Below, in pieces: positions 1 to 64,000 of a stretch of DNA of 64,000 nt. The position numbers and the translations under genes are program-made. Numbering within the stretch: position 1 is the first letter of the stretch; every line of letters begins with the position of its first letter. The notes under the pieces are model-generated. The model made no database searches. It saw only the letters and a list, made by a program, of their open reading frames with translations, and was not told the origin of the DNA. Origin of the DNA: Pelagibius litoralis (lineage in GTDB: Bacteria > Pseudomonadota > Alphaproteobacteria > Kiloniellales > Kiloniellaceae); the NCBI RefSeq assembly GCF_011683915.1, contig NZ_JAAQPH010000001.1, forward strand, positions 62,001 through 126,000. The letters run 5' to 3'.

Positions 1-1050
1 GAGATAGAATTTGAGGAACGGGGCGGTGTCGGTTTCATCACCTTGAACCGGCCCAAGGCGCTCAATGCGCTGACACTTGATATGATACAGGCAATGATGC
101 CCAAGCTGCAGGATTGGCGGGAAGACCCGGTCATCAAGGCTGTCGTCATTGCCGGTGCCGGCGACCGCGCGTTCTGCGCCGGCGGCGATGTCCGTGCCGT
201 CTATGAGGCGGGCCGGAACGGAGGTTCTCTGACCAAAGAGTTTTTCCGCGACGAGTACCGGCTGAATCGGATGATCCACGTTTTCCCCAAGCCCTATGTT
301 GCTTTGATTGACGGAATCACTATGGGCGGCGGGGTTGGTCTTTCCGTGCATGGAAGCCATCGGGTTGCAACCGAGAAGACAATGCTGGCGATGCCGGAAA
401 CGGGGATCGGTTTGTTTCCGGATGTCGGCGGCTCGTTCTTTCTGCCCCGCTTGCCGGGTAAACTTGGCTTGTTCCTCGCATTGACCGGCTGGCGCCTGGG
501 CGCCGCAGACGCAGTGTACTCTGGGTTGGCGACGGACTTTGTGCCCAGCGACAAGATCCCTCAGCTTGTCGATGCCTTTGCTGGCGCGGACTGGAACACC
601 GCCGCTGCGGACGCCGTCGTCGATCAGATCATCGATGCCGCCACGGAGCCGCCGGAACCATCGGCGCTGGCGCAGCAGCGGGACGCTATAGACCGCTGTT
701 TTTCGGCGCCCTCAGTGGAAGCAATCCTGGAGGCCCTGGACGCCGAGCCGGGCGACTGGGCGGCAAAGATCGCCAAGATAATCCGCAAGCAATCGCCGAC
801 CAGCCTGAAAGTGACTTTTGAGCAGGTGCACCGGGGCGCAACAATGGACTTCGACAGCGCCATGGTAGAAGAATTCCGCCTGAGCCAGGCCTTCATGGCC
901 GGCAAGGATTTCTATGAAGGCATCAGGGCCGTTCTTGTCGACAAGGACCAAAAGCCAAATTGGCAGCCAGGCGACTTGCAGTCGGTGACGCCGGGAATCG
1001 TCGAGGCCCATTTCCGTCCCTTGGGCGACGGTGACCTGACCTTTTCCTGA
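1..1050 (+). CDS. 3-hydroxyisobutyryl-CoA hydrolase (5' end outside window)
   Basis: Crotonase-fold enzyme. The best match is 3-hydroxyisobutyryl-CoA hydrolase, which releases free 3-hydroxyisobutyrate from its CoA ester in valine degradation. The frame is open from base 1 and already reads a crotonase N-terminus, so the start lies just upstream of the window. Visible motifs are the oxyanion-hole region FCAGGDVRA (about bases 172-198) and the HIBCH-type block PETGIGLFPDVGG (about 397-435), with the long C-terminal part that plain enoyl-CoA hydratases lack. The next gene encodes the dehydrogenase for the following valine step, which supports the assignment over a generic enoyl-CoA hydratase. 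Confidence 0.88.
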   Translation, partial: EIEFEERGGVGFITLNRPKALNALTLDMIQAMMPKLQDWREDPVIKAVVIAGAGDRAFCAGGDVRAVYEAGRNGGSLTKEFFRDEYRLNRMIHVFPKPYVALIDGITMGGGVGLSVHGSHRVATEKTMLAMPETGIGLFPDVGGSFFLPRLPGKLGLFLALTGWRLGAADAVYSGLATDFVPSDKIPQLVDAFAGADWNTAAADAVVDQIIDAATEPPEPSALAQQRDAIDRCFSAPSVEAILEALDAEPGDWAAKIAKIIRKQSPTSLKVTFEQVHRGATMDFDSAMVEEFRLSQAFMAGKDFYEGIRAVLVDKDQKPNWQPGDLQSVTPGIVEAHFRPLGDGDLTFS

Positions 1051-1128
1051 CGGTTCTCAGGCGCTGTGGCGGCGCGTGTTGGCGGAACCGGACGATATGA
1101 ATCAAAGATAATCGAGTGGGAGGAAAAT

Positions 1129-2025
1129 ATGGCGCGCATTGGATTTCTTGGGCTTGGCAACATGGGGTTGCCCATGGCCAGGAACCTTTTGAATGTCGGC
1201 CACAGCCTGGCCGGCTTCGATCTCGTCCCTGCCGCTCAAGAAGCCGCCGCCGCCGCAGGCGTGTCGGTTGTCGCGGCGCCGGCCGATGTACTTTCCGATG
1301 CTGAAGCCGTGGTCACCATGCTGCCGGCCGGTGAGCACGTGAGATCGGTCTATGCGGGTGACGGTGGGCTTCTGGCCCAGGCGGCACCGGGGACGCTGTT
1401 TCTCGACTGCTCGACCATCGATGTCGCGACTTCGCGCGACGTTCATGGCGAAGCCGCGGCCCGCGGCCATGACATGATCGATGCGCCGGTGTCGGGGGGC
1501 GTTGCCGGGGCCGAAGCGGGAACGCTGACCTTCATGGTGGGGGGCGAGGGTAAGGCGTTCGAACGGGCCAAGCCGCTCCTGGAGATCATGGGCCGTAACA
1601 TCGTGCACGCTGGCGGCGCCGGCAACGGCCAGGCGGCGAAGATCTGCAACAACATGATCCTCGGCATCTCGATGATCGCAGTCTCCGAGGCTTTCGCGCT
1701 TGGCCAGAAGCTTGGGCTCGACCCCAAGGCCTTTTTCGATATCAGCTCGGCCGCATCCGGGTCCTGCTGGGCCATGCTGAACCACAACCCCGTGCCGGGT
1801 ATCGTCGAGACCTCGGCAGCCAACCGGGACTATCAGCCAGGCTTTGCCGCGGCGATGATGCATAAGGACCTCAAGCTTTCACAAGCCGCGGCCAGCCATG
1901 CGGGGGCCGCCACGCCGCTGGGTGCGGAGGCTGCCGCGCTCTACACCATCTTCGTCAATGCCGGAAACGGCGGCCTCGACTATTCCGCTATCATCAAGAT
2001 GATCCAGGGCAACGCCGACAAATAG
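1129..2025 (+). CDS. mmsB: 3-hydroxyisobutyrate dehydrogenase
   Basis: NAD-dependent oxidation of 3-hydroxyisobutyrate to methylmalonate semialdehyde, the step after the preceding gene in valine catabolism. The 298 residues match the family length. The N-terminal Rossmann motif GLGNMG is at residues 8-13, the substrate-binding block APVSGGVAG near 118-126, and the catalytic lysine region GQAAKICNN near 166-174. The frame is open further upstream, but ATG 1129 is preceded by GTGGGAGG at about 5 bases and starts exactly at the Rossmann strand, so it is preferred. It probably shares a transcript with the hydrolase, 78 bases upstream. Confidence 0.92.
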   Translation: MARIGFLGLGNMGLPMARNLLNVGHSLAGFDLVPAAQEAAAAAGVSVVAAPADVLSDAEAVVTMLPAGEHVRSVYAGDGGLLAQAAPGTLFLDCSTIDVATSRDVHGEAAARGHDMIDAPVSGGVAGAEAGTLTFMVGGEGKAFERAKPLLEIMGRNIVHAGGAGNGQAAKICNNMILGISMIAVSEAFALGQKLGLDPKAFFDISSAASGSCWAMLNHNPVPGIVETSAANRDYQPGFAAAMMHKDLKLSQAAASHAGAATPLGAEAAALYTIFVNAGNGGLDYSAIIKMIQGNADK

Positions 2026-2122
2026 TCTTTGCCCGCCGTTAACGGAGTCTCGCCGAAATTGGGCCTTTGAGTGTGTAGGACAGGAATGGTAGTGCCCTTT
2101 TGACGTCCGGAGACTGTGGCAA

Positions 2123-2185
2123 ATGGCGGATAATCAAATAAATATGATTAGAATCAATAAGATAAATCCCACATCCGTTAAGTAA
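2123..2185 (+). other. Possible 20-residue leader peptide upstream of the MarR gene
   Basis: A short frame starts at ATG 2123, with GGAG about ten bases upstream, and encodes a 20-residue peptide rich in Asn, Ile and Lys. It lies in an AT-rich stretch (about 2130-2215) that probably holds the promoter of the MarR-family gene. There is no evidence of expression, and a frame this short can occur by chance in AT-rich DNA. Confidence 0.15.
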
Positions 2186-2234
2186 AGTTTAATAGGCTTC
2201 CCGCTAACCTTTTACGATTGCTGCTTGGATTCTG

Positions 2235-2726
2235 TTGAAAGAGTCATGTGAGGGTATCGTGAAGTCCAAATATCTTGATCTGATTGGCCTGGTTGAACGG
2301 CTGCACCGTCAGTGCCTCGAGGTCATCAAAGCCGACCTGGATCGCCAGGGCATCCGGGACCTGAACAACGTTCAGGCCCTGATCCTGTTCAATGTCGGCG
2401 AAGAAGAGCTTTCGATCGGTGAACTGACCCAGCGCGGGTATTACCTGGGCTCGAACGTCTCTTACAACGTGAAGAAGATGGTTGAGAACGGCTATCTGAT
2501 TCAGGAGCGTTCGCCTCATGACCGGCGCTCTTTCCACGTGCGCCCATCAGAGAAGGGTGTCGCTGTTTATCGCGGTCTCTCGGCGTTGTTCGATCAGCAT
2601 GCAACGCATCTGTCGGACAGCCAGCTCTCTGAGGATGGACTGGAGGCGGCCAATCATGCCTTGCGCCGTATCCAGCAGTTCTGGTCGACGCCCGCCAGTC
2701 TCGCGCGCGATCTCAGCGCAGCATAA
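2235..2726 (+). CDS. MarR-family winged-helix regulator, LdtR-like
   Basis: DNA-binding regulator of 163 residues or fewer. A winged helix-turn-helix covers about residues 45-115, including IGELTQRGYYLGSNVSYNV (recognition-helix region) and the wing RSPHDRRSFHVRPSEKG. The pattern is that of the LdtR group of alphaproteobacterial MarR proteins, known in Liberibacter for controlling an L,D-transpeptidase; its targets here cannot be read from the sequence. The frame can begin at TTG 2235, but GTG 2259 has GAGG five bases upstream and gives a start closer to LdtR proteins, so it is a serious alternative. The upstream 200 bases are AT-rich and hold no other gene. Confidence 0.85.
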   Translation: MKESCEGIVKSKYLDLIGLVERLHRQCLEVIKADLDRQGIRDLNNVQALILFNVGEEELSIGELTQRGYYLGSNVSYNVKKMVENGYLIQERSPHDRRSFHVRPSEKGVAVYRGLSALFDQHATHLSDSQLSEDGLEAANHALRRIQQFWSTPASLARDLSAA

Positions 2727-2732
2727 CGCCAA

Positions 2733-2760
2733 GTACCTTCGGTCACAGGGCCGAAGGTAC
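2733..2760 (+). terminator. Perfect 10-bp hairpin after the MarR gene
   Basis: GTACCTTCGG at 2733-2742 pairs perfectly with CCGAAGGTAC at 2751-2760 around an 8-base loop, seven bases after the MarR stop. No U tract follows, so it is either a 3'-end stabilising hairpin or part of a two-hairpin end together with 2785-2817. Confidence 0.5.
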
Positions 2761-2784
2761 GGGGGCATCGCAGTGCGAGCCCAG

Positions 2785-2817
2785 ATCCCGGCCAAACACG
2801 GCCGGGGGTCTTTCCTA
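2785..2817 (+). terminator. Probable rho-independent terminator between convergent genes
   Basis: CCCGGCC and GGCCGGG form a GC-rich hairpin with a short AAACAC loop (about 2787-2807), followed by GTCTTTCCT. It lies between the MarR gene on the plus strand and the acyl-CoA dehydrogenase on the minus strand. The U tract is imperfect. Confidence 0.5.
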
Positions 2818-2835
2818 ACTGAAACCTTGTAAGCG

Positions 2836-4059
2836 CTAAAAGAAGGCTTGAATGCCTGTCTGCGCCCGCCCCAGGATCAGGGCGTGGACATCGTGCGTCC
2901 CTTCGTAGGTGTTGACTGCTTCCAGGTTCATTGCGTGACGGATCACGTGATACTCGTCGGACACGCCGTTTCCGCCATGCATGTCCCGCGCCTGCCGGGC
3001 GATGTCCAGCGCCTTGCCGCAGGAGTTACGCTTGCAAAGGGATATTGCCTCGGGCGCTCCCTTGCCGCTGTCGAGCAGGCGGCCAAGCTGAAGGCTGGCT
3101 TGCAGCCCGATGGCGATTTCGGTCTGCATATCTGCCAGTTTCTTTTGGATGAGTTGGGTTGCGGCAAGCGGGCGACCGAACTGTTGGCGTTCCAGCGTAT
3201 AGGACCTTGCGGCGTGCCAGCAAAATTCGGCAGCGCCCAAAGCGCCCCAGGCGATCCCGAAGCGCGCTTTATTGAGACAGCCGAAGGGGCCTTTCAAGCC
3301 GGTCACGTTGGGTAGCAGATTCTCCTCGGGTACGAAGACGTCATCCATGACGATCTCGCCGGTGACGGAGGCGCGGAGCGAGAACTTGCCTTCGATTTTT
3401 GGGGCGCTCAGTCCTGCCATTCCCTTTTCCAGGATGAAGCCGCGAATGGTATCGCTGTCGTCTTTCGCCCAGACGACGAAGACGTCGGCGATCGGCGCGT
3501 TGGTGATCCACATCTTCGCGCCCTTCAACTGATAGCCACCGTCAACCTTTGCCGTGCGCGTCTTCATGCCGCCGGGATCGGATCCGTGGTCCGGCTCGGT
3601 CAAGCCGAAACAGCCCACCAAAGCGCCGCTCGCAAGGCCGGGGAGGAAGCGCTGCCGCTGCTCTTCCGTGCCATAAGCGTAGATAGGATGCATGACCAGG
3701 CTGGATTGAACCGACATGGCCGAGCGGTAGCCGGAATCGACCCGCTCTACCTCACGCGCCACCAGGCCGTAGCTGACGTGGTTGGCGCCGGCGCAGCCAT
3801 AGTCTTCGGGTAGGGTCAGGCCCAGGAAGCCCAGAGCGCCCATCTCGGTCATGATTTCGCGATCGAAGACTTCGTTCCTGTTTGCCTCCAGGATCCGGGG
3901 CATAAGTTTTTCCTGGCAGTAGGCGCGCGCGGCATCCCGCACCATCCGCTCGTCTTCGCTGAGCTGTTCTTCGAGCAGCAACGGGTCCTCCCAGACAAAC
4001 CTAGCTTTGTCTGCGGAAGGTTTGAGGGTTTGCGCATTGGTTGCCGTTGCCTGAGACAT
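2836..4059 (-). CDS. gcdH: Glutaryl-CoA dehydrogenase
   Basis: FAD-dependent acyl-CoA dehydrogenase that oxidises and decarboxylates glutaryl-CoA to crotonyl-CoA in lysine and tryptophan breakdown. The 407 residues match the family. Visible are the FAD/substrate block [32 protein letters not shown], the ARFGIAWG helix and the catalytic glutamate E386 in TYEGTHDVH. Glutaryl-CoA dehydrogenases have this YEGTHD context, and the [13 protein letters not shown] segment is also typical, separating it from short-chain acyl-CoA dehydrogenases. ATG 4059 is chosen; the 25-residue lead before the conserved start is usual. It is transcribed toward the MarR gene and away from the porin. Confidence 0.93.
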
Positions 4060-4382
4060 TCCACGGATCCTTCGATGTTGGACGCTTTCCTGCAGACCTC
4101 AGATATAGCGCAATTGTCTGTGCGTCAAAAGCGGTGCCTTGGCTTCACCTCTGATCGGCGGACGGCCGGGTACATAATCCGAATGCTCTCGCTAGAGAAT
4201 TCGACAGCTGTAATATAGTATAAAATAGAAACAATCTGTTTCTTTTAATTTATAATTCTCGTTATTATTTGATCAAGTGTGATTTCTGTAAATCACAAAA
4301 TCCCCGATACTTATCTTCTTCTTCGCTTCGCAGTTTGCGTGGGTGTGGGCGAGGCGCGATAGGATTGGGGAGGAAGCCTCTT
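4060..4382. promoter_or_regulatory. Divergent intergenic region, gcdH / porin
   Basis: 323 bases without a convincing gene. The half nearest the porin (about 4195-4300) is strongly AT-rich and should hold the porin promoter. It contains the dyad TGTGATTT-CTGT-AAATCACA at 4278-4297 and the short palindrome TTGATCAA at about 4269-4276. The dyad resembles a CRP/FNR-family site, but its central spacing is longer than the classic TGTGA-N6-TCACA. Confidence 0.5.
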
Positions 4383-5594
4383 ATGTCGATGGTTGGGAAG
4401 CATGGCTACCTTTACGGGACGGCCATGATTGTTGCGTTGGCTGCTGCTGTTCCGGCTGCCGCGCAGACTAACGAAGAGCTGAAGAGTGAGATTCAGTTCC
4501 TGAAGGAACGCCTTCAAAAGCTCGAGGAGAAGCAGAACAAGCTGGAGCAGAAGTCTGCTGCCCAGGATCAGCAGGTTATCGAGTCCGGCAACGACAAGGT
4601 GAAGCTGTCGATTTCGGGACAGGTGAACCGTGGCGTTCTCTTTGCCGACAACGGCGACGATTCCGAGGTCTTTCATGTCGACAACGACAACTCGTCGACC
4701 CGTCTGCGCTTCATCGGTGAAGGTGAACTCGATTCCGACATCACTGTCGGCACGCAGATAGAGGTTCAGTTTGAGTCCAACTCCACGGCTGCCATCAGCT
4801 TCGATCAGGATTCTCCCGCAGGCCCCAACAACTTTACGGAACGCAAGCTGGAGATCTTTGCCGACAGCAAGACATTGGGGCGCCTCTGGATTGGGCAGGG
4901 CGACACGGCCTCCAACGGGACTTCGGAAATCGATCTCTCAGGGACCGCGGTGGTTGCCTATTCAGGAATCGGTGATCTGGCCGGCGGTCTTGAGTTCAGC
5001 GACGGCAGCGGGGCGCTGGGCCCCAGCATCAGCGACGTCTTCAGCAATTTCGACGGACTAAGCCGCGACGACCGGGCCCGCTATGACACGCCCGGTCTAT
5101 ACGGCTTCAAGGGATCGGTCTCTGCAATAGACGGCGGCGCCTGGGATGCGGGGATTACTTACGGCGGCGATTTCAATGGTGTGAAGGTCGCCGCCGCTGC
5201 GGCTTATGCCAACGCAAGTTCCCGGGCCGGGTTCGATCAATACAATGGTTCGGTTTCGGTGCTGACCCCGATCGGTATCAGCGTTACCGCAGCGGCGGGC
5301 ATGCGCGAAGACGACGGTTCCGGCGATGACCCGGTCTTCTATTATGGCAAGTTGGCATACACCTTCAGCGCCATTGATTTTGGCGACACGACTTTCGGTA
5401 TCGATTTCGCCCAGACCGATGATCTCGATGTTGCGGGAGACGAGTTCCGCTCCTACGCCATCTTCGCGGTGCAGAACATCGACGATATCGGAACCGAGCT
5501 CTATATCGGCGCGCGCAATCACGAGCTCGATCGGGAAGGGGCGAGCTTCGACGACCTTTTCGCCGTCCTGGCCGGTGCGCGGGTGAAGTTCTGA
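4383..5594 (+). CDS. Outer-membrane porin with N-terminal coiled coil
   Basis: General diffusion-type porin of 403 residues. A signal peptide covers about residues 1-27 (cleavage after AAA). A charged coiled-coil segment follows at about 30-62 (ELKSEIQFLKERLQKLEE), then a beta-barrel rich in Gly, Asp and aromatic residues that ends in the terminal phenylalanine (ARVKF) used for BAM recognition. The frame is open upstream, but ATG 4383 has GGGGAGG about nine bases before it and opens directly on the signal peptide. An N-terminal coiled coil plus barrel is common in alphaproteobacterial porins. Substrate unknown. Confidence 0.88.
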   Translation: MSMVGKHGYLYGTAMIVALAAAVPAAAQTNEELKSEIQFLKERLQKLEEKQNKLEQKSAAQDQQVIESGNDKVKLSISGQVNRGVLFADNGDDSEVFHVDNDNSSTRLRFIGEGELDSDITVGTQIEVQFESNSTAAISFDQDSPAGPNNFTERKLEIFADSKTLGRLWIGQGDTASNGTSEIDLSGTAVVAYSGIGDLAGGLEFSDGSGALGPSISDVFSNFDGLSRDDRARYDTPGLYGFKGSVSAIDGGAWDAGITYGGDFNGVKVAAAAAYANASSRAGFDQYNGSVSVLTPIGISVTAAAGMREDDGSGDDPVFYYGKLAYTFSAIDFGDTTFGIDFAQTDDLDVAGDEFRSYAIFAVQNIDDIGTELYIGARNHELDREGASFDDLFAVLAGARVKF

Positions 5595-5607
5595 GAAGGA
5601 TAGTGAT

Positions 5608-5841
5608 GTGATGATGACCGGATCAAACCAGCGCCTGCTTCAACCAAGATCGAACAGGGCGCTTTCGGCCATGGCGATGGTCGGGCTTCTGGCCCTTGCC
5701 GTGGTTCTTGCGGGCTGCGCGGATGTGAAGCCTCTGGAGTACCGCGCGGTCGATCAGATCAAGCCAGGTCCAGGCTTGCTCACCGGAGAGGACGGCGAAT
5801 TCGTCCTCTACGGATCCTCTCGCAAATCGGTGTTGGACTGA
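5608..5841 (+). CDS. Small lipoprotein
   Basis: Short protein of 75-77 residues with a type II signal peptide: hydrophobic segment AMVGLLALAVVLAGC with the lipobox LAGC, acylated cysteine at residue 37 of the longest form. The mature part has only about 40 residues and no recognised domain. The start is GTG 5608 or one of the ATGs at 5611 and 5614. It begins 13 bases after the porin stop and is followed by a strong terminator, so the two are probably co-transcribed and the lipoprotein may act at the outer membrane with the porin (inference). Confidence 0.75.
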   Translation: MMMTGSNQRLLQPRSNRALSAMAMVGLLALAVVLAGCADVKPLEYRAVDQIKPGPGLLTGEDGEFVLYGSSRKSVLD

Positions 5842-5859
5842 ACGCCAAGCCACGAACTC

Positions 5860-5887
5860 AGGGGGAGCTTTGCTCCCCCTATTTTTG
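5860..5887 (+). terminator. Rho-independent terminator after porin/lipoprotein
   Basis: Nine-base perfect stem AGGGGGAGC / GCTCCCCCT with a TTT loop (5860-5880), followed by ATTTTTG. Confidence 0.92.
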
Positions 5888-6119
5888 TGCCGGATCGTTC
5901 GGCAGGCGTCCTGACGGACATTCCCGCTATCCCCTCGTGTCATCGTAGGAATGTGATCTCTCCTGTGTGCCCGTACAACTTCTCGTGAGTGGATGTGAAT
6001 AGGGTGTAACGATTCGCCGGTACTAGACTCTCCCTGCTGAGGTTGAACTGAATCGCTTGGTTCATTCAGGCATCGGCCGGGTAAGCACTCGGTCCTGCTG
6101 CCTACAGTGGGGAGACGGA

Positions 6120-7082
6120 ATGACAGACTCCCATGAGTTGACTCACATTGTGGTCTTCTCTTGCGTGGCCGATCTCCGCAGCTTCACCGCTGCAGCGGCA
6201 CGGCTTGGTTTGTCGAAGCCGACGGTGAGCAAGCATGTAAGCGCGCTGGAGGCGCACCTTGGCGCCAGGCTGCTGAACCGGACGACGCGCTCCATCGGAT
6301 TGACGGAAATCGGCAAGAGGTTCCATGCGCGCTGCCATCGGATCCTTGCTGATCTCGACGAGGCAGAGTCCGAGGTCATGCACTACCAGGCCTTACCGCA
6401 AGGCAAGCTGAGGGTCACGGCGCCGCCTTCGCTGGGATCGCGTCACATCGCACCCTTCCTGGGCGACTTTTTCGATCGCTATCCAAAGCTGGAAATCGAC
6501 ATGGTTCTCGATGACCGCAAGATCGATCTTGCCCGATCGGAGATCGATCTGGCGATCCGGGTCGACACCGGCCCGCCCCAAGGGGGCTGGGCAGAGGATC
6601 TGGCGCCCTGCAGGCAGGTGGTCTGCGGTGCGCCGGCCTATGTTGCCCGTTTCGGCATTCCCGCAACGCCGGCGGCTTTGAGCACGCACAACTGTCTTTC
6701 CTGTTCGCATTTGGCCACGCGCGAATTCTGGCAGCTTGTCGACGCCGATGGCCGCGAGCAGCGCATCAAGGTGCACGGCCGGCTGCGCTGCGACAATGCA
6801 GAGGCGATGCGCCGCGCGGCTGTGGCAGGCGTGGGGCTCGCCCTGATGCCGACGTTCCTTGTCTCAGAGGATCTCGCCGATGGTACCCTGGTGGATGTCC
6901 TGCCGGGGTTCCGGACGGAGGTTCACCGCATTTTCGCTGTCTCGCCACACACTGGCTATCTGGCGCCCAAGGTGCGGGCCTTTGTCAGCTATCTGTCCGA
7001 GGTTTTTGGATCGCCGCCACACTGGGACCGCGCGCCGTCAGCAGAATCTGCACAGCTTCCCCGCGTCATCAATACGACATGA
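6120..7082 (+). CDS. LysR-family transcriptional regulator
   Basis: 320-residue LysR-type regulator. The N-terminal winged helix-turn-helix lies at about residues 5-65 (FTAAAARLGLSKPTVSKHVSALEAHLGARLLNRTTR), followed by a substrate-binding domain from about 90 to 300. It most resembles the large group that includes DsdC/CrgA-like regulators of unknown ligand. The frame continues upstream, but ATG 6120 with GGGGAGACGG before it fits both family and ribosome binding. No divergently transcribed target adjoins it, which is unusual for LysR genes, so its regulon cannot be guessed from context. Confidence 0.9.
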   Translation: MTDSHELTHIVVFSCVADLRSFTAAAARLGLSKPTVSKHVSALEAHLGARLLNRTTRSIGLTEIGKRFHARCHRILADLDEAESEVMHYQALPQGKLRVTAPPSLGSRHIAPFLGDFFDRYPKLEIDMVLDDRKIDLARSEIDLAIRVDTGPPQGGWAEDLAPCRQVVCGAPAYVARFGIPATPAALSTHNCLSCSHLATREFWQLVDADGREQRIKVHGRLRCDNAEAMRRAAVAGVGLALMPTFLVSEDLADGTLVDVLPGFRTEVHRIFAVSPHTGYLAPKVRAFVSYLSEVFGSPPHWDRAPSAESAQLPRVINTT

Positions 7083-7128
7083 AGTGCTGTTAAGGGTTTG
7101 TTTGCCATAGTTGACCGAAAATGGGCCC

Positions 7129-7338
7129 ATGCAGCAAGCACGCGAAATCATCTTCGAATTTCAAAGAGTAGGCGGCTACGTCAAGGTTTCTGCCGTCGAT
7201 ACGCTTACCTCGGCGGAAGTATCGATCGTCGGCCCGCCCTCGGCAGGCCAGGTCCAGCTGGAACGTCTGGCCGCTCAGAAGCTGGAGTACGTTCTGCGAA
7301 AGCGTGCCGCCGGGCAGCGCGGCGGGCTGGTCATTTAG
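7129..7338 (+). CDS. DUF6898-type small protein
   Basis: 69-residue protein with the pattern REIIFEFQRVGGYVKVSAVD...EVSIVGPPSAGQ...LERLAAQKLEYVLRKR. This matches my recollection of DUF6898, a small alphaproteobacterial family often found near glyA. Function unknown. It looks like a small alpha/beta protein with no signal or membrane segment. A TTG six codons upstream (7111) could also start the frame; ATG 7129 is preferred. It lies upstream of rpiB-glyA on the same strand, 148 bases away. Confidence 0.7.
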   Translation: MQQAREIIFEFQRVGGYVKVSAVDTLTSAEVSIVGPPSAGQVQLERLAAQKLEYVLRKRAAGQRGGLVI

Positions 7339-7486
7339 GGCTCTGCTTCTGTTCCGTGCGAAGTAGCCTCCAGGCGACGCGAAATCTCTGAAATCCGGCG
7401 CCCCGACACCTTGTGGCGTCTTTTCATCAGACTGCGACATATGGTAGGGTCCGCCGGTTTTCCGGAGCAGTTGGGCGTTACAAACC

Positions 7487-7924
7487 ATGGTGTCGAAGTC
7501 GATCGCAGTTGCGGCCGATCATGCAGGCTTTGATCTCAAGTCGAAGCTTGTGGAGGAGCTGCGTCTCGCAGGATACGAGGTGCTCGATCTGGGCACCCAG
7601 GATGCCACGACATCGGTGGACTACCCTGACTTTGGCCGGGCCGTTGCCGAGGCCGTGACCACGGGCAAGGCCGCGCGCGGCGTGGTGGTCTGCGGCACCG
7701 GTATCGGGATATCGATTGCCGCCAATCGGCACGCCGGCGTAAGGGCGGCGCTCTGCCACGACGAAACCTCCGCCCGGCTGTGTCGTGAACATAATGATGC
7801 CAATGTCTTAGCATTGGGGGCTCGGCTTATAGGTGAGGTCGTGGCCAAAGACTGCCTTCATACTTTTCTGAATACGGAGTACGCCGGCGACCGTCATGCC
7901 CGGCGTGTGGCCAAACTGGGGTGA
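7487..7924 (+). CDS. rpiB: Ribose 5-phosphate isomerase B
   Basis: Interconverts ribose 5-phosphate and ribulose 5-phosphate in the pentose phosphate pathway. The 145 residues match the RpiB/LacAB family. Visible are the N-terminal AADHAGF, the catalytic cysteine C69 in [10 protein letters not shown] with its phosphate-binding glycines, and [11 protein letters not shown]. In alphaproteobacteria rpiB usually sits directly before glyA, as here. Its product feeds the riboflavin pathway downstream, because ribulose 5-phosphate is the substrate of RibB. Confidence 0.95.
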
Positions 7925-7955
7925 TGACCCCTTGCCCGAGGAGTTGCATGCGACG

Positions 7956-9272
7956 ATGACCGCTGCCAATGCCGCCGAGACCCTGCCTCAGCAGGACACC
8001 TTTTTCTCCGCCCGCCTGAGCGAGACGGACCCCGAGCTTGCCGATGCGATCCGGGGCGAACTCCGGCGCCAACAAGACCAGATCGAGCTGATTGCGTCAG
8101 AGAACATTGTGTCTCTGGCCGTGTTGGAGGCGCAGGGCTCGGTACTGACGAACAAGTACGCGGAGGGTTATCCGGGCCGCCGCTACTACGGCGGCTGCGA
8201 GTACGTCGATGTCGCCGAGGAACTGGCGGTCAAGCGTGCCAAGCAGCTGTTCGGTTGCGAGTTTGCCAACGTCCAGCCCCATTCCGGCGCCCAGGCCAAC
8301 CAGTGTGTCGCCCTGGCTCTGCTGAAGCCGGGTGATACGATCATGGGGATGGCCTTATCGGCCGGCGGGCACCTGACCCATGGGGCGAAGCCGAATCTGT
8401 CGGGTAAGTGGTTCAACGCCGTACAGTACGGTGTGCGCAAGGAAGACGGCCTGATCGACTTCGACGAGGTCGAGCGCCTGGCCCTGGAGAACCAGCCGAA
8501 ACTCATCATCGCCGGTGGATCGGCCTATCCCCGGTTCATCGACTTTGCCCGCTTCCGTGAAATTGCCGACAAGGTCGGGGCTTACTTCATGGTCGATATG
8601 GCCCATTTTGCGGGGCTCGTGGCCGGCGGTGTTCACCCCAGTCCGCTGCCGCACGCACACATCGTGACGACGACGACCCATAAGACCCTTCGGGCGGGAC
8701 GTGGCGGCATGATCCTGTCGAACGACCTGGATCTGGGTAAGAAGATCAACTCAGCGGCTTTTCCGGGCCTACAGGGTGGGCCCCTGATGCATGCGATCGC
8801 ATCGAAAGCGGCTGCTTTCGGCGAAGCTCTGCGGCCGGAATTCAAAGACTACGCAAAGCAGGTTGCCGACAACGCCAAGGTGCTGGCCGAAGCGATGATC
8901 GCCGAGGGCTTTGATATCGTCACCGGCGGCACCGATACCCACCTGATGCTCGTCGATCTGCGTCCCAAAGGCCTGACCGGGGTGATCGCTGAAGAAAGCC
9001 TCGATCGTGCGGGGATCACCTGCAACAAGAACGGCATTCCCTTCGATCCGGAAAAACCGACGGTGACGTCCGGCATTCGCCTGGGCACGCCCGCTGCCAC
9101 GACCCGCGGGTTTGGGAGCGAAGAATTCCGTATGGTCGGCGCCTTCATCGGCCGTGTGCTCGATGGCTTGGCTGCGAACCCGGACAACAATGCCGAAACG
9201 GAGCAGACGGTTAAGGAGGAGGTGCGGACTCTCTGCGCCCGTTTTCCGATCTATCCCGATATGGTGATCTGA
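7956..9272 (+). CDS. glyA: Serine hydroxymethyltransferase
   Basis: PLP enzyme that converts serine and tetrahydrofolate to glycine and 5,10-methylene-tetrahydrofolate. 438 residues. Visible are [29 protein letters not shown], the PLP-lysine motif [11 protein letters not shown]-like with K243, and SGIRLGTPA near the C-terminus. The frame extends back into rpiB. ATG 7956 is chosen because CCGAGGAG lies about 12 bases upstream and the protein then begins at the usual distance from the conserved core. Part of the rpiB-glyA-nrdR cluster. Confidence 0.95.
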
Positions 9273-9361
9273 GTGCCGCGGCTGAGGCTTAAATCGTTGC
9301 AGGGCTGGTAAGCCGGCGGCTCCGAGCGGCCGGGTGAGTGAAATCAAGGAGAGGGGGAGGT

Positions 9362-9820
9362 ATGCGCTGTCCGTTTTGTGGTAACGAGGACACGCAGGTT
9401 AAGGATTCGAGGCCGACCGAGGACAACTCGGCCATCAGGCGCCGGCGACAGTGCCCGAATTGTGGTGCGCGCTTTACGACTTTTGAGCGGGTGCAGCTGC
9501 GTGAACTGACCGTTGTCAAATCGAATGGCAAGAGAGAACCCTTTGACCGCGACAAACTGATGCGCTCCATGTCGTTGGCCCTCCAGAAGCGGCCGGTGGA
9601 TCCGGAACGGCTTGAGCGGGTGGTGAACGGCATGGTTCGCCGGCTGGAATCTTCCGGGGAATCCGACATTCCGACCAAGCTGATCGGCGAACTGGTAATG
9701 GATGCCCTCGCCAACCTCGATCAGGTGGCTTACGTCCGCTTTGCCTCGGTTTACAGGAATTTCCGCGAAGCCCGAGACTTCGAGGAGTTCATTGGCAAGC
9801 TCGGTGACGGAGACGACTGA
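9362..9820 (+). CDS. nrdR: Ribonucleotide reductase regulator NrdR
   Basis: Zinc- and nucleotide-binding repressor of ribonucleotide reductase genes, 152 residues. A zinc ribbon is formed by C3, C6, C31 and C34, followed by the [17 protein letters not shown] block, and an ATP-cone domain covers about residues 49-139. ATG 9362 is preceded by GGAGAGGGGGAGG and puts MRCPFC at the N-terminus, as in all NrdR proteins. The end overlaps the start of ribD, which indicates translational coupling. Confidence 0.96.
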
Positions 9821-10919
9821 CCCTCAAGACCGGGATTTTATGCTGGCTGCTCTGGCCCTGGCGGGCCGCGGCTTGGGCCGTGTGGCACCGAATCCCGCCG
9901 TCGGTTGCATTTTGGTCAAAGACGGCCGGGTGGTGGGACGCGGCTGGACCCAGCCGGGCGGCCGTCCCCATGCCGAAACCGAAGCGCTGCGCCGGTCCCG
10001 GGGTCAGGCTGCTGGCAGTACCGCCTACGTAACGCTGGAGCCCTGTTCCCACCACGGGCAAACCGCCCCCTGTGCGGAAGCCCTGGCCGAAGCCGGGGTG
10101 AGCCGCGTGGTCGTGGCGGTGGAGGATCCCGATCCCCGGGTCAGCGGGCGCGGTATTGCCCATTTGCGGGATCGCGGCGTCCGCGTTGATCTGGGGCTTT
10201 GCGCGGAAGAGGCGAGGCTTCTCAACGCCGGGTTCTTTTCGCGGATCGGCGACAGCCGGCCGGAGGTGACGGTGAAGCTTGCGACCTCCCAGGATGGGCG
10301 CATTGCCACCCACACCGGCCACAGCCAGTGGATTACCGGGCCGCTTTCGCGCCGTCACGCCCATCTGCTGCGCGCTCAGGCCGATGCCGTCCTGGTTGGC
10401 AGCCAGACAGCGGTCCTGGACAATCCGCGCCTGGATGTGCGCCTGCCGGGCCTGGAGCCTGCCGCGCCGCTGCGCGTTGTGGTCGATGGCCGCCTGCGCC
10501 TGCCGCTGACCCATGATCTGGTCGCGCGCGCCGTGCAGGTGCCGACGCTTTTGGTGACCCACGATGGCAATCCTTCGGAGCGGCTGACAGCCTACGCGGA
10601 GGCGGGGGTGGAGGTGTTGATGGTCGGCAAGGACGAGTTCGGCCACTGCTCGCTGCCTGAGGCTCTGGCCGGTCTGGCGGGCAGGGGCGTAAACCGCCTG
10701 CTGGTGGAAGGGGGCGGTCATCTTGCCGCGGCCCTTCTGCGCTCGGGCCTTGTGGACCGCCTTGTCTGGTACCGGGCCCCCCTGATAATCGGGGGTGACG
10801 GGGTGCCGGCGCTTGCCAGTTTCGGCGTCGACAGGCTTGACGAGGCGCCCCGGTTCCGACAGTCATCACGGCAGCGGCTCGGCCGGGATGTTTTGGATCT
10901 CTTTCGCTTCGGCGCTTAG
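9804..10919 (+). CDS. ribD: Bifunctional riboflavin deaminase/reductase RibD
   Basis: Second and third steps of riboflavin synthesis: deamination of the pyrimidine intermediate, then reduction of its ribosyl side chain. The N-terminal cytidine-deaminase-like domain carries the zinc site H56-A-E58 and C81/C90 (PCSHH...APC). The C-terminal dihydrofolate-reductase-like domain begins near residue 150 ([14 protein letters not shown]) and contains the [10 protein letters not shown] motif. GTG 9804 overlaps nrdR by 17 bases and gives 371 residues. ATG 9840 is possible but would shorten the first helix. Confidence 0.93.
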
Positions 10920-10972
10920 GCCCGTCTCGGCCTTGCCTGGGCCTGTCAGAAACTCGAACCAAGACCGAAACC

Positions 10973-11563
10973 ATGTTTACCGGAATAGTTACCGACCTTG
11001 GGTCTTTGCGCGCCATTGAGCAGCAGGCGGATGCCCGCTTTCTCTTTGATACCGGCTATGAGACCGGGGAGATCGCGATTGGCGCCTCGATTGCCTGTTC
11101 CGGCGCCTGCCTGACCGTCGTCGACAAGGGGGATGGCTGGTTTGCGGCCGATGTCTCCGGTGAGACCCTCTCCAAGACCACCCTGGGGGGCTGGCAGGCC
11201 GGCACCCCGGTCAACTTCGAGCGGGCGCTGCGCCTGGGCGACGAACTGGGCGGGCATCTGGTCTCCGGTCATGTGGACGGGGTTGCCGCGGTGGTGGCCC
11301 GTCAAGCGGAGCAGGGGTCGCTTCGTTTCACCTTTGAGGCGCCGGCGGAACTGGCAAAGTTCATCGCGCCCAAGGGGTCGGTGGCGCTGGACGGCGTATC
11401 TCTGACGGTCAACGAGGTCGACGGCCGGCGCTTCGGCATCAACCTCATCCCCCATACCGCAGAGGCGACCACGCTTGGCGGCAAGCAGCCCGGCGACCGG
11501 GTTAACCTGGAAATCGACCAGCTCGCGCGTTACGTTCAGCGCCTGCTGGACGGAAGGCATTAG
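10973..11563 (+). CDS. ribE: Riboflavin synthase alpha chain
   Basis: Dismutates two 6,7-dimethyl-8-ribityllumazine molecules into riboflavin and the pyrimidine precursor. 196 residues in two lumazine-binding repeats, each a small beta barrel: residues 1 to about 97 (MFTGIV start, [13 protein letters not shown]) and about 98-190 ([26 protein letters not shown]). It starts 53 bases after ribD and ends directly against the next gene. Confidence 0.95.
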
Positions 11564-12718
11564 ATGGCACAGACGGACGAGCCCTGGCGGCTGACTTTCG
11601 GCGAGATGATCTCGCCGATCGAGGAGATTATCGAAGAGGCGCGCAACGGCCGGATGTTTGTCCTGGTCGACGATGAAGACCGTGAGAATGAAGGCGATCT
11701 GGTTATTCCGGCCCAGATGGCGACGCCCGATGCGATCAATTTCATGGCCCGCTACGGCAGGGGGTTGATCTGTCTGGCGCTGACGCCTCAGCGCATCGAA
11801 GAGCTTGGCCTGCCGCTCATGGCCAGAAAAAACGAGTCCCGCAACCAGACCGCCTTCACCACCTCGATCGAGGCCCGTGAGGGGATTACGACGGGCATCT
11901 CGGCACCGGACCGCGCCCACACCGTGGCGACTGCGATCGACCCCAGCAAGATGGCCGATGATGTCGCCACGCCTGGCCATATCTTTCCGTTGATGGCCCG
12001 CGACGGCGGTGTCCTGGTTCGTGCCGGCCATACGGAAGCCGCTGTCGACCTGGCACGCCTGGCCGGCCTCAATCCGTCCGGCGTTATCTGCGAGATCATG
12101 AATGACGACGGCACGATGGCGCGCCGTGACGACCTGATCGCCTTTGCCCAGCGCCACGGCCTGAAGGTTGCCACCATCGCCGACTTGATCTCCTACCGCA
12201 GGCGTCACGATTCATTTGTGGAGCGGCGCCTGGAGAGTGAATTCGAGAGCCGCTTTGGCGGGAAATTCAATCTTGCGGTCTACGTCAACACCATCAACTA
12301 CGCCGAGCACGTGGCAATCTGGAAGGGCGACCTTTCCGGGGCAGACGCCGTTCCTGTGCGGATGCACGCCATCAACGTGCTGGATGACATTCTTGGCGAC
12401 AAGGCAAGCGGCAAGGCCGGCGATCTGCAGCAGGCCATGCGCATGATCGGCGAAGAGGGCCGGGGCGTCGTGGTCCTGATCCGCGAACCCTCGGCCGATG
12501 CCCTGTCGACCTCGTTGAAGTCAAGGCTTGAAGGCAAGGCGCGGGCCGGAGGCGAGCTTCGGGACTATGGTGTCGGCGCGCAAATTCTGTTGGACTTGGG
12601 GGTGCGCGACATGATCCTGCTTTCCAATACCAAGCGTACCATCGTGGGTTTGGAGGGTTACGGCTTGAGGGTTGTGGCGCAACGCGCCCTCGGGGATGCC
12701 GGTGAGGGGGACGAATGA
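11564..12718 (+). CDS. ribBX: RibBX: DHBP synthase with a degenerate GTP cyclohydrolase II domain
   Basis: The N-terminal part, about residues 1-215, is an intact 3,4-dihydroxy-2-butanone 4-phosphate synthase that makes the four-carbon unit of riboflavin from ribulose 5-phosphate ([11 protein letters not shown] at 36-46, [11 protein letters not shown]). The C-terminal part, about 220-375, has the GTP cyclohydrolase II fold signature ([26 protein letters not shown]). However, the usual zinc-binding segment with three cysteines (ECLTGDVFGS..RCDCG) reads [20 protein letters not shown], and this half has no cysteine at all. It therefore cannot bind the catalytic zinc. This matches the RibBX variant described in Proteobacteria. 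It starts directly after the ribE stop and overlaps ribH by 4 bases. Confidence 0.93.
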
Positions 12719-13191
12719 GCGATTCGATGGATGATGGGCCGCATATCCTGGTGGTCGAAGGCCGCTTCTACGAGGGCATAGCCGATGCGCTCTATGCCGG
12801 CACGAAGGCGACGCTGGATGCAGCAGGCGCCACGCACGAGCGCGTTGAGGTGCCCGGCGCCTTTGAGATTCCTGCGGCTATCCAGATGGCGGTTAAGTCC
12901 ATGGACTTCTTTGCCGGCCGCCGCCGTTTCGATGGTTATGTGGCCCTCGGCTGCGTGATTCGCGGTGAGACTTCGCACTACGACTATGTCTGCGGTGAGA
13001 GCGCGAGAATGCTGCAGGACCTTGCCTGCCGCCATACCCTCGCGCTTGGGTACGGCATTCTGACGTGCGAAAACATGGAGCAGGCAAAAGTACGTGCCGC
13101 GGTGGACCAGAAGAACAAGGGCGCCGATGCTGCTGCCGCCTGTCTCGCGATGCTCGGCGTGAAACGACATTTTCATCTTTTCCCCCGCTGA
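12715..13191 (+). CDS. ribH: 6,7-dimethyl-8-ribityllumazine synthase
   Basis: Condenses the four-carbon phosphate with the ribityl-aminopyrimidine to form lumazine. 158 residues. Visible are VVEGRFYEGI, the substrate loop PGAFEIP at 47-53, GCVIRGETSHYD with the catalytic histidine H88, and YGILTCENMEQA. ATGA overlap with ribBX shows translational coupling. It completes a ribD-ribE-ribBX-ribH block that lacks only a working ribA. Confidence 0.95.
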   Translation: MSDSMDDGPHILVVEGRFYEGIADALYAGTKATLDAAGATHERVEVPGAFEIPAAIQMAVKSMDFFAGRRRFDGYVALGCVIRGETSHYDYVCGESARMLQDLACRHTLALGYGILTCENMEQAKVRAAVDQKNKGADAAAACLAMLGVKRHFHLFPR

Positions 13192-13221
13192 TCGAAGCTC
13201 TGCCTGCAGGATCGGAATCAA

Positions 13222-13746
13222 GTGACCAGTAGCCCAAATAACTCTGATGGCGCCAAGGGCGTCCGACGCCGCCCCTCAGGCCTGAGTGCTGCCCGCCTGT
13301 TGGCGGTTCAGGCGCTCTATCAAATGAGCTTGAACAAGGAGCCGGCGGATCAGGTGATCGCCGAATTCCTGGAGCATAGGGTGAAGGAGGACGTGGAGGG
13401 CCTGAAGCACGGCGCGGTCAATCGCAATCTTCTGACCGAGCTGGTTCAGGGGGTCTCGGCTGAGGCCGATATGTTGGACGATATGTTGGCGGCTGTACTC
13501 GACGAGGAATGGACCGTTGAGCGGCTGGAGATACTGCTTCTTGTCCTGCTGCGCGCGGCTATCTTTGAATTGTCCGAACGGCTCGACGTGCCTGCGCGGG
13601 TGGTGATCTCGGAATATGTGGATCTGGCAAATGCCTTTTTCGATGGGCGCGAAACGTCGTTTGTGAATGGCCTGCTGGATCGTATCGCCCATGTTCTGCG
13701 AACCGATGAGTTCGGTGAAGCCGGTGCTCTGCCGGATATCTCCTAG
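13222..13746 (+). CDS. nusB: Transcription antitermination factor NusB
   Basis: All-helical RNA-binding protein that acts with NusE at boxA in rRNA antitermination. 174 residues with RLLAVQALYQMSLN near the N-terminus and VVISEYVDLANAFFDGRETSFVNGLLDRIA near the C-terminus, both NusB hallmarks. GTG start at 13222. It follows ribH by 30 bases, a common ribH-nusB-thiL arrangement. The first 20 residues are polar and probably disordered. Confidence 0.94.
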   Translation: MTSSPNNSDGAKGVRRRPSGLSAARLLAVQALYQMSLNKEPADQVIAEFLEHRVKEDVEGLKHGAVNRNLLTELVQGVSAEADMLDDMLAAVLDEEWTVERLEILLLVLLRAAIFELSERLDVPARVVISEYVDLANAFFDGRETSFVNGLLDRIAHVLRTDEFGEAGALPDIS

Positions 13747-13765
13747 CCCGGACCGGTAGGTCGCT

Positions 13766-14755
13766 GTGCCGCGCATCGCTGGGGAATTCGCGCTGATCGA
13801 GCGGTATCTGGCGCCACTGTCGGTGCCCTCCGAGGGTGCCTTCGGGTTAAAGAACGATGCAGCGGTCCTGGATATTGCAGCCGGCGACCGCCTGGTTGCG
13901 ACCGTGGACAGTCTGGTCGCAGGGCGGCACTTTCTGCCGGACGATCCCCCCGACAGCGTTGCGCGGAAACTGCTGCGGGTCAGCCTTTCGGATCTGGCTG
14001 CGATGGGGGCGGAGCCTGTGAGCTATCTGCTCGCCGCATCATGGCCGCTGGATATAGAAGAGGAATGGATTGCCGTTTTCTGCCAGGGGCTGGCTGCTGA
14101 CCAGGCGACCTTCGGTGTCACCCTCGTCGGCGGTGATACGACGGCGACGCCGGGTCCCATGACCCTGACCGTTACGGCCTTTGGCCGGGTAAGGGGAACC
14201 AGGGTGCTCGACCGCGCGTCGCTTCACCCGGGCGATGATCTCTATGTGTCCGGTACCGTCGGAGATGCCTTTCTTGGCCTGCGCTACCTGCAGGGCGGGA
14301 TCGACGGCCTGACGAAGACGGCGAGGGAGCGACTTGCCGAGCGTTATCGCTGCCCGGAGCCTCGCGTTGCTTTGGGGCAGGCGCTTTTGGAGCGGGGCCT
14401 GGCGACCGCGGCCCTGGATGTTTCGGATGGCCTGGCTGCCGACCTCGGGCACCTGTTGACGGCCTCGGGCGTCGGGGCGGTACTGCGGTTGCAGGATATC
14501 CCCCTATCCGGTCCTGCCGAGGAAGGCTTGGCGCTGCTGGGCGAGCCGCCGGAGGTGGTACTTTCCGGGGGCGATGATTATGAACTGCTCTTTGCGGCAG
14601 CCCCGGAACGGCTGGCGGAGATCGCGGATCTCTCTCGGGAGCTGTCCCTGCCGATCACGCGGATCGGCGAGGTCTGCGTGGAGGCCGGGCTCTCGTTACT
14701 GGATGCCGAGCAGAATCCGGTCGCTCTGAAGTCTACTGGCTGGACCCATTTTTAG
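13766..14755 (+). CDS. thiL: Thiamine-monophosphate kinase
   Basis: ATP-dependent phosphorylation of thiamine monophosphate to the diphosphate cofactor. 329 residues, AIRS/PurM fold. Visible are GLKNDAAVLD, the Mg-binding region VDSLVAGRHF, ARKLLRVSLSDLAAMGAEP, LVGGDTTATPG and DVSDGLAADLGH, and GGDDYELLFAA. GTG 13766 with GGTAGG before it begins the usual GEFALIERY N-terminus. Likely co-transcribed with nusB. Confidence 0.95.
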   Translation: MPRIAGEFALIERYLAPLSVPSEGAFGLKNDAAVLDIAAGDRLVATVDSLVAGRHFLPDDPPDSVARKLLRVSLSDLAAMGAEPVSYLLAASWPLDIEEEWIAVFCQGLAADQATFGVTLVGGDTTATPGPMTLTVTAFGRVRGTRVLDRASLHPGDDLYVSGTVGDAFLGLRYLQGGIDGLTKTARERLAERYRCPEPRVALGQALLERGLATAALDVSDGLAADLGHLLTASGVGAVLRLQDIPLSGPAEEGLALLGEPPEVVLSGGDDYELLFAAAPERLAEIADLSRELSLPITRIGEVCVEAGLSLLDAEQNPVALKSTGWTHF

Positions 14756-14778
14756 GCTTCTTTTCAATCGGTTAATGC

Positions 14779-14793
14779 TTAACGCCATCTTTA
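14779..14793 (+). promoter_or_regulatory. CtrA-like box upstream of the FliL-like gene
   Basis: TTAA-CGCCATC-TTTA is one mismatch from the alphaproteobacterial CtrA pattern TTAA-N7-TTAA. It sits 58 bases before the FliL-like start, with further TTAA elements at 14772 and 14804. Such short motifs also occur by chance. Confidence 0.25.
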
Positions 14794-14850
14794 CTCGAAA
14801 CCCTTAACACTGGCTCTCGAACTTCGGACTTTCTGGCAGGATCGAGCGCT

Positions 14851-15306
14851 TTGCGCATAGTCATTCTTATTGTGGTCGCAGTGATCCTCTTGGTTGGCGC
14901 CGGTGGCGGCGCCTGGTGGTTCCTGATGGGGCCTGGGGCTGAGAAGACCGAGGAGTTGATCTCTGAGATCAACAAACCGGAGCCCGTCTTCGTTCCGCTC
15001 CATCCCGTTGTCATTTCCCTGATCCAGGAAGGGGAGGTCACCCATCACGTGACCATGCAGTTGACCCTGCAGCTCCATGATACCTGGGACAAGGACCTCA
15101 CAGACCGCAACATGGCCCGCCTTCGCGATGCGTTCCTTCACGAGATGCACGGTCTTTACGCCATGCGGATGGTGCGCGAAGCCGGTTTCGAATCGCCGTT
15201 GGTCAAGAAGCGCCTGATAGAGATATGCGATCGCTTGCTTGGCGAAGGCGTGGTCGCCGAAATCCTGCTTCGCGAACTGGAAAGGCGCCAGCCGAACAAG
15301 GCCTGA
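14851..15306 (+). CDS. FliL-like membrane protein
   Basis: 151-residue single-pass inner-membrane protein. A transmembrane helix covers about residues 4-26 (ILIVVAVILLVGAGGGAWWFL). A periplasmic domain of FliL type follows (PVVISLIQEGEVTHHVTMQLTLQLHD, then RLRDAFLHEMHGLYAMR). FliL associates with the flagellar stator around the motor. No ATG is available and TTG 14851 is used, with AGGA about ten bases upstream. No other flagellar gene is in the window, so the role may be non-flagellar or the gene may be a dispersed flagellar member. It follows thiL by 95 bases. Confidence 0.75.
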   Translation: MRIVILIVVAVILLVGAGGGAWWFLMGPGAEKTEELISEINKPEPVFVPLHPVVISLIQEGEVTHHVTMQLTLQLHDTWDKDLTDRNMARLRDAFLHEMHGLYAMRMVREAGFESPLVKKRLIEICDRLLGEGVVAEILLRELERRQPNKA

Positions 15307-15408
15307 GGGCCTGGAGGAACGGTTTAGCCGCCGTGCTGCGGCGTTTACGCGCAGCACCTATGATCAATCAGTGCTGTCCAGTTCGATCCTCATCACTAAA
15401 CTGGCTCC

Positions 15409-16599
15409 ATGGAAGAAGTAGCGCAGTTTCAGCGCCGGTTCGTGATGCGCAATGTTGCCGTTCTGGCGGTTTGCCAGGCTCTGGGTATGAGCTGCCTGGC
15501 TTTGTCCATCACCATCACCGCGCTGGTGGGCAATAGCCTGGCGCCTGACCCGTCGCTGGCAACCTTTCCGCTTGCCCTTCAGTTCGTGGCGACGGCTGCT
15601 TCCACAATTCCCGCCTCGCTTTTCATGGGGCGCTTCGGCCGGCGGGCCGGCTTTACGGTCGGCGGCATCCTTGGGGTGGCCGGCGGTGTTATTGCCTGCC
15701 AGGCGGTGATCGCAGCCAGCTTCGCGATGTTCTGCGTGGGGGCCGCCTTTTTGGGTGCCTTCGCAGCCCATGTCGCCCTCTACCGGTTTGCCGCAGCCGA
15801 TGTCGCCGGGCCCGAGTATCGCAGCCGGGCCATCTCGCTGGTGATGGTCGGCGGTGTTGCCTCGGCTGTTCTGGGGCCGGAGCTGGCGAAGTGGACTCGG
15901 GAGCTCTTCTCCCCAATCCTGTTTGCCGGCGGCTATGCGGCCATTGCCGCGCTGGCTTTCATCGGGGTTGTCCTGGTTCAGGCGGTCAACTTTCCAGCGG
16001 TGGTACCCCGCAGCCAACGCGCCAAGGGGCGGCCGCTGGGCGAGATCCTGCGTCAGCCGACCCTTGTGGTCGCTGTTCTCTGCGCCATGGTCGCCTACGG
16101 TTCCATGAACCTTGTCATGGTTTCCACGCCGCTGGCGATGGTTGCCTGCGCCCACCCCTTCGAGACGGCGGCCTTCGTCATCCAATGGCATGTCGTGGGC
16201 ATGTATGCGCCGTCCTTTGTGACCGGCCACCTCATAGAACGAATCGGGGCGCTCAAGGTCATATCCATTGGCTCGCTCTTGGTTCTCGGCTGCATTCTGG
16301 TCAATTTGACGGGGATCGAGGTGATACAGTTCTGGGCCGCGCTGCTGCTGCTTGGAGTTGGCTGGAACTTCATGTACGTCGGGGCCACTGCCTTGTTGAC
16401 CGAAACCTATCGGCCGGAGGAGCAGGCCAGGGTGCAGGCCTTCAACGAGTTCATGGTGTTCGGCACCACGGCCGTGACAGCCCTGGCATCCGGGGCGATT
16501 TTCAATGCTTTTGGCTGGCAGGCCGTCAATCTGGGGGTCGTTGTGCCCGTCATTCTGGCGGCCGCCACGGTGATCTGGCTCAGCCGCCGGCGGGCCTGA
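15409..16599 (+). CDS. MFS transporter
   Basis: 396-residue major facilitator with about 12 predicted transmembrane segments. The loop 2-3 signature region reads FMGRFGRRAGFTVGG and the second half begins after the cytoplasmic loop near residue 205. The pattern resembles predicted drug/metabolite MFS permeases of the YnfM/arabinose-efflux type; the substrate is unknown. ATG 15409 starts with a short polar N-terminus before helix 1. Overlapping frames inside it are compositional shadows. Confidence 0.85.
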   Translation: MEEVAQFQRRFVMRNVAVLAVCQALGMSCLALSITITALVGNSLAPDPSLATFPLALQFVATAASTIPASLFMGRFGRRAGFTVGGILGVAGGVIACQAVIAASFAMFCVGAAFLGAFAAHVALYRFAAADVAGPEYRSRAISLVMVGGVASAVLGPELAKWTRELFSPILFAGGYAAIAALAFIGVVLVQAVNFPAVVPRSQRAKGRPLGEILRQPTLVVAVLCAMVAYGSMNLVMVSTPLAMVACAHPFETAAFVIQWHVVGMYAPSFVTGHLIERIGALKVISIGSLLVLGCILVNLTGIEVIQFWAALLLLGVGWNFMYVGATALLTETYRPEEQARVQAFNEFMVFGTTAVTALASGAIFNAFGWQAVNLGVVVPVILAAATVIWLSRRRA

Positions 16600-16800
16600 G
16601 TGGCCGATTGGCTGTCTTCGACGGCCATCCCGCGGGGCTCCGCCGAAGTTTTGCCCCAGGGTGGCTGAGCAGTAGCGGTTGCCATTCCCTTACGATTCTG
16701 GCATTTTCCGCGCGTTTTTGGGGTGCTGCAGTTGTGCAGCGAAGTCTTCGCGCCGAGTCGCTATCGCCTGACCGGCCTATCTATCTTGAGGGAAACCTAT

Positions 16801-18900
16801 ATGTCGATCGAGTTGTACGTGGTGCTCGGCTGCGGGCTGTTGGCCCTGGTCTATGGCGCCTGGGCCACCATGTCGGTGCTCTCGGCCTCCGCCGGGAACG
16901 CACGGATGCAGGAAATCGCCGCTGCGATTCAGGAGGGCGCCAATGCCTATCTGAACCGGCAGTACCGCACGATCGCCATCGTTGGCGTCGTGATCTTCGT
17001 CCTCCTTTCAGTCGTTCTGGGCCTATGGGATGGCATCGGCTTCCTGATCGGTGCCGTCCTTTCCGGACTGGCCGGCTACATCGGCATGCACGTTTCAGTC
17101 AGGGCCAATGTCCGTACGGCAGAAGCTTCCCGCAAGGGGCTGGCCGAGGGGCTTTCGGTGGCCTTCCGCTCCGGCGCCATCACCGGCATGCTGGTGGCGG
17201 GCCTGGCGCTCCTGGCTGTCGCCGGCTACTACGCTGTCCTCTTGGAGATTGGCAAGGGTGAGCGCGAAATCTCGGTCGCCCTGGTCGCCCTTGGTTTTGG
17301 CGCTTCGCTGATCTCGATCTTCGCGCGCCTCGGTGGCGGTATCTTCACCAAGGGCGCCGACGTCGGTGCCGATCTGGTGGGTAAGGTTGAAGCCGGTATC
17401 CCGGAAGACGATCCCCGCAACCCGGCGGTGATCGCCGATAACGTTGGCGACAACGTCGGCGACTGTGCCGGTATGGCGGCCGATCTCTTTGAAACCTATG
17501 TGGTGACCGTGGTCGCGACGATGGTTCTGGCCACGATCTTTGCCGTCAACGATCCCAACATCTCTTCCCTGGTGATGTATCCCCTGACGGTTGGGGCGGC
17601 CTGCATTATCACCTCGATCATCGGCACCTTCTTTGTGAAGCTCGGGGCTTCGCAGAGCATTATGGGCGCACTCTACAAGGGCTTCATTGCTTCTGCCGTG
17701 CTGTCCGCGGCGGTGCTCTGGCCGGTGACCGACCATATCGTCGGCATGGACACCGTTATGACGGCCGCCGGGGTGACTTTTGACGGCCTCGATCTCTACT
17801 TCTGCGGCATCGTCGGCCTGGTGGTGACCGGCGCCATCATCTGGATTACCGAGTACTACACCGGCACCGAATATCGGCCGGTTCGCTCGGTCGCTGCCTC
17901 CTCGGAGACGGGGCACGGCACGAACGTGATCCAGGGTCTCGCCATTTCCATGGAGGCGACGGCGGTGCCGGCGCTGATTATCTGTGCCGGCATCATCAGC
18001 ACCTACCTGCTGGCCGGCCTCCTGGGCATCGCCATCGCCGTGACAACCATGTTGGCACTGGCGGGCATGGTCGTGGCGCTGGACGCTTATGGCCCGGTTA
18101 CGGACAACGCCGGCGGTATTGCCGAGATGGCTGAGCTGGACGATGAAGTCCGCAAGACCACCGATGCCTTGGACGCCGTCGGTAACACCACCAAGGCCGT
18201 GACCAAGGGCTATGCCATTGCCTCGGCAGGCCTTGGCGCCCTGGTCCTCTTTGCGGCCTACACCTCCGACCTGGCGCTCTTCGTGTCGGAAGGCTCCATT
18301 CAGCCGGGTGGTCCGGTGGACTTCTCGCTGTCCAACCCCTACGTGGTGGTCGGTCTGATCATCGGTGGTCTCCTGCCCTATCTCTTCGGGGCCATGGGCA
18401 TGACGGCGGTCGGCCGGGCGGCCGGTGCGGTGGTCGTCGAGGTGCGCCGCCAGTTCAAGGAGATCCCCGGGATCATGGAAGGCACCGGCAAGCCCGAGTA
18501 CGGGACCTGCGTGGATCTTCTGACCAAGGCGGCGATCAAGGAAATGATCATTCCTTCGATGCTGCCGGTGCTGTCGCCGATCGTTCTCTACTTTGTCATC
18601 CTGGTGATCGGCGGTCAGGCGGCGGCGCTCAGTGCCGTGGGTGCCATGCTGCTGGGCGTCATCGTGACCGGCATCTTCGTTGCCATCTCGATGACCGCTG
18701 GTGGCGGCGCTTGGGACAACGCCAAGAAGTACATCGAAGACGGCAACCACGGTGGTAAGGGCTCGGAAGCCCATAAAGCCGCGGTGACCGGTGATACGGT
18801 TGGGGATCCCTACAAGGATACCGCCGGACCGGCCGTCAACCCGATGATCAAGATCACCAATATCGTCGCCTTGCTGCTGTTGGCAGTCCTGGCGCAGTAG
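16801..18900 (+). CDS. hppA: K+-insensitive H+-translocating pyrophosphatase
   Basis: Membrane pyrophosphatase that couples PPi hydrolysis to proton pumping across the inner membrane. 699 residues with 15-16 hydrophobic segments. The active-site loop [13 protein letters not shown] begins near residue 186, followed by [29 protein letters not shown], and [17 protein letters not shown] is near the C-terminus. The residue after GNTT is lysine (K465), the known mark of the K+-independent class; K+-dependent enzymes have alanine there. The frame is open 26 codons upstream, but ATG 16801 matches the family N-terminus. Followed by a very strong terminator. Confidence 0.96.
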
Positions 18901-18920
18901 TTGGTCTGATATAAAGCAAA

Positions 18921-18957
18921 GGGCCCCGGAAGCGATGCTTCCGGGGCCCTTTTTTTG
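18921..18957 (+). terminator. Rho-independent terminator of hppA
   Basis: Thirteen-base perfect stem GGGCCCCGGAAGC / GCTTCCGGGGCCC with a GAT loop (18921-18949), then eight Ts. Confidence 0.97.
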
Positions 18958-19004
18958 TGTCTGCTTTTTGGCTGCGCGCCGCTTTGATGCTCGCGAGAGG
19001 CGCC

Positions 19005-19140
19005 AGAGCAGATCATGGTCGGATGGAATCGCCGGAGGCGATCCATCGACCGGGTGAATCTGCTCTAACTGTTTGATGGCGATCGGATTCACATGTTTTG
19101 GCGCAACCACGAAGTGGTTCCGTCAAAACATGATCCGATC
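19005..19140. repeat. Doublet of long imperfect palindromes, REP-like
   Basis: Two neighbouring hairpins of about 60 bases each. The first (19005-19066) has outer arms AGAGCAGAT / ATCTGCTCT and an inner GCGAT stem. The second (19081-19140) has outer arms GATCGGAT / ATCCGATC and inner ATGTTTTG / CAAAACAT and AACCAC / GTGGTT. They share a plan of eight-base outer arms next to TCA-containing asymmetric bulges. The second touches the bamE stop codon. This is the architecture of dispersed extragenic palindromic repeats; only one copy is in this window. Confidence 0.65.
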
Positions 19141-19613
19141 TAGTTGCCGGTGCCGCCAAAGCGACCGAGGTTGCCGAACAGCTGCTGCAGCAGCGTCAGG
19201 TCGCGCCCTTCCGTCGGGGTCACGCGGTCGATCGGTTCGATCTCCTGTGAGTCCTCCAGGTTGTAGCTTGCCGTCTGATCGACATAGCCGGCCTCGCTGA
19301 AGGTGATCACAAGCACCTTGCGGTCCACCACCTCAGGCTTGAGGAAGGCAAACTCCTGGGTCTTCTGCCCGATATAGTACCATTTGCGGTCTTGGAAGGT
19401 CGAAACGGTGGAGGGGGAGCCGAGTAGCTCTACAACGTCCTGACGGCTATGGACCCCGGGCTCGATCTCGGCAACGTCTTCCGCATCCGGTATATTGCCG
19501 CGAACCTGTACGGGGCTCCCGCAGGCGGCCAGGCCAACGCAGGCCATGGAAAGCGCAATCGCCGGCATAACAAAAAATCGACGGCGCAAGGAATGCTCCT
19601 TCGTTGCGATCAC
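19140..19613 (-). CDS. bamE: Outer-membrane assembly lipoprotein BamE
   Basis: Small lipoprotein of the BAM complex that inserts outer-membrane beta-barrel proteins. The signal peptide ends in the lipobox LAAC. The SmpA/OmlA domain follows: IEPGVHSRQDVVELLGSPSTVSTFQDRKWYYIG, then a long strand VVDRKVLVITFSEAGYV. The annotated start is GTG 19613 with GAGGGG six bases upstream. TTG 19589 (149 residues) has a perfect AAGGAG and gives a more typical signal peptide, so it may be the real start. Transcribed alone, divergent from the bc1 chaperone gene. Confidence 0.9.
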   Translation of the reverse strand: MIATKEHSLRRRFFVMPAIALSMACVGLAACGSPVQVRGNIPDAEDVAEIEPGVHSRQDVVELLGSPSTVSTFQDRKWYYIGQKTQEFAFLKPEVVDRKVLVITFSEAGYVDQTASYNLEDSQEIEPIDRVTPTEGRDLTLLQQLFGNLGRFGGTGN

Positions 19614-19738
19614 GATAATCCCCTCATTTGACCCCGAACAACTTGATTAAACCGCCAAGCGGTGCCATTTCAAGCCCTTAAATCGGGCAGGCATAGCGCT
19701 TGTCTGCTGACGCGGCTCATCTTCTCCTCGGGAAGCCA

Positions 19739-20281
19739 ATGATTTTCAAGCGATTTCTGAAAGCCAAGCCCGAGGAAGACCTCGCCTGGACCCTTTACAA
19801 AGGGATCGTCGAACAGGCGCGCCAGCCCGCACTCTTTAGCAACCTGGGGATTCCGGACGACGTCGATGGCCGGTTTGAATCGATCGTCCTTCATCTAGTT
19901 CTGGTACTGCGGCGCCTGAAGAAGGATTTTCCCGAGGGCGAAGCGCTGGCCGCGTCGCTGCAGGAGGTCTTCTACACCGATATGGACCGGTCGCTGAGGG
20001 AAATGGGTGCCGGGGACCTAGGGGTCGGGAAGCGGGTGCAGCGCATGGCGGAAGGCTTCATGGGGCGCCTGAACGCCTACGGGGATGCCCTCGACAGCCT
20101 GGCCCAAGGCGGTGAGGTGGACCTGAAAGCGGCATTGCAGCGCAACGTCTATGGCACGCTGCCGGCTGATTCCGTCGATCCGGAAGGGTTGTTGCGATAT
20201 GCGATTTCCCTGGCTGATGCACTGGATCGCCAGGACGGTGTGGAGTTGCGCCGCGGTATGCTGGAATTTCTTTCTCCCTAG
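19739..20281 (+). CDS. Ubiquinol-cytochrome c chaperone (CBP3-like)
   Basis: 180-residue helical protein of the CBP3/UQCC1 family, assembly factors for the cytochrome bc1 complex. Visible are YKGIVEQARQPALFSNLGIPDDVDGRFESIVLHLVLVLRRLK and EVFYTDMDRSLREMGAGDLGVGKRVQRMAEGFMGRLNAY, both family signatures. ATG 19739 is chosen over an upstream TTG because GGAAG precedes it. It lies 100 bases upstream of yceD on the same strand. Confidence 0.88.
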   Translation: MIFKRFLKAKPEEDLAWTLYKGIVEQARQPALFSNLGIPDDVDGRFESIVLHLVLVLRRLKKDFPEGEALAASLQEVFYTDMDRSLREMGAGDLGVGKRVQRMAEGFMGRLNAYGDALDSLAQGGEVDLKAALQRNVYGTLPADSVDPEGLLRYAISLADALDRQDGVELRRGMLEFLSP

Positions 20282-20382
20282 GGCCTGAGAGCCCCGGAAA
20301 TCAGGGCTTTTAAAGGGATTGACCCAAGGCAGCCAAAACCCTAAGGTGCGCCGCTTTTTGACGCTGGAGACGGAGGGCTGCC

Positions 20383-20928
20383 ATGGGCGGATCAACTGCG
20401 AAGGCGGCGAGCGAGTTCTCAAGGATTGTAACCTTAGACCGCCTGGGTGACCGAAAGGTCATCGAGCGGATTGAGGCAACGGTTGCCGAAAGGGCCCTGG
20501 TTATGGGGCGCCTCGGGCTCCTGAGTCTTGACGGGCTGACGGCGGATTGCCGAATAGGCCACGGTTTGAGTGGACTTGTGACGGTTGAATGCGAGTGGGT
20601 AGCGGACCTGTCGCAAGCCTGCGTGGTGACTTTGGCCCCGATTTGCCAGTCCCTGTCAGGCGAATTTCAAGTGTCCTATCAGGCACTTGAGGGCGAAGGG
20701 GTTGTCGAGAACGAGGTTTTGGTGGATCCCGAGGCGGATGACCCGCCGGAGCCGCTGCCGCGTGAGGGCATCGATCTGGGTGAGTTGGTGGTTCAGGAAC
20801 TGGCGGTTTCCTTGGATCCTTACCCGCGATCCGAGGGCGCGGAACTTCCCGGTCGCTACCGACAATCGGAAGGTGAGGGGGAAACCAACCCCTTCGCGGC
20901 GCTAAAGGTGCTGAAGAGTAAACAATAA
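20383..20928 (+). CDS. YceD/DUF177 protein
   Basis: 181-residue DUF177 protein, a family whose gene almost always precedes rpmF, as here. Homologues are linked to 23S rRNA or large-subunit biogenesis, but the mechanism is not settled. Visible are a conserved central block CEWVADLSQACVVTLAPI and the acidic motif EGIDLGELVVQELAVSLDPYPR. Two cysteines of the usual YceD pattern are seen. It begins the yceD-rpmF-plsX-fabH-ihfA-merR cluster. Confidence 0.88.
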   Translation: MGGSTAKAASEFSRIVTLDRLGDRKVIERIEATVAERALVMGRLGLLSLDGLTADCRIGHGLSGLVTVECEWVADLSQACVVTLAPICQSLSGEFQVSYQALEGEGVVENEVLVDPEADDPPEPLPREGIDLGELVVQELAVSLDPYPRSEGAELPGRYRQSEGEGETNPFAALKVLKSKQ

Positions 20929-21038
20929 GTTAGGTTTCATTTGCGGCAGCATCCCGGCTTTGCTTGATGAAGGGGCCGAGATTGGCTAAGTAGTCGCTTG
21001 TGAAGGCGGATGTCGCCCGACGAAGAAAGACGAGAATT

Positions 21039-21221
21039 ATGGCTGTTCCTAAGAGTAAAATCTCCAAATCCAGGCGCAATCAGCGCCGTGCCCACGATTC
21101 GCTGGCCGCGGGGAGCTATCATGAATGCTCCAACTGCGGTGAGCTGAAGCGGCCTCATCATGTTTGTGCCGCCTGCGGCCATTATGACGGTCGTGAAGTA
21201 GCGGATGCGGAGAGCATCTGA
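21039..21221 (+). CDS. rpmF: 50S ribosomal protein L32
   Basis: 60-residue ribosomal protein. The N-terminus [17 protein letters not shown] is diagnostic, and C30, C33, C43 and C46 form a zinc ribbon, so this is the zinc-binding (C+) form of L32. ATG 21039 is chosen over an upstream in-frame start because the mature L32 N-terminus begins there. Confidence 0.97.
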
Positions 21222-21278
21222 GACCCCGCCTGTGCAACTGCTGCTGGCGGTTCGCGATGAGCGGAGCTGATTGACCTT

Positions 21279-22325
21279 ATGGGCAAGGCGCTTACGATCG
21301 CATTGGATGCCATGGGCGGCGACGCGGCACCGGAGATGGTGGTTCGCGGCGCCAACATTGCGCGTGAACGCTTTCCCGAGGTGCGGTTCTTGATGTTTGG
21401 CCGCAAGGCCGATGTTTCGCAATTCCTGGATCGCAAGAAACGCCTGAAAGAGGTGACGACCCTCGTGCACACCGATGATGTGGTGAGCAGTAAGGAAAAA
21501 CCGTCGATAGCCTTGAGATCGGGTCGCAACTCAAGCATGCGCCTGGCAATCAACGCGGTTCACGCCGGTGAAGCCGATTGCGTCGTTTCGGCCGGCAATA
21601 CCGGGGCTCTTATGGGCATGGCCAAGTTTGTCCTGAAGACGCTGCCCGGCATCAACAGGCCCGCCATCGCCTCGTTCTTCCCGACCATGCACGGTGAATC
21701 CGTGATGCTCGACCTTGGTGCAAACGTGAGCTGCGATGCCGAGAATCTTGTGGATTTTGCGGTCATGGGCAATGCCTTCGCCCGTTCGGTCCTTGGCCTC
21801 CTGCAGCCCAGCTACGGTCTGCTGAACGTCGGTTCGGAAGACACCAAGGGTCATGAGTCGCTCCAGGAGGCCAGCAATATCCTGCGCGGCAGCGCCCTGC
21901 CGGGCGAGTTCCTGGGTTTTGTCGAGGGCGACGATATCGCAAAGGGCACGGCCGACGTCATCGTGACCGATGGGTTCACCGGCAACGTCGCCCTGAAGAC
22001 GGCGGAAGGGACGGCCAAGCTGATAAACGAGTATATGCGCCACACCTTCCGCTCTTCGATCCTGGCGAGCCTCGGTTACCTGCTGGCGCGCCCGGCGATG
22101 CGCAAGCTGCGCCAGAGAGTGGACCCCCGGGGTTACAATGGGGCGATGTTCCTTGGTTTGAACGGTATTGCGGTGAAGAGCCATGGCGGCACCGATGCCC
22201 TGGGCTTTGCCAATGCGATAGGCGTCGCCGTCGATATGCACCGCCACGGTATCACCGAGAAGATCCGATCGGATCTGGCATTGCTGGATCGCGGTCCCGG
22301 CAAAGCGCAAGTGGCCGCTGTCTAG
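21279..22325 (+). CDS. plsX: Phosphate acyltransferase PlsX
   Basis: Converts acyl-ACP to acyl-phosphate for phospholipid synthesis with PlsY. 348 residues. Visible are [56 protein letters not shown] and [31 protein letters not shown]. The stop codon shares its last base with the fabH start, so translation is coupled. Confidence 0.96.
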
Positions 22326-23305
22326 TGCTGTACCGGTCCATTGTTACCGGCTGTGGGGCTTATCTGCCCGCACAAGTCGTCACCAACGCCGAGCTCGCAG
22401 AACGCATTCAAACCAGCGATGAATGGATCCGCCAGCGGACCGGCATCCGTCAGCGCCACATCGCTGCAGAGGGGGAGATGACCTCTGATCTTGGGCTTGC
22501 GGCTGCCAAGCACGCCCTGGCGCAGTCCGGTGTGGCCCCTGAAAGCATCGATTTGATCATCTGCGCGACCTCGACCCCGGATGAGACGTTTCCCGCGACC
22601 GCGACCCGGATCCAACACCGTCTGGGTGTCACCGGCGGCGCAGCCTTTGATATTCAGGCTGTCTGCAGCGGCTTCGTGTATGGCCTTTCCGTGGCGGACA
22701 ATTTCCTGCGGGTTGGACAGGCGTCGAAAGCCCTGGTCATCGGGGCGGAAACCTTCTCGCGCATTCTCGATTGGGAAGATCGTTCCACCTGCGTGCTGTT
22801 TGGAGACGGTGCTGGCGCCGTGGTACTGGAGGCCGAGAAGCAGGACGGCGCAGCCGACGGCAAGGCACGCGGCGTTCTATCCACACATCTCTATTCCGAC
22901 GGCAGCCATCACGACGCTCTCTATGTGGATGGCGGCCCCTCGTCGACCCAGTCGGTGGGCCACCTGCGGATGGAGGGGCGCGAGGTGTTCCGGCATGCTG
23001 TGGTTCGTATGGCCGAAGCTGTCGATGCCGCACTGGATGCAAACGGACTGACGCCGGGGGATGTGGATTGGCTGGTGCCGCACCAGGCGAATGTCCGGAT
23101 CATCGAATCCATGGGAAAACGCCTGAACCTGCCGAGCGACCGGGTTGTCGTGACGGTAGACCGCCATGCCAATACCTCCGCTGCCTCGATTCCCCTCGCC
23201 CTGAATGAAGCGGTTGGCGACGGCCGCATAAAGTCAGGCGATCTGCTGATGATGGAGGCCATGGGTGGCGGCTTTACCTGGGGTTCCGCCCTGGTCCGTT
23301 GGTGA
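22325..23305 (+). CDS. fabH: Beta-ketoacyl-ACP synthase III
   Basis: Starts fatty-acid synthesis by condensing acetyl-CoA with malonyl-ACP. 326 residues of thiolase fold. The catalytic triad is complete: C114 in [10 protein letters not shown]253 in VPHQAN and N283 in [12 protein letters not shown] 22325 overlaps the plsX TAG by one base. The plsX-fabH pairing is standard in bacteria. Confidence 0.96.
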
Positions 23306-23463
23306 GGCGCGCTGGTGATCTGACCGCCCGGGCTGCCAGCTTATCCGATGGCTTGTCAGGCTGCGTCAAAAATTAGTCGCATCCTACGGTATTCCCTGCA
23401 TAATTGACCCTATAAGACCGTTGGGCTAAGGTCGTGGATATTAGAAAATCATAGGAGGGGGGA

Positions 23464-23787
23464 ATGGCTGGCGGAACTATTACAAGGGCGGATTTGAGCG
23501 AAGCTGTCTATCAGGAAGTAGGGCTTTCGCGGAACGAGTCGGCTGATCTTGTCGAATCCGTATTGAATGAGATTTCCGATGCCCTGGTGCGCGGCGAGAT
23601 GGTCAAGCTCTCGTCTTTCGGCAGTTTTTCGGTCCGTGAGAAGGGTGAGCGTATTGGGCGCAATCCCAAGACGGGCGAAGAGGTACCTATTCTGCCGCGC
23701 CGCGTTCTTGTATTTCGTGCTTCCCATGTTCTTAAGAATCGGATCAATGATTCGCTGAGCAGCGCCGTCAGCGAGCCATCTCACTAA
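23464..23787 (+). CDS. ihfA: Integration host factor alpha subunit
   Basis: DNA-bending architectural protein, 107 residues. It contains the HU/IHF fold, with [27 protein letters not shown] at the N-terminus, [25 protein letters not shown] leading into the DNA-binding beta arm (about 60-75), and the conserved proline after the arm. ATG 23464 has a very strong GGAGGGGGG site. A beta subunit should be encoded elsewhere. Confidence 0.94.
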
Positions 23788-23820
23788 AGTCTTCAATCAG
23801 CTGGACAGTATAGGGTCAGC

Positions 23821-24219
23821 ATGCAAGCCAGTCGTTCTGCCGGTAAATCAGCGTCAGCTTTTCGGACCATCAGTGAGGTCAGCGAAGAGCTCGACGTGCC
23901 GCAGCATGTCTTGCGGTTCTGGGAAGGTAAGTTCAGTCAGGTCCGGCCTCTGAAACGAGGTGGGGGGCGCCGCTACTACAGGCCCGAAGATATCGCTTTG
24001 TTGCGGCGGATCCGGGATCTGCTTTACAGCGAAGGCTACACCATCAAAGGCGTCCAGAAGCTGCTGCGCGAAGGCCGCGCCAAGGACGATGCCCAGGCTG
24101 CGGATGCCGCTGCGCCGGCCAGCGAAGCGGCATCTGTCGGAGCTGACAAATCCCAAGAGCTGAACGAGATTATCGCCGAGCTCACCGCGCTGAGGGACCT
24201 GCTGAATAACGCGAAATAG
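23821..24219 (+). CDS. MerR-family regulator
   Basis: 132-residue MerR-type regulator. The winged helix at about residues 16-85 reads [52 protein letters not shown] short Ala/Ser-rich linker follows, then a helix (about 110-130) for dimerisation. There is no cysteine or known effector site. Genes of this type often follow ihfA in alphaproteobacteria; the target is unknown. It ends 91 bases before tRNA-Pro. Confidence 0.9.
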
Positions 24220-24310
24220 AAGGCTGGGGCAGCCGGGAAGGCAGGCATTGCTATCCCCAGGATCCCCAGCTATACAAAGGCCGCGCGGTCGATCGCGCAG
24301 AGTGAATTGG

Positions 24311-24387
24311 CGGAGCGTAGCGCAGCCTGGTAGCGCACCACACTGGGGGTGTGGGGGTCGTAGGTTCAAATCCTGCCGCTCCGACCA
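24311..24387 (+). tRNA. tRNA-Pro (GGG)
   Basis: Full cloverleaf with the acceptor stem CGGAGCG / CGCTCCG, D-arm, anticodon stem CCACA / TGTGG around CTGGGGG (anticodon GGG), T-arm with GGTTCAAATCC, and encoded CCA at 24385-24387. Confidence 0.96.
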
Positions 24388-24395
24388 TTTCATTG

Positions 24396-24425
24396 AAAAG
24401 CCGCTGAGGATTAGCGGCTTTTTTG
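24396..24425 (+). terminator. Rho-independent terminator after tRNA-Pro
   Basis: AAAAGCCGCT pairs with AGCGGCTTTT around GAGGATT (24397-24420), and the T run continues to 24424. Confidence 0.9.
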
Positions 24426-24517
24426 TTGCCTGCCGGCCTTTGCCTCTCACTGCACCGCACGGTCGGGGGATTGAGGTTCGTTCCGCAGATCATTCAAAAA
24501 TTAGTGCTTAAAATCAG

Positions 24518-25321
24518 ATGGATATAAGTTTTTTCTTAGTTTCCAAGATAGCTTGGTTTCTTCTGAAACCACTCCACTTTCTGATTTTTCTGCTGGTGGC
24601 CTGGATATTCTTCCGGGCGCTGCAGTGGCGCGTCCTGGGGCGGCTTTGCGGCCTTCTTTTACTGCTCTATGGCGGCGCGATCATGCTGACCCCGCTTCCG
24701 GAGCTGGCTGTACGGGCCTTGGAAAACCGCTTCGCGACCCCGGTCGAGGGGCCGCAGGTTGCAGGCATCATCGTTCTTGGCGGCGCGACGGACAGCGGGC
24801 AGGTCGCTGCGGCACGCGGCCAGCCGATGCTGAACGGCGCTGCAGAGCGTCTGACAACGGCAATCGCCCTGCATCGTGCAATGCCTGAAAGGCCGCTGAT
24901 TGTGACCGGCTATAGCGGACGTCTGATTCCCAGCGGCCTCAATGAGGCAGAGATCACGCGGCTGCTTTTCCAGCAACAGGGCCTGTCCTTAAGCCAGGTA
25001 CGCTTTGAGGCAAGGTCTCGAAACACGGCCGAGAACGCGCGTCTGTCTGCGGAACTTGCCGGGGATGAAGAGCGACCTTGGCTGTTGATTACGTCCGCCT
25101 GGCATATGCCGAGGGCCGTGGCCAGTTTCAGGGCCGCCGGCCTTTCCGTCGTGCCGCACCCGGTGGACTTCCGGACCGAGCCCGACACCCTGATGTGGCC
25201 GCGCGAGCCCGATAGTTCGCTGGGTCTCGCCTACATAGCCCTGCACGAGTGGTTGGGATTGCTGGCCTACTATGTAACCGGCCGAACGACTGAATTCCTG
25301 CCGGCGCCTCAACCGCTTTAG
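24518..25321 (+). CDS. YdcF/ElyC-type DUF218 membrane protein
   Basis: 267 residues. Two N-terminal hydrophobic segments (about 5-30 and 38-58) are followed by a DUF218 domain from about residue 80: IIVLGGATDSG, ERLTTAIALHR, LIVTGYSGR, ARSRNTAENA and LLITSAWHMPRAV. This arrangement matches the ElyC/SanA/YdcF group linked to envelope and peptidoglycan integrity. The biochemical activity is not established. There is no clear Shine-Dalgarno before ATG 24518. Confidence 0.85.
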   Translation: MDISFFLVSKIAWFLLKPLHFLIFLLVAWIFFRALQWRVLGRLCGLLLLLYGGAIMLTPLPELAVRALENRFATPVEGPQVAGIIVLGGATDSGQVAAARGQPMLNGAAERLTTAIALHRAMPERPLIVTGYSGRLIPSGLNEAEITRLLFQQQGLSLSQVRFEARSRNTAENARLSAELAGDEERPWLLITSAWHMPRAVASFRAAGLSVVPHPVDFRTEPDTLMWPREPDSSLGLAYIALHEWLGLLAYYVTGRTTEFLPAPQPL

Positions 25322-25352
25322 GCCTTCATTGCTTTGGAATCTGAACCGGCCT

Positions 25353-26228
25353 TCAGGCGGAGGGGGGCTCGCTCATTACCTGACAGTACTGTTTCTTTGC
25401 CTTCAAGGCTTTGCAAACCTGGCGGGCGGCTTTCTTCGACGGCAAGGGACCGGCGAGGATCCGGTAAAAGGTTCCGCGCTCGGCTATTTCGGTAGGGGTG
25501 AAACGGGGAAGCATTTCAGAAAGCTGCTCGGGGAAGGCCCGCTTCAGCGCCTCCCACTCCTTCTTGGCCGCCCGCTCGCTCCGCAGGGAGGAGAGGTGGA
25601 TCACCATCCGCTTCGCTTCCGCCGCTTTTGCTTTGCTGTCTTTTTCGGTTGCTTTCGGCTTCTCCGCCACGGTCAGGGTCGGTTTCATTCTTGGGAGGGG
25701 GACGCTGTTGGCCGCTTTCGTCTTGCCCGGCCCGGTCGGATCGATCGGCCCTGCTGTCTGCGGCTGAGCCGGTGTTTGATCGCTGGCCGGTTGCTGCGTT
25801 TCCGGCTGCTCTGTTTGGCTCATGTCGGGTTGGGCGGTTTCCACGGGGGCAGGTCCGGGGGTGCCGCTGGACATGACCATCGTCGTGGCAGCCTCCTGGA
25901 CGGTGCCTGGGCCGGAAGCAGTGGTATCGAATTCTCCTCTGTTTTCCTCTGCCCACGCCAGTCCACTTTGACCGCCATGCTGTTGGTCGGTGCCCTTGGC
26001 GAGATCTTCAGCCGCCTTCATTACCGAGGCTTCCAGGCGATTCGCCCAGCCCTTGGTATCGTCGTACATGGCCTGGCAGCCTGAAAGGCCCAGGGTGGCT
26101 GCGACCAACAGAAGCGGGCCGACGGCGCGATGGAAACGGGTCAACATGAGGGCAAACTCCATTGCCTGGACGTAAGCGTCGCGGCCAGGGCGGTCACGCA
26201 ACCGCCCTGTCTTTTCCATGCTAGGCAT
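25353..26228 (-). CDS. SPOR-domain lipoprotein
   Basis: Envelope lipoprotein of up to 291 residues. The hydrophobic leader AVGPLLLVAATLGLSGC carries the lipobox LSGC. A Pro/Thr/Gln/Ala-rich linker (about 95-185) precedes a C-terminal SPOR-like domain (about 205-290, MVIHLSSLRSERAAKKEWEALKRAF...FYRILAGPLPSKKAARQVCKALKAKKQYCQVM), the kind that binds denuded glycan at septa. The longest start is ATG 26228; M23 (26162) or M28 would bring the signal peptide closer to the N-terminus and are more likely. Confidence 0.85.
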   Translation of the reverse strand: MPSMEKTGRLRDRPGRDAYVQAMEFALMLTRFHRAVGPLLLVAATLGLSGCQAMYDDTKGWANRLEASVMKAAEDLAKGTDQQHGGQSGLAWAEENRGEFDTTASGPGTVQEAATTMVMSSGTPGPAPVETAQPDMSQTEQPETQQPASDQTPAQPQTAGPIDPTGPGKTKAANSVPLPRMKPTLTVAEKPKATEKDSKAKAAEAKRMVIHLSSLRSERAAKKEWEALKRAFPEQLSEMLPRFTPTEIAERGTFYRILAGPLPSKKAARQVCKALKAKKQYCQVMSEPPSA

Positions 26229-26366
26229 CCTATGGTTTAAAATCCTTGAATGCCGGTAGTTTAGGGCGTTTCCCTAAAGTTTTATCCTTCGCCTTTACTT
26301 AACGTCTCGCTGCAATGATTACCCCCAATCCGCCCTCTTTGAGGGCTGCGAACGAGGGTTTGATAG

Positions 26367-28043
26367 ATGCAGACGGTGAAGAATCTCCAGGCTGCTCCAG
26401 CAGATCCGGCAGCTGTGCCGTCGGCGGCTATGACGGTCGGGCACATCGTGTCCGTCAGTGGCGCCAAAATCACTGGCAGCCTGGTTTCTGTCGGGCCGGA
26501 TGCCGAGACGGCGGCGCGTTTGAACACAGCGGTACAGATCGGCGCCTTGGTGAAGATGCCGACACCCCGGTCGGTCGCCTTTGGCATCGTGTCCGCTCTC
26601 TCGACCGGCAATCCGTCACCGTCGCCGTCTCTTGGCGAACAGTGGGTCGTGGAGATCGACCTCTTCGGCGAATACATTCTGGAAGCTGATGCCGACGGCG
26701 GCGCGGACAGCGGTTTCGATCTGTTGCGCGGCGTGTCGGTCTACCCGGGACTTGGCGAGCCGATTGTTGCCGCCACGCTGCAGGAACTGCAGCAGATCTA
26801 TAAGCGCCCGAAGGCGTCCAACGTCCGCATCGGTACCCTTCACCAGGATGACCAGCTGCCCGCCTATTTGGTGACCGACGATCTGCTTGGAAAGCACTTC
26901 GCGATTCTCGGCACGACCGGTTCAGGCAAGTCCTGCGCCCTGGCAACCGTTCTCCATGCCATCTTGTCCGAACATCCCTTCGGGCACGTTGTCCTCCTGG
27001 ATCCGCACAACGAGTATGCCCATGCTTTCCGGGGCTTGGCGGAAGTGGTGACGCCGGAGACCCTGCAGTTGCCCTATTGGTTGCTGAACTTTGAGGAACT
27101 GGTGGAGGTCATGTGCAGCCGTGACGAGATCAGCCGCTCGTCAGAGGCCTTCATCCTGAACGACGCCGTGCTCTCCGCCAAACGTGCAACTGCGGAGAGT
27201 GATGAAGCCCGGCGCCATGTAACCGTCGACACGCCGGTGCCTTATCCATTGAGCGCCCTTTTGCACAATATCGAAGCGGCGATGGGGCAGCTGCAGAAGG
27301 CCGAGCAAGCCAAGCCATACCTTCGGCTCAGGGCGCGGATCGAAAGTCTGCGGGCGGATCGCCGCTATGCGTTCATGTTCTCCGGGCTCTCGGTGCGCGA
27401 TACCCTGCCTGATGTTCTGGCGCGGATCATCCGGGTTCCGGTAGAAGGCAAGCCGCTGACGACCTTCGATCTTTCCGGAATTCCCTCGGAGATCGTCGAT
27501 GTTGTCGTCTCATTGCTGTGCCGCACGCTCTTTGACTTTGCGGTCTGGAGCGAGCGCGACGCGGCGGTACCGGTCCTGCTGGTCTGCGAGGAGGCGCATC
27601 GCTACATCCCGGACGACACGCATTCGGGATTTGAGCCGACCCGCCGGATCATCTCCCGCATCGCCAAGGAAGGACGCAAGTACGGCCTTTCCCTTGGTCT
27701 GGTTTCCCAGCGTCCTTCGGAGCTGTCGGAGACCATCATTTCCCAGTGCAGTACGCTCTTTGCCCTGCGCATGGGCAATCAGAAGGACCAGGATTTCATC
27801 CGGCGTGCCTTGCCCGAGAGCGCCGAGGGAATGCTTTCCAGTCTGCCGGCCTTGCGCAATCAGCAAGCTGTGGTGGTGGGTGAGGGCGCGGTGCTGCCAA
27901 TGCGTATCCGCTTTGCCGATCTACCCGAGGACAAACGCCCGCAAAGCGACACGGCTTCGTTCTCAGATCATTGGCAGACGGAGCGCGGTCTGGATGGGTT
28001 CATCCCGCGCACGATTGAGCGCTGGCGCAAGCAGATCCGATAA
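26367..28043 (+). CDS. HerA-like ATPase (DUF87)
   Basis: 558-residue hexameric-type ATPase of the HerA/FtsK superfamily. An N-terminal HAS-barrel-like domain (about 20-150) is followed by the Walker A motif GTTGSGKS at 182-189, LLDPHNEYAHAF, Walker B LLVCEEAH near 403-410, and the RRIISRIAKEGRKYGLSLGLVSQRPSELSETIISQCSTLFALRM segment with its arginine finger region. HerA translocates DNA and usually works with the nuclease NurA, or with SIR2-type effectors in defence systems. No such partner adjoins it here. Confidence 0.88.
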   Translation: MQTVKNLQAAPADPAAVPSAAMTVGHIVSVSGAKITGSLVSVGPDAETAARLNTAVQIGALVKMPTPRSVAFGIVSALSTGNPSPSPSLGEQWVVEIDLFGEYILEADADGGADSGFDLLRGVSVYPGLGEPIVAATLQELQQIYKRPKASNVRIGTLHQDDQLPAYLVTDDLLGKHFAILGTTGSGKSCALATVLHAILSEHPFGHVVLLDPHNEYAHAFRGLAEVVTPETLQLPYWLLNFEELVEVMCSRDEISRSSEAFILNDAVLSAKRATAESDEARRHVTVDTPVPYPLSALLHNIEAAMGQLQKAEQAKPYLRLRARIESLRADRRYAFMFSGLSVRDTLPDVLARIIRVPVEGKPLTTFDLSGIPSEIVDVVVSLLCRTLFDFAVWSERDAAVPVLLVCEEAHRYIPDDTHSGFEPTRRIISRIAKEGRKYGLSLGLVSQRPSELSETIISQCSTLFALRMGNQKDQDFIRRALPESAEGMLSSLPALRNQQAVVVGEGAVLPMRIRFADLPEDKRPQSDTASFSDHWQTERGLDGFIPRTIERWRKQIR

Positions 28044-28054
28044 CCTGCCGACTC

Positions 28055-28381
28055 TCAGGTGAAGAGGTCTTCGACCAACTCCCGTGCTTCTGCTCTGCTG
28101 CATCCTGCATCGGCCGAGGCCATCTTGCGGCCTGCTTCGGTCAGCCTGCAGACCATCCATTCGGGTTTGGTTGGATTGTCGAACCAGGGTTCGGCCCAGC
28201 CCTGATCGATCGCGCAGCGGATCGTCCGGCTGTCATACTTCTGACCGAAATGGTCGAACAAGGGTAACTTGCCGCCGGCCTGATCCAGGCCGCGCCGCAA
28301 CCAAGCGAGCTGCGTTACAGTGGGGCGGTTGCGTCGCCGCCCGTGTTCGAGCGCTTGGACCGTGGGGGACATCTCGGCCAT
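28055..28381 (-). CDS. Small winged-helix-like protein, unknown function
   Basis: 108 residues, no recognised family. The central part QLAWLRRGLDQAGGKLPLFDHFGQKYDSRTIRCAIDQGWAE, followed by WMVCRLTEAGRKMA, has the helix-helix-helix-wing order and the LTEAGR ending seen in winged-helix proteins, so a DNA-binding role is inferred. ATG 28381 has GGAGAG six bases upstream. It is convergent with the HerA gene (11-base gap) and divergent from cutA. Confidence 0.65.
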   Translation of the reverse strand: MAEMSPTVQALEHGRRRNRPTVTQLAWLRRGLDQAGGKLPLFDHFGQKYDSRTIRCAIDQGWAEPWFDNPTKPEWMVCRLTEAGRKMASADAGCSRAEARELVEDLFT

Positions 28382-28450
28382 GCTCTCTCTCCGTGTTGTC
28401 CCCTATGCTACGATAGCTTTACTGAGAAAGCGAATCGGGAGCGCGGCGCC

Positions 28451-28771
28451 GTGCCGGCCAGTCTGGTCTATGTCACCACTTCGGATGCCGGGGAGGCGCG
28501 GACCATAGGGCGTGCGATGGTTAAGGCGCGCCTTGCGGCCTGTGCCAATATCGTCCCCGCGATGCAGCCGATTTTCTGGTGGGATGGTGAGGTTCAGGAA
28601 GGCGAGGAGAGCCTGCTTCTTCTCAAGACGCGCCAAGATCTGGTAGAGCCGCTGACGACCGCGATCAAGAAGCTGCACAGCTACGACTGTCCCTGCGTGG
28701 TCGCCATCCCGATATCGGGCGGCAACCGTGACTTTCTGGTCTGGATCGAGGCGGAAACGACGCCCCGTTAG
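28451..28771 (+). CDS. cutA: Divalent-cation tolerance protein CutA
   Basis: 106-residue trimeric CutA1 protein, linked to metal tolerance in E. coli. Visible are VYVTTSDAGEARTIGRAMVKARLAACANIVPAMQPIFWWDGEVQE, ESLLLLKTR and HSYDCPCVVAIPISGGNRDFLVWI, all family signatures. The frame is open upstream, but GTG 28451 places the first beta strand at the N-terminus. A weak hairpin (GGGCA/TGCCC, 28792-28802) separates it from the convergent gene. Confidence 0.92.
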   Translation: MPASLVYVTTSDAGEARTIGRAMVKARLAACANIVPAMQPIFWWDGEVQEGEESLLLLKTRQDLVEPLTTAIKKLHSYDCPCVVAIPISGGNRDFLVWIEAETTPR

Positions 28772-28803
28772 CAGATAAGTGGACCCTTGGCGGGCACTGC
28801 CCT

Positions 28804-29010
28804 TTACTCTTCTCGATCAAGCAGATGTCGCACCGCTTTTCTGTACTCCGGATCCCAGACCAGTCTTTCCAGATCGATCCTCGCTTCCGGTTTCGCATCT
28901 CCGTGTTGAGTAGCGACCAGGGGTGTGCTTTCACTGCGCGATTCCTGTCCCGCGATCATGTCGTCCTTTCTGCCGCTTTTCAGCGGTGCCTTTGTCTTTC
29001 GCATCGCCAT
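28804..29010 (-). CDS. Small basic protein, unknown function
   Basis: 68 residues from ATG 29010, which has AGGG upstream; the frame extends 31 more codons without a better start. A basic, polar N-terminal half (MAMRKTKAPLKSGRKDD) is followed by ARIDLERLVWDPEYRKAVRHLLDREE, an amphipathic C-terminal helix that looks conserved. No membrane segment. Function unknown. Confidence 0.6.
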   Translation of the reverse strand: MAMRKTKAPLKSGRKDDMIAGQESRSESTPLVATQHGDAKPEARIDLERLVWDPEYRKAVRHLLDREE

Positions 29011-29202
29011 GAACCCTGATGGCGCAGCGTGGCAAGGAAAGGGCGGGATCGTGGCTCTGCCGTGATCGAATAGGGCGCAATGATGGCATCGGCCTAAGCG
29101 CAATGATGAGTTATCGTCTGCATAGCAGCTTTGCAGCTTGCCCGGCTTGTCGAGTAGTCGCTTAACATATACACCGAACCTAAGGAGTCTATGGAGGGGG
29201 CC

Positions 29203-30402
29203 ATGAAGGCTGGATCAGCGCGGTTGGCGCTGCTGTTTTCGTGCTTAGGCCATGCCTATATGCACCTCTTCACAGCGTTCTACTTCGTCATCGCCCTGTC
29301 GCTTGAGGCGGAGTGGGGCATCCCCAATCATGAACTGCTGAAGCTCTGGGCGCTGGGTTCCCTTTTGGTTGGGCTTGCGGCCCTGCCGGCCGGCTGGCTG
29401 GGAGACCGCTGGTCGGCGCCCGGTATGATGACGGTCTACTTCATTGGCCTGGGGCTTTCCGGCATTGTCTGCGGCCTGATGGACTCGACGGCCGCTCTGA
29501 TGCTCGGTCTTACAGCCATCGGGCTGTTCAGTGCCATCTATCACCCGGTTGGAATTGCATGGCTTGTGCGCAGTGCCAAAAAACGCGGCATGGCGCTGGC
29601 GGTCAACGGTATCTTCGGTTCGCTCGGTGTTGCTTCGGCGGGCCTGATCGCCGGGTTGCTCATTGATCTGTTCAGCTGGCGGGCAGCCTTCATCGTGCCC
29701 GGCGTTATCTGCCTTGGGACCGGCATTGCACTCTTCCTGGCGCTTCGATTGGGATGGGTCTCGGAAGGGGGGCCGGAAGAGGCGACGGATCCGCCGGCCG
29801 CGCGTAACGACATGATCCGGGTTTTCCTTATCCTGTTGCTGACCATGTCGGTCATGGGTCTGATGTTCCACGCGACCCAGGCCTCTCTGCCCAAGGTGTT
29901 TGATCTGCGCATGCGTGACCTCACCGGAGAGGGTGCCTTTGGCATCGGGGTGCTTGTTGCGCTGGTCTATACGGCAGGCGGGATCATGCAGTTGGCGGGC
30001 GGCTGGATGGCCGACCGTTTTCCCTTGAAGCTGATTTACGTTGGCGCCTTTGCGCTGCAGATACCGGTTATGGCGCTGATCGCGACAGCCGGATCGATGC
30101 CCCTGATTGCCCTTGCGGTCCTGACGGTTTTGTTGAGCGCGGTTGCGCTGCCGGCGGAGAACATGCTGCTGGCGCGCTATACGCCGCAAAAGCATCGGGG
30201 CCTTGCTTACGGGGTCAAGTTCGTTCTCGCTTTTGCGGTCGCCAACCCGGCGATCCTCCTGGCTTCCTGGGTCGAGGGGAGCAGTGGTGACTACGTCTGG
30301 CTCTATTTGATCCTGTCGATCGCTGCCGCGGGCGCAGCCTTTGCTACCCTTTTTCTTCCAAACAAACGGCCACAGGCGACTGTTGCTGTTCCTGCCGAAT
30401 AG
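29203..30402 (+). CDS. MFS transporter
   Basis: 399-residue major facilitator with about 12 transmembrane segments. The loop 2-3 motif reads AGWLGDRWSAPGMM, and the second-half equivalent is AGGWMADRFPLKLIYVG. The helix 1 stretch LFSCLGHAYMHLFTAFYFVIA resembles FsmR/YfcJ-like MFS permeases; the substrate is unknown. ATG 29203 is preceded by GGAGGGGG at five bases. ATG 29191, four codons earlier, is possible but sits only three bases from its AAGGAG. Confidence 0.87.
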   Translation: MKAGSARLALLFSCLGHAYMHLFTAFYFVIALSLEAEWGIPNHELLKLWALGSLLVGLAALPAGWLGDRWSAPGMMTVYFIGLGLSGIVCGLMDSTAALMLGLTAIGLFSAIYHPVGIAWLVRSAKKRGMALAVNGIFGSLGVASAGLIAGLLIDLFSWRAAFIVPGVICLGTGIALFLALRLGWVSEGGPEEATDPPAARNDMIRVFLILLLTMSVMGLMFHATQASLPKVFDLRMRDLTGEGAFGIGVLVALVYTAGGIMQLAGGWMADRFPLKLIYVGAFALQIPVMALIATAGSMPLIALAVLTVLLSAVALPAENMLLARYTPQKHRGLAYGVKFVLAFAVANPAILLASWVEGSSGDYVWLYLILSIAAAGAAFATLFLPNKRPQATVAVPAE

Positions 30403-30431
30403 TAGTCCTTACCCCTGAGTAGTCCTTACCC
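30401..30431. repeat. Tandem 14-bp direct repeat
   Basis: AGTAGTCCTTACCC occurs at 30401-30414 and again at 30418-30431, a 17-base period. The first copy overlaps the MFS stop codon, and the second is 21 bases before the VOC gene start. Confidence 0.8.
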
Positions 30432-30452
30432 GATGAGAGTTTGTATCCTTCC

Positions 30453-30854
30453 ATGACTTCCACGCCCTTGGAGCTTGACCGCCTCGATCACTTTGTTCTG
30501 ACAGTCCGCGACATCGATGAAACCTGCGCCTTCTACGAGACGGTTTTCGGGATGCGTCGTGTCGAGTTTGGTGAAGGGAGGGTGGCGCTGCACTTTGGCG
30601 ACCATAAGATAAACCTTCACCCCAATCCCTCGCCGGTCGAACCCAAGGCGGCCGTGCCAATTCCCGGTTCGGCGGATTTTTGTGTGATTGCCTCGGTCGA
30701 TCCGGAAGAGGTCGCAAGGCGGCTGCGGGGCTGGGGTATCGGTATCGAGCGCGGGCCGGTCGCGACGGTGGGTGCGCTGGGTGATATGCGCTCCGTCTAC
30801 TTCCGCGACCCCGACGGGAACCTTGTTGAGGTTGCCTGCTATCCCGACGATTGA
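30453..30854 (+). CDS. VOC-family (glyoxalase/dioxygenase-fold) protein
   Basis: 133-residue vicinal-oxygen-chelate protein. Metal-ligand positions appear as the histidine in LDRLDHFVLTV, the HFGDHKINLH strand and the glutamate in DPDGNLVEVACY. The family includes glyoxalase I, fosfomycin-resistance enzymes and dioxygenases. The closest look is the virulence-protein/glyoxalase group of unknown substrate. ATG 30453 gives the standard N-terminus. Confidence 0.87.
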   Translation: MTSTPLELDRLDHFVLTVRDIDETCAFYETVFGMRRVEFGEGRVALHFGDHKINLHPNPSPVEPKAAVPIPGSADFCVIASVDPEEVARRLRGWGIGIERGPVATVGALGDMRSVYFRDPDGNLVEVACYPDD

Positions 30855-30965
30855 CGGCCATCTCCGTTGTCCTTGGTTCACGCTCTTTTGACTCAAAGGT
30901 AACCGCGCCGCGGCTGTCATCTCCTGTAGTCTGCCTGCTTCTCGAACGGCGGGGGTTTTTCGGCC

Positions 30966-32585
30966 ATGTTTCGCAAAGTGCAGATTGCGGTTCTGGCAGT
31001 TCTGTTGGTGGTTCCACTACGGTTTGCAACGGCGCAGGCCCCGACTGTTCGTCCGCTTGCCGAGATCGGCCCCTGGCCGGTGGTGTCGCAGTTGATCGAA
31101 TTCCAGGGACGGGTCTGGTTTGCCAACTCGGTAAAGGGCGTGAATCACAACTCGGCGGATCTCTACAGCCTCTCCCTGGCTGATCGAGATGTCCGGTTTG
31201 AGCGGCCGCTGTTCAGTCAGGATGCCGGTGATGCGGTTGTTCTGGAGGGCAGGCTCTACTGGCCGCTTGAAGACTCCCGAAACTCGGTCGGCTGGGCCGA
31301 GGTCACCCTGACAGACGGAAAGGCCTGGCGCCGCCGGGCGATCCCGGGCGCACGGGCTTTCCACAATCATGCCATGGTCGCTTGGCGGGGCGGGCTGGTT
31401 GCTGCGACGTCGGCTTGGCGCGCGGGCCTTCAAGGATCCTCAGACGGCGGCATGTCCTGGCGCCGGCTATACGATCACCCGACGCCGGAGCGACGGGTCA
31501 GCCGGGTGGTGCGTCTGGCCGCGGCAGAGACCTTCTTTCTCGGCCATCTGATCGATGTTGGCCAGCACCGCCTCCTGCGTTCCAATGGCGAAGAGACGGC
31601 CCTGCTGAATGATTGGCCTGAAGATCTGCCTGTCACCGCGCTCGCCGGTAAAGCGAACGCGGTGTACATAGCGGCCAACGCGGCGGACGGTATCGTCCTG
31701 TGGCGAAGCGACGGTTCGACCTTGCGGCAACTTGAAGTCTCTCTTCCGGACGGACGGGTTCAGGATCTCCAGGCCGCCGCCGGGCGCCTCTGGATGCTGA
31801 CGACGGCAGCGGGCGGTGGCGGATCGGTCTGGTCGAGCGCCGATGGTCTTGGCTGGCGCGAAGATCTGCGCCTGGATGGCGGTACCCCTTGGGATCTCCA
31901 CGTCGGCACGGCGGGCCTGTACGTTGGCGGCACCGCCGAGAGCGGCCTGGGCGCCCTCTGGGTGCAGGGCGAGAGCCTTGCCGATGACCCGGGCGACGAT
32001 CTGTCCGCTTTGTCCATTGCATCGGCGCCGGCGGGCGACCTCGACTGGGCTGCGGAGGCGACCAGCCTGGATAACCTCCTGGCGGCCCCTGCAAGCTATG
32101 CGGCCCGTTCCACCCTGCGGGACGAGATCTATCGTCTGGCGATGGCCGGGCCGCCCGAAGGGTTCTTTGCCGCCCGCCTTGCGGTTGGTGAGGGGCCGGC
32201 GGGTGATATACCGCTGATCGGCGGGCAGGTCAGGGTCAGGAACCGGGGCTTTGCCGATTGGCTGCTGCTCTGGGGCATGGGGTTGAACGGCCAATCGGGG
32301 GTTCCCGCCGGTCTTTTGCTTAAGCCATGGGCGTCCGCGGCAAATCCGGCCGAGAAGTATTTTGAGCCTGCGCCGTCAGCACTTTGGGCCGTCGTAATGG
32401 CCGGACAGGCGGATCGCGCGACCATCGCAACCTTGATCGAACGCCTCGGCTTTGCGGACGATCCTGATTGGCTGCGCAATCAGGTGGCAGGAACCCTTGC
32501 CACCCTTACCGGGCAGCCAAAGCACCCGAACCAGGACCGCTGGCTGGATTGGTGGGCGCTGGCGGAACCGGGCTGGCCGGACTAA
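30966..32585 (+). CDS. Secreted protein of unknown family, propeller-like N-terminal part
   Basis: 539 residues with a Sec signal peptide (about 1-23, cleavage near TAQA). The first 340 residues contain repeated stretches of the type GRVWFANS, GRLYWPLEDS, GGLVAATSAWRAGLQGSSDGGMSWRRLYDH, GRLWMLTTAAGGGGSVWSSADGLGWRED and AGLYVGGTAESGLGALW. These have the spacing of beta-propeller blades with Asp-box-like SSDGGMSW and SADGLGW turns. The C-terminal 190 residues are helical and unrecognised. Probably periplasmic or extracellular. It overlaps the convergent metY by 4 bases. Confidence 0.7.
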   Translation: MFRKVQIAVLAVLLVVPLRFATAQAPTVRPLAEIGPWPVVSQLIEFQGRVWFANSVKGVNHNSADLYSLSLADRDVRFERPLFSQDAGDAVVLEGRLYWPLEDSRNSVGWAEVTLTDGKAWRRRAIPGARAFHNHAMVAWRGGLVAATSAWRAGLQGSSDGGMSWRRLYDHPTPERRVSRVVRLAAAETFFLGHLIDVGQHRLLRSNGEETALLNDWPEDLPVTALAGKANAVYIAANAADGIVLWRSDGSTLRQLEVSLPDGRVQDLQAAAGRLWMLTTAAGGGGSVWSSADGLGWREDLRLDGGTPWDLHVGTAGLYVGGTAESGLGALWVQGESLADDPGDDLSALSIASAPAGDLDWAAEATSLDNLLAAPASYAARSTLRDEIYRLAMAGPPEGFFAARLAVGEGPAGDIPLIGGQVRVRNRGFADWLLLWGMGLNGQSGVPAGLLLKPWASAANPAEKYFEPAPSALWAVVMAGQADRATIATLIERLGFADDPDWLRNQVAGTLATLTGQPKHPNQDRWLDWWALAEPGWPD

Positions 32586-33871
32586 GCGGCTGCGGCCAGC
32601 GCCTGTTCCAGGTCGGCGATCAGATCGTCGACGGTTTCGAGACCGACCGACAGGCGAACGACAGCCGGGCCAGCGCCGGCTGCTTCACGTTGCTCTTCGG
32701 TGAGTTGCCGGTGAGTGGTCGAGGCCGGATGGAGGATCAGGGAACGGCTGTCGCCGATGTTCGCCAGGTGGGAGAAAAGCTCGCAGCTCTCGACCACCTT
32801 CACACCGGCTTGATAGCCGCCCTTCACCCCGAAGGTGAAGACAGAACCGGCTCCGGCGGGCAGATACTTCTGCGCCAGTCCGTGATAGGGGCTGGAGGGC
32901 AGTGCTGCACAGGAAACCCAGTCCACGGCGGCATGTCCTTCCAGGAACTCGGCGATACGGCGGCCGTTCTCGCAGTGGCGCTCCATACGCAGGCTGAGGG
33001 TCTCGCAACCCAGCAGCGTCTGGAAGGCATTCATCGGCGCCATCGTCGCGCCGAGATCGCGCAATCCCACCGCATGGGCCTGCATGGTGAAGGCCATGTC
33101 GCCGAAGGTCTCGTAGAAACTCAAGCCGTGATAGGCGGGCTCCGGTTCGGCCAGGCCGGGAAACTTACCGCTCTTGGCCCAGTCGAAGCGTCCGGAATCG
33201 ACGACGACGCCCCCGAGCGAGGTGCCGTTGCCGGAGAGGAACTTGGTGGTCGAATGCACGATCAGATCCGCGCCCCATTCGAAGGGCCGGCAGAGGTAGG
33301 GTGTCGCCATGGTGTTGTCGACGATCAGCGGGATCTCCGCTTCCCGGGCGATGGCCGACAAGGCTTCCAGGTCGCTGACGACACCACCGGGGTTGGCCAG
33401 GCTCTCGACGAAGATCGCCTTGGTCCTGGGGGTCAGGGCGCGACGGACGTTTTCCGGATCGTCGACGTCGACGAAGTCGGCCTGCCAGTCGAACTTCTTG
33501 AAGGTCTTGCCGAACTGGGTGATGGAGCCGCCGTAGAGCCGGTTGGAGGCGATGAAGCGATCGCCCGGCGCCATGATCGCGAAGAAGGCCAGGATCTGGG
33601 CCGCATGGCCCGAGGCGCAGCAGGTCGCGCCGCGGCCGCCTTCCAGGCTCGCCAGGCGCTCTTCCAGGGCGGCGACCGTCGGGTTGGTCAGGCGCGAATA
33701 GATGAAGCCGAAGGTCTGCAGATTGAACAGCGAGGCCGCATGGTCGGCGTCATGGAAAACATAGGAGGTGTTTTGGAAGATCGGTGTCTGCCGTGCGCCG
33801 GTGACGGGTTCCGGCTGGGTGCCGGCGTGGATCATCCGGGTTTCGAAGCCGGGTGTTTTGTTGTTCTTCAT
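32582..33871 (-). CDS. metY: O-acetylhomoserine sulfhydrylase / aminocarboxypropyltransferase
   Basis: PLP enzyme that makes homocysteine from O-acetylhomoserine and sulfide for methionine synthesis. 429 residues, the long Cys/Met-metabolism type. Visible are YSRLTNPTVAALEERLASLEGG, SNRLYGGSITQF, VDNTMATPYLCRPFEWGAD, the PLP lysine K210 in HSTTKFLSGNG, and the C-terminal RLSVGLETVDDLIADLEQAL. ATG 33871 overlaps the stop of the CoA-binding gene by 4 bases. No SAM-II riboswitch precedes it, because the upstream gene abuts. Confidence 0.94.
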   Translation of the reverse strand: MKNNKTPGFETRMIHAGTQPEPVTGARQTPIFQNTSYVFHDADHAASLFNLQTFGFIYSRLTNPTVAALEERLASLEGGRGATCCASGHAAQILAFFAIMAPGDRFIASNRLYGGSITQFGKTFKKFDWQADFVDVDDPENVRRALTPRTKAIFVESLANPGGVVSDLEALSAIAREAEIPLIVDNTMATPYLCRPFEWGADLIVHSTTKFLSGNGTSLGGVVVDSGRFDWAKSGKFPGLAEPEPAYHGLSFYETFGDMAFTMQAHAVGLRDLGATMAPMNAFQTLLGCETLSLRMERHCENGRRIAEFLEGHAAVDWVSCAALPSSPYHGLAQKYLPAGAGSVFTFGVKGGYQAGVKVVESCELFSHLANIGDSRSLILHPASTTHRQLTEEQREAAGAGPAVVRLSVGLETVDDLIADLEQALAAAA

Positions 33872-34371
33872 GTCAGGCGGACCCTGCGTCGCTTGGCGGT
33901 GATGATGCCGGAATTGAAGCCACCCCAGGACAGTTCGGCATTGAGCCGCCCGAACTCGATCTTGGGGCAGCGGTTCATGACGACGGTCAGTCCCGCTGCC
34001 TCGGCCTTACACGCTGCCTCGTGGTTGATAACGTCGAGCTGCATCCAGATCACCTTGATACCTTTTTTCTTGGCAACGGCGATCGCCTCCTCGGTGATCG
34101 GTCCGGCCGCGGCGGAATTGCGGAAGATGTCGACCATCTCAAACTTGCCGGGGATCTCGGCGAGGGAGGCATAGACCGTTTCGCCGAGGATTTCCTTGCC
34201 GGCGACCCCCGGATTGACGGGGATTACGCGATAACCCTTTTCCTGAAGGTACTTCATGGCGAAAAAGCTTGGCCGGTTCCATTTCGGCGAGGCGCCGACC
34301 ATGGCGATGGTCTTGGTGTCCTGCAGGATCGCCAGCAGGTCTTTGTTGGTGTAGGCGAGGCTGTGGCTCAT
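33868..34371 (-). CDS. CoA-binding domain protein (YccU type)
   Basis: 167-residue stand-alone CoA-binding Rossmann-fold protein (TIAMVGASPKWNRPSFFAMKYLQEKGYRVIPVNPG, then VDIFRNS, IWMQLDVINHEAACKAEAAGLTVVMNRCPKIE). Homologues such as YccU bind CoA, but their function is unclear. ATGA overlap with metY and a 3-base gap after the MscS gene indicate one transcript. The link between CoA binding and homocysteine synthesis is unexplained. Confidence 0.9.
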   Translation of the reverse strand: MSHSLAYTNKDLLAILQDTKTIAMVGASPKWNRPSFFAMKYLQEKGYRVIPVNPGVAGKEILGETVYASLAEIPGKFEMVDIFRNSAAAGPITEEAIAVAKKKGIKVIWMQLDVINHEAACKAEAAGLTVVMNRCPKIEFGRLNAELSWGGFNSGIITAKRRRVRLT

Positions 34372-34374
34372 GGA

Positions 34375-35547
34375 TCAGTCCGCTACGCTACTTGCGCTTG
34401 TTTCGTGCCCGCTCGGGCTGTCCTTCGGTGGCACGAAAGGCTCGGGGCGGTCATCGGGCAGGCTTTCGACATAGAGCGATTGGCTGGGGAAGGCGAAGCC
34501 GCTGCCGGCCTCTTCGACCACCTTCATGATGTGATAGGCCAGTTGCTCTTTGATCTCCAGCCATTCGCCCCAGTTGGTCGTCTTGGTGAAGCAGTAGAGC
34601 ATGATGTCGATGGAGGAGTCGTTGAAACTGTCGATGCGCACGAAGGTCGAAGCCTCGCTGGGTGGGGCAAAGTCTTCGTTGCCGACAACATAGTTTTCAA
34701 TGCCGTTGCGGATCTCGCGAAGCTGGTCGACCGTGGTGCGGTACTCGACGCCGATCTTCCAGTAAATGCGCCGGTGGGTCATGGCGCTGAAGTTGGTGAC
34801 CGCGTTGTCCGACAGCTTGGCGTTGGGAACGAAAACCGGTGCCTTGTCGAAGCGCCGCACACGCGTTGAGCGAAAGCCGATGGTCTCGACCGTACCTTCG
34901 ACAACACCGTCGACCCGGATCCAGTCGCCGGGGTGGAAGCGTTTTTCCGCCAGCACCAGAATGCCGGCGATCAGGTTCTTGAAGAGGTCCTGGGCACCCA
35001 GTGCCACCGCGACGCCGAAAAGGCCGAGACCGGCGATGATCGGTCCGACCTCGATGCCCCAGATTTCCAGAACCGTGGCCGCGCCGATGAAGACGATGCC
35101 GATCTTGATGGCTTTGACCAGCCAATCGATCATCGGCCGGGTGAAGACGCGCTCCAGCCGGCTGAACAGGAAGGAGAGGGGGCCGATCGCATTGAAGAAG
35201 CCCCAGAAAATCGTCAGCACGACGAGTGAGCGCAGGACGTTGTCCGTGATGAGCTGGAATGTGCCCTCAGGACCCAGGTATTCGGAGGCAAAGAAGGCGC
35301 CCATCACCACCGGGATAAAGCGCACCGGCTGTTCCAGGGCGCCGATCAATTCGTCGTCGAACTGTCCGTCCGTCCGCTTGGCAAGGCGCTTGAGGCGGGC
35401 CAGAACGATGGTTGTGAAGAGGCGGCGGAAGATCAGGAAAAGCAGGAAGATACCGAGTGCGCCCAGCAGGCGGCTGATCTCGATTCCAAGGAACCCTTGG
35501 TTCCAGACGTCCAGGACCAGGGCCCAGAACTCTTGCAACTGTTGCAT
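34375..35547 (-). CDS. MscS-family mechanosensitive channel
   Basis: 390-residue small-conductance mechanosensitive channel. Five hydrophobic segments lie between residues 15 and 200. The pore-lining helix GPIIAGLGLFGVAVALGAQDLFKNLIAG leads into the MscS beta domain (KRFHPGDWIRVDGVVEGTVETIGFRSTRVRRFDKAPVFVPNAKLSDNAVTN) and a cytoplasmic alpha/beta domain. It is probably in the inner membrane, releasing solutes on hypo-osmotic shock. It lies between an enoyl-CoA hydratase and the CoA-binding gene on the minus strand. Confidence 0.92.
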   Translation of the reverse strand: MQQLQEFWALVLDVWNQGFLGIEISRLLGALGIFLLFLIFRRLFTTIVLARLKRLAKRTDGQFDDELIGALEQPVRFIPVVMGAFFASEYLGPEGTFQLITDNVLRSLVVLTIFWGFFNAIGPLSFLFSRLERVFTRPMIDWLVKAIKIGIVFIGAATVLEIWGIEVGPIIAGLGLFGVAVALGAQDLFKNLIAGILVLAEKRFHPGDWIRVDGVVEGTVETIGFRSTRVRRFDKAPVFVPNAKLSDNAVTNFSAMTHRRIYWKIGVEYRTTVDQLREIRNGIENYVVGNEDFAPPSEASTFVRIDSFNDSSIDIMLYCFTKTTNWGEWLEIKEQLAYHIMKVVEEAGSGFAFPSQSLYVESLPDDRPEPFVPPKDSPSGHETSASSVAD

Positions 35548-35586
35548 AGGGGGAAAGGCTTTCTGTCGGCAGCTTCTGGGCGGGCC

Positions 35587-36393
35587 TTAGCGGCCCTGCC
35601 ACTCGGGTTTGCGCTTTTCGATAAAGGCGTCGATGCCTTCCTCGGCATCGCGCGCCAGCATGTTCGTCGTCATGACCTCGCTGGCATAGGCATAGGCTTC
35701 GACCAGGCCATATTCGACCTGCCGGTAAAAGGCTTCCTTGCCGATCTTCAAAGTGAGCGGGGATTTTGCAACGACCTTTTCGGCAAGGGCCAGGGTTTCA
35801 TTCTCCAATGCCTCTTCAGCAACAGCCCGGTTGATCAGCCCAAGGCCGACCGCCGCCTCGGCGTCGATCATGTCGCCGGTCAGCAGCATCTCCATCGCCT
35901 GTTTGCGCGGCACGGCGCGCGAGAGGGCGACCATCGGTGTCGAACAGAACAGCCCGATGTTCACGCCGGGGGTGCCGAAGCGGGCGCTCTCTGCAGCGAC
36001 GGCCAGGTCGCAGGTCGCGACCAGTTGGCAGCCGGCTGCCGTCGCGATGCCGTGCACCTTGGCGATGACCGGTTGCGGCAGTGTTGTCAGGCTCACCATC
36101 AGCTTGCTGCACTGCTTGAAGACCGATTGATAGAAGGACCGGTCGCCGCTGCGCCCGCGCAGTTCCTTCAGGTCGTGGCCGGCGCAAAAGCCCTTGCCGG
36201 CGCCTTCTATGACGACGGCCCGTACCGCCCGGTCCTCGGCAATCTCATCCAGACAATCCTGCAGCTCCGCCATCAAGTCGCTGGAGAGTGCATTGTATTG
36301 CCGTGGACGATTCAGGGTCAGGCGGGCGATGCCACCGTTGTCGGAGCGAAGAAGAAGAGGGGGCTCGCTTAGGCTGGCGGCTTCGGCTGACAT
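35587..36393 (-). CDS. Enoyl-CoA hydratase/isomerase family protein (ECHDC3-like)
   Basis: 268-residue crotonase-fold protein. Visible are ARLTLNRPRQYNALSSDLMAELQ, the oxyanion-hole motif FCAGHDLKEL, and VIAKVHGIATAAGCQLVATCDLAVAAESARFGTPGVNIGLFCSTPMVALSRAV. The CSTPMVALSR segment is typical of the ECHDC3-like group, in which the usual hydratase glutamates are replaced, so hydratase activity is uncertain. ATG 36393 has AGAGGAAACC before it and is preferred over a start 20 codons upstream. Confidence 0.88.
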   Translation of the reverse strand: MSAEAASLSEPPLLLRSDNGGIARLTLNRPRQYNALSSDLMAELQDCLDEIAEDRAVRAVVIEGAGKGFCAGHDLKELRGRSGDRSFYQSVFKQCSKLMVSLTTLPQPVIAKVHGIATAAGCQLVATCDLAVAAESARFGTPGVNIGLFCSTPMVALSRAVPRKQAMEMLLTGDMIDAEAAVGLGLINRAVAEEALENETLALAEKVVAKSPLTLKIGKEAFYRQVEYGLVEAYAYASEVMTTNMLARDAEEGIDAFIEKRKPEWQGR

Positions 36394-36521
36394 GGTTTCC
36401 TCTGGGTTTTGTGTATTCGCGTGACTTTGGCGCTTCCGCTGGTGTGATATCAAGCGGTAATAAGGCTCTCCCCGGGTGGGTTATCCCGGATAGGATATCC
36501 AAGAAGGAAGACGCGATCCAG

Positions 36522-36959
36522 ATGGACCAAGATAGCCAGACCCCCCGCATTACGCTTGAAGAATTCAACAGGCTTCTGGAAGAAAGTGCCCCCTTTCAGA
36601 AAATCTATGGGTTTGTGACCGAGGAAATTGGTTTCGGCCGGTCCAGGGCGCGTATGCCGGCCAGCAAAGACCATGTACGGCCCGGTGGTACCGTGTCGGG
36701 GCCATCGCAGATGGCGCTGGCTGATTTCGCTGTCTATGCGGCTGTCCTGGGTGCGATCGGCAATGTGCCGCTGGCGGTGACGACCAGCCTTTCGATCAAC
36801 TTTCTGAACAAGCCGCTGCCCGGCGACATCTGGGCCGACTGCCGCCTCATCAAGCTGGGCAAGCGCTTGGCGGTGGGGGAAGTGTTTTTGACCTCGGGCG
36901 GTCAGGAAGCCCCGATTTCCCACGTTACGGCGACCTACTCGATCCCGCCGAGGGACTGA
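36522..36959 (+). CDS. Hotdog-fold thioesterase (PaaI type)
   Basis: 145-residue acyl-CoA thioesterase-like protein. The hotdog core reads RMPASKDHVRPGGTVSGPSQMALADFAVYAAVLGAIGNVPLAVTTSLSINFLNKPLPGDIWADCRLIKLGKRLAVGEVFLTS. The HVRPGGTVSGPSQMALAD region holds the catalytic Asp/Gly positions. ATG 36522 has AAGAAGGAAGA upstream, and the in-frame stretch before it is unlike the family. Divergent from the enoyl-CoA hydratase, 128 bases apart, so the two may share a regulatory region. Confidence 0.88.
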   Translation: MDQDSQTPRITLEEFNRLLEESAPFQKIYGFVTEEIGFGRSRARMPASKDHVRPGGTVSGPSQMALADFAVYAAVLGAIGNVPLAVTTSLSINFLNKPLPGDIWADCRLIKLGKRLAVGEVFLTSGGQEAPISHVTATYSIPPRD

Positions 36960-37127
36960 GGATAGAGGCTTTTGGCCCAGGTTTTCGGCGGCTTTTCCCT
37001 GCCGGTCGGTCAGCTTCAGGATCGCGTTGGGGCCGGGTCGCGAAGTTTCCTTTACAAATAGCGCTTTACCTGTGTGGTATTATAATACCCCTATACTAAG
37101 TTATTAGCTAATGGGCGCTTTTTGCGA

Positions 37128-37156
37128 TTGACAGACCACCTCTGTCCCCATAGAAA
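37128..37156 (+). promoter_or_regulatory. Sigma-70-type promoter for rplM-rpsI
   Basis: TTGACA at 37128-37133 and TAGAAA at 37151-37156 with a 17-base spacer, about 68 bases before rplM. The -35 is a perfect consensus. An AT-rich stretch (about 37055-37115) lies just upstream. Confidence 0.6.
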
Positions 37157-37223
37157 ACGCCTCTTCGAAGAGCGGCCCCTGGCCGCTGCTCCGTCCCTAT
37201 TCATTCAGACAGTGGTTGGCACG

Positions 37224-37688
37224 ATGAAAACCTTTTCCGCCACACCGTCGGACATTGAGAAGAAGTGGATTCTGATCGATGCCGATGGGATCGTCCTCGG
37301 CCGCTTGGCCTCGCAGGTTGCCAAGATCCTGCGCGGCAAGCACAAGCCGAGCTTTACGCCGCATATGGATTGCGGCGACAACGTCATCGTTATCAATGCC
37401 GAGAAGGTCAAACTGACCGGCAAGAAGACGACCGACAAAGTCTATTACTGGCACACCGGTCATCCGGGCGGCATCAAGGAGCGGACTGCCGGTCAGATTC
37501 TGGACGGCAAGCATCCTGAGCGCGTCGTGATCAAGGCGATTGAGCGCATGATTACGCGCAACAGCCTTGGGCGCCAGCAGATGACGAACCTGCGGGTTTA
37601 CGCCGGTGCTGCGCATCCCCATGAGGCTCAGCAGCCCGAGACCCTCGATCTCGCGGCGATGAATGCGAAGAACAAGAGGAGCCAGTAA
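37224..37688 (+). CDS. rplM: 50S ribosomal protein L13
   Basis: 154-residue large-subunit protein with the signatures [45 protein letters not shown] and [38 protein letters not shown]. The frame is open upstream, but ATG 37224 gives the conserved L13 N-terminus. Two bases separate it from rpsI. Confidence 0.97.
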
Positions 37689-37690
37689 GC

Positions 37691-38182
37691 ATGGCTGACG
37701 AGACCCAAACCCTGAGCGATCTGAGCGACCTTGGCGAAGCTGCCGGCGTCGTGGCCGAGGCGGTAACCGAGGTGGCTGAGCCCAAGCGCGATGCCCAGGG
37801 CCGTTCCTATGCGACCGGCAAGCGCAAGGACGCCGTGGCCCGCGTCTGGATCAAGCCGGGCAGCGGCAAGGTGACGGTGAACGGCCGGGACCAGACCGTA
37901 TACTTCGCGCGGCCTGTGCTGCGCATGATCCTCGACCAGCCTTTCGTGGTCGTGGAGCGCACCGGTCAGTTCGATGTCGTCTGCACGGTCAAGGGCGGTG
38001 GCCTTTCCGGTCAGGCCGGTGCCGTCCGTCATGGTATTTCCAAGGCTCTGCTGGCTTATGAGCCGGGTCTTCGCCCGGTCTTGAAGCGCGGCGGATTCCT
38101 GACCCGTGACTCACGCGTCGTCGAGCGCAAGAAGTACGGCCGCGCCAAGGCCCGCCGGAGCTTCCAGTTCTCCAAGCGTTAA
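37691..38182 (+). CDS. rpsI: 30S ribosomal protein S9
   Basis: 163-residue small-subunit protein with an acidic 35-residue N-terminal extension typical of alphaproteobacterial S9. The conserved core is [49 protein letters not shown], and the C-terminal tail RSFQFSKR that contacts tRNA in the P site. Followed by a strong terminator. Confidence 0.97.
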
Positions 38183-38210
38183 ACGCGCGAAGACAGTATC
38201 GACCAACGGA

Positions 38211-38243
38211 AAACGGGCTGCAGCATGTGCAGCCCGTTTTTTT
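38211..38243 (+). terminator. Rho-independent terminator after rpsI
   Basis: Twelve-base perfect stem AAACGGGCTGCA / TGCAGCCCGTTT around GCATG, with Ts to 38243. Confidence 0.95.
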
Positions 38244-38411
38244 GTTTCCGCTTCATCCGGTTGCGGGTCGGCTCGGCGATGGCCTGCCAGCGGTCGGTCT
38301 TGGCGTCAGAGGGATTTCTTCTGAGACGCTTGCCGGTGTACCCTGTGCGACGTCTACGCCGCTAACAAAGCTTTCGGTTCTGCCATCCCATTTGTTTCAG
38401 GAAAAAGATCG

Positions 38412-38969
38412 ATGCCGGGTCATATTCTGCCGTATCGTGGTGTTACGCCGCGTATTCACCCCGATGCCTTCATTGCCGAGACGGCGACGATCATCGGTGA
38501 TGTCGAGATCGGGCCGAACGCTTCGGTTTGGTACGGCTGCGTATTGCGCGGCGACGCGAACAAAATCCGGGTCGGTGCAGGCACCAACCTGCAGGACGGC
38601 ACTATCGTTCATGTGAACCACGACCGCTCCGGCGATTACCGGGAAACCGGCGGTGGCATGCCGACCCTGATCGGCGACAACGTAACCGTTGGTCATCAAG
38701 TGCTGATCCACGCCTGTACCATCGAGAGCAATGCTTTTGTCGGCATGGCCGCGGTGGTGATGGACGGCGCGGTCGTTGAAGGACAAGCGATGGTCGCTGC
38801 CGGTGCTTTGGTGACGCCGGGCAAGCGGGTCGCAAAGGGTGAACTCTGGGCCGGCCGGCCGGCCAAGCTCATGCGGACATTGACGGCAGAGGAACTGGCA
38901 GAGCTTCCCTATCTCGCCGAGCATTACCAGGAGACAGCCGCGAGCTATATGGCAGAGCGAACTGGCTGA
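38412..38969 (+). CDS. Gamma-class carbonic anhydrase
   Basis: 185-residue left-handed beta-helix protein with hexapeptide repeats. Candidate metal ligands are H67 or H70 (TIVHVNHD), H95 and H100 (TVGHQVLIHA), the arrangement in gamma carbonic anhydrases and related YrdA/CaiE proteins. The C-terminal helix (TAEELAELPYLAEHYQETAASY) is also family-typical. It is therefore either a carbonic anhydrase or an inactive homologue; activity cannot be told from sequence. Confidence 0.9.
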   Translation: MPGHILPYRGVTPRIHPDAFIAETATIIGDVEIGPNASVWYGCVLRGDANKIRVGAGTNLQDGTIVHVNHDRSGDYRETGGGMPTLIGDNVTVGHQVLIHACTIESNAFVGMAAVVMDGAVVEGQAMVAAGALVTPGKRVAKGELWAGRPAKLMRTLTAEELAELPYLAEHYQETAASYMAERTG

Positions 38970-39017
38970 TTGCACTGGGGGGCGGGTACTGCTTCCAGCA
39001 AACGGAATTCCAGGGCC

Positions 39018-40823
39018 TCAGTCCTGAGCCTTCACCTTGGCGTAGCTGCCCGGCGCATCCTCCAGCACTTTCAGCTTGCCGTCGCCGGGCTTGCGGGCGG
39101 CGACCTTTCCGTCGCTATATCCGCCCACCCACTTGCCCCACTCGGGCCACCAGGAACCGCCATGCTCGCTCGCGGCGTTGATCCAGTCGTCCGGCGTCGT
39201 CGGGTTCTTGGCGTTGGTCCAGTAACCGTACTTTTTGGCCTCCGGCGGATTGACAACGCCGGCGATGTGGCCGGAGCCGGCGAGGATGAACTTGACCGGG
39301 CCGCCCAGCATCTGTGTTGCGGCATAGGTTGCCTTCCAGGGGGCGATGTGGTCTTCCCGCGTCGATATCAGGCTGGCGGGCACCTTGATTTTGGAGAGAT
39401 GGATGTCGACACCTTTTAGGCGGATGCCGCCCGGCTCAGGCAATCGGTTTTCCTGGTACATGTTGCGCAGATAGAAGCTGTGCATGGCCGCCGGCATGCG
39501 GGTGGAATCGGAATTCCAGTAGAGCAGGTCGAAAGGGAAGGGGTCTTTGCCCATCAGGTAGTTGTTGACCACGAAGGACCAGATCAGGTCGTTGGCCCGC
39601 AGCATGTTGAAGGTGGTCGCCATTTCGGCGCCTTCCAGATAGCCTTTCTGGTTCATTTTCTCTTCAAGCGCGGCGAGCTGCACCTCATCAATGAAGACGC
39701 CCAGTTCACCTGAATCCGAAAAGTCCATCATGGTCGTGAAGAACGTCGCGGACTTGACGCGGTTGTCCTTCTTGGCGGCCATGTAGGAGAGAGTACAGGC
39801 CAGCAGGGTGCCGCCCAGGCAGTAGCCGATCACGTTGGCGTCTTTCTCGCCGGTGGCCTTTTCGATGGCGTTCAGGGCGTCCAGCGGCCCTTCCATCATG
39901 TAGTCTTCAAAGGTTTTTGCCGCGAGCTTTTCGTCCGGGTTCACCCAGGAGATGACGAAGACCGTGTGGCCCTGCTCGACCGCCCAGCGGATGAACGAGT
40001 TCTTCGGCCGCAGATCGAGGATGTAGAACTTGTTGATCCAGGGCGGGATGATCAGCAGCGGGCGCTTGTTGACCTGCTTCGTCGTGGGCTCGTACTGCAG
40101 CAACTGCATCAGGTCGTTCTGGTAGACGACCTTACCCGGCGTGACGGCGATGTTCGCGCCGAGCTCAAAGGCCTCGGTATCGGTCATCTTGATTTTCAGC
40201 CGACCCTTGCCGCGCTCCAGGTCGTCCAGCAGGTTCTCCAGGCCTTTCACCAGGTTTTCACCGCCGGATTCCAAAGTCTCCTTGAGAACCTCCGGATTGG
40301 TCATCAAAAAGTTGGAGGGTGCCATCGCATCGACGAACTGGCGGGTATAGAAATCCACTTTCTGCGCCGTCTTGTCGTCCAGGCCCTCGACGTCCTTGAC
40401 CGTCGACTGCATCCAGCGGGCCGTCAGCAGGTAGGACTGTTTCACATAGTCGAAGAGCTCGTTTTCATCCCACTCCGAATGCTTGAAACGGCGGTCGCCG
40501 CGTTCCGGCGCGGCCACCGGGTCGGCTTCCTGACCCATCATCCGCTGCGCTGTGGACTGCCAGAGCCGCATGTAGTCCTGCCACAGCGTCATTTGGGCCT
40601 GCATCATCTTGGCCGGATCGGCCATCATTTTGCTGGTCATTTCCATGAAGGCGGCGCCGATGTTCATCGGATCCAGGGCCGAGGCCCCCCCGTTGCCTTC
40701 CTGCTGCTGGCGCTCCAGGAACTCGCTCACCAGTTTTTGGCTGCGTTCTGCGATTCCCGCCATCGACTTGGAGAATTCGACGGGATCGGGCAGTTTGATG
40801 TCGGGGGGCTGTTGCTCCGCCAT
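39018..40823 (-). CDS. phaC: Class I poly(3-hydroxyalkanoate) synthase
   Basis: Polymerises 3-hydroxyacyl-CoA into PHA granules. 601 residues, alpha/beta hydrolase fold. The lipase-box-like motif GYCLGG (333-338) carries the nucleophile C335, and the general-base histidine lies in GSGHIAG. The WINKFYILDLRPKNSFIRWAVEQGHTVFVISWVNPD region and the N-terminal domain fit class I. ATG 40823 has AGGAAG six bases upstream; the frame extends 39 codons further without a better start. No phaA, phaB or phasin gene adjoins it. Confidence 0.95.
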   Translation of the reverse strand: MAEQQPPDIKLPDPVEFSKSMAGIAERSQKLVSEFLERQQQEGNGGASALDPMNIGAAFMEMTSKMMADPAKMMQAQMTLWQDYMRLWQSTAQRMMGQEADPVAAPERGDRRFKHSEWDENELFDYVKQSYLLTARWMQSTVKDVEGLDDKTAQKVDFYTRQFVDAMAPSNFLMTNPEVLKETLESGGENLVKGLENLLDDLERGKGRLKIKMTDTEAFELGANIAVTPGKVVYQNDLMQLLQYEPTTKQVNKRPLLIIPPWINKFYILDLRPKNSFIRWAVEQGHTVFVISWVNPDEKLAAKTFEDYMMEGPLDALNAIEKATGEKDANVIGYCLGGTLLACTLSYMAAKKDNRVKSATFFTTMMDFSDSGELGVFIDEVQLAALEEKMNQKGYLEGAEMATTFNMLRANDLIWSFVVNNYLMGKDPFPFDLLYWNSDSTRMPAAMHSFYLRNMYQENRLPEPGGIRLKGVDIHLSKIKVPASLISTREDHIAPWKATYAATQMLGGPVKFILAGSGHIAGVVNPPEAKKYGYWTNAKNPTTPDDWINAASEHGGSWWPEWGKWVGGYSDGKVAARKPGDGKLKVLEDAPGSYAKVKAQD

Positions 40824-41027
40824 GGCGGCTTCCTTATCCTGCCTTGAAAAGTGCGCGCCACCCCTGGGCAGGAATTTGGGGCCGGGGCGCGGGACTGCTG
40901 GAATGCTCCGCAAAGTAATAGGGGGGTACGGTCTATTCAATAGCAGAGAAATGTCAGCCGATTATGCTGTGAGTCGGCGGTTTTCTGGGAATGACCGGGC
41001 TTTGCGGCCTTGCAAGGAAGAAACGAG

Positions 41028-41837
41028 ATGACGGAGTTTCAGGACGCGATGGGTCAGGCTTCAACGACTGCAGGGCGGACTCGGCGGTATGGGCCGGTCC
41101 GGATGGCGTGTTTTTCAGTTGGCTTTGCGGCCTTTTTTTCGCTCGCCGGCTGTACTGCGGTGGATGATCTGACCACATCGCCCGAAGAGCGCGCGGCGCA
41201 GCAGCCGCAGAAGGTCACGACGGAAGGGGTGAAGGACGAATTTCCTAACCTGGCGGAAGTGCCGAGCGAGCCGAAGCCTCACACCCCGCCGGAGACGAGG
41301 GAAGAGATCGTGAGTGAGCTCACCGATGACCGCAGCAAGGCGAGCTTCACCGATCCGACCCCGCTCATCACCGCGGCACCGAAAAAGCTCGATCCCTTTG
41401 CCAGCGCCACCATAATCTCGGCGGATTCGGTAACCACCAGTACGCAGTTCGCCGGCCTTTCGTCCCCAACCGAGACGGGCCCCGGCCAGCTTGCTGCCAT
41501 CATCTTCTTCAACCACGGTTCGGTCGTTCTGGACGAGAACGACCTTGGTGTCCTGCGTGACCTTGTGACCCTGCACGAGCAACGCGGCGGGCGCCTGCGC
41601 GTGATCGGTCACGCCAGCAGCCGTACGCAGAACGCGACGCCGGACGAGCACCAGGTGGCCAATTTTGAGATGTCCCTGGAACGGGCCAATGTGGTTTCTG
41701 CTGAATTGCTGAGCCTGGGCGTTTCCCCGGACGCTCTGGCGACGGAGGCCAAGGCCGATGCAGAGCCTGTTTATCATGAGTTCATGCCGTCGGGAGAGGC
41801 GGGCAACCGCAGAGTGGAGATCTTCCTGGAAAAGTAG
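41028..41837 (+). CDS. OmpA-family lipoprotein
   Basis: 269 residues. A signal peptide with lipobox LAGC (C42) is followed by a long polar, disordered region (about 45-150) and a C-terminal OmpA-like peptidoglycan-binding domain (about 158-269): AIIFFNHGSVVLDENDLGVLRDLV, LRVIGHASSRTQ, SLERANVVSAELLSLGV and SGEAGNRRVEIFLE. This resembles Pal-like proteins but is longer and not next to tol genes. ATG 41028 has GGAAG upstream. Divergent from phaC, sharing a 204-base region. Confidence 0.88.
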   Translation: MTEFQDAMGQASTTAGRTRRYGPVRMACFSVGFAAFFSLAGCTAVDDLTTSPEERAAQQPQKVTTEGVKDEFPNLAEVPSEPKPHTPPETREEIVSELTDDRSKASFTDPTPLITAAPKKLDPFASATIISADSVTTSTQFAGLSSPTETGPGQLAAIIFFNHGSVVLDENDLGVLRDLVTLHEQRGGRLRVIGHASSRTQNATPDEHQVANFEMSLERANVVSAELLSLGVSPDALATEAKADAEPVYHEFMPSGEAGNRRVEIFLEK

Positions 41838-41980
41838 GCCTCTCCTCGCTACAAGAAGCGCCGGGCGAGGTCCTGACGCAGGGCCTATGGTCCGGACGTG
41901 AGGATTGTCTGGCAGCACGGGGCTGGACCAGCGATCCGCCGATGATAGAGCTTTCCTCCAGATTGTTTCTTTAAGAGGCC

Positions 41981-43201
41981 ATGTCTCAGGAATTCCATCG
42001 CATAAAGCGCCTGCCGCCCTATGTTTTCGCGGAGGTGAATGCCCTGAAGTCGACGGCGCGCGCCGCCGGCCAGGACATCATCGACTTCGGGATGGGCAAC
42101 CCCGATCAGCCGCCGCCCAAACATGTCATCGATAAGTTGGTGGAAACTCTGGGCGACCCAAGGGTTCATCGGTATTCGACGTCGCGCGGTATTCCCGGGT
42201 TGCGCCGGGCACTCTGCCGTTACTATGGGGAGCGTTTCGACGTCGACCTGGATCCGGAGCGTGAGGTCATCGTGACCCTGGGTTCCAAGGAAGGCCTGGC
42301 GAACCTCGCCCAGGCCATTACCAGCCCCGGCGACATCATTCTGGCGCCTAACCCCAGCTATCCGATTCATGCCTTCGGCTTCATCATCGCCGGGGCTGCC
42401 ATTCGCAGCATCCCCATGGGGCCGGAGTTCGATTTCCTGGAGCAGCTTGAGCGGGCGGTGCGCCACTCGGTGCCCAGGCCTTCGGCGCTGGTGCTGAACT
42501 ATCCGTCGAACCCGACCGCCGAGGTCGTCGACCTGGATTTCTATGGCGCGGTGGTGGATTTCTGCCGCGACCACGGCATCTATGTCATCTCCGATCTCGC
42601 TTATGCCGAGGTCTATTTCGACGAGCAGCCGCCGCCCTCCATCCTCCAGGTGCCGGGCGCCCGCGATATTGCCGTTGAGTTCACCTCGCTCAGCAAGACC
42701 TACTCCATGCCCGGATGGCGGATCGGATTCTGTGTCGGCAATCCGGATCTGGTGGCCGCGCTTGGCCGGGTGAAGTCCTATCTTGATTATGGCGCCTTCA
42801 CACCGATCCAGGTGGCAGCAACCGCAGCCTTGAATGGACCGCAGGATTGTGTCGAGGAGATGCGCCAGCGCTATCGCTCCCGGCGCGATGTCTTAGTGTC
42901 CGGCCTTGCGGCTGCCGGCTGGCCGATCCCCAGCCCGCCGGCGACCATGTTCTGCTGGGCGCCGCTGCCGGAAGCGCTGCGCGAGATGGGATCGCTTGAA
43001 TTCTCCAAGCTGCTGCTGCAGGAAGCCCAGGTCGCTGTGGCGCCCGGCATTGGTTTTGGCGAATACGGCGAGGGGTTTGTCCGCCTGGGTCTGGTCGAGA
43101 ATGAGCAGCGCACGCGCCAGGCCGTGCGCAACATCAAATCGTTTCTGCGCTCTTCAGGCATCGGTCCTGAAGACGCCAAGGTTCGGAATATCGCTTCTTG
43201 A
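41981..43201 (+). CDS. alaC: Class I aminotransferase, AlaC type
   Basis: PLP aminotransferase that makes alanine from pyruvate, or a close relative; LL-diaminopimelate aminotransferase is the nearest alternative. 406 residues. Visible are DFGMGNPDQPPPKH, LNYPSNPTAEVV, SDLAYAEVYFDE, the PLP lysine K239 in SLSKTYSMPGWRIGF, and GEGFVRLGLVENEQR. The gene order alaC-hom-glpX-recJ is a common alphaproteobacterial cluster. Its TGA overlaps the TTG start of hom. Confidence 0.93.
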   Translation: MSQEFHRIKRLPPYVFAEVNALKSTARAAGQDIIDFGMGNPDQPPPKHVIDKLVETLGDPRVHRYSTSRGIPGLRRALCRYYGERFDVDLDPEREVIVTLGSKEGLANLAQAITSPGDIILAPNPSYPIHAFGFIIAGAAIRSIPMGPEFDFLEQLERAVRHSVPRPSALVLNYPSNPTAEVVDLDFYGAVVDFCRDHGIYVISDLAYAEVYFDEQPPPSILQVPGARDIAVEFTSLSKTYSMPGWRIGFCVGNPDLVAALGRVKSYLDYGAFTPIQVAATAALNGPQDCVEEMRQRYRSRRDVLVSGLAAAGWPIPSPPATMFCWAPLPEALREMGSLEFSKLLLQEAQVAVAPGIGFGEYGEGFVRLGLVENEQRTRQAVRNIKSFLRSSGIGPEDAKVRNIAS

Positions 43202-44523
43202 GCACACCTCTTCGCATAGCCGTCGCCGGCCTGGGCACCGTCGGTGCGGGAACCCTGCGCCTTTTGAGTGAGAACGCCGAGGCTATCGCCGCGCGCGCCG
43301 GGCGGGCAGTCCAGGTAACCGCTGTCAGCGCCCGTGACCGGACACGCGACCGCGGGATCGATCTTTCGGGCTACCAGTGGTTCGACGATCCGGTCGAGAT
43401 GGCGGCCCGCGCCGATGCCGACGTAATGGTCGAACTGATTGGCGGATCGGAAGGGCCGGCGAAGGAAGCCGTCGAGGCGGCGCTGTCTGCGGGAAGATCG
43501 GTGGTCACCGCCAACAAGGCGCTGCTGGCCCATCACGGTACCGCCCTGGCCCGGCAGGCGGAGGGGGCGGGCTGCACGATCGGCTACGAAGCGGCTGTTG
43601 CCGGCGGTATCCCCATCATCAAGGGGCTGCGCGAAGGCCTGGCCGGGAACCGGATCAGCCGCGTCTACGGCATCCTGAACGGCACCTGTAACTACATCCT
43701 GACCCAGATGTCCGATGGCGGCGGGCCCGGCGCGAACCCGATTGAGCGCCAGGACTTCGACGCGGTGTTGGCCGAGGCTCAGCGCCTGGGATATGCAGAG
43801 GCCGATCCCGGCTTTGACATCGATGGCGTCGACACGGCGCACAAGCTGGCTATCCTGACGGCGCTGGCTTTCGGTTGCGAGGTCGACTTCGATGCCGTCT
43901 ATGTCGAGGGTATCCGCAACGTCTCCGCGCTTGATGTGGCCTACGCCGAGGAACTGGGCTACTGCATCAAACTCCTTGGCGTCGCACAGCAGGTGAACGG
44001 GGCGGTCGAGCAGCGGGTGCATCCCTGCATGGTGCGGAAAGGACAGCCCATCGCTTCCGTCGACGGGGTCTTCAACGCGGTTGTGGCCGATGGCGACTTT
44101 GTCGATACCACGATGTACGAGGGGCGGGGTGCCGGTGCCGGGCCGACCGCTTCTGCCGTCGTGGCGGATCTTATAGACATTGCCCGGGGCGCGACCTTGC
44201 CGGTTTTCGGCATCGCGGCGAGCGGCTTGCGCCGCCTGCCCACCCTGCCCATGGAAAGACACAGCTGCGCCTATTATCTGCGCTTGCTGGTTCTCGATAA
44301 GCCGGGCGTAATCGCCGACGTCTCAGCGGTTCTCCGTGATGCGGAAATCTCGATGGAATCCATGCTCCAGCGCGGACGCGCCCAGGGCGAAGGAGAGGCC
44401 GTGCCGGTCATCATCATGACCCATGAGACAACTGAGGCGGCGATGCAGGGCGCCCTGGCCCGCTTTGCCGATCTGGAGGCGACCCTGGAGCCGCCGCAAC
44501 TGATTCGCATCGTGGATTTTTGA
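43198..44523 (+). CDS. hom: Homoserine dehydrogenase
   Basis: Reduces aspartate semialdehyde to homoserine, the branch point to threonine and methionine. 441 residues: NAD(P) Rossmann motif GLGTVG at 11-16, TANKALLAHHG, YEAAVAGGIPIIKGLREGL, LNGTCNYILTQM, and a C-terminal ACT domain (about 355-441) for feedback control by threonine. TTG 43198 overlaps the preceding TGA by 4 bases. Its product feeds the metY pathway encoded 10 kb away. Confidence 0.95.
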   Translation: MSTPLRIAVAGLGTVGAGTLRLLSENAEAIAARAGRAVQVTAVSARDRTRDRGIDLSGYQWFDDPVEMAARADADVMVELIGGSEGPAKEAVEAALSAGRSVVTANKALLAHHGTALARQAEGAGCTIGYEAAVAGGIPIIKGLREGLAGNRISRVYGILNGTCNYILTQMSDGGGPGANPIERQDFDAVLAEAQRLGYAEADPGFDIDGVDTAHKLAILTALAFGCEVDFDAVYVEGIRNVSALDVAYAEELGYCIKLLGVAQQVNGAVEQRVHPCMVRKGQPIASVDGVFNAVVADGDFVDTTMYEGRGAGAGPTASAVVADLIDIARGATLPVFGIAASGLRRLPTLPMERHSCAYYLRLLVLDKPGVIADVSAVLRDAEISMESMLQRGRAQGEGEAVPVIIMTHETTEAAMQGALARFADLEATLEPPQLIRIVDF

Positions 44524-44547
44524 CACGATCAGAAAGATGAGGAACCT

Positions 44548-45564
44548 ATGTCTGCAAGCACTGCCCCCGCCGGAACCGCCCCAAGCAGCAGCGCCATGGA
44601 TCGAAACCTTGCCCTTGAGACGGTCCGCGTAACCGAGGCGGCGGCCCTGGCGGCATCGCGCCTGATGGGGCGCGGAGACGAGAAAGCCGCGGACCAGGCG
44701 GCGGTCAACGCCATGCGTCAGTCGCTCAACGGCCTGGGCATCGATGGCACCGTGGTGATCGGCGAGGGCGAGCGCGACGAGGCGCCGATGCTCTATATCG
44801 GCGAGAAGGTCGGCGGCGGCGGGCCCGCCATCGACATCGCCCTCGATCCGCTTGAGGGCACGACCATTACCGCCAAGGGTGGGCAGAATGCGCTGGCCGT
44901 CATCGCGATGGCCGAGTCGGGCAATTTTCTCAATGCCCCCGATACCTACATGAGCAAGATTGCGATTGGTGGCGGCCTTCCGGAAGACCTGGTCGATCTG
45001 GACGAGGACCCCGCCACCAACCTGGCTAACCTCGCCAAGGCCAAAAAAGTAGAGGTCTCGGACCTGGTCGCCTGCATTCTCGACCGGCCGCGCCACAGCG
45101 AACTCATCGCCAAGGTTCGGGAAGCCGGCGCCAGGATTGTGATGATCGGCGACGGCGATGTCTCCGGCGCCATGGCGACCAGCAGCCCGGATAGCGGGGT
45201 CGATATCTACATGGGTGTCGGCGGCGCGCCGGAAGGTGTTCTGGCCGCTGCGGCCCTGCGCTGCATCGGCGGTCAATTCCAGGGGCGTCTGGTGTTTCGC
45301 AACGATGACGAACGCCGCCGCGCCGACCGCTGGGGCATCACCGACTATGACCGGAAGTACAAGCTGGAAGAACTGGCCAGCGGCGATGTGATGTTTGCGG
45401 CCACCGGTGTTACCGACGGATCGATGCTCAAGGGGGTGCGCCGGTTCCACGGCGGTGCCACGACCCACTCGGTCGTCATGCGCTCCAAGTCCGGGACCGT
45501 GCGCCATGTTGAGGCGCTTCACAACTTCCAGCGCAAGACCTGGTACGACGAGTTGGGCGTCTAG
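44548..45564 (+). CDS. glpX: Fructose-1,6-bisphosphatase class II
   Basis: Gluconeogenic phosphatase that converts fructose 1,6-bisphosphate to fructose 6-phosphate. 338 residues with the lithium-sensitive phosphatase motifs GEGERDEAPMLYIGEKVG, DPLEGTTITAKGGQNALAVIA and GDGDVSGAMATS. It follows hom by 24 bases, and recJ begins 5 bases after its stop. A working gluconeogenic route fits growth on amino acids and organic acids. Confidence 0.95.
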   Translation: MSASTAPAGTAPSSSAMDRNLALETVRVTEAAALAASRLMGRGDEKAADQAAVNAMRQSLNGLGIDGTVVIGEGERDEAPMLYIGEKVGGGGPAIDIALDPLEGTTITAKGGQNALAVIAMAESGNFLNAPDTYMSKIAIGGGLPEDLVDLDEDPATNLANLAKAKKVEVSDLVACILDRPRHSELIAKVREAGARIVMIGDGDVSGAMATSSPDSGVDIYMGVGGAPEGVLAAAALRCIGGQFQGRLVFRNDDERRRADRWGITDYDRKYKLEELASGDVMFAATGVTDGSMLKGVRRFHGGATTHSVVMRSKSGTVRHVEALHNFQRKTWYDELGV

Positions 45565-45569
45565 CGGCA

Positions 45570-47393
45570 ATGGCCGCGACGCCCCCCGCAGTGCAGGACC
45601 GGGCATCGCGAGAGGCTGAGCGTGGCTGTTTTCTGGGCGTCGAACGCTCGCTGACCGGCAAGCGCTGGGAAGAGCGTCTGGGCGAGGCCCGCCATGGTCT
45701 CGCCCTGGCCCAGCAGCTCGGTTTGCCGGAGATTGTCGGGCGTGTGTTGGCCGCCCGCGGGGTCGCGCCTGAAGAGGCGGAACGCTTCCTGAGCCCGACA
45801 CTGCGCGACTATCTGCCGGACCCTTCGGGTTTTGCGGATATGGAGCGGGCGGCGGCACGACTGGCAAAGGCGATCGGTGACGGCGAGAAGGTCGCCGTTT
45901 TCGGTGACTACGATGTCGACGGTGCGACTTCGTCGGCCTTGCTCTGGCGCTTCTTCGCGGCCCTGGGCATCGATCTTGAAATCTACATTCCGGACCGGCT
46001 GGCCGAAGGCTACGGCCCCAATGCCCCAGCGCTGAAACGCCTGCGCGCCGGTGGTGTCAGCCTTGCTATTACGGTCGACTGCGGCATCACTGCTTTTGAT
46101 GCTTTGGCGGAGGCCGCGGCGGCCGGGCTGGAGGTCGTCGTTGTCGACCATCATGCCGCGGAGCCGCGTCTGCCGACGGCGGCGGCCGTGGTCAATCCCA
46201 ACCGCCTGGACGACAGCAGCGGGCAGGGGCAGATGGCGGCGGTGGGGGTCACCTTCATGCTGATCGTGGCGCTGAACCGCGCTTTACGGGACAGCGGCTG
46301 GTATCGCTCGTCGGGGCAGAGTGAGCCCGACCTGCGGCAGTGGCTCGATCTGGTGGCGCTGGGTACGGTCTGCGATGTCGTCCCCCTGACCGGCGTCAAC
46401 CGTGCCTTGGTGGCCCAGGGCCTGAAGGTCATGTCCCGGCGCGGCAATGCAGGCCTTGCGGCCCTCAGCGATGTGGCGCGCATTGATGAGCGCCCGGGCA
46501 CCTATCATGCGGGCTTTCTATTGGGGCCCCGTGTCAATGCCGGTGGACGGGTGGGGGAGGCGCCCCTGGGCGCGCGCCTGCTGTGCAGTGACGATCCCGG
46601 CGAAGCGGCTGAGATCGCCGCCCGGCTGGATGCCTACAACGCCGAACGGCGGGAGATCGAGGCCCAGGTTCTCGACCAGGCGATCCGGCAGGTGGAGGAC
46701 CACGGGCCCGGCCAGGGTCTTGTGGTCGCGGCTTCCGAGGGCTGGCACGCCGGCGTCATCGGCATCGTCGCCAGCCGCCTGAAGGAACGCTACAACCGCC
46801 CGGCCCTGGTGATCGCCCTGGATGGACCGCTTGGAAAGGGCTCCGGCCGTTCGGTGCCGGGCGTCGATCTGGGGGCGGCCGTGATCGCGGCGCGTCAGGA
46901 CGGGCTGCTGGTGAACGGCGGCGGTCACCCCATGGCCGCGGGGCTCACCCTGGAAAGCGGCCGCCTGGCCGACCTCACCGGCTTTCTGGACGACCGCCTG
47001 GGCCGGCGCCTTGCCGAGATCGCCTACCGTCCGTCTCTGGGGATTGACGGTGCCTTGCAGCCCAAGAGCGCCAACCTGGAGCTTCTGGCGCAGTTGGAAC
47101 GCTGTGCGCCCTTCGGTGTCGGCAATGTTCAGCCGCGCTTCGTCCTGCCGGCGGTGAAGGTGGCGCAGGCCTCGGTCGTCGGTGAAAACCACGTGCGTTG
47201 TTTCCTTTCCGGGGCTGCTGGCGGGCGCCTGAAGGCCATCGCTTTTCGCGCGCTGGACAGCGATCTGGGCCCGGCGCTGTTGCAAACCGCCGGTCTGCCG
47301 CTCCATGTCGCAGGGCGGCTTCAGATCGACCGTTGGGGCGGGGTCGAGACGGTGCAGTTCATCGTCGAGGATGCGGCGCCGCTCGCGGCCTGA
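45570..47393 (+). CDS. recJ: Single-stranded-DNA exonuclease RecJ
   Basis: 5'-3' exonuclease in recombination and mismatch repair. 607 residues. The DHH phosphoesterase motifs are FGDYDVDGATSSALL, TVDCGITAFDA and VVDHHAAEPRLP (DHH at 193-195). The DHHA1 domain carries NGGGHPMAAG. A C-terminal OB-fold region follows (about 480-607, ending in a RVLQIDRWGG-type strand). ATG 45570 begins 5 bases after glpX. Confidence 0.94.
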   Translation: MAATPPAVQDRASREAERGCFLGVERSLTGKRWEERLGEARHGLALAQQLGLPEIVGRVLAARGVAPEEAERFLSPTLRDYLPDPSGFADMERAAARLAKAIGDGEKVAVFGDYDVDGATSSALLWRFFAALGIDLEIYIPDRLAEGYGPNAPALKRLRAGGVSLAITVDCGITAFDALAEAAAAGLEVVVVDHHAAEPRLPTAAAVVNPNRLDDSSGQGQMAAVGVTFMLIVALNRALRDSGWYRSSGQSEPDLRQWLDLVALGTVCDVVPLTGVNRALVAQGLKVMSRRGNAGLAALSDVARIDERPGTYHAGFLLGPRVNAGGRVGEAPLGARLLCSDDPGEAAEIAARLDAYNAERREIEAQVLDQAIRQVEDHGPGQGLVVAASEGWHAGVIGIVASRLKERYNRPALVIALDGPLGKGSGRSVPGVDLGAAVIAARQDGLLVNGGGHPMAAGLTLESGRLADLTGFLDDRLGRRLAEIAYRPSLGIDGALQPKSANLELLAQLERCAPFGVGNVQPRFVLPAVKVAQASVVGENHVRCFLSGAAGGRLKAIAFRALDSDLGPALLQTAGLPLHVAGRLQIDRWGGVETVQFIVEDAAPLAA

Positions 47394-47483
47394 CATCGGG
47401 CCTTTTCGCCGCTCCCTTCAATTTCCGGTCAGCAGGCCTATTCTCCGCGACAGAGGGCCGCCGGGGTGGGTAGACTTCCTGTC

Positions 47484-48341
47484 ATGACCTTGTTCCCAAT
47501 CAGGGCCGTGGCGGCCATCCTGGCGAAAACGGCGGTTATCCTAGGGTTTTTGACCATTCCTGCCGGTCTGGCCCGGGCGGATGATGATGTTTCGGACCTG
47601 CGGCGGAGCCTTGCCCAGAGCGCCGGCCCGGCACAGGTCGTCGATCTTGAGCTGGTCCTGGCGGTCGATGCCTCCTCCTCGGTCTCCGCCGAGGAATTCG
47701 ACCTGCAGATGCGCGGCTTTGCCGATGCCTTCCGCGACCCGGCGGTGGCGGCGGCGATTCGCGCGACCGGGGAGCTGGGTGTCGCCATCGCCATGATCCA
47801 GTGGTCCGACAACCGCCGCCAGCACGTGGCCATCGACTGGCAGCATCTCACGACGCCGCAATCGACAGAGGCCTACGCGGAAGTTATTGATTCGACACCA
47901 CGTTTTCTGGATGGCGGCGGAACAGCCATCGGCGGTGCCATAGAATTCGGCGTGCGGGCGATTGAGCGCAATGGCTTTGAAGGCGTGCGCAAGGTGATTG
48001 ATATCTCAGGCGACGGCCGGGCCAATCAGGGGGCCCAGCCGGCGAAACTGCGCGACCTTGCGGTTTTGCAGGGGGTGACCATCAATGGCCTCGCCATCCT
48101 CAACGAGGATTCCTCGGTGGATTCCTACTATCGCACATCGGTCATCGGCGGCACCGGGGCCTTCGTGATGACGGCCAACAACTACGAGGATTTCGCCGCG
48201 GCCATGCTGGAAAAGCTGATCAAGGAGATCGGCGCGGTCCCTATTGCCGAGGGCCCGATCGAGGTGCCGGAGGCGCCCGGCGGCACCCAGCTCACGGAGC
48301 GGCCGGTCCCGGCGGAACGGGGCTTCCTGCCCGGTTATTAG
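47484..48341 (+). CDS. DUF1194 (VWA-like) secreted protein
   Basis: 285 residues with a signal peptide (about 1-32, ALARA-like cleavage). The DUF1194 domain is a von Willebrand factor A fold with the metal-site start VLAVDASSSVSAEEF and conserved GDGRANQGAQPAKLRD and FVMTANNYEDFAAAMLEKL. Function unknown; probably periplasmic. A GTG six codons upstream (47466) could also start the frame. The final 35 residues are Pro/Glu-rich. Confidence 0.88.
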   Translation: MTLFPIRAVAAILAKTAVILGFLTIPAGLARADDDVSDLRRSLAQSAGPAQVVDLELVLAVDASSSVSAEEFDLQMRGFADAFRDPAVAAAIRATGELGVAIAMIQWSDNRRQHVAIDWQHLTTPQSTEAYAEVIDSTPRFLDGGGTAIGGAIEFGVRAIERNGFEGVRKVIDISGDGRANQGAQPAKLRDLAVLQGVTINGLAILNEDSSVDSYYRTSVIGGTGAFVMTANNYEDFAAAMLEKLIKEIGAVPIAEGPIEVPEAPGGTQLTERPVPAERGFLPGY

Positions 48342-48434
48342 CGTTTTCTGTCGAACAGCCCGGAATTCTGCCGCTGTGGACGTCGGAGAGGGTTGCATTC
48401 CAAGGGCGAAGCGGCTACATCCTTTCCGCTCTTT

Positions 48435-48509
48435 GACCCCATCGTCTAGTGGTTAGGACACCGGCCTTTCACGCCGGCAACACGGGTTCGAATCCCGTTG
48501 GGGTCGCCA
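48435..48509 (+). tRNA. tRNA-Glu (TTC)
   Basis: Full cloverleaf: acceptor GACCCCA / TGGGGTC, anticodon stem CCGGC / GCCGG around CTTTCAC (anticodon TTC), T-loop GGTTCGAATCC, and encoded CCA at 48507-48509. Confidence 0.97.
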
Positions 48510-48682
48510 TTTCCTCTCTTTTCATGACGGACGCCTGAGCGCTAACCCCACCGGGGTAGTGGACACTCTTCTTTTGCGTCTCGGCTTCTGCCTTCTGTGC
48601 CGCTTGGCTCAGTCCAGCTTGTGCTAGCCTGACAGACTCCAAAGATACGCGCCAAGTCCGCGAAAAAGGGGAAGGCAAAGCC

Positions 48683-49813
48683 ATGGCCCGGAAAAAGTCG
48701 TCAGCGAAAAAACCGTCCGCAAAGAAATCGTCTGCGAGGAAGTCCAAGGTCGTCGCCAAAGATGCCGCGAACGCCGACGTCAAGATCTGTGCTCTGCCGC
48801 CGGCGCCGGAGCGCGACCTGGCGCCGACCATGGACCCCTTCCGCGCGTCGCTTATCCGCTTCATGGACAAGAAGTGGGTGAACGGCACGGCGCTCAATTA
48901 CTATTTCTTTCGCAAGCCTGCGGCCTGGCGCGGCGCCGCCAATCAGGAACAGGCGGTGCGCGACGCCTTTCAGGAATGGAAGGACCTGGGCCTGGGCCTG
49001 GTCTTCAACGAGGTCGAAGCGCCCGAGGACGCCGAAGTCCGTATCGGTTTCGATCAGCGCGACGGCTCCTGGTCCTATGTCGGGCGCGACGCCATCGATC
49101 ATGCCAGCGATCCGCGTAAGCGGACCATGAACTTCGGCTGGGACCTGACCACGCCCTACGGCCGCGACACGGCGCTGCATGAAATCGGTCACGCCCTGGG
49201 CTTTCCCCACGAGCACCAGAATCCCAATGCCGGGATCGTCTGGGACGAGGCCGCGGTGATTGCCAATTTCTCCGGCCCGCCGAACAACTGGCCGGAGGAT
49301 CAGATCCGCCACAACATCCTGCGCAAGATCGATCCTTCACTGGTCGAGGGGTCCGAGTGGGATCCGGACTCGATCATGCACTATCGCTTCGGCGCCGGCT
49401 TGATCCAGCAGCCCGCCCGTTATCAGACCCACTCGCTTATCCCCGCGCCGGGCCTGTCGCCTGTTGATATCGACCGGGCGGCGGCGTTCTATCCCATGAT
49501 CAAGCGGGAGCCCAAGCTGCGCTCCTATGAATCGCAGCGCATCACCATTCTGCCCGGCGAGCAGCTGAACTTCGTCATCGAGCCGGAGCGCAGCCGTCTT
49601 TACAGCATGCAGACCTTCGGCGGGATGGACACGGTGATGGTGCTGTTCGAGGAGATCGACGGACAGCCGTTTTACATGGACGGCGACGACGACAGCGGCA
49701 GCGACTTCAATGCGAAGATCACCGTTCGTCTACGTCGGGGCCGGCGCTACATCCTGCGCCTGCGCCTCTACTACGCTATGCAGCAGGGCGAAGGCGTGGT
49801 GATGCTTTGGTAG
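48683..49813 (+). CDS. Metzincin-type metalloprotease with lysine-rich N-terminal tail
   Basis: 376-residue zinc protease. The extended zinc motif HEIGHALGFPHEH (ligands H166, H170, H176, catalytic E167) and the Met-turn SIMHYRFG (M232) place it among metzincins of the astacin/matrixin type. The first 26 residues are Lys/Ser/Ala-rich (KKSSAKKPSAKKSS), histone H1-like, and there is no classical signal peptide. A beta-rich C-terminal domain from about residue 270 (ITILPGEQLNFVIEPERSRLYSMQTFGGMDT) resembles a pre-peptidase C-type domain. It overlaps the GNAT gene by 38 bases at the 3' ends. Confidence 0.85.
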   Translation: MARKKSSAKKPSAKKSSARKSKVVAKDAANADVKICALPPAPERDLAPTMDPFRASLIRFMDKKWVNGTALNYYFFRKPAAWRGAANQEQAVRDAFQEWKDLGLGLVFNEVEAPEDAEVRIGFDQRDGSWSYVGRDAIDHASDPRKRTMNFGWDLTTPYGRDTALHEIGHALGFPHEHQNPNAGIVWDEAAVIANFSGPPNNWPEDQIRHNILRKIDPSLVEGSEWDPDSIMHYRFGAGLIQQPARYQTHSLIPAPGLSPVDIDRAAAFYPMIKREPKLRSYESQRITILPGEQLNFVIEPERSRLYSMQTFGGMDTVMVLFEEIDGQPFYMDGDDDSGSDFNAKITVRLRRGRRYILRLRLYYAMQQGEGVVMLW

Positions 49814-50387
49814 GTTCGGCGCGATGTTGTGCCGGCCTGTCGTTGGCGACCTCAGGCTCCTGGCTCCACAGCCCCTGAAGCAATGAACAGCCGTCGCCGA
49901 AAGCCTCCGCCATGACGGAGAGGGGGGTCGCCCGCATCGGGTGGATGCGGGCTTCTATATCCCCTTCGACGGCGGTGATCTCGCCGGCGAACTTGCGCAC
50001 GATCCTCTGGATCGGGCGGTTCTCCGGCAGGCACAACAGATAGACTGTTCTGAACCCGCGGTTCCTGGCGACCAGTAGCGCCTGCGCCACCAGGCGGGTG
50101 CCCAGCCCCTGATTCTGATAGCGGCCCTCGACGGAGACCGAGAGCTCCGCCGTCATGGCCCACCAGGGGCCGCAGCGATGCAGTTCGACCACACCGCGCA
50201 GATGCGGGCCGTCGAAAGCGCCGACGGTCCAGGTCCTGGCCCAGTCCCTTGCGTCGACATAGCGCTCGACGCCGGCCGCTTTGACGCCGTGTCCGAACCG
50301 CAGGCGACGATCGGCCGCAGAGAGGCGCCGTAGATGATCTCTCAGATCACCCGCTTCGCAGGCGGAAAGCTTGCGAATAACAAGCAT
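49776..50387 (-). CDS. GNAT-family N-acetyltransferase
   Basis: 203 residues. The acetyl-CoA site reads SVEGRYQNQGLGTRLVAQALLVARNRGF (Q/RxxGxG/A motif), with flanking strands TAELSVSV and TVYLLCLPEN. The substrate is unknown. The C-terminal 40 residues are polar and unlike the family. ATG 50387 has GGAG five bases upstream. Convergent with the protease gene, overlapping by 38 bases, so read-through from either could affect the other. Confidence 0.85.
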   Translation of the reverse strand: MLVIRKLSACEAGDLRDHLRRLSAADRRLRFGHGVKAAGVERYVDARDWARTWTVGAFDGPHLRGVVELHRCGPWWAMTAELSVSVEGRYQNQGLGTRLVAQALLVARNRGFRTVYLLCLPENRPIQRIVRKFAGEITAVEGDIEARIHPMRATPLSVMAEAFGDGCSLLQGLWSQEPEVANDRPAQHRAEPTKASPRLRPAA

Positions 50388-50468
50388 GATTACTCCATTC
50401 CCGATCCATGTCCCTCGCGGCTGCGGAAGACAGGTAGGGCCCTTGATGGGCGTTACTGGTCGGTTTGG

Positions 50469-50729
50469 TCAGACCTGCAGTGCCTGGTTGCCGGTTGCCT
50501 GGGGCGCTGCCTTGGCTCGGCCGGCTTTATTCCGGGCGCCAAAGAACAGGCCGAAGAGTGCCTTGAAAAAGGCGGCAGTTGCCTCGGCGCGCAGGCGCCG
50601 GCCCTCAATGACGTGCTGCTCGATCCGCATGTGGTCGAGCGTGAACTCGATTCCCTCGGGACCCTTGTTGGTTGTGGCGTTCGATCCGGCCGGCGTTCTT
50701 TCGATACGATCCTGGCTTTGGTGCGTCAT
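50469..50729 (-). CDS. Small protein, unknown function
   Basis: 86 residues from ATG 50729, chosen over an upstream start because AGGAAGG precedes it. A polar N-terminus leads into HMRIEQHVIEGRRLRAEATAAFFKALFGLFFG, a stretch with basic residues then a hydrophobic helix, which is similar in style to short YjiS-like and RSP-type alphaproteobacterial proteins. No family is assigned with confidence. It is divergent from livH. Confidence 0.6.
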   Translation of the reverse strand: MTHQSQDRIERTPAGSNATTNKGPEGIEFTLDHMRIEQHVIEGRRLRAEATAAFFKALFGLFFGARNKAGRAKAAPQATGNQALQV

Positions 50730-51102
50730 GTCGAAACTTCCTTCCTGCGGGTTTCTCTTGAGCACCTCCCTAAACTGCACTTCTTATCGCAGTGCACAGT
50801 TAAAAATGTATTGCGATTATAGTTGGTTGCAACAAAAATATTGCAACGCAGCATAGCTCTGCGGGAAACGCATGGCAAAGGTGCGGGGGCTGTGCCGGGA
50901 CGGGAAGGCGGCCGCCGCGCCCCTGGGAACGTTAATATGGGATAGCGTTTGACGCTTGCAGGATTTGGCGTAAGGTTCGCGGCTGAACGCGTTACAGGGA
51001 GTTTGGAGAGACCGAGGGGCGGCTCTCCGGGAAGTCAAAAAGTCAGACGCAAACAAGCGAAACAAGAGCCGGGGGCAGTTTGCGCCCAGGCGGACGGGGG
51101 AC
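50730..51102. promoter_or_regulatory. Divergent intergenic region before livH
   Basis: 373 bases with no supported gene. An AT-rich section (about 50790-50850) contains the dyad GTTGCAA-N8-TTGCAAC at 50826-50847. The rest, to livH, is GC-rich, with no clear promoter visible to me. It must hold signals for the small protein gene on the left and the liv operon on the right. Confidence 0.5.
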
Positions 51103-52017
51103 ATGGAGTATTTCGTTCAGCAGCTTATCAACGGAGTCACCCTTGGGGCGATCTACGGTCTGATCGCTATTGGCTATACGATGGTCTACGGGATCATCGG
51201 CATGATCAATTTTGCCCATGGTGACATCTTCATGATCGGTGCCTTCATCGGGCTGATCACCTTTCTCATTCTGGGGGTGGCGGGCATTACCTGGGTGCCC
51301 CTGGCGCTGGCGATCGTGCTGATCGTCGCCATGTTATTGACCTCCGTCTACGGCTGGACGGTGGAGCGATTGGCCTACCGGCCTTTGCGAGGCTCGCATC
51401 GCCTGGCGCCGCTGATCTCTGCGATCGGCATGTCGATCTTCCTGCAAAACTACGTGCAGCTGCTACAGGGCGCGCGGGTGCGCCCGATGGCGCCGGTGGT
51501 CAAGGGTGGGGTCACCCTGATGGAGGCCGACGGCTTTGCCGTGCAGCTCAGTTATGTGCAGATTCTGATCGTGGTGGTGACCGTTGCGCTGATGACGATC
51601 TTCGCGCTGATCATCGCGCGTACGTCTTTGGGGCGCGCGCAGCGGGCCTGCGAACAGGACCGCACCATGGCGGCCCTGCTTGGCATCAATGTGGACCGGA
51701 CCATCTCGCTGACCTTCGTCACCGGGGCCGGGCTTGCCGCCGTCGCCGGTATTCTCTTTCTCGTCTACTACGGGGTGATCGACTTCTACATCGGCTTCCT
51801 TGCCGGTATCAAAGCCTTCACCGCAGCGGTGCTGGGGGGGATCGGGTCTTTGCCCGGCGCTATGCTGGGCGGACTCTTGATCGGTTTGATCGAGACCTTC
51901 TGGTCAGCCTATTTTACCATTGAATACAAGGATGTGGCGGCCTTTTCGATCCTGGTCCTGGTGTTGATCTTTCGTCCGACCGGCCTGCTTGGCCGGCCCG
52001 AAGTCGAGAAGGTCTGA
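51103..52017 (+). CDS. livH: Branched-chain amino acid ABC transporter permease LivH
   Basis: 304-residue inner-membrane permease with about 8 transmembrane segments. Visible are VTLGAIYGLIAIGYTMVYGIIGMINFAHGD, RACEQDRTMAALLGINVDRTISLTF (the EAA-like coupling loop) and FTAAVLGGIGSLPGAMLGGLLIG. It is the first gene of livH-livM-livG-livF-DUF6867-livK and is separated from livM by three bases. Confidence 0.94.
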   Translation: MEYFVQQLINGVTLGAIYGLIAIGYTMVYGIIGMINFAHGDIFMIGAFIGLITFLILGVAGITWVPLALAIVLIVAMLLTSVYGWTVERLAYRPLRGSHRLAPLISAIGMSIFLQNYVQLLQGARVRPMAPVVKGGVTLMEADGFAVQLSYVQILIVVVTVALMTIFALIIARTSLGRAQRACEQDRTMAALLGINVDRTISLTFVTGAGLAAVAGILFLVYYGVIDFYIGFLAGIKAFTAAVLGGIGSLPGAMLGGLLIGLIETFWSAYFTIEYKDVAAFSILVLVLIFRPTGLLGRPEVEKV

Positions 52018-52020
52018 GCC

Positions 52021-53355
52021 ATGACCGTTGAGGCAAGCAGGCAAGCCGGCGGCACCGAAGGCACGGACCTTGTGGCGTTGTTGAAGGAAGCCGGCCTGGC
52101 GGCCCTGGTCGCGCTCGGCCTGGGCATCTCTATAATCGGTATACGCACGGTTACGATCCCGGGCGGGCTCGGCCTGGAGTATCGCTGGGACTGGGTCGTT
52201 ATTGCCGTGGTCTCGGTCTTCGTCGGCCGTTTCGTGCTGGCGCTGCGGCGGGAAACCCGGAGCCCGGCCAAGCGGGCGGAACGCGAAGTGGTGATGAACC
52301 GCATCGGCGCGACGGTGCAGAGGGTGTCGAAGATCGCGGGCCCGGTATTGGTCGTCATCGCCATTGCCCTGCCGTGGATGCCTTTTTCCAACCGCTACAT
52401 CGTCGATATCGCCACCTTGGTGTTGATGTACATCATGCTGGGTTGGGGCCTGAACATCGTGGTCGGCTTGGCCGGTCTGCTCGACCTTGGTTATGTGGCT
52501 TTCTACGCCGTGGGGGCTTACTCCTATGCGCTGATCGCCGTCCACTTCGACCTGTCGTTCTGGCTCTGCCTGCCTTTGGCCGGCCTCTTCGCCGCCACCT
52601 TCGGCGTGCTGCTCGGCTTTCCCGTTCTGCGTCTGCGCGGCGATTACCTGGCCATCGTGACGCTGGGATTCGGTGAGATTATCCGCGTCGTGCTGCTGAA
52701 CTGGTATGAGTTCACGCGCGGGCCGGACGGGATTTCAGGCATCCCGCGGCCAAGCTTTTTCGGCCTGCCGTTCAGCCGGCGGGTGCAGGAAGGCGAGCAG
52801 TCGTTCCATACCTTCTTCGGGCTCGATTACTCCTCGATGCACCGCATCATGTTCCTCTATTATCTGATTCTGGTCCTGGCGCTGATCACCAACTTCTTCA
52901 CCATGCGCATCCGCAAGCTGCCGGTCGGCCGCGCCTGGGAGGCGCTGCGCGAGGATGAGATCGCCTGCCGCTCCCTCGGCATCAATCCGACCAACACCAA
53001 GCTGACGGCTTTTGCCATCGGCGCGATGTTCGGCGGCTTCGCGGGTTCCTTCTTCGCGACCCGCCAGGGCTTCATCTCACCGGAGAGCTTCACCTTCGTC
53101 GAATCAGCCGTGATCCTGGCCATCGTCGTGCTGGGCGGCATGGGCAGCCAGATCGGTGTCGTCATTGCGGCAGTGCTGCTGATCGGCGGTACCGAGTTGT
53201 TCCGCGAGTTGGAACAGTTCCGCATGCTCGCCTTCGGCGGCGCCATGGTGCTCATCATGGTCTGGCGGCCGCGTGGTCTGCTGGCGCATCGTGATCCGAC
53301 CCTGCGTCTGAGCGCTGGGGGCCAGAACGCTGGGGCCAAGGGAGGCGCTTCATGA
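52021..53355 (+). CDS. livM: Branched-chain amino acid ABC transporter permease LivM
   Basis: 444-residue permease partner of LivH. An N-terminal extension with two hydrophobic stretches (about 20-90) is followed by the LivM core: [107 protein letters not shown]. It overlaps livG by 4 bases. The long N-terminus is common in alphaproteobacterial LivM. Confidence 0.94.
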
Positions 53356-54293
53356 GCCTGGCCGAGGCGGAAACCCAGTCCCGGGACGTCCACGATAAGA
53401 CGGTGCCGAGCGGTGCAAGGCCCCTGCTGACGGTCGACCACCTGACCATGCGGTTCGGCGGCCTGGTGGCGGTGAACGATGTTTCCTTCGCCGCAGGCGA
53501 CGCCGAAATCACCGCCATCATCGGCCCGAACGGGGCAGGCAAGACAACGCTCTTCAACTGCCTTACCGGGTTTTACAAACCGACGGTGGGGCGGCTTACC
53601 CTGGACAGTTCGGGGCGCCAGCACTTTCTTGAGCGCATGGATGATTTTCGGATTTCCCAGAAAGCGCATGTCGGCCGCACCTTTCAGAACATCCGCTTGT
53701 TCCCGGCTATGTCGGTTCTGGAAAATCTCATGGTGGCGCAGCACAACGCCCTGATGCGTGCCTCGGGCTATTCGGTGCTCGGGCTGCTGGGCATCGGCGG
53801 CTATCGAAAGGCGGAGCGTGAGGCCGTTGACTGGGCGCGCTATTGGCTGGAGCAGGTCGATCTGGTCGACCGCGCCGACGACAATGCCGGCGATCTGCCC
53901 TACGGCGCCCAGCGCCGGCTGGAGATTGCCAGGGCCATGTGCAGCCGGCCCGTACTGCTGTGTCTCGACGAGCCTGCGGCGGGCCTCAATCCCCGGGAAT
54001 CGGCCGAGCTGAATGCGCTGTTGCTGTACATCAAGGAAAAGCACCAGATCGGCCTGTTGCTGATCGAGCACGACATGAGCGTCGTCATGGAAATCTCCGA
54101 CCACATCGTCGTGCTGGATTACGGCCGCAAGATCTCAGACGGCACGCCGGCCTTTGTGCGCGGCGACCCGACGGTCATCCGGGCCTATCTGGGTGAAGAG
54201 GAAGACGACGAGATTCCGCCGGAGGTGGTGGCCGATCTGGCCCCGGTTTTGGCTGGTACGAAACCCGACCCGAGCGACGGGGAGGGGCGCTGA
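53352..54293 (+). CDS. livG: Branched-chain amino acid ABC transporter ATPase LivG
   Basis: 313-residue ATP-binding subunit. Walker [10 protein letters not shown] at 58-66, Q-loop FQNIRLFP, signature-like [14 protein letters not shown], Walker [14 protein letters not shown] and the H-loop LLIEHD are all present. About 40 C-terminal residues (from about 270) extend beyond standard LivG and are acidic. livF starts one base after its stop. Confidence 0.95.
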
Positions 54294-54294
54294 G

Positions 54295-55011
54295 ATGACC
54301 ATGCTTTCCATCGCCGGGGTTCACTCCTTCTACGGCAATATCGAAGCCCTGCGCGGCGTCGACCTGGATGTGCAGCAGGGCGAGATCGTCACCCTGATCG
54401 GCGCCAACGGAGCCGGCAAATCGACCCTTCTGATGACGGTCTTCGGCAACCCGCGTGCCGCGGTTGGTTCTGTGCGTTTCGAGGGACAGAACATCACCAC
54501 CATGCTGGCCCATGATATCGTCCGCCTGGGCATTGCGCAGTCCCCGGAGGGGCGGCGGATCTTCCCGCGCATGACGGTGATGGAGAACCTCCAGATGGGC
54601 GCCACGGTGGCGCCGCTGGAACACTTCGACGACGATCTGGATCGGGTCTTCACGCTCTTTCCGATCCTAAAGGCCCGCCAGCAGCAACGCGGCGGGACAC
54701 TGTCGGGCGGTGAGCAACAGATGCTGGCGATTGCCCGGGCGCTGATGAGCCGTCCCAGGCTCTTGCTGCTGGACGAGCCTTCGCTCGGCCTTGCGCCGCT
54801 GATCGTCAAGCAGATCTTCGCCGTTTTGAAGGACATCAATAAGCAGGAAGGCATGACCATTTTTCTGGTCGAACAGAATGCCTTTCATGCCCTGAAGCTT
54901 GCCGACCGTGGCTATGTGATGGTGAACGGCCGTATCACCCTGAGCGGCGGAGGCGAAGAGCTGCTGGCGATGCCTGAGGTGCGGGCCGCCTATCTGGAGG
55001 GTGGGCACTAG
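54295..55011 (+). CDS. livF: Branched-chain amino acid ABC transporter ATPase LivF
   Basis: 238-residue second ATPase. Walker A GANGAGKST at 36-44, SPEGRRIFPRMTVMENLQMGA, signature LSGGEQQMLAIARAL, Walker B LLLLDEPSLGLAP and H-loop VEQNA. ATG 54295 is chosen; the frame is open further back inside livG. Confidence 0.95.
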   Translation: MTMLSIAGVHSFYGNIEALRGVDLDVQQGEIVTLIGANGAGKSTLLMTVFGNPRAAVGSVRFEGQNITTMLAHDIVRLGIAQSPEGRRIFPRMTVMENLQMGATVAPLEHFDDDLDRVFTLFPILKARQQQRGGTLSGGEQQMLAIARALMSRPRLLLLDEPSLGLAPLIVKQIFAVLKDINKQEGMTIFLVEQNAFHALKLADRGYVMVNGRITLSGGGEELLAMPEVRAAYLEGGH

Positions 55012-55051
55012 GCATGGCGCCCCACCGACAGACACTATTGAAGAGGGAAGC

Positions 55052-55399
55052 ATGATCGCGCTGCTGGGTACCAGTCTTCCGGTCTTTATCGCCGTGACCT
55101 TGTTCCTGGGCGGCGGCGCGGCCTTCATGACCGGCCAGGCGCTGAGTGCACACTGGCGGCCGGTCTGGCAGGCGGTTGGCTACTCCATGCTGCTGGGCTT
55201 GGCCGACCGTTTCATCATCTTCAGCCTTTTCGGCGGAGAACTGCTGTCCCTCAGTGGCTATGTTATCGATACCGCCGTGATCATGGCCGTGGCTTTACTG
55301 TCCTATCGGGCCACCCGGGCACGCACGATGGTGGCGCAGTACCCCTGGCTTTATGAGCGCGCCGGCCCCTTCGGCTGGCGCGAACGGCGTGCGGGCTAG
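55052..55399 (+). CDS. DUF6867 membrane protein in the liv operon
   Basis: 115-residue protein with three or so hydrophobic helices (about 8-30, 42-62, 66-85) and a conserved charged C-terminus (RARTMVAQYPWLYERAGPFGWRER). This matches DUF6867 as I recall it, a small family found next to alphaproteobacterial liv genes. It follows livF by 40 bases and has GAGGGAAGC before ATG 55052. It may be an accessory subunit of the transporter (inference). Confidence 0.75.
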   Translation: MIALLGTSLPVFIAVTLFLGGGAAFMTGQALSAHWRPVWQAVGYSMLLGLADRFIIFSLFGGELLSLSGYVIDTAVIMAVALLSYRATRARTMVAQYPWLYERAGPFGWRERRAG

Positions 55400-55556
55400 T
55401 GGGAAGTCGTTGGAATAAAAGGGATTGCGGGCTTTCTCAGGCCTGCCTAAGCTGTCTGTCGAAATGACATGACGTAAGGTGCGGAGGGGCCGGTGGCCGC
55501 GACGCCAAAGAATAGTGAACACAGGGATTTCAAGCTAGACGGGAGGGTACCCCCAG

Positions 55557-56660
55557 ATGCGTAAATTTACTTCGGTGCTTATGGCTGCGGCAGCCGTGAC
55601 GGCTTTGTCCGTTACAGCGGCTAAGGCGGATATCGTAATCGCAACGGCCGGGCCGATGACCGGTCAGTACGCCAGCTTTGGTCAGCAGATGAAAGCCGGT
55701 GCCGAGCAGGCCGTGGCTGACATCAACGCTGCCGGCGGTGTGCTTGGTCAGCAGCTGGTTTTGGAAGTGGGCGACGATGCCTGCGATCCGAAGCAGGCGG
55801 TGGCTGTTGCCAACCAGATGGTCAACAAGGGTGTCGTTTTCATGGCCGGGCACTTCTGCTCCGGTTCTTCCATTCCGGCGTCGCAGGTCTATGAGGAAGA
55901 GGGCATCCTTCAGATCTCTCCCGCGTCGACCAACCCGGCTCTGACGGAAGAAGGTGGCGACAACGTTTTTCGCGTCTGCGGTCGTGATGACCAGCAGGGC
56001 GAAGTTGCCGGTGCATTCCTGGCCGACAGGTTCGGTGCGAAGAACATCGCCATCGTTCATGACAAGACCGCCTACGGTAAAGGCCTGGCGGACGAGACCC
56101 GTAAGAACCTGAACTCGGCCGGCGTAACCGAGGCTCTCTATGAGGCCTATACCGCTGGTGAAAAGGACTACACGGCGCTGGTCTCCAAGCTGAAGCAGAA
56201 TGCCATCGACGTGCTTTATGTCGGCGGCTATCACACTGAGGCGGGCCTCATGGTGCGGCAGATGCGCGATCAGGGGATGAACACGTTGCTGATTTCCGGC
56301 GATGCCCTGGTGACCGACGAATACTGGTCAATCACCGGTGACGCTGGTGAGGGCACTCTGATGACCTTCAGCCCCGACCCGCGGAAAAACCCGGTGGCTG
56401 CGCCGGTGGTGAAGGTCTTCCGCGACAAGGGTGTCGAGCCGGAGGGTTATGTCCTCTACACCTACGGTGCGATCCAGGCCTGGGCCCAGGCCGTTGAGAC
56501 GGCTGGCAAGGTCGATCTCGATCCGGTCATCGCTTCTCTGAAGTCCGGCGAGTTCGAAACGGTGCTCGGTAACATCGGCTTTGATGACAAGGGCGATGTG
56601 ACGGCGCCGGGTTATGTCTTCTACGAGTGGAAAGACGGCGTCTACGATTATCTTCAGTAG
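55557..56660 (+). CDS. livK: Branched-chain amino acid ABC transporter substrate-binding protein
   Basis: 367-residue periplasmic binding protein with a 24-residue signal peptide. Type I periplasmic-binding fold: IVIATAGPMTGQYASFGQQMKAGAEQAVADINAAGG, DDACDPKQAVAVANQMVNKGVVFMAGHFCSGSSIPA, then a second lobe. GGGAGGG precedes ATG 55557. It has its own 157-base upstream region and a strong terminator, so it can be made in excess over the membrane subunits. Confidence 0.94.
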   Translation: MRKFTSVLMAAAAVTALSVTAAKADIVIATAGPMTGQYASFGQQMKAGAEQAVADINAAGGVLGQQLVLEVGDDACDPKQAVAVANQMVNKGVVFMAGHFCSGSSIPASQVYEEEGILQISPASTNPALTEEGGDNVFRVCGRDDQQGEVAGAFLADRFGAKNIAIVHDKTAYGKGLADETRKNLNSAGVTEALYEAYTAGEKDYTALVSKLKQNAIDVLYVGGYHTEAGLMVRQMRDQGMNTLLISGDALVTDEYWSITGDAGEGTLMTFSPDPRKNPVAAPVVKVFRDKGVEPEGYVLYTYGAIQAWAQAVETAGKVDLDPVIASLKSGEFETVLGNIGFDDKGDVTAPGYVFYEWKDGVYDYLQ

Positions 56661-56682
56661 GACCTGATTTCCTGAGAGTTTG

Positions 56683-56720
56683 AGGCGGCCCGCTCAAAAG
56701 GCGGGCCGCCTTTCTTTTTG
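56683..56720 (+). terminator. Rho-independent terminator after livK
   Basis: Eleven-base perfect stem AGGCGGCCCGC / GCGGGCCGCCT around TCAAAAG (56683-56711), then TTCTTTTTG. Confidence 0.96.
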
Positions 56721-56775
56721 TCCGGACGGCACCCGGCTTGACGTTCCGGTAAGGCTTTGGTTCTAGCCTGCCGCC

Positions 56776-57225
56776 ATGCCCCGGCTCCACCGCGCCCTTT
56801 TTCTGACGTCGCTTCTGTCCGCCAGCCTGTTTGGCGGCATTGCCCTGGCCGAGGAGAAACACCTTCCCGTCGGCCCGGCGAAGGTACGGGTCCTCGGTGC
56901 GAACCAGGCGCCGATCCTACCCAGGCGCTCGGTTAACTATCGCCAGGGTTCACACCTGCTGATGGAAGACGAGCGTCCGCTGCGCGAATTCGATCGTGAC
57001 CGGGGGCTGACCGATCTCTGTCGTGCCGGCCGCTTCCGGCAGAAGCGGGACCGCTTTCTGATGGTGCGTCTGGCCGGTTTTAACCACGGTGCGGTGGTCG
57101 GCGGGCACTGGGCGCTCTATGACCCTGAAGGCCTTGCCGTCCCGGATCTGGTCTATGCGGTTAAGGGCCAGGATACGGCGCGCTGCGAGGTCTACATCAT
57201 CAGGCATATGGCGCCGATCCGGTAA
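56776..57225 (+). CDS. Secreted protein, unknown function
   Basis: 149 residues with a signal peptide (about 1-25, cleavage near ALAEE). The mature part has a basic segment CRAGRFRQKRDRFLMVRLAGFNHGAVVGGHWALYDPEGLAVPDLVYAVKGQDTARCEVY with two cysteines that could form a disulfide. No family recognised. ATG 56776 fits the signal peptide. Transcribed in the same direction as the next gene, 143 bases away. Confidence 0.7.
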   Translation: MPRLHRALFLTSLLSASLFGGIALAEEKHLPVGPAKVRVLGANQAPILPRRSVNYRQGSHLLMEDERPLREFDRDRGLTDLCRAGRFRQKRDRFLMVRLAGFNHGAVVGGHWALYDPEGLAVPDLVYAVKGQDTARCEVYIIRHMAPIR

Positions 57226-57368
57226 CCGCCCATCCTGCTCGCAAACGTTGGAGAACAAGCGATAGATCGGTAACTAAAGCTACGCCGATTAACGCCTTCC
57301 TAAGCAGCCCGGCAATAGACTGATCTCTCATTCAGCCCCTTTTATCCAGCCAGGGATCAGCAAGCCGA

Positions 57369-57788
57369 ATGGTCAGCGCCGACGACAGACTGCAAGGAAT
57401 TGAAGCACGCTCTCTAGGCCGCTGGGGTGATCCGCGCCTGTTGTTGATCGTGCTGGTCATGGTGCTGGGGATCGCTGCGTCGGGCCTGTTGCTGGCCGGC
57501 CGAAGCGACCCGAGTGCCGACGCGGCTGACTGGTCCCTCAGTCAGTGGTTGTATGACCAGGGCTTCCGTCTCATACCGGGCGATCTGCCGCCGGGTGTCG
57601 GCGTCCAGGGGGGCGAACGTGACCTGGAATCGAAACCCTGGCATCAGCATCGTGTTTGCGGCCGCATTCTCCAGATTGTCGAGACAGCCTGCGGCTATGA
57701 GGCTGCGGACCGGGACTCAGAGGTCTACTGGGCCTGCGTGGCCGGCGAGTTGAAGTACACGATGTGGAGTGCCTACGGCTGCAGCTAG
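57369..57788 (+). CDS. Membrane-anchored protein, unknown function
   Basis: 139 residues: an N-terminal cytoplasmic tail, one transmembrane helix (about 24-44, LLLIVLVMVLGIAASGLLLAG) and a C-terminal domain with four cysteines (CGRILQIVETACGY, WACVAGELKYTMWSAYGC), probably disulfide-bonded in the periplasm. No family recognised. Confidence 0.65.
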   Translation: MVSADDRLQGIEARSLGRWGDPRLLLIVLVMVLGIAASGLLLAGRSDPSADAADWSLSQWLYDQGFRLIPGDLPPGVGVQGGERDLESKPWHQHRVCGRILQIVETACGYEAADRDSEVYWACVAGELKYTMWSAYGCS

Positions 57789-58029
57789 GGCTTGCGGGCC
57801 GGGGATAACGCAGCACGGCGCCACACCAGCTGGTTCCTCATCGCCAATTCACCAGTCCGGAGTAATTCAGGGCCCTGCTGCGAAGCCCCTGCCGCGAAAG
57901 CACGAAAGGGCCGCCCTGTGGCGACCCTTTCTGGGGCTGGAAACGGAGAACTTCCATGTGGCCGGGGAAGAGGAAGCTTCCGCTCTGTGACCGATGGCCC
58001 CGTGCAATCATCGGCGAAACGGCTCTCCT

Positions 58030-58293
58030 CTAATGAAGAGTGCTGATCCGCACCGCGTCGTCGCGGTAGTTCACCCCATGTGAGGTGGCCATAAAGGCGC
58101 GCTCCTGCTGCTGACGGTGAAGTGCGTGCAGCTCTCGGCCGAGGCTTTGAAAGAGATTGGTCTTCCAACACAGCAGCCGGCTCGACTTGTTGACGTGTAA
58201 CGGCTTCTTGCCGGGTCGGGCGGTATCGGCGTCAGATGGCAGCGCCGCAGTTTCGGCCCCCTGGCTTACTTTTTTCGTTGATTGGGTCCTCAT
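58030..58293 (-). CDS. Small protein, unknown function
   Basis: 87 residues. ATG 58293 has a good GGGAG six bases upstream, the main reason to accept it. The C-terminal half (LFQSLGRELHALHRQQQERAFMATSHGVNYRDDAVRIS) looks helical and charged, and the N-terminus is polar and low-complexity. No recognised domain. It lies alone between non-coding stretches (57789-58029 shows nothing I can support). Confidence 0.45.
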   Translation of the reverse strand: MRTQSTKKVSQGAETAALPSDADTARPGKKPLHVNKSSRLLCWKTNLFQSLGRELHALHRQQQERAFMATSHGVNYRDDAVRISTLH

Positions 58294-58605
58294 GAACTAC
58301 TCCCGTTCACACCACCGGAAACAACTTCCGCATCGCAAGGTTTCAAATTAGGTAACGAAGGTTAAATGAAGGTAAACCCTCGATGCCCCGGTTAGATAAA
58401 GGCCCCATGAACACAGTCTTGTCACAGCTGCCGATAAGTTGCCGCCAATAGCAGATCGAATTTTACTCAAAGCATGTACTGCCGCTCGACAATGATCGAC
58501 ATCGCACGACACGAAGGAGAGGTCACCGGCTGGTGGTCACCCAAGTTAAGCCTCAAACGCAGCAGTCGGACTGTGCGTTATCTGTGTCCCGGGCACAGAC
58601 GTGCG
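58294..58605. other. Intergenic stretch without a supported gene
   Basis: 312 bases. The part next to the gene on its left is AT-rich and should carry that gene's promoter on the minus strand. An 83-codon frame at 58474-58725 overlaps the end but has no ribosome-binding site or protein-like composition. The short palindrome TCTGTG-N7-CACAGA lies at 58581-58599. Confidence 0.4.
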
Positions 58606-58686
58606 TCAGGACGCGCCGGATCCTTGGATCAGGCTGCTGAGGCCCCAGAGGGCGAAATAGGTGAAAAGGATAAGCCGAATGAGCAT
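58606..58686 (-). CDS. Candidate 26-residue membrane peptide
   Basis: Short frame from ATG 58686 to TGA 58608-58606 encoding MLIRLILFTYFALWGLSSLI followed by six polar residues. One hydrophobic helix covers nearly the whole peptide. AGGA lies about nine bases before the ATG. Such tiny single-helix proteins often join membrane complexes. There is no homology evidence. Confidence 0.4.
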   Translation of the reverse strand: MLIRLILFTYFALWGLSSLIQGSGAS

Positions 58687-58969
58687 CTTGCTGCTTCCTG
58701 CGTGACTACATGTCAATCACGCTAGGATCTCACAAGATGATTAAGAATGCGTTTTGTCACAACTTCGATGTTTTCTTGATTTCAGTCGTCTCCAGGGCAG
58801 GCCGCAAGTAAATCTCTCAAATGTTTTGAATGCTTTAGCCTTCCCTTAAGCACCTGCTGGCTAGGATCACCGCAGCGTTTGTTTTGATCAAACGGGGACA
58901 GGATTGTCCGGACCGTCGCGGTAAAACGCCGCTGCCGGGGCCTTCCCCCCGCGATGCGGAGAATCAGTA
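58687..58969. promoter_or_regulatory. Intergenic region upstream of the TPR lipoprotein gene
   Basis: 283 bases with no gene seen. AT-rich to about 58860, then a dyad CGTTTG-N7-CAAACG at 58876-58894 about 75 bases before the TPR gene start. Likely holds the promoter of the TPR gene and, on the other strand, of the small peptide. Confidence 0.4.
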
Positions 58970-60235
58970 ATGATACATGGAGCTATCGGACGCCGTTTGC
59001 GGCGGATTGCCGGCGCCCTGGTGCTGGGCGGCCTTGCCGCCGGCTGCGCAGGGACTTCGCAGGGACCAACGGCCTACGCCCCGGCGGACTTCGGCAAGGA
59101 CGATGCAAGCCGGGCGGAACGCCTGGTTCGCTATTGCGACCGCCTGGCCGGGGAAGGCAAGCTGATCACCGCCCTTGGCCTCTGCGCGCGGGCGCACGAG
59201 CTGAACCCGGAAGATGCCGATACGATGATGCGGATCGCAGGGCTCTTGCAAGCCATGGATCGCGATGATGCGGCCGCGCAGACCTACACGGCCCTGCTGG
59301 CGCGGCATCCCGGTCACCACGAGGCGCTGTACAGCCTTGGCAAAGTCTACATGGAATCAGGCGAGGCCATGATGGCGGCTGTCCAGTTCAACCGTGCCGT
59401 GGAGAAGAAGCCGGAAGATCCGCGCCCCTATAACGCCCTGGGCATCATTCGCGATCAGGCCGGTGAGCACCAGGCCGCCCAGGCGCTTTACCGCTCGGCG
59501 CTGGAGCGTGACCCTTACTATCTCTCTGCGCGGAACAATCTCGGCCTGTCGCTGGCCTTGAACGGCAATCGCGACGAGGCGATCGATGTTCTGGCGGAAG
59601 CCGCCGTCGAGCCCGGTGCGGACGAGACGGTCCTGCATAACCTTGAGGCCGCTTACGCGGCGACGACGGCCGCCTTGCCGATCGACAACGGCGCGCCTTC
59701 GGGTCCGATGGCGCCGGAAGGCGCACCCCAGGGTATCGACCGCCCTGTAAAGCCGGTGGTCATCAAGCCGCCGCAAAACGATGGTTTGCCGGAGGAGGGG
59801 CCGGGCAGCAGCCCGGGTGACGTGCCGCAGGCGCACGACAATCCAATCCCCCTGATGATGCCGAAGACGGCGGGCGAGCCCGAGCAGAGCGGGGCCCTGC
59901 AGCCCGACGACCTTGGCGAAGCAGCGGGTATCGAGGAAGTGGACGGAGCGCTGTCGGTCATAGCCGCCGCGGTAACCCGCCTGCTGGAGCCGCCTGAATG
60001 GGCGGACTTCGAACCGGGCGAGTTGCTGGCCGCATTGCCGCCGGCGGTGCCGGTCGCGGTCCCGGCCCAGGTCCCGGTTTTGGATAGCGAGGCTCCGTTA
60101 GACACGCCGGCGACTTTGGCTCCGATGCAGATTGAGGTCTTTGATGAGGACCTGAGTTCGGTCGAGCGGCCGGCGAGGGTCGATCCTTACTATCTGTCGA
60201 TGTTGATTGTGAACGACGCGGGGTCGAACGTTTAG
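58970..60235 (+). CDS. TPR-repeat lipoprotein
   Basis: 421 residues. Signal peptide with the lipobox AAGC (cysteine near residue 26). Tetratricopeptide repeats cover about residues 50-215 (for example ALYSLGKVYMESGEAMMAAVQFNRAVEKKPEDPRPYNALG and ALYRSALERDPYYLSARNNLGLSLALNGNRDEAIDVL). A long Pro/Ala/Glu-rich region follows, then a conserved-looking C-terminus. It resembles TadD-type pilus lipoproteins, but no tad gene is present, so the role is open. Ends at a strong terminator. Confidence 0.85.
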   Translation: MIHGAIGRRLRRIAGALVLGGLAAGCAGTSQGPTAYAPADFGKDDASRAERLVRYCDRLAGEGKLITALGLCARAHELNPEDADTMMRIAGLLQAMDRDDAAAQTYTALLARHPGHHEALYSLGKVYMESGEAMMAAVQFNRAVEKKPEDPRPYNALGIIRDQAGEHQAAQALYRSALERDPYYLSARNNLGLSLALNGNRDEAIDVLAEAAVEPGADETVLHNLEAAYAATTAALPIDNGAPSGPMAPEGAPQGIDRPVKPVVIKPPQNDGLPEEGPGSSPGDVPQAHDNPIPLMMPKTAGEPEQSGALQPDDLGEAAGIEEVDGALSVIAAAVTRLLEPPEWADFEPGELLAALPPAVPVAVPAQVPVLDSEAPLDTPATLAPMQIEVFDEDLSSVERPARVDPYYLSMLIVNDAGSNV

Positions 60236-60256
60236 GCGCTTTACCCCGCCCAAGCT

Positions 60257-60293
60257 AAAGGCCCCGTCCACGATTGTGGCGGGGCCTTTTTCA
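60257..60293 (+). terminator. Rho-independent terminator after the TPR gene
   Basis: AAAGGCCCCG and CGGGGCCTTT pair, extended by CCAC/GTGG with one bulged T (60257-60290), followed by more Ts. Confidence 0.9.
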
Positions 60294-60324
60294 TTGGGCT
60301 CTGTTGTCTGTCGACCCTTGTCGA

Positions 60325-61809
60325 TCAGCGCGTGCAGGTGATTTCCTCAAAACCGTCGCAGAGGAACTTGTCACAGATGGTTCCGCTGCCGATGAAGACG
60401 GTTGGGTAGAGCGCGCCGATGTTCTCTTCCTGCGACCAGCGCGCTGCGCTGCTGAAACCTTTGTTCTGGCACCAGGTCCTTGCTGCCGGATCGCCGCAGC
60501 CCTGATCGTTGTCCAGGCAGAAATTCAGCCGATAGACCTGATGAACGGGGAAACGAAAGGTCTCTTCCTGCGGCCCGCTGGGCACCCGCTGTGGCGCTGT
60601 CACTGCGGGCTGCACGGGTACCGGCTGTACCTGCGGGCTGGGCTGCAGTGCCTGTTGCTGCTGGGCCGGTGCGCCCGGCGGTGCAGGCTGCAGCCCGCCG
60701 CCTGCTTGTGCCGGCGGGCTGGTCACCGGTGCGGGCGCCTGAGGCTGCAGGCCCTGGCTGCTTGGGGCGGCGGGGGCAGGGGTTGCTGCTGCCGGTGCAG
60801 TCTGGCCTTGTGAGGTGAAGGTGCTGCCGGGAGCGGGTGCGGCGGCTGCCGGAGCGGCAGGAACCGCCGAGGCGACGGAGGGTGATTCCAGATAGGGGTC
60901 CAGCGGGCCGCGCTGATAGCGGATCAGAACCGATTTGGCGCGGCGGTCAAAGTTGAAGTCCTTCAGCTTGTGGCGTGCCGGCCGGCCATCGTCACTGCTG
61001 GTCAGGGTGATGGAGGGGCCGGTGCATCCCGGGCCGGAAAAGACGGTTGCCGTGAAGCGGTGATCGATCCCTTGATAGCGCTCGCTGAAGTTGCCCGGCT
61101 GCAGGGCCACGGCTTCGCTAAGGCGCGTAAACTTCGGGGCATCCGCACCGGCGCCATAGCTGCTTGCCGGCAGGGTGAGGTCGGTACAGGCCTCGCGCTT
61201 CGGCGGGTTCGGCACCGGGACAAAGAGGCGGTTGAAATAGCTCTGATCCTCGGAGCGTTCGCAGCCGCGATTGTAGTAGCTGCGACGTTCCAGCAACAGG
61301 AAGCCGGGCGGCGGCCCGAGATCGCGGCGATAGGCGATCACCGAGGAGTAATCGTTGCTCTGGACCTCGCCGGTCTCGTAGGGCTGATCGGCGGGCAGTG
61401 CGGTACGGGGCTCAAAGTCAGCCGTCAGGCCGAGCCACCAGGCTTTGGGATTGTCGCGGCTGCCCAGGTTCGGTCCGCAGGCGTCGTCACGGCTGGCGAA
61501 GTAGGGGCGTTGAAACAGAATGACGCCAAGCTGCGGATCGACTTTCAATGAGGCGATTTTCTCATTGAGCTCGTCGCCGACAAAAGGGATCGCCTGATAG
61601 GGCTGATCCGCCGCCAACGTCAGAGTCTTGGATTGGCCGGTGAAATTCGGCCCGGTGTAGAAGGTGGCGCCGCTCGCCGCCGGGCCGCTGTCCTGGCCGC
61701 TGGCCCCAAACGGCAAGACCACGGCTGCCGCCGCCATCGCCAGGCAGCTGCTTTTCAACGCCATCTTCCAACTCGTCATCTTGACCTGTCTTGCGACCTT
61801 AACGCTCAT
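60325..61809 (-). CDS. Secreted crystallin-like protein with cysteine-rich C-terminal module
   Basis: 494 residues with a signal peptide (about 1-38). An N-terminal Greek-key region (about 45-120, ATFYTGPNFTGQSKTLTL...NEKIASLKVDP) and a second one (about 255-310, ATVFSGPGCTGPSITLTSSDDG...RRAKSVLIRY) follow the beta/gamma-crystallin pattern. A Pro/Ala/Gln-rich linker (about 320-415) leads to a C-terminal module with six cysteines (LNFCLDNDQGCGDPAARTWCQNKGF...GTICDKFLCDGFEEITC). No function assigned. The start may be M11 or M16 instead. Confidence 0.75.
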   Translation of the reverse strand: MSVKVARQVKMTSWKMALKSSCLAMAAAAVVLPFGASGQDSGPAASGATFYTGPNFTGQSKTLTLAADQPYQAIPFVGDELNEKIASLKVDPQLGVILFQRPYFASRDDACGPNLGSRDNPKAWWLGLTADFEPRTALPADQPYETGEVQSNDYSSVIAYRRDLGPPPGFLLLERRSYYNRGCERSEDQSYFNRLFVPVPNPPKREACTDLTLPASSYGAGADAPKFTRLSEAVALQPGNFSERYQGIDHRFTATVFSGPGCTGPSITLTSSDDGRPARHKLKDFNFDRRAKSVLIRYQRGPLDPYLESPSVASAVPAAPAAAAPAPGSTFTSQGQTAPAAATPAPAAPSSQGLQPQAPAPVTSPPAQAGGGLQPAPPGAPAQQQQALQPSPQVQPVPVQPAVTAPQRVPSGPQEETFRFPVHQVYRLNFCLDNDQGCGDPAARTWCQNKGFSSAARWSQEENIGALYPTVFIGSGTICDKFLCDGFEEITCTR

Positions 61810-62059
61810 TCAACGACCCCCAACTGTGGCCTAGGCTCTTTGGCCCGCCATTCAAATAATACACTGACTGCACCTCAACCGGCGCCTGGCCCGTCATTTC
61901 CCCGTCTGCCCGAAGGCCTCTCCAAAACGACCTGCTCCAAAGCGACCTGCCAGAGCTCTTAAGCCGCCGCAGGATCACCGATTGTGGACAGTGTCGCCCA
62001 GGCGCATCAGACTGGGATATGCCTGCACTTTCGCGAATCCTGGCCCTGCCCGCAAGACT

Positions 62060-62596
62060 ATGACCTCTCTCTCAATTCCGCCAGTGACACTGGTGCTTGG
62101 CGGGGCAAGATCCGGCAAGTCCGCTCATGCCGAGAAGCTTGTGGAAGGTCAGCCGGCAGGCTGGATCTACCTGGCCACGGCGACGGCCGGCGATGGGGAG
62201 ATGGCTGAGCGCATCAACCGGCACCGCGAACGGCGGGGCGATGGTTGGCGCACCGTCGAGGAACCGCTGGACCTGACAGCAGTCCTGCAGGCCGAAACCA
62301 GCGCCAATTCTGTTATCCTCGTCGATTGTCTTACTCTTTGGCTTTCCAATATCTTATTTGCTGAATTGGATGTGGAACATGAAATTAAGCGACTGGTCGA
62401 ATGCCTGCCAGGGCTGGCCGGTCCGGTGGTGCTGGTTTCCAATGAAGTCGGTCTTGGGATTGTCCCGGACAACGCCTTGGCGCGACGCTTCCGCGACGAT
62501 GCCGGCAGGCTGAATCAGGCCGTGGCCGCGGCGGCGGATTCCGTGATTTTTGTTGCGGCGGGACTGCCGCTGTCCCTGAAGCAACCATCAGCCTGA
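62060..62596 (+). CDS. cobP: Adenosylcobinamide kinase / guanylyltransferase
   Basis: 178-residue bifunctional cobalamin enzyme (CobU/CobP) that phosphorylates adenosylcobinamide and transfers GMP. Visible are P-loop GGARSGKS at 14-21, YLATATAGDGEMAERINRHRERRGDGWRTVEEP (the GMP-binding histidine region), LVDCLTLWLSN and SNEVGLGIVPDNALARRFRDDAGRLNQAVA. ATG 62060 begins the conserved core; the upstream frame has no family features. It is convergent with cobD. Confidence 0.95.
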   Translation: MTSLSIPPVTLVLGGARSGKSAHAEKLVEGQPAGWIYLATATAGDGEMAERINRHRERRGDGWRTVEEPLDLTAVLQAETSANSVILVDCLTLWLSNILFAELDVEHEIKRLVECLPGLAGPVVLVSNEVGLGIVPDNALARRFRDDAGRLNQAVAAAADSVIFVAAGLPLSLKQPSA

Positions 62597-62619
62597 GCGC
62601 GGTCTAATCGACCTGACTA

Positions 62620-63567
62620 TCAAACCATGAGCAGGGCGGCGGCCAGCAGGGCAAAGAGCAGACCGCCGGCGGCCAGATAGAGGTCCAGAACCCGGCCCAG
62701 ATCTTCCACAGTCACCGCGCTGCGTCCGTCGCCCATCCAGGCATCCTCCACCAGCTGTCCGGCGTAGTGCCGCGGCCCGGCCAAGGCCAGCCCCAGGCCG
62801 CCGGCAAGGGCTGCTTCCTGCCAGCCGGCATTGGGGGAGCGGTGCCGGGGGGCATCGCGCAGCATCGAACGCCATGCGCTTCCGGCATTGGCGCCCGGAA
62901 CCAGGAGAGCCGCGACGATAAAGAGCAGGCCGGCCAGCCGGGCAGGAAGGTAGTTGGCCAGGTCGTCGAGCTTTGCGGCGCCCTTGCCAAAGGCTTCGTA
63001 GCGGGCGTTGCGGTGGCCGATCATGCTGTCCAGCGTGTTGATCGCCTTGTAGGCCAGCAAGCCGGGGAAACCCAGGAGGAGGTACCAGAAGACCGGCGCC
63101 ACGAAACCGTCGGAGAAGTTCTCCGCCGCGGACTCTGCCGCCGCCCGGGCAACGCCGGCATGATCGAGGCTGTTGGGGTCCCGCCCGACGATATGGCCGA
63201 CAGCGCTGCGCCCTGCCTCAAGGCTGTCCGCCAACCCATTCGCGACTGCCTTGACGGCGTCATAGAGACCGCGAAACGCCAGCAGGCTGCTGGCGAGAAT
63301 TGCTTCCAAGATCCATCCGAAGGGCATCTTCTGCAGCCCGCTGTGAAGCGCCAGGCCGATTGCGGCGCATCCCAACACCACCATCGCCGTGCAGAGCAGG
63401 CCGAGTAAGATCCGGCGGTCGCGAGACAGCTGCTGGCGGTTCAGCAAGTTTTCCAACCTGGCGATGCCGCGGCCGATCAGGACCACCGGGTGCGGCAGCA
63501 GGCGGTAGAGCCATTTCGGATCGCCCAGCAGCAGGTCGAACACCATGGCGAGCAGCAGGATCGCCAT
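62620..63567 (-). CDS. cobD: Adenosylcobinamide-phosphate synthase
   Basis: 315-residue membrane protein (CobD/CbiB) that attaches the aminopropanol arm to adenosylcobyric acid. Visible are LGDPKWLYRLLPHPVVLIGR, DAVKAVANGLADSLEAGRSAVGHIVGRDPNSLDHAGVARAAAESAAENFSDGFVAPVFWYLLLGFPGLLAYKAINTLDSMIGHRNARYEAFGKGAAKLDDLANYLPARL. ATG 63567 is chosen; the frame extends to a TTG at 63627. It is convergent with cobP. Confidence 0.93.
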   Translation of the reverse strand: MAILLLAMVFDLLLGDPKWLYRLLPHPVVLIGRGIARLENLLNRQQLSRDRRILLGLLCTAMVVLGCAAIGLALHSGLQKMPFGWILEAILASSLLAFRGLYDAVKAVANGLADSLEAGRSAVGHIVGRDPNSLDHAGVARAAAESAAENFSDGFVAPVFWYLLLGFPGLLAYKAINTLDSMIGHRNARYEAFGKGAAKLDDLANYLPARLAGLLFIVAALLVPGANAGSAWRSMLRDAPRHRSPNAGWQEAALAGGLGLALAGPRHYAGQLVEDAWMGDGRSAVTVEDLGRVLDLYLAAGGLLFALLAAALLMV

Positions 63568-63731
63568 AGCCGCATTGAGGTTGGCGGAAACTGATCCTTC
63601 AGAGTCGACTATCAGGTTCAAGAACAAAGCTGCAGCCTGCTTCCGGCTTAGTAACTGGTGCGCACAATATCAGCGATTGATGCCGCTCGGCACGCCATCT
63701 CTCGGTTGGGATCGGCGGTTCAATTGCCGCT

Positions 63732-64000
63732 TCACTGGTCCACCAGCGCCTCGCGATAGGGGAAGAGCGCCGGGGTGCCGCCGGTATGCAGAAAGACGAT
63801 CGTATCGTCTTGGGAGAAGCGCCCGGCGCGGATCATGCCGATGAGCCCGGCCATGGCCTTGCCGCTGTAGACCGGGTCGAGCAGCAGTCCCTCCAGCTTT
63901 GCGCAGAGGCTGATGGCGTCGCGCATTTCCGTGGTCGGCAGGCCGTAGGCGTCTCCGGCATAGCCGGGTTCCAGTCTGACGCTGTCTTCCGGAAGCTGGC
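63732..64000 (-). CDS. D-cysteine desulfhydrase / ACC-deaminase family (5' part outside window)
   Basis: C-terminal 89 residues of a PLP enzyme: DSVRLEPGYAGDAYGLPTTEMRDAI, LLLDPVYSGKAMAGLIGMIRAGRFSQDDTIVFLHTGGTPALFPYREAL. The SGKAMAGLI and FLHTGGTPALFPY blocks are those of D-cysteine desulfhydrase and 1-aminocyclopropane-1-carboxylate deaminase. The frame is open to the window edge, so the PLP-lysine region is not visible. It points away from cobD. Confidence 0.88.
   Translation of the reverse strand, partial: QLPEDSVRLEPGYAGDAYGLPTTEMRDAISLCAKLEGLLLDPVYSGKAMAGLIGMIRAGRFSQDDTIVFLHTGGTPALFPYREALVDQ

Follow-up and report, generated by a model that had tools for sequence, protein, structure and literature searches.

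The closest described kind of sequence to the element reported here is that of the CIR repeats (Caulobacter CcrM-associated intergenic repeats). According to the excerpted text of a 2007 review, these are alphaproteobacterial sequences consisting of two arms joined by a linker, with GANTC sites and TA termini, and they are located between genes; both their mobility and the role of their GANTC sites were left unresolved there (PMC2229807). RUP and Correia elements, which are IS630-derived MITEs, are small, non-coding sequences with a terminal TA and IS630-like ends that form one end-to-end stem, as far as the excerpts of the sources go (PMC2229807, PMC2817692). The REP sequences and BIMEs associated with RAYT proteins are described in an excerpt as palindromic, present in high copy number and arranged in inverted pairs, with a GT(A/G)G head (PMC2817692). 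Among autonomous transposons, IS630 is reported to prefer the TA in CTAG (Tenzen and Ohtsubo 1991, title as cited in PMC2170065), and the accessible part of the citing paper reports that ISY100 duplicates TA in vitro (PMC2170065). Dam methylation of GATC in the transposon ends and promoter controls Tn10 and Tn5, again according to an excerpt (PMC5390034).

The 135-bp element located between hppA and bamE of Pelagibius litoralis has the alphaproteobacterial host, the two arms with linker, the GANTC sites, the terminal TA and the intergenic position in common with the CIR repeats and, like them, contains no ORF. It differs from CIR in length (CIR being about 110 bp) and in having one GANTC at a fixed end position; its IS630-like ends and the stop codons retained at its insertion sites are not mentioned for CIR in the excerpted text (PMC2229807). 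As these repeats were compared by description, we call the element CIR-like rather than a proven CIR. While it shares the small size, the lack of coding capacity, the terminal TA and the IS630-like ends with RUP and Correia, it comprises two separate hairpins instead of a single stem, and it is further distinguished from what the excerpts say of them by the CTAG target, the GANTC in one end, termed end B, and the lack of an IS630 gene among the sequences found in the draft genome. High copy number, palindromic structure and the inverted pair are features that it has in common with REP/BIME sequences; however, the element carries CTAG at both ends, hairpins of 60 nt and IS630-like ends in a genome with no Y1 gene found, and is a 135-bp unit in CTAG, not a short REP with a GTAG or GGAG head. 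With the Dam-controlled transposons Tn10 and Tn5 it shares an adenine-methylation site in a transposon end. In the element and in IS630, however, the site is GANTC, the enzyme would be CcrM, and the location is the transposase-side end, whereas GATC and Dam are involved in Tn10 and Tn5 (PMC5390034).

Structure of the element and its genomic context

The window, i.e., the whole stretch of 64,000 nucleotides analyzed, contains the element at positions 19006–19140; it reads from end A (19140) to end B (19006) on the minus strand. Upstream of the element is hppA, coding for an H+ pyrophosphatase (PF03030, E 1.8e-264), followed by a terminator-like perfect hairpin (18918–18952), hairpin B (19005–19066, minus strand), which takes in one base of the flanking TA, a linker of 14 bases (19067–19080, minus strand), hairpin A (19081–19140, minus strand), and the adjoining stop codon of bamE (ORF 19140–19613, minus strand; BamE, PF04355, E 6.5e-18). 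Hairpins similar to that at 18918–18952 are visible by eye in congeners.

Folding of 19005–19066 yielded –38.0 kcal/mol on one strand (z –6.0) and –38.1 kcal/mol on the other (z –7.2); the corresponding values for 19081–19140 were –35.6 kcal/mol (z –7.1) and –33.7 kcal/mol (z –5.8). In each of these four single-hairpin folds, 0 of 200 dinucleotide shuffles were as stable as the hairpin. The two hairpins have different sequences but follow the same plan, in which GATC of the outer arm is opposite GATTCAC of the inner arm, resulting in a 3-nt bulge; they are mutually inverted. Because of the bulges, both were missed by an ungapped palindrome scan of the window. An earlier note on this DNA had described two adjacent imperfect palindromes of common plan and different sequence, one of them touching the bamE stop codon. 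All of this is correct, except that the supposed pair of palindromes together forms one 135-bp element. An Rfam search of the window at the gathering threshold returned two tRNAs only, and no known RNA family for the element.

Copies in the genome and distribution in the class

The idea of a dispersed repeat, also expressed in the earlier note, was borne out. A profile search of the window and 95 stretches fetched from the same genome, a 6.03-Mb draft of 64 contigs, detected 93 separate copies, 72 of which are complete; counted over these stretches, the genome thus holds about a hundred copies, and the genome search excludes a single-copy sequence. When 40 of 125 candidate places in this genome were scored, all 40 gave near-full-length matches of 90–100% identity (i.e., there are at least 40 of them), and the number of matches rose to 48 once partial ones were included. 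A linker-spanning pattern, allowing up to three mismatches, matched at 82 places, and the reversed pattern used as control at none. Six of the 72 complete copies have cores identical to that of another copy (four share one core and two a second), which suggests recent copying, and the element itself appears to have moved recently. At nine loci, other insertion sequences abut or split repeat copies at CTAG or TTAG, and numerous draft contigs break off a few hundred bases away from copies that are interrupted or abutted by insertion sequences.

Of 289 genomes that were sampled across the class, 25, including that of P. litoralis, gave a match to a covariance model of the element. The 28 loci from the 24 other genomes are strongly divergent in sequence and keep the two-hairpin plan; a TA-type end, as judged by a loose test, was present on the left in 23 and on the right in 23 of them. 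Exact matches to the core include, among the matches listed, many records titled Pelagibius, Kiloniellaceae or Rhodospirillales. An exact core match is also found on a contig titled Anaerolineae bacterium (L308, JANQQD010000255.1), which perhaps was mis-binned within one and the same metagenome. Copies of the congeners G005 and G001 with near-identical flanks (L251/L268 and L255/L270) look like orthologous insertions that have outlived a species split; in one of these pairs, one right end is CTAT and that of its partner CTAG.

Target site and association with stop codons

Read from A to B, a copy has the form C-TA-[GATCGGATCATG...GATCTGCTC]-TA-G. The terminal CTAG is present at end A of 61 and at end B of 59 of the 72 complete copies. 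The element's own terminal base deviates in none of the 72 at either end, the outer flanking base deviates in 6 (end A) and 7 (end B) copies (TTAG in four cases, CTAA in six, other sequences in the remainder), and deviations of the TA itself, present in 7 A ends and 6 B ends, are taken as later mutations. Judged from the sequences of the ends, duplication of TA within a YTAR target accounts for this pattern better than duplication of 4 bp would. The copy in the window has kept CTAG at bamE (19140–19143), where the target TA is 19141–19142 and the TAG stop of bamE is 19140–19142 on the minus strand; its counterpart at the far end is CCAG (19003–19006), with one base of its TA changed.

The probable state before insertion is suggested by congeners, i.e., by other species. 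The element is absent from the bamE 3' stretch in all seven of them. Two (G001 and G005) show AAC-TAG-CC at the bamE stop, an intact CTAG target, and in four (G006, G003, G007 and G004) the stop lies outside any CTAG. In the seventh (G002, locus L063), a palindromic insert of another kind, about 250 bases long and flanked by CTAG at either end, is found at this bamE stop site.

In 42 of the 72 complete copies, a terminal CTAG contains the TAG stop of a neighboring ORF, with 24 such stops at each of ends A and B and 6 copies having one at both; these counts are approximate because the ORFs were predicted by a simple home-made GC-frame caller and not taken from annotation, and among the 48 stops are those of two ORFs with 62 and 68 codons. 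The remaining 30 copies lie elsewhere between ORFs, and none is inside an ORF. The 92 other CTAGs of the same stretches, by comparison, comprise 20 at stops, 39 between ORFs and 33 inside, so that stops are enriched among the copies (Fisher p 2e-6), also when only non-coding CTAGs are considered (42/72 against 20/59, Fisher p 0.008). Neighboring genes are convergent at 31 copies and divergent at 3. The insertion at bamE is a typical stop-codon insertion.

An element that begins with G and ends with C would, on insertion at the TA of a CTAG, regenerate CTAG on both sides. A TAG stop in the target would thereby survive in either orientation, and copies could collect harmlessly at the 3' ends of genes. 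Stop retention may be the reason for the gene-end distribution; the regenerated stop codon would be a simple explanation of why gene 3' ends can take up these repeats in numbers and remain unharmed. Stop-retaining CIR or IS630 repeats were not reported in the excerpts of open-licence literature among the matches listed.

Candidate transposase

The congener G002 has an IS630 element that codes for a transposase with the HTH and DDE_3 parts typical of IS630. The 3' end of this element agrees with end A in 21 of 25 bases, and its 5' end agrees with end B in 17 of 25. The matches of 7,269 TA-anchored background 25-mers (window copy excluded) averaged 6.1 for end A and 6.4 for end B and reached at most 15 and 17, respectively. 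End A is clear of background; end B alone is not, the level of 17/25 being reached by one of the 7,269 background 25-mers, with 16 IS630 ends compared. Since end B by itself does not exceed the background maximum, our confidence in the IS630 reading, and in that of CcrM discussed below, is lowered.

A scan of 24 DDE_3 loci for element ends yielded ten loci with clear GAGC ends, which represent eight distinct elements because L176 and L177 duplicate L154 and L159; the other 14 loci, three of which had clear ends of another type (L165, L167 and L179), were dropped, and an IS630 element of G058 (L192) was added, resulting in nine IS630 elements from relatives. The eight distinct GAGC-ended elements are flanked by TA, which was a search criterion. 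The termini of two identical 1,060-base IS630 copies in G025 are exactly at CTAG, and in G015 an IS630 element and a copy of the repeat abut at one common CTAG. An IS630-family mover is likely because of the end matches, the CTAG-ended IS630 copies, the abutment in G015, the GANTC at position 21 that end B has in common with an IS630 end (see below) and the reported preference of IS630 for TA in CTAG. Probably, an IS630-type transposase acts in trans; on binding to both ends of the element it would cut it out, and insertion would take place at the TA within a CTAG. The element is likely to be a non-autonomous MITE of the IS630/Tc1-mariner type with a CIR-like two-hairpin body.

The missing IS630 gene is the main weakness of the proposed IS630 mover. 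A domain search of the draft genome (64 contigs) found no DDE_3 at E ≤ 0.01, and there was no DNA match in the draft to the IS630 element of G002. DDE_3 is present in 25 of 58 genomes searched. Of the genomes matching the repeat at the DNA level, 11/19 have IS630, only moderately more than the 14/39 among those without a match, "without" being defined here and below by DNA similarity; by the covariance model, G025 and G032, counted as free of the repeat on this basis, do contain the plan.

Other movers have to be considered. At no fewer than seven loci of the P. litoralis genome, insertion sequences with unrelated ends, which we take to be of the IS5 and IS701 families, abut or interrupt copies of the repeat at TTAG or CTAG; several kinds of insertion sequences therefore use such sites in this genome, and the element might be a MITE of another YTAR- or CTAG-targeting DDE family, for example of the IS5 or IS701 type. 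The visible ends of these insertion sequences, however, are unlike ends A and B, and we regard this origin as very unlikely. We consider it equally unlikely that the repeat is a REP/BIME-like element moved by a RAYT (Y1) protein, as the earlier note had suggested, with inverted hairpins, CTAG at each foot and no target duplication. An inverted pair of hairpins with a bulge and a tetranucleotide at the foot does resemble BIMEs, and some carriers of the repeat have Y1 genes. However, no match to Y1_Tnp (PF01797) was obtained in the P. litoralis genome at E ≤ 1, by a search that was positive in 10 of 14 control genomes including Caulobacter and E. coli, and Y1 genes are not associated with carriage, as they occur in 10 of 19 relatives with a DNA-level match and in 19 of 39 without. 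The tetranucleotide, moreover, is CTAG and not the GT(A/G)G head, and the ends of the element match those of IS630. A RAYT/REP origin was rejected on the basis of the lacking Y1 gene, the Y1 counts and the IS630-matching ends.

GANTC sites and CcrM

The copy in the window contains three GANTC sites spaced 30 bp apart (A-to-B positions 54, 84 and 114), namely, in this order, at 19086–19090 in the inner arm of hairpin A, at 19056–19060 in the inner arm of hairpin B, and at 19026–19030, starting at position 21 from end B; the average GANTC density of the window is 1.95 per kb. The three sites, again in A-to-B order, are kept in 57, 57 and 59 of 60 copies from the same genome and in 62, 68 and 71 of 74 related copies. 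In 68/72 copies of P. litoralis and 67/74 related copies, the third site begins at position 21 from end B, whereas position 21 of end A has a GANTC in only 1/72 and 1/74, respectively. For the 28 class-wide loci, a position-21 GANTC was found in end B of 19, in end A of 3, and in neither end of 6.

The same offset occurs in IS630 elements. Twenty-seven plasmid records, chosen for variety from 60 listed of 1,018 matching ones, comprised 17 alphaproteobacterial and 10 other elements; that of Acetobacter (L403), which has no clear terminal repeat, was dropped. The transposase-side end of the resulting 25 alphaproteobacterial IS630s (9 from relatives, 16 from plasmids) carries a GANTC at position 21 in 24 cases, the exception being Komagataeibacter (L404), and the other end in none. 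These 24 sites are GAATC (20), GAGTC (2) and GATTC (2). Columns 21, 22, 24 and 25 of the transposase-side end are 96–100% conserved, as compared to 80% for column 23 and 32–52% for columns 16–20. A second GANTC is found within positions 26–40 of the transposase-side end in 15/25 IS630s and of the other end in 0/25 (L392–L402, L405, L421, and relatives). None of the nine non-alphaproteobacterial IS630s with clear ends has a GANTC at position 21 (Piscirickettsia, L418, having been left out for lack of a clear repeat); in the IS630 of D. radiodurans, GANTC is at position 20 of the 3' end. As only Azotobacter among the non-alphaproteobacteria has a GAGC-type end, common descent alone could explain the contrast between the two groups. 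Outside positions 21–25, end A leans to the GANTC-free IS630 end (mean 10.9 vs 8.5 of 20), and end B shows no lean (mean 10.0 for the GANTC-bearing end vs 9.75 of 20).

P. litoralis codes for a CcrM homologue of 376 amino acids (E 1e-160 to the CcrM structure 6PBD) with methylase and RAMA domains; the latter domain was detected in all but one of 41 genomes. By analogy to Dam, we tentatively suggest, as a possibility short of an even chance, that CcrM couples alphaproteobacterial IS630s and CIR-like repeats to the cell cycle via the GANTC at positions 21–25. Methylation at this site of the transposase-side end might affect binding of the end or expression of the transposase, and movement would then follow the replication fork. 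If so, CIR repeats would have inherited their GANTC as a control site of transposons, and the control of Tn10 and Tn5 by Dam would have a counterpart in the Alphaproteobacteria in that of the ends by CcrM. Both the movement of CIR repeats and the role of their GANTC become testable through the IS630-like ends, the CTAG target and the GANTC offset common to the repeat and IS630. Excerpts of open-licence literature, among the matches listed, contained no report of GANTC at a fixed position of IS630 ends.

Conservation of base pairing

Pairing of the hairpin arms was analyzed in 74 copies from 15 related genomes. Over 52 pairs, 90.9% of the cells hold, as compared to 26.7–41.8% when the partner was slid by 1–3 bases, and two-sided changes occur in 25 of the 52 pairs (12–17 in the slid control). 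An independent consensus fold of 46 copies showed compensatory changes in 18 of 37 pairs. The numbers of G-U (107) and A-C cells (126), counted with one mostly A-G pair left out, indicate no RNA-type bias and hence give no hint that a single RNA strand is under selection, although this is a weak test with copies in both orientations. DNA hairpins, strand-symmetric selection on RNA, or palindrome correction are possible causes of the conserved pairing.

It is very unlikely that the element is a 3'-UTR or DNA structure kept for its function (protection of mRNA 3' ends, a cruciform, or a cluster of methylation sites), its mobility being incidental or past, for although the retained pairing, the position of 42 of 72 copies right at a stop codon and the three kept GANTC sites favor such a function, the element is absent at bamE in 7/7 congeners, identical copies reside at different places, and the pair changes lack an RNA-type bias. 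A functional role as a secondary effect, alongside mobility, is compatible with the interpretation as an IS630-type MITE. The protection of the bamE mRNA 3' end envisaged in the earlier note may be such an effect, the element being located between the stop codon of bamE and the terminator-like hairpin. In some relatives, a four-way fold of the whole element is the minimum-energy fold.
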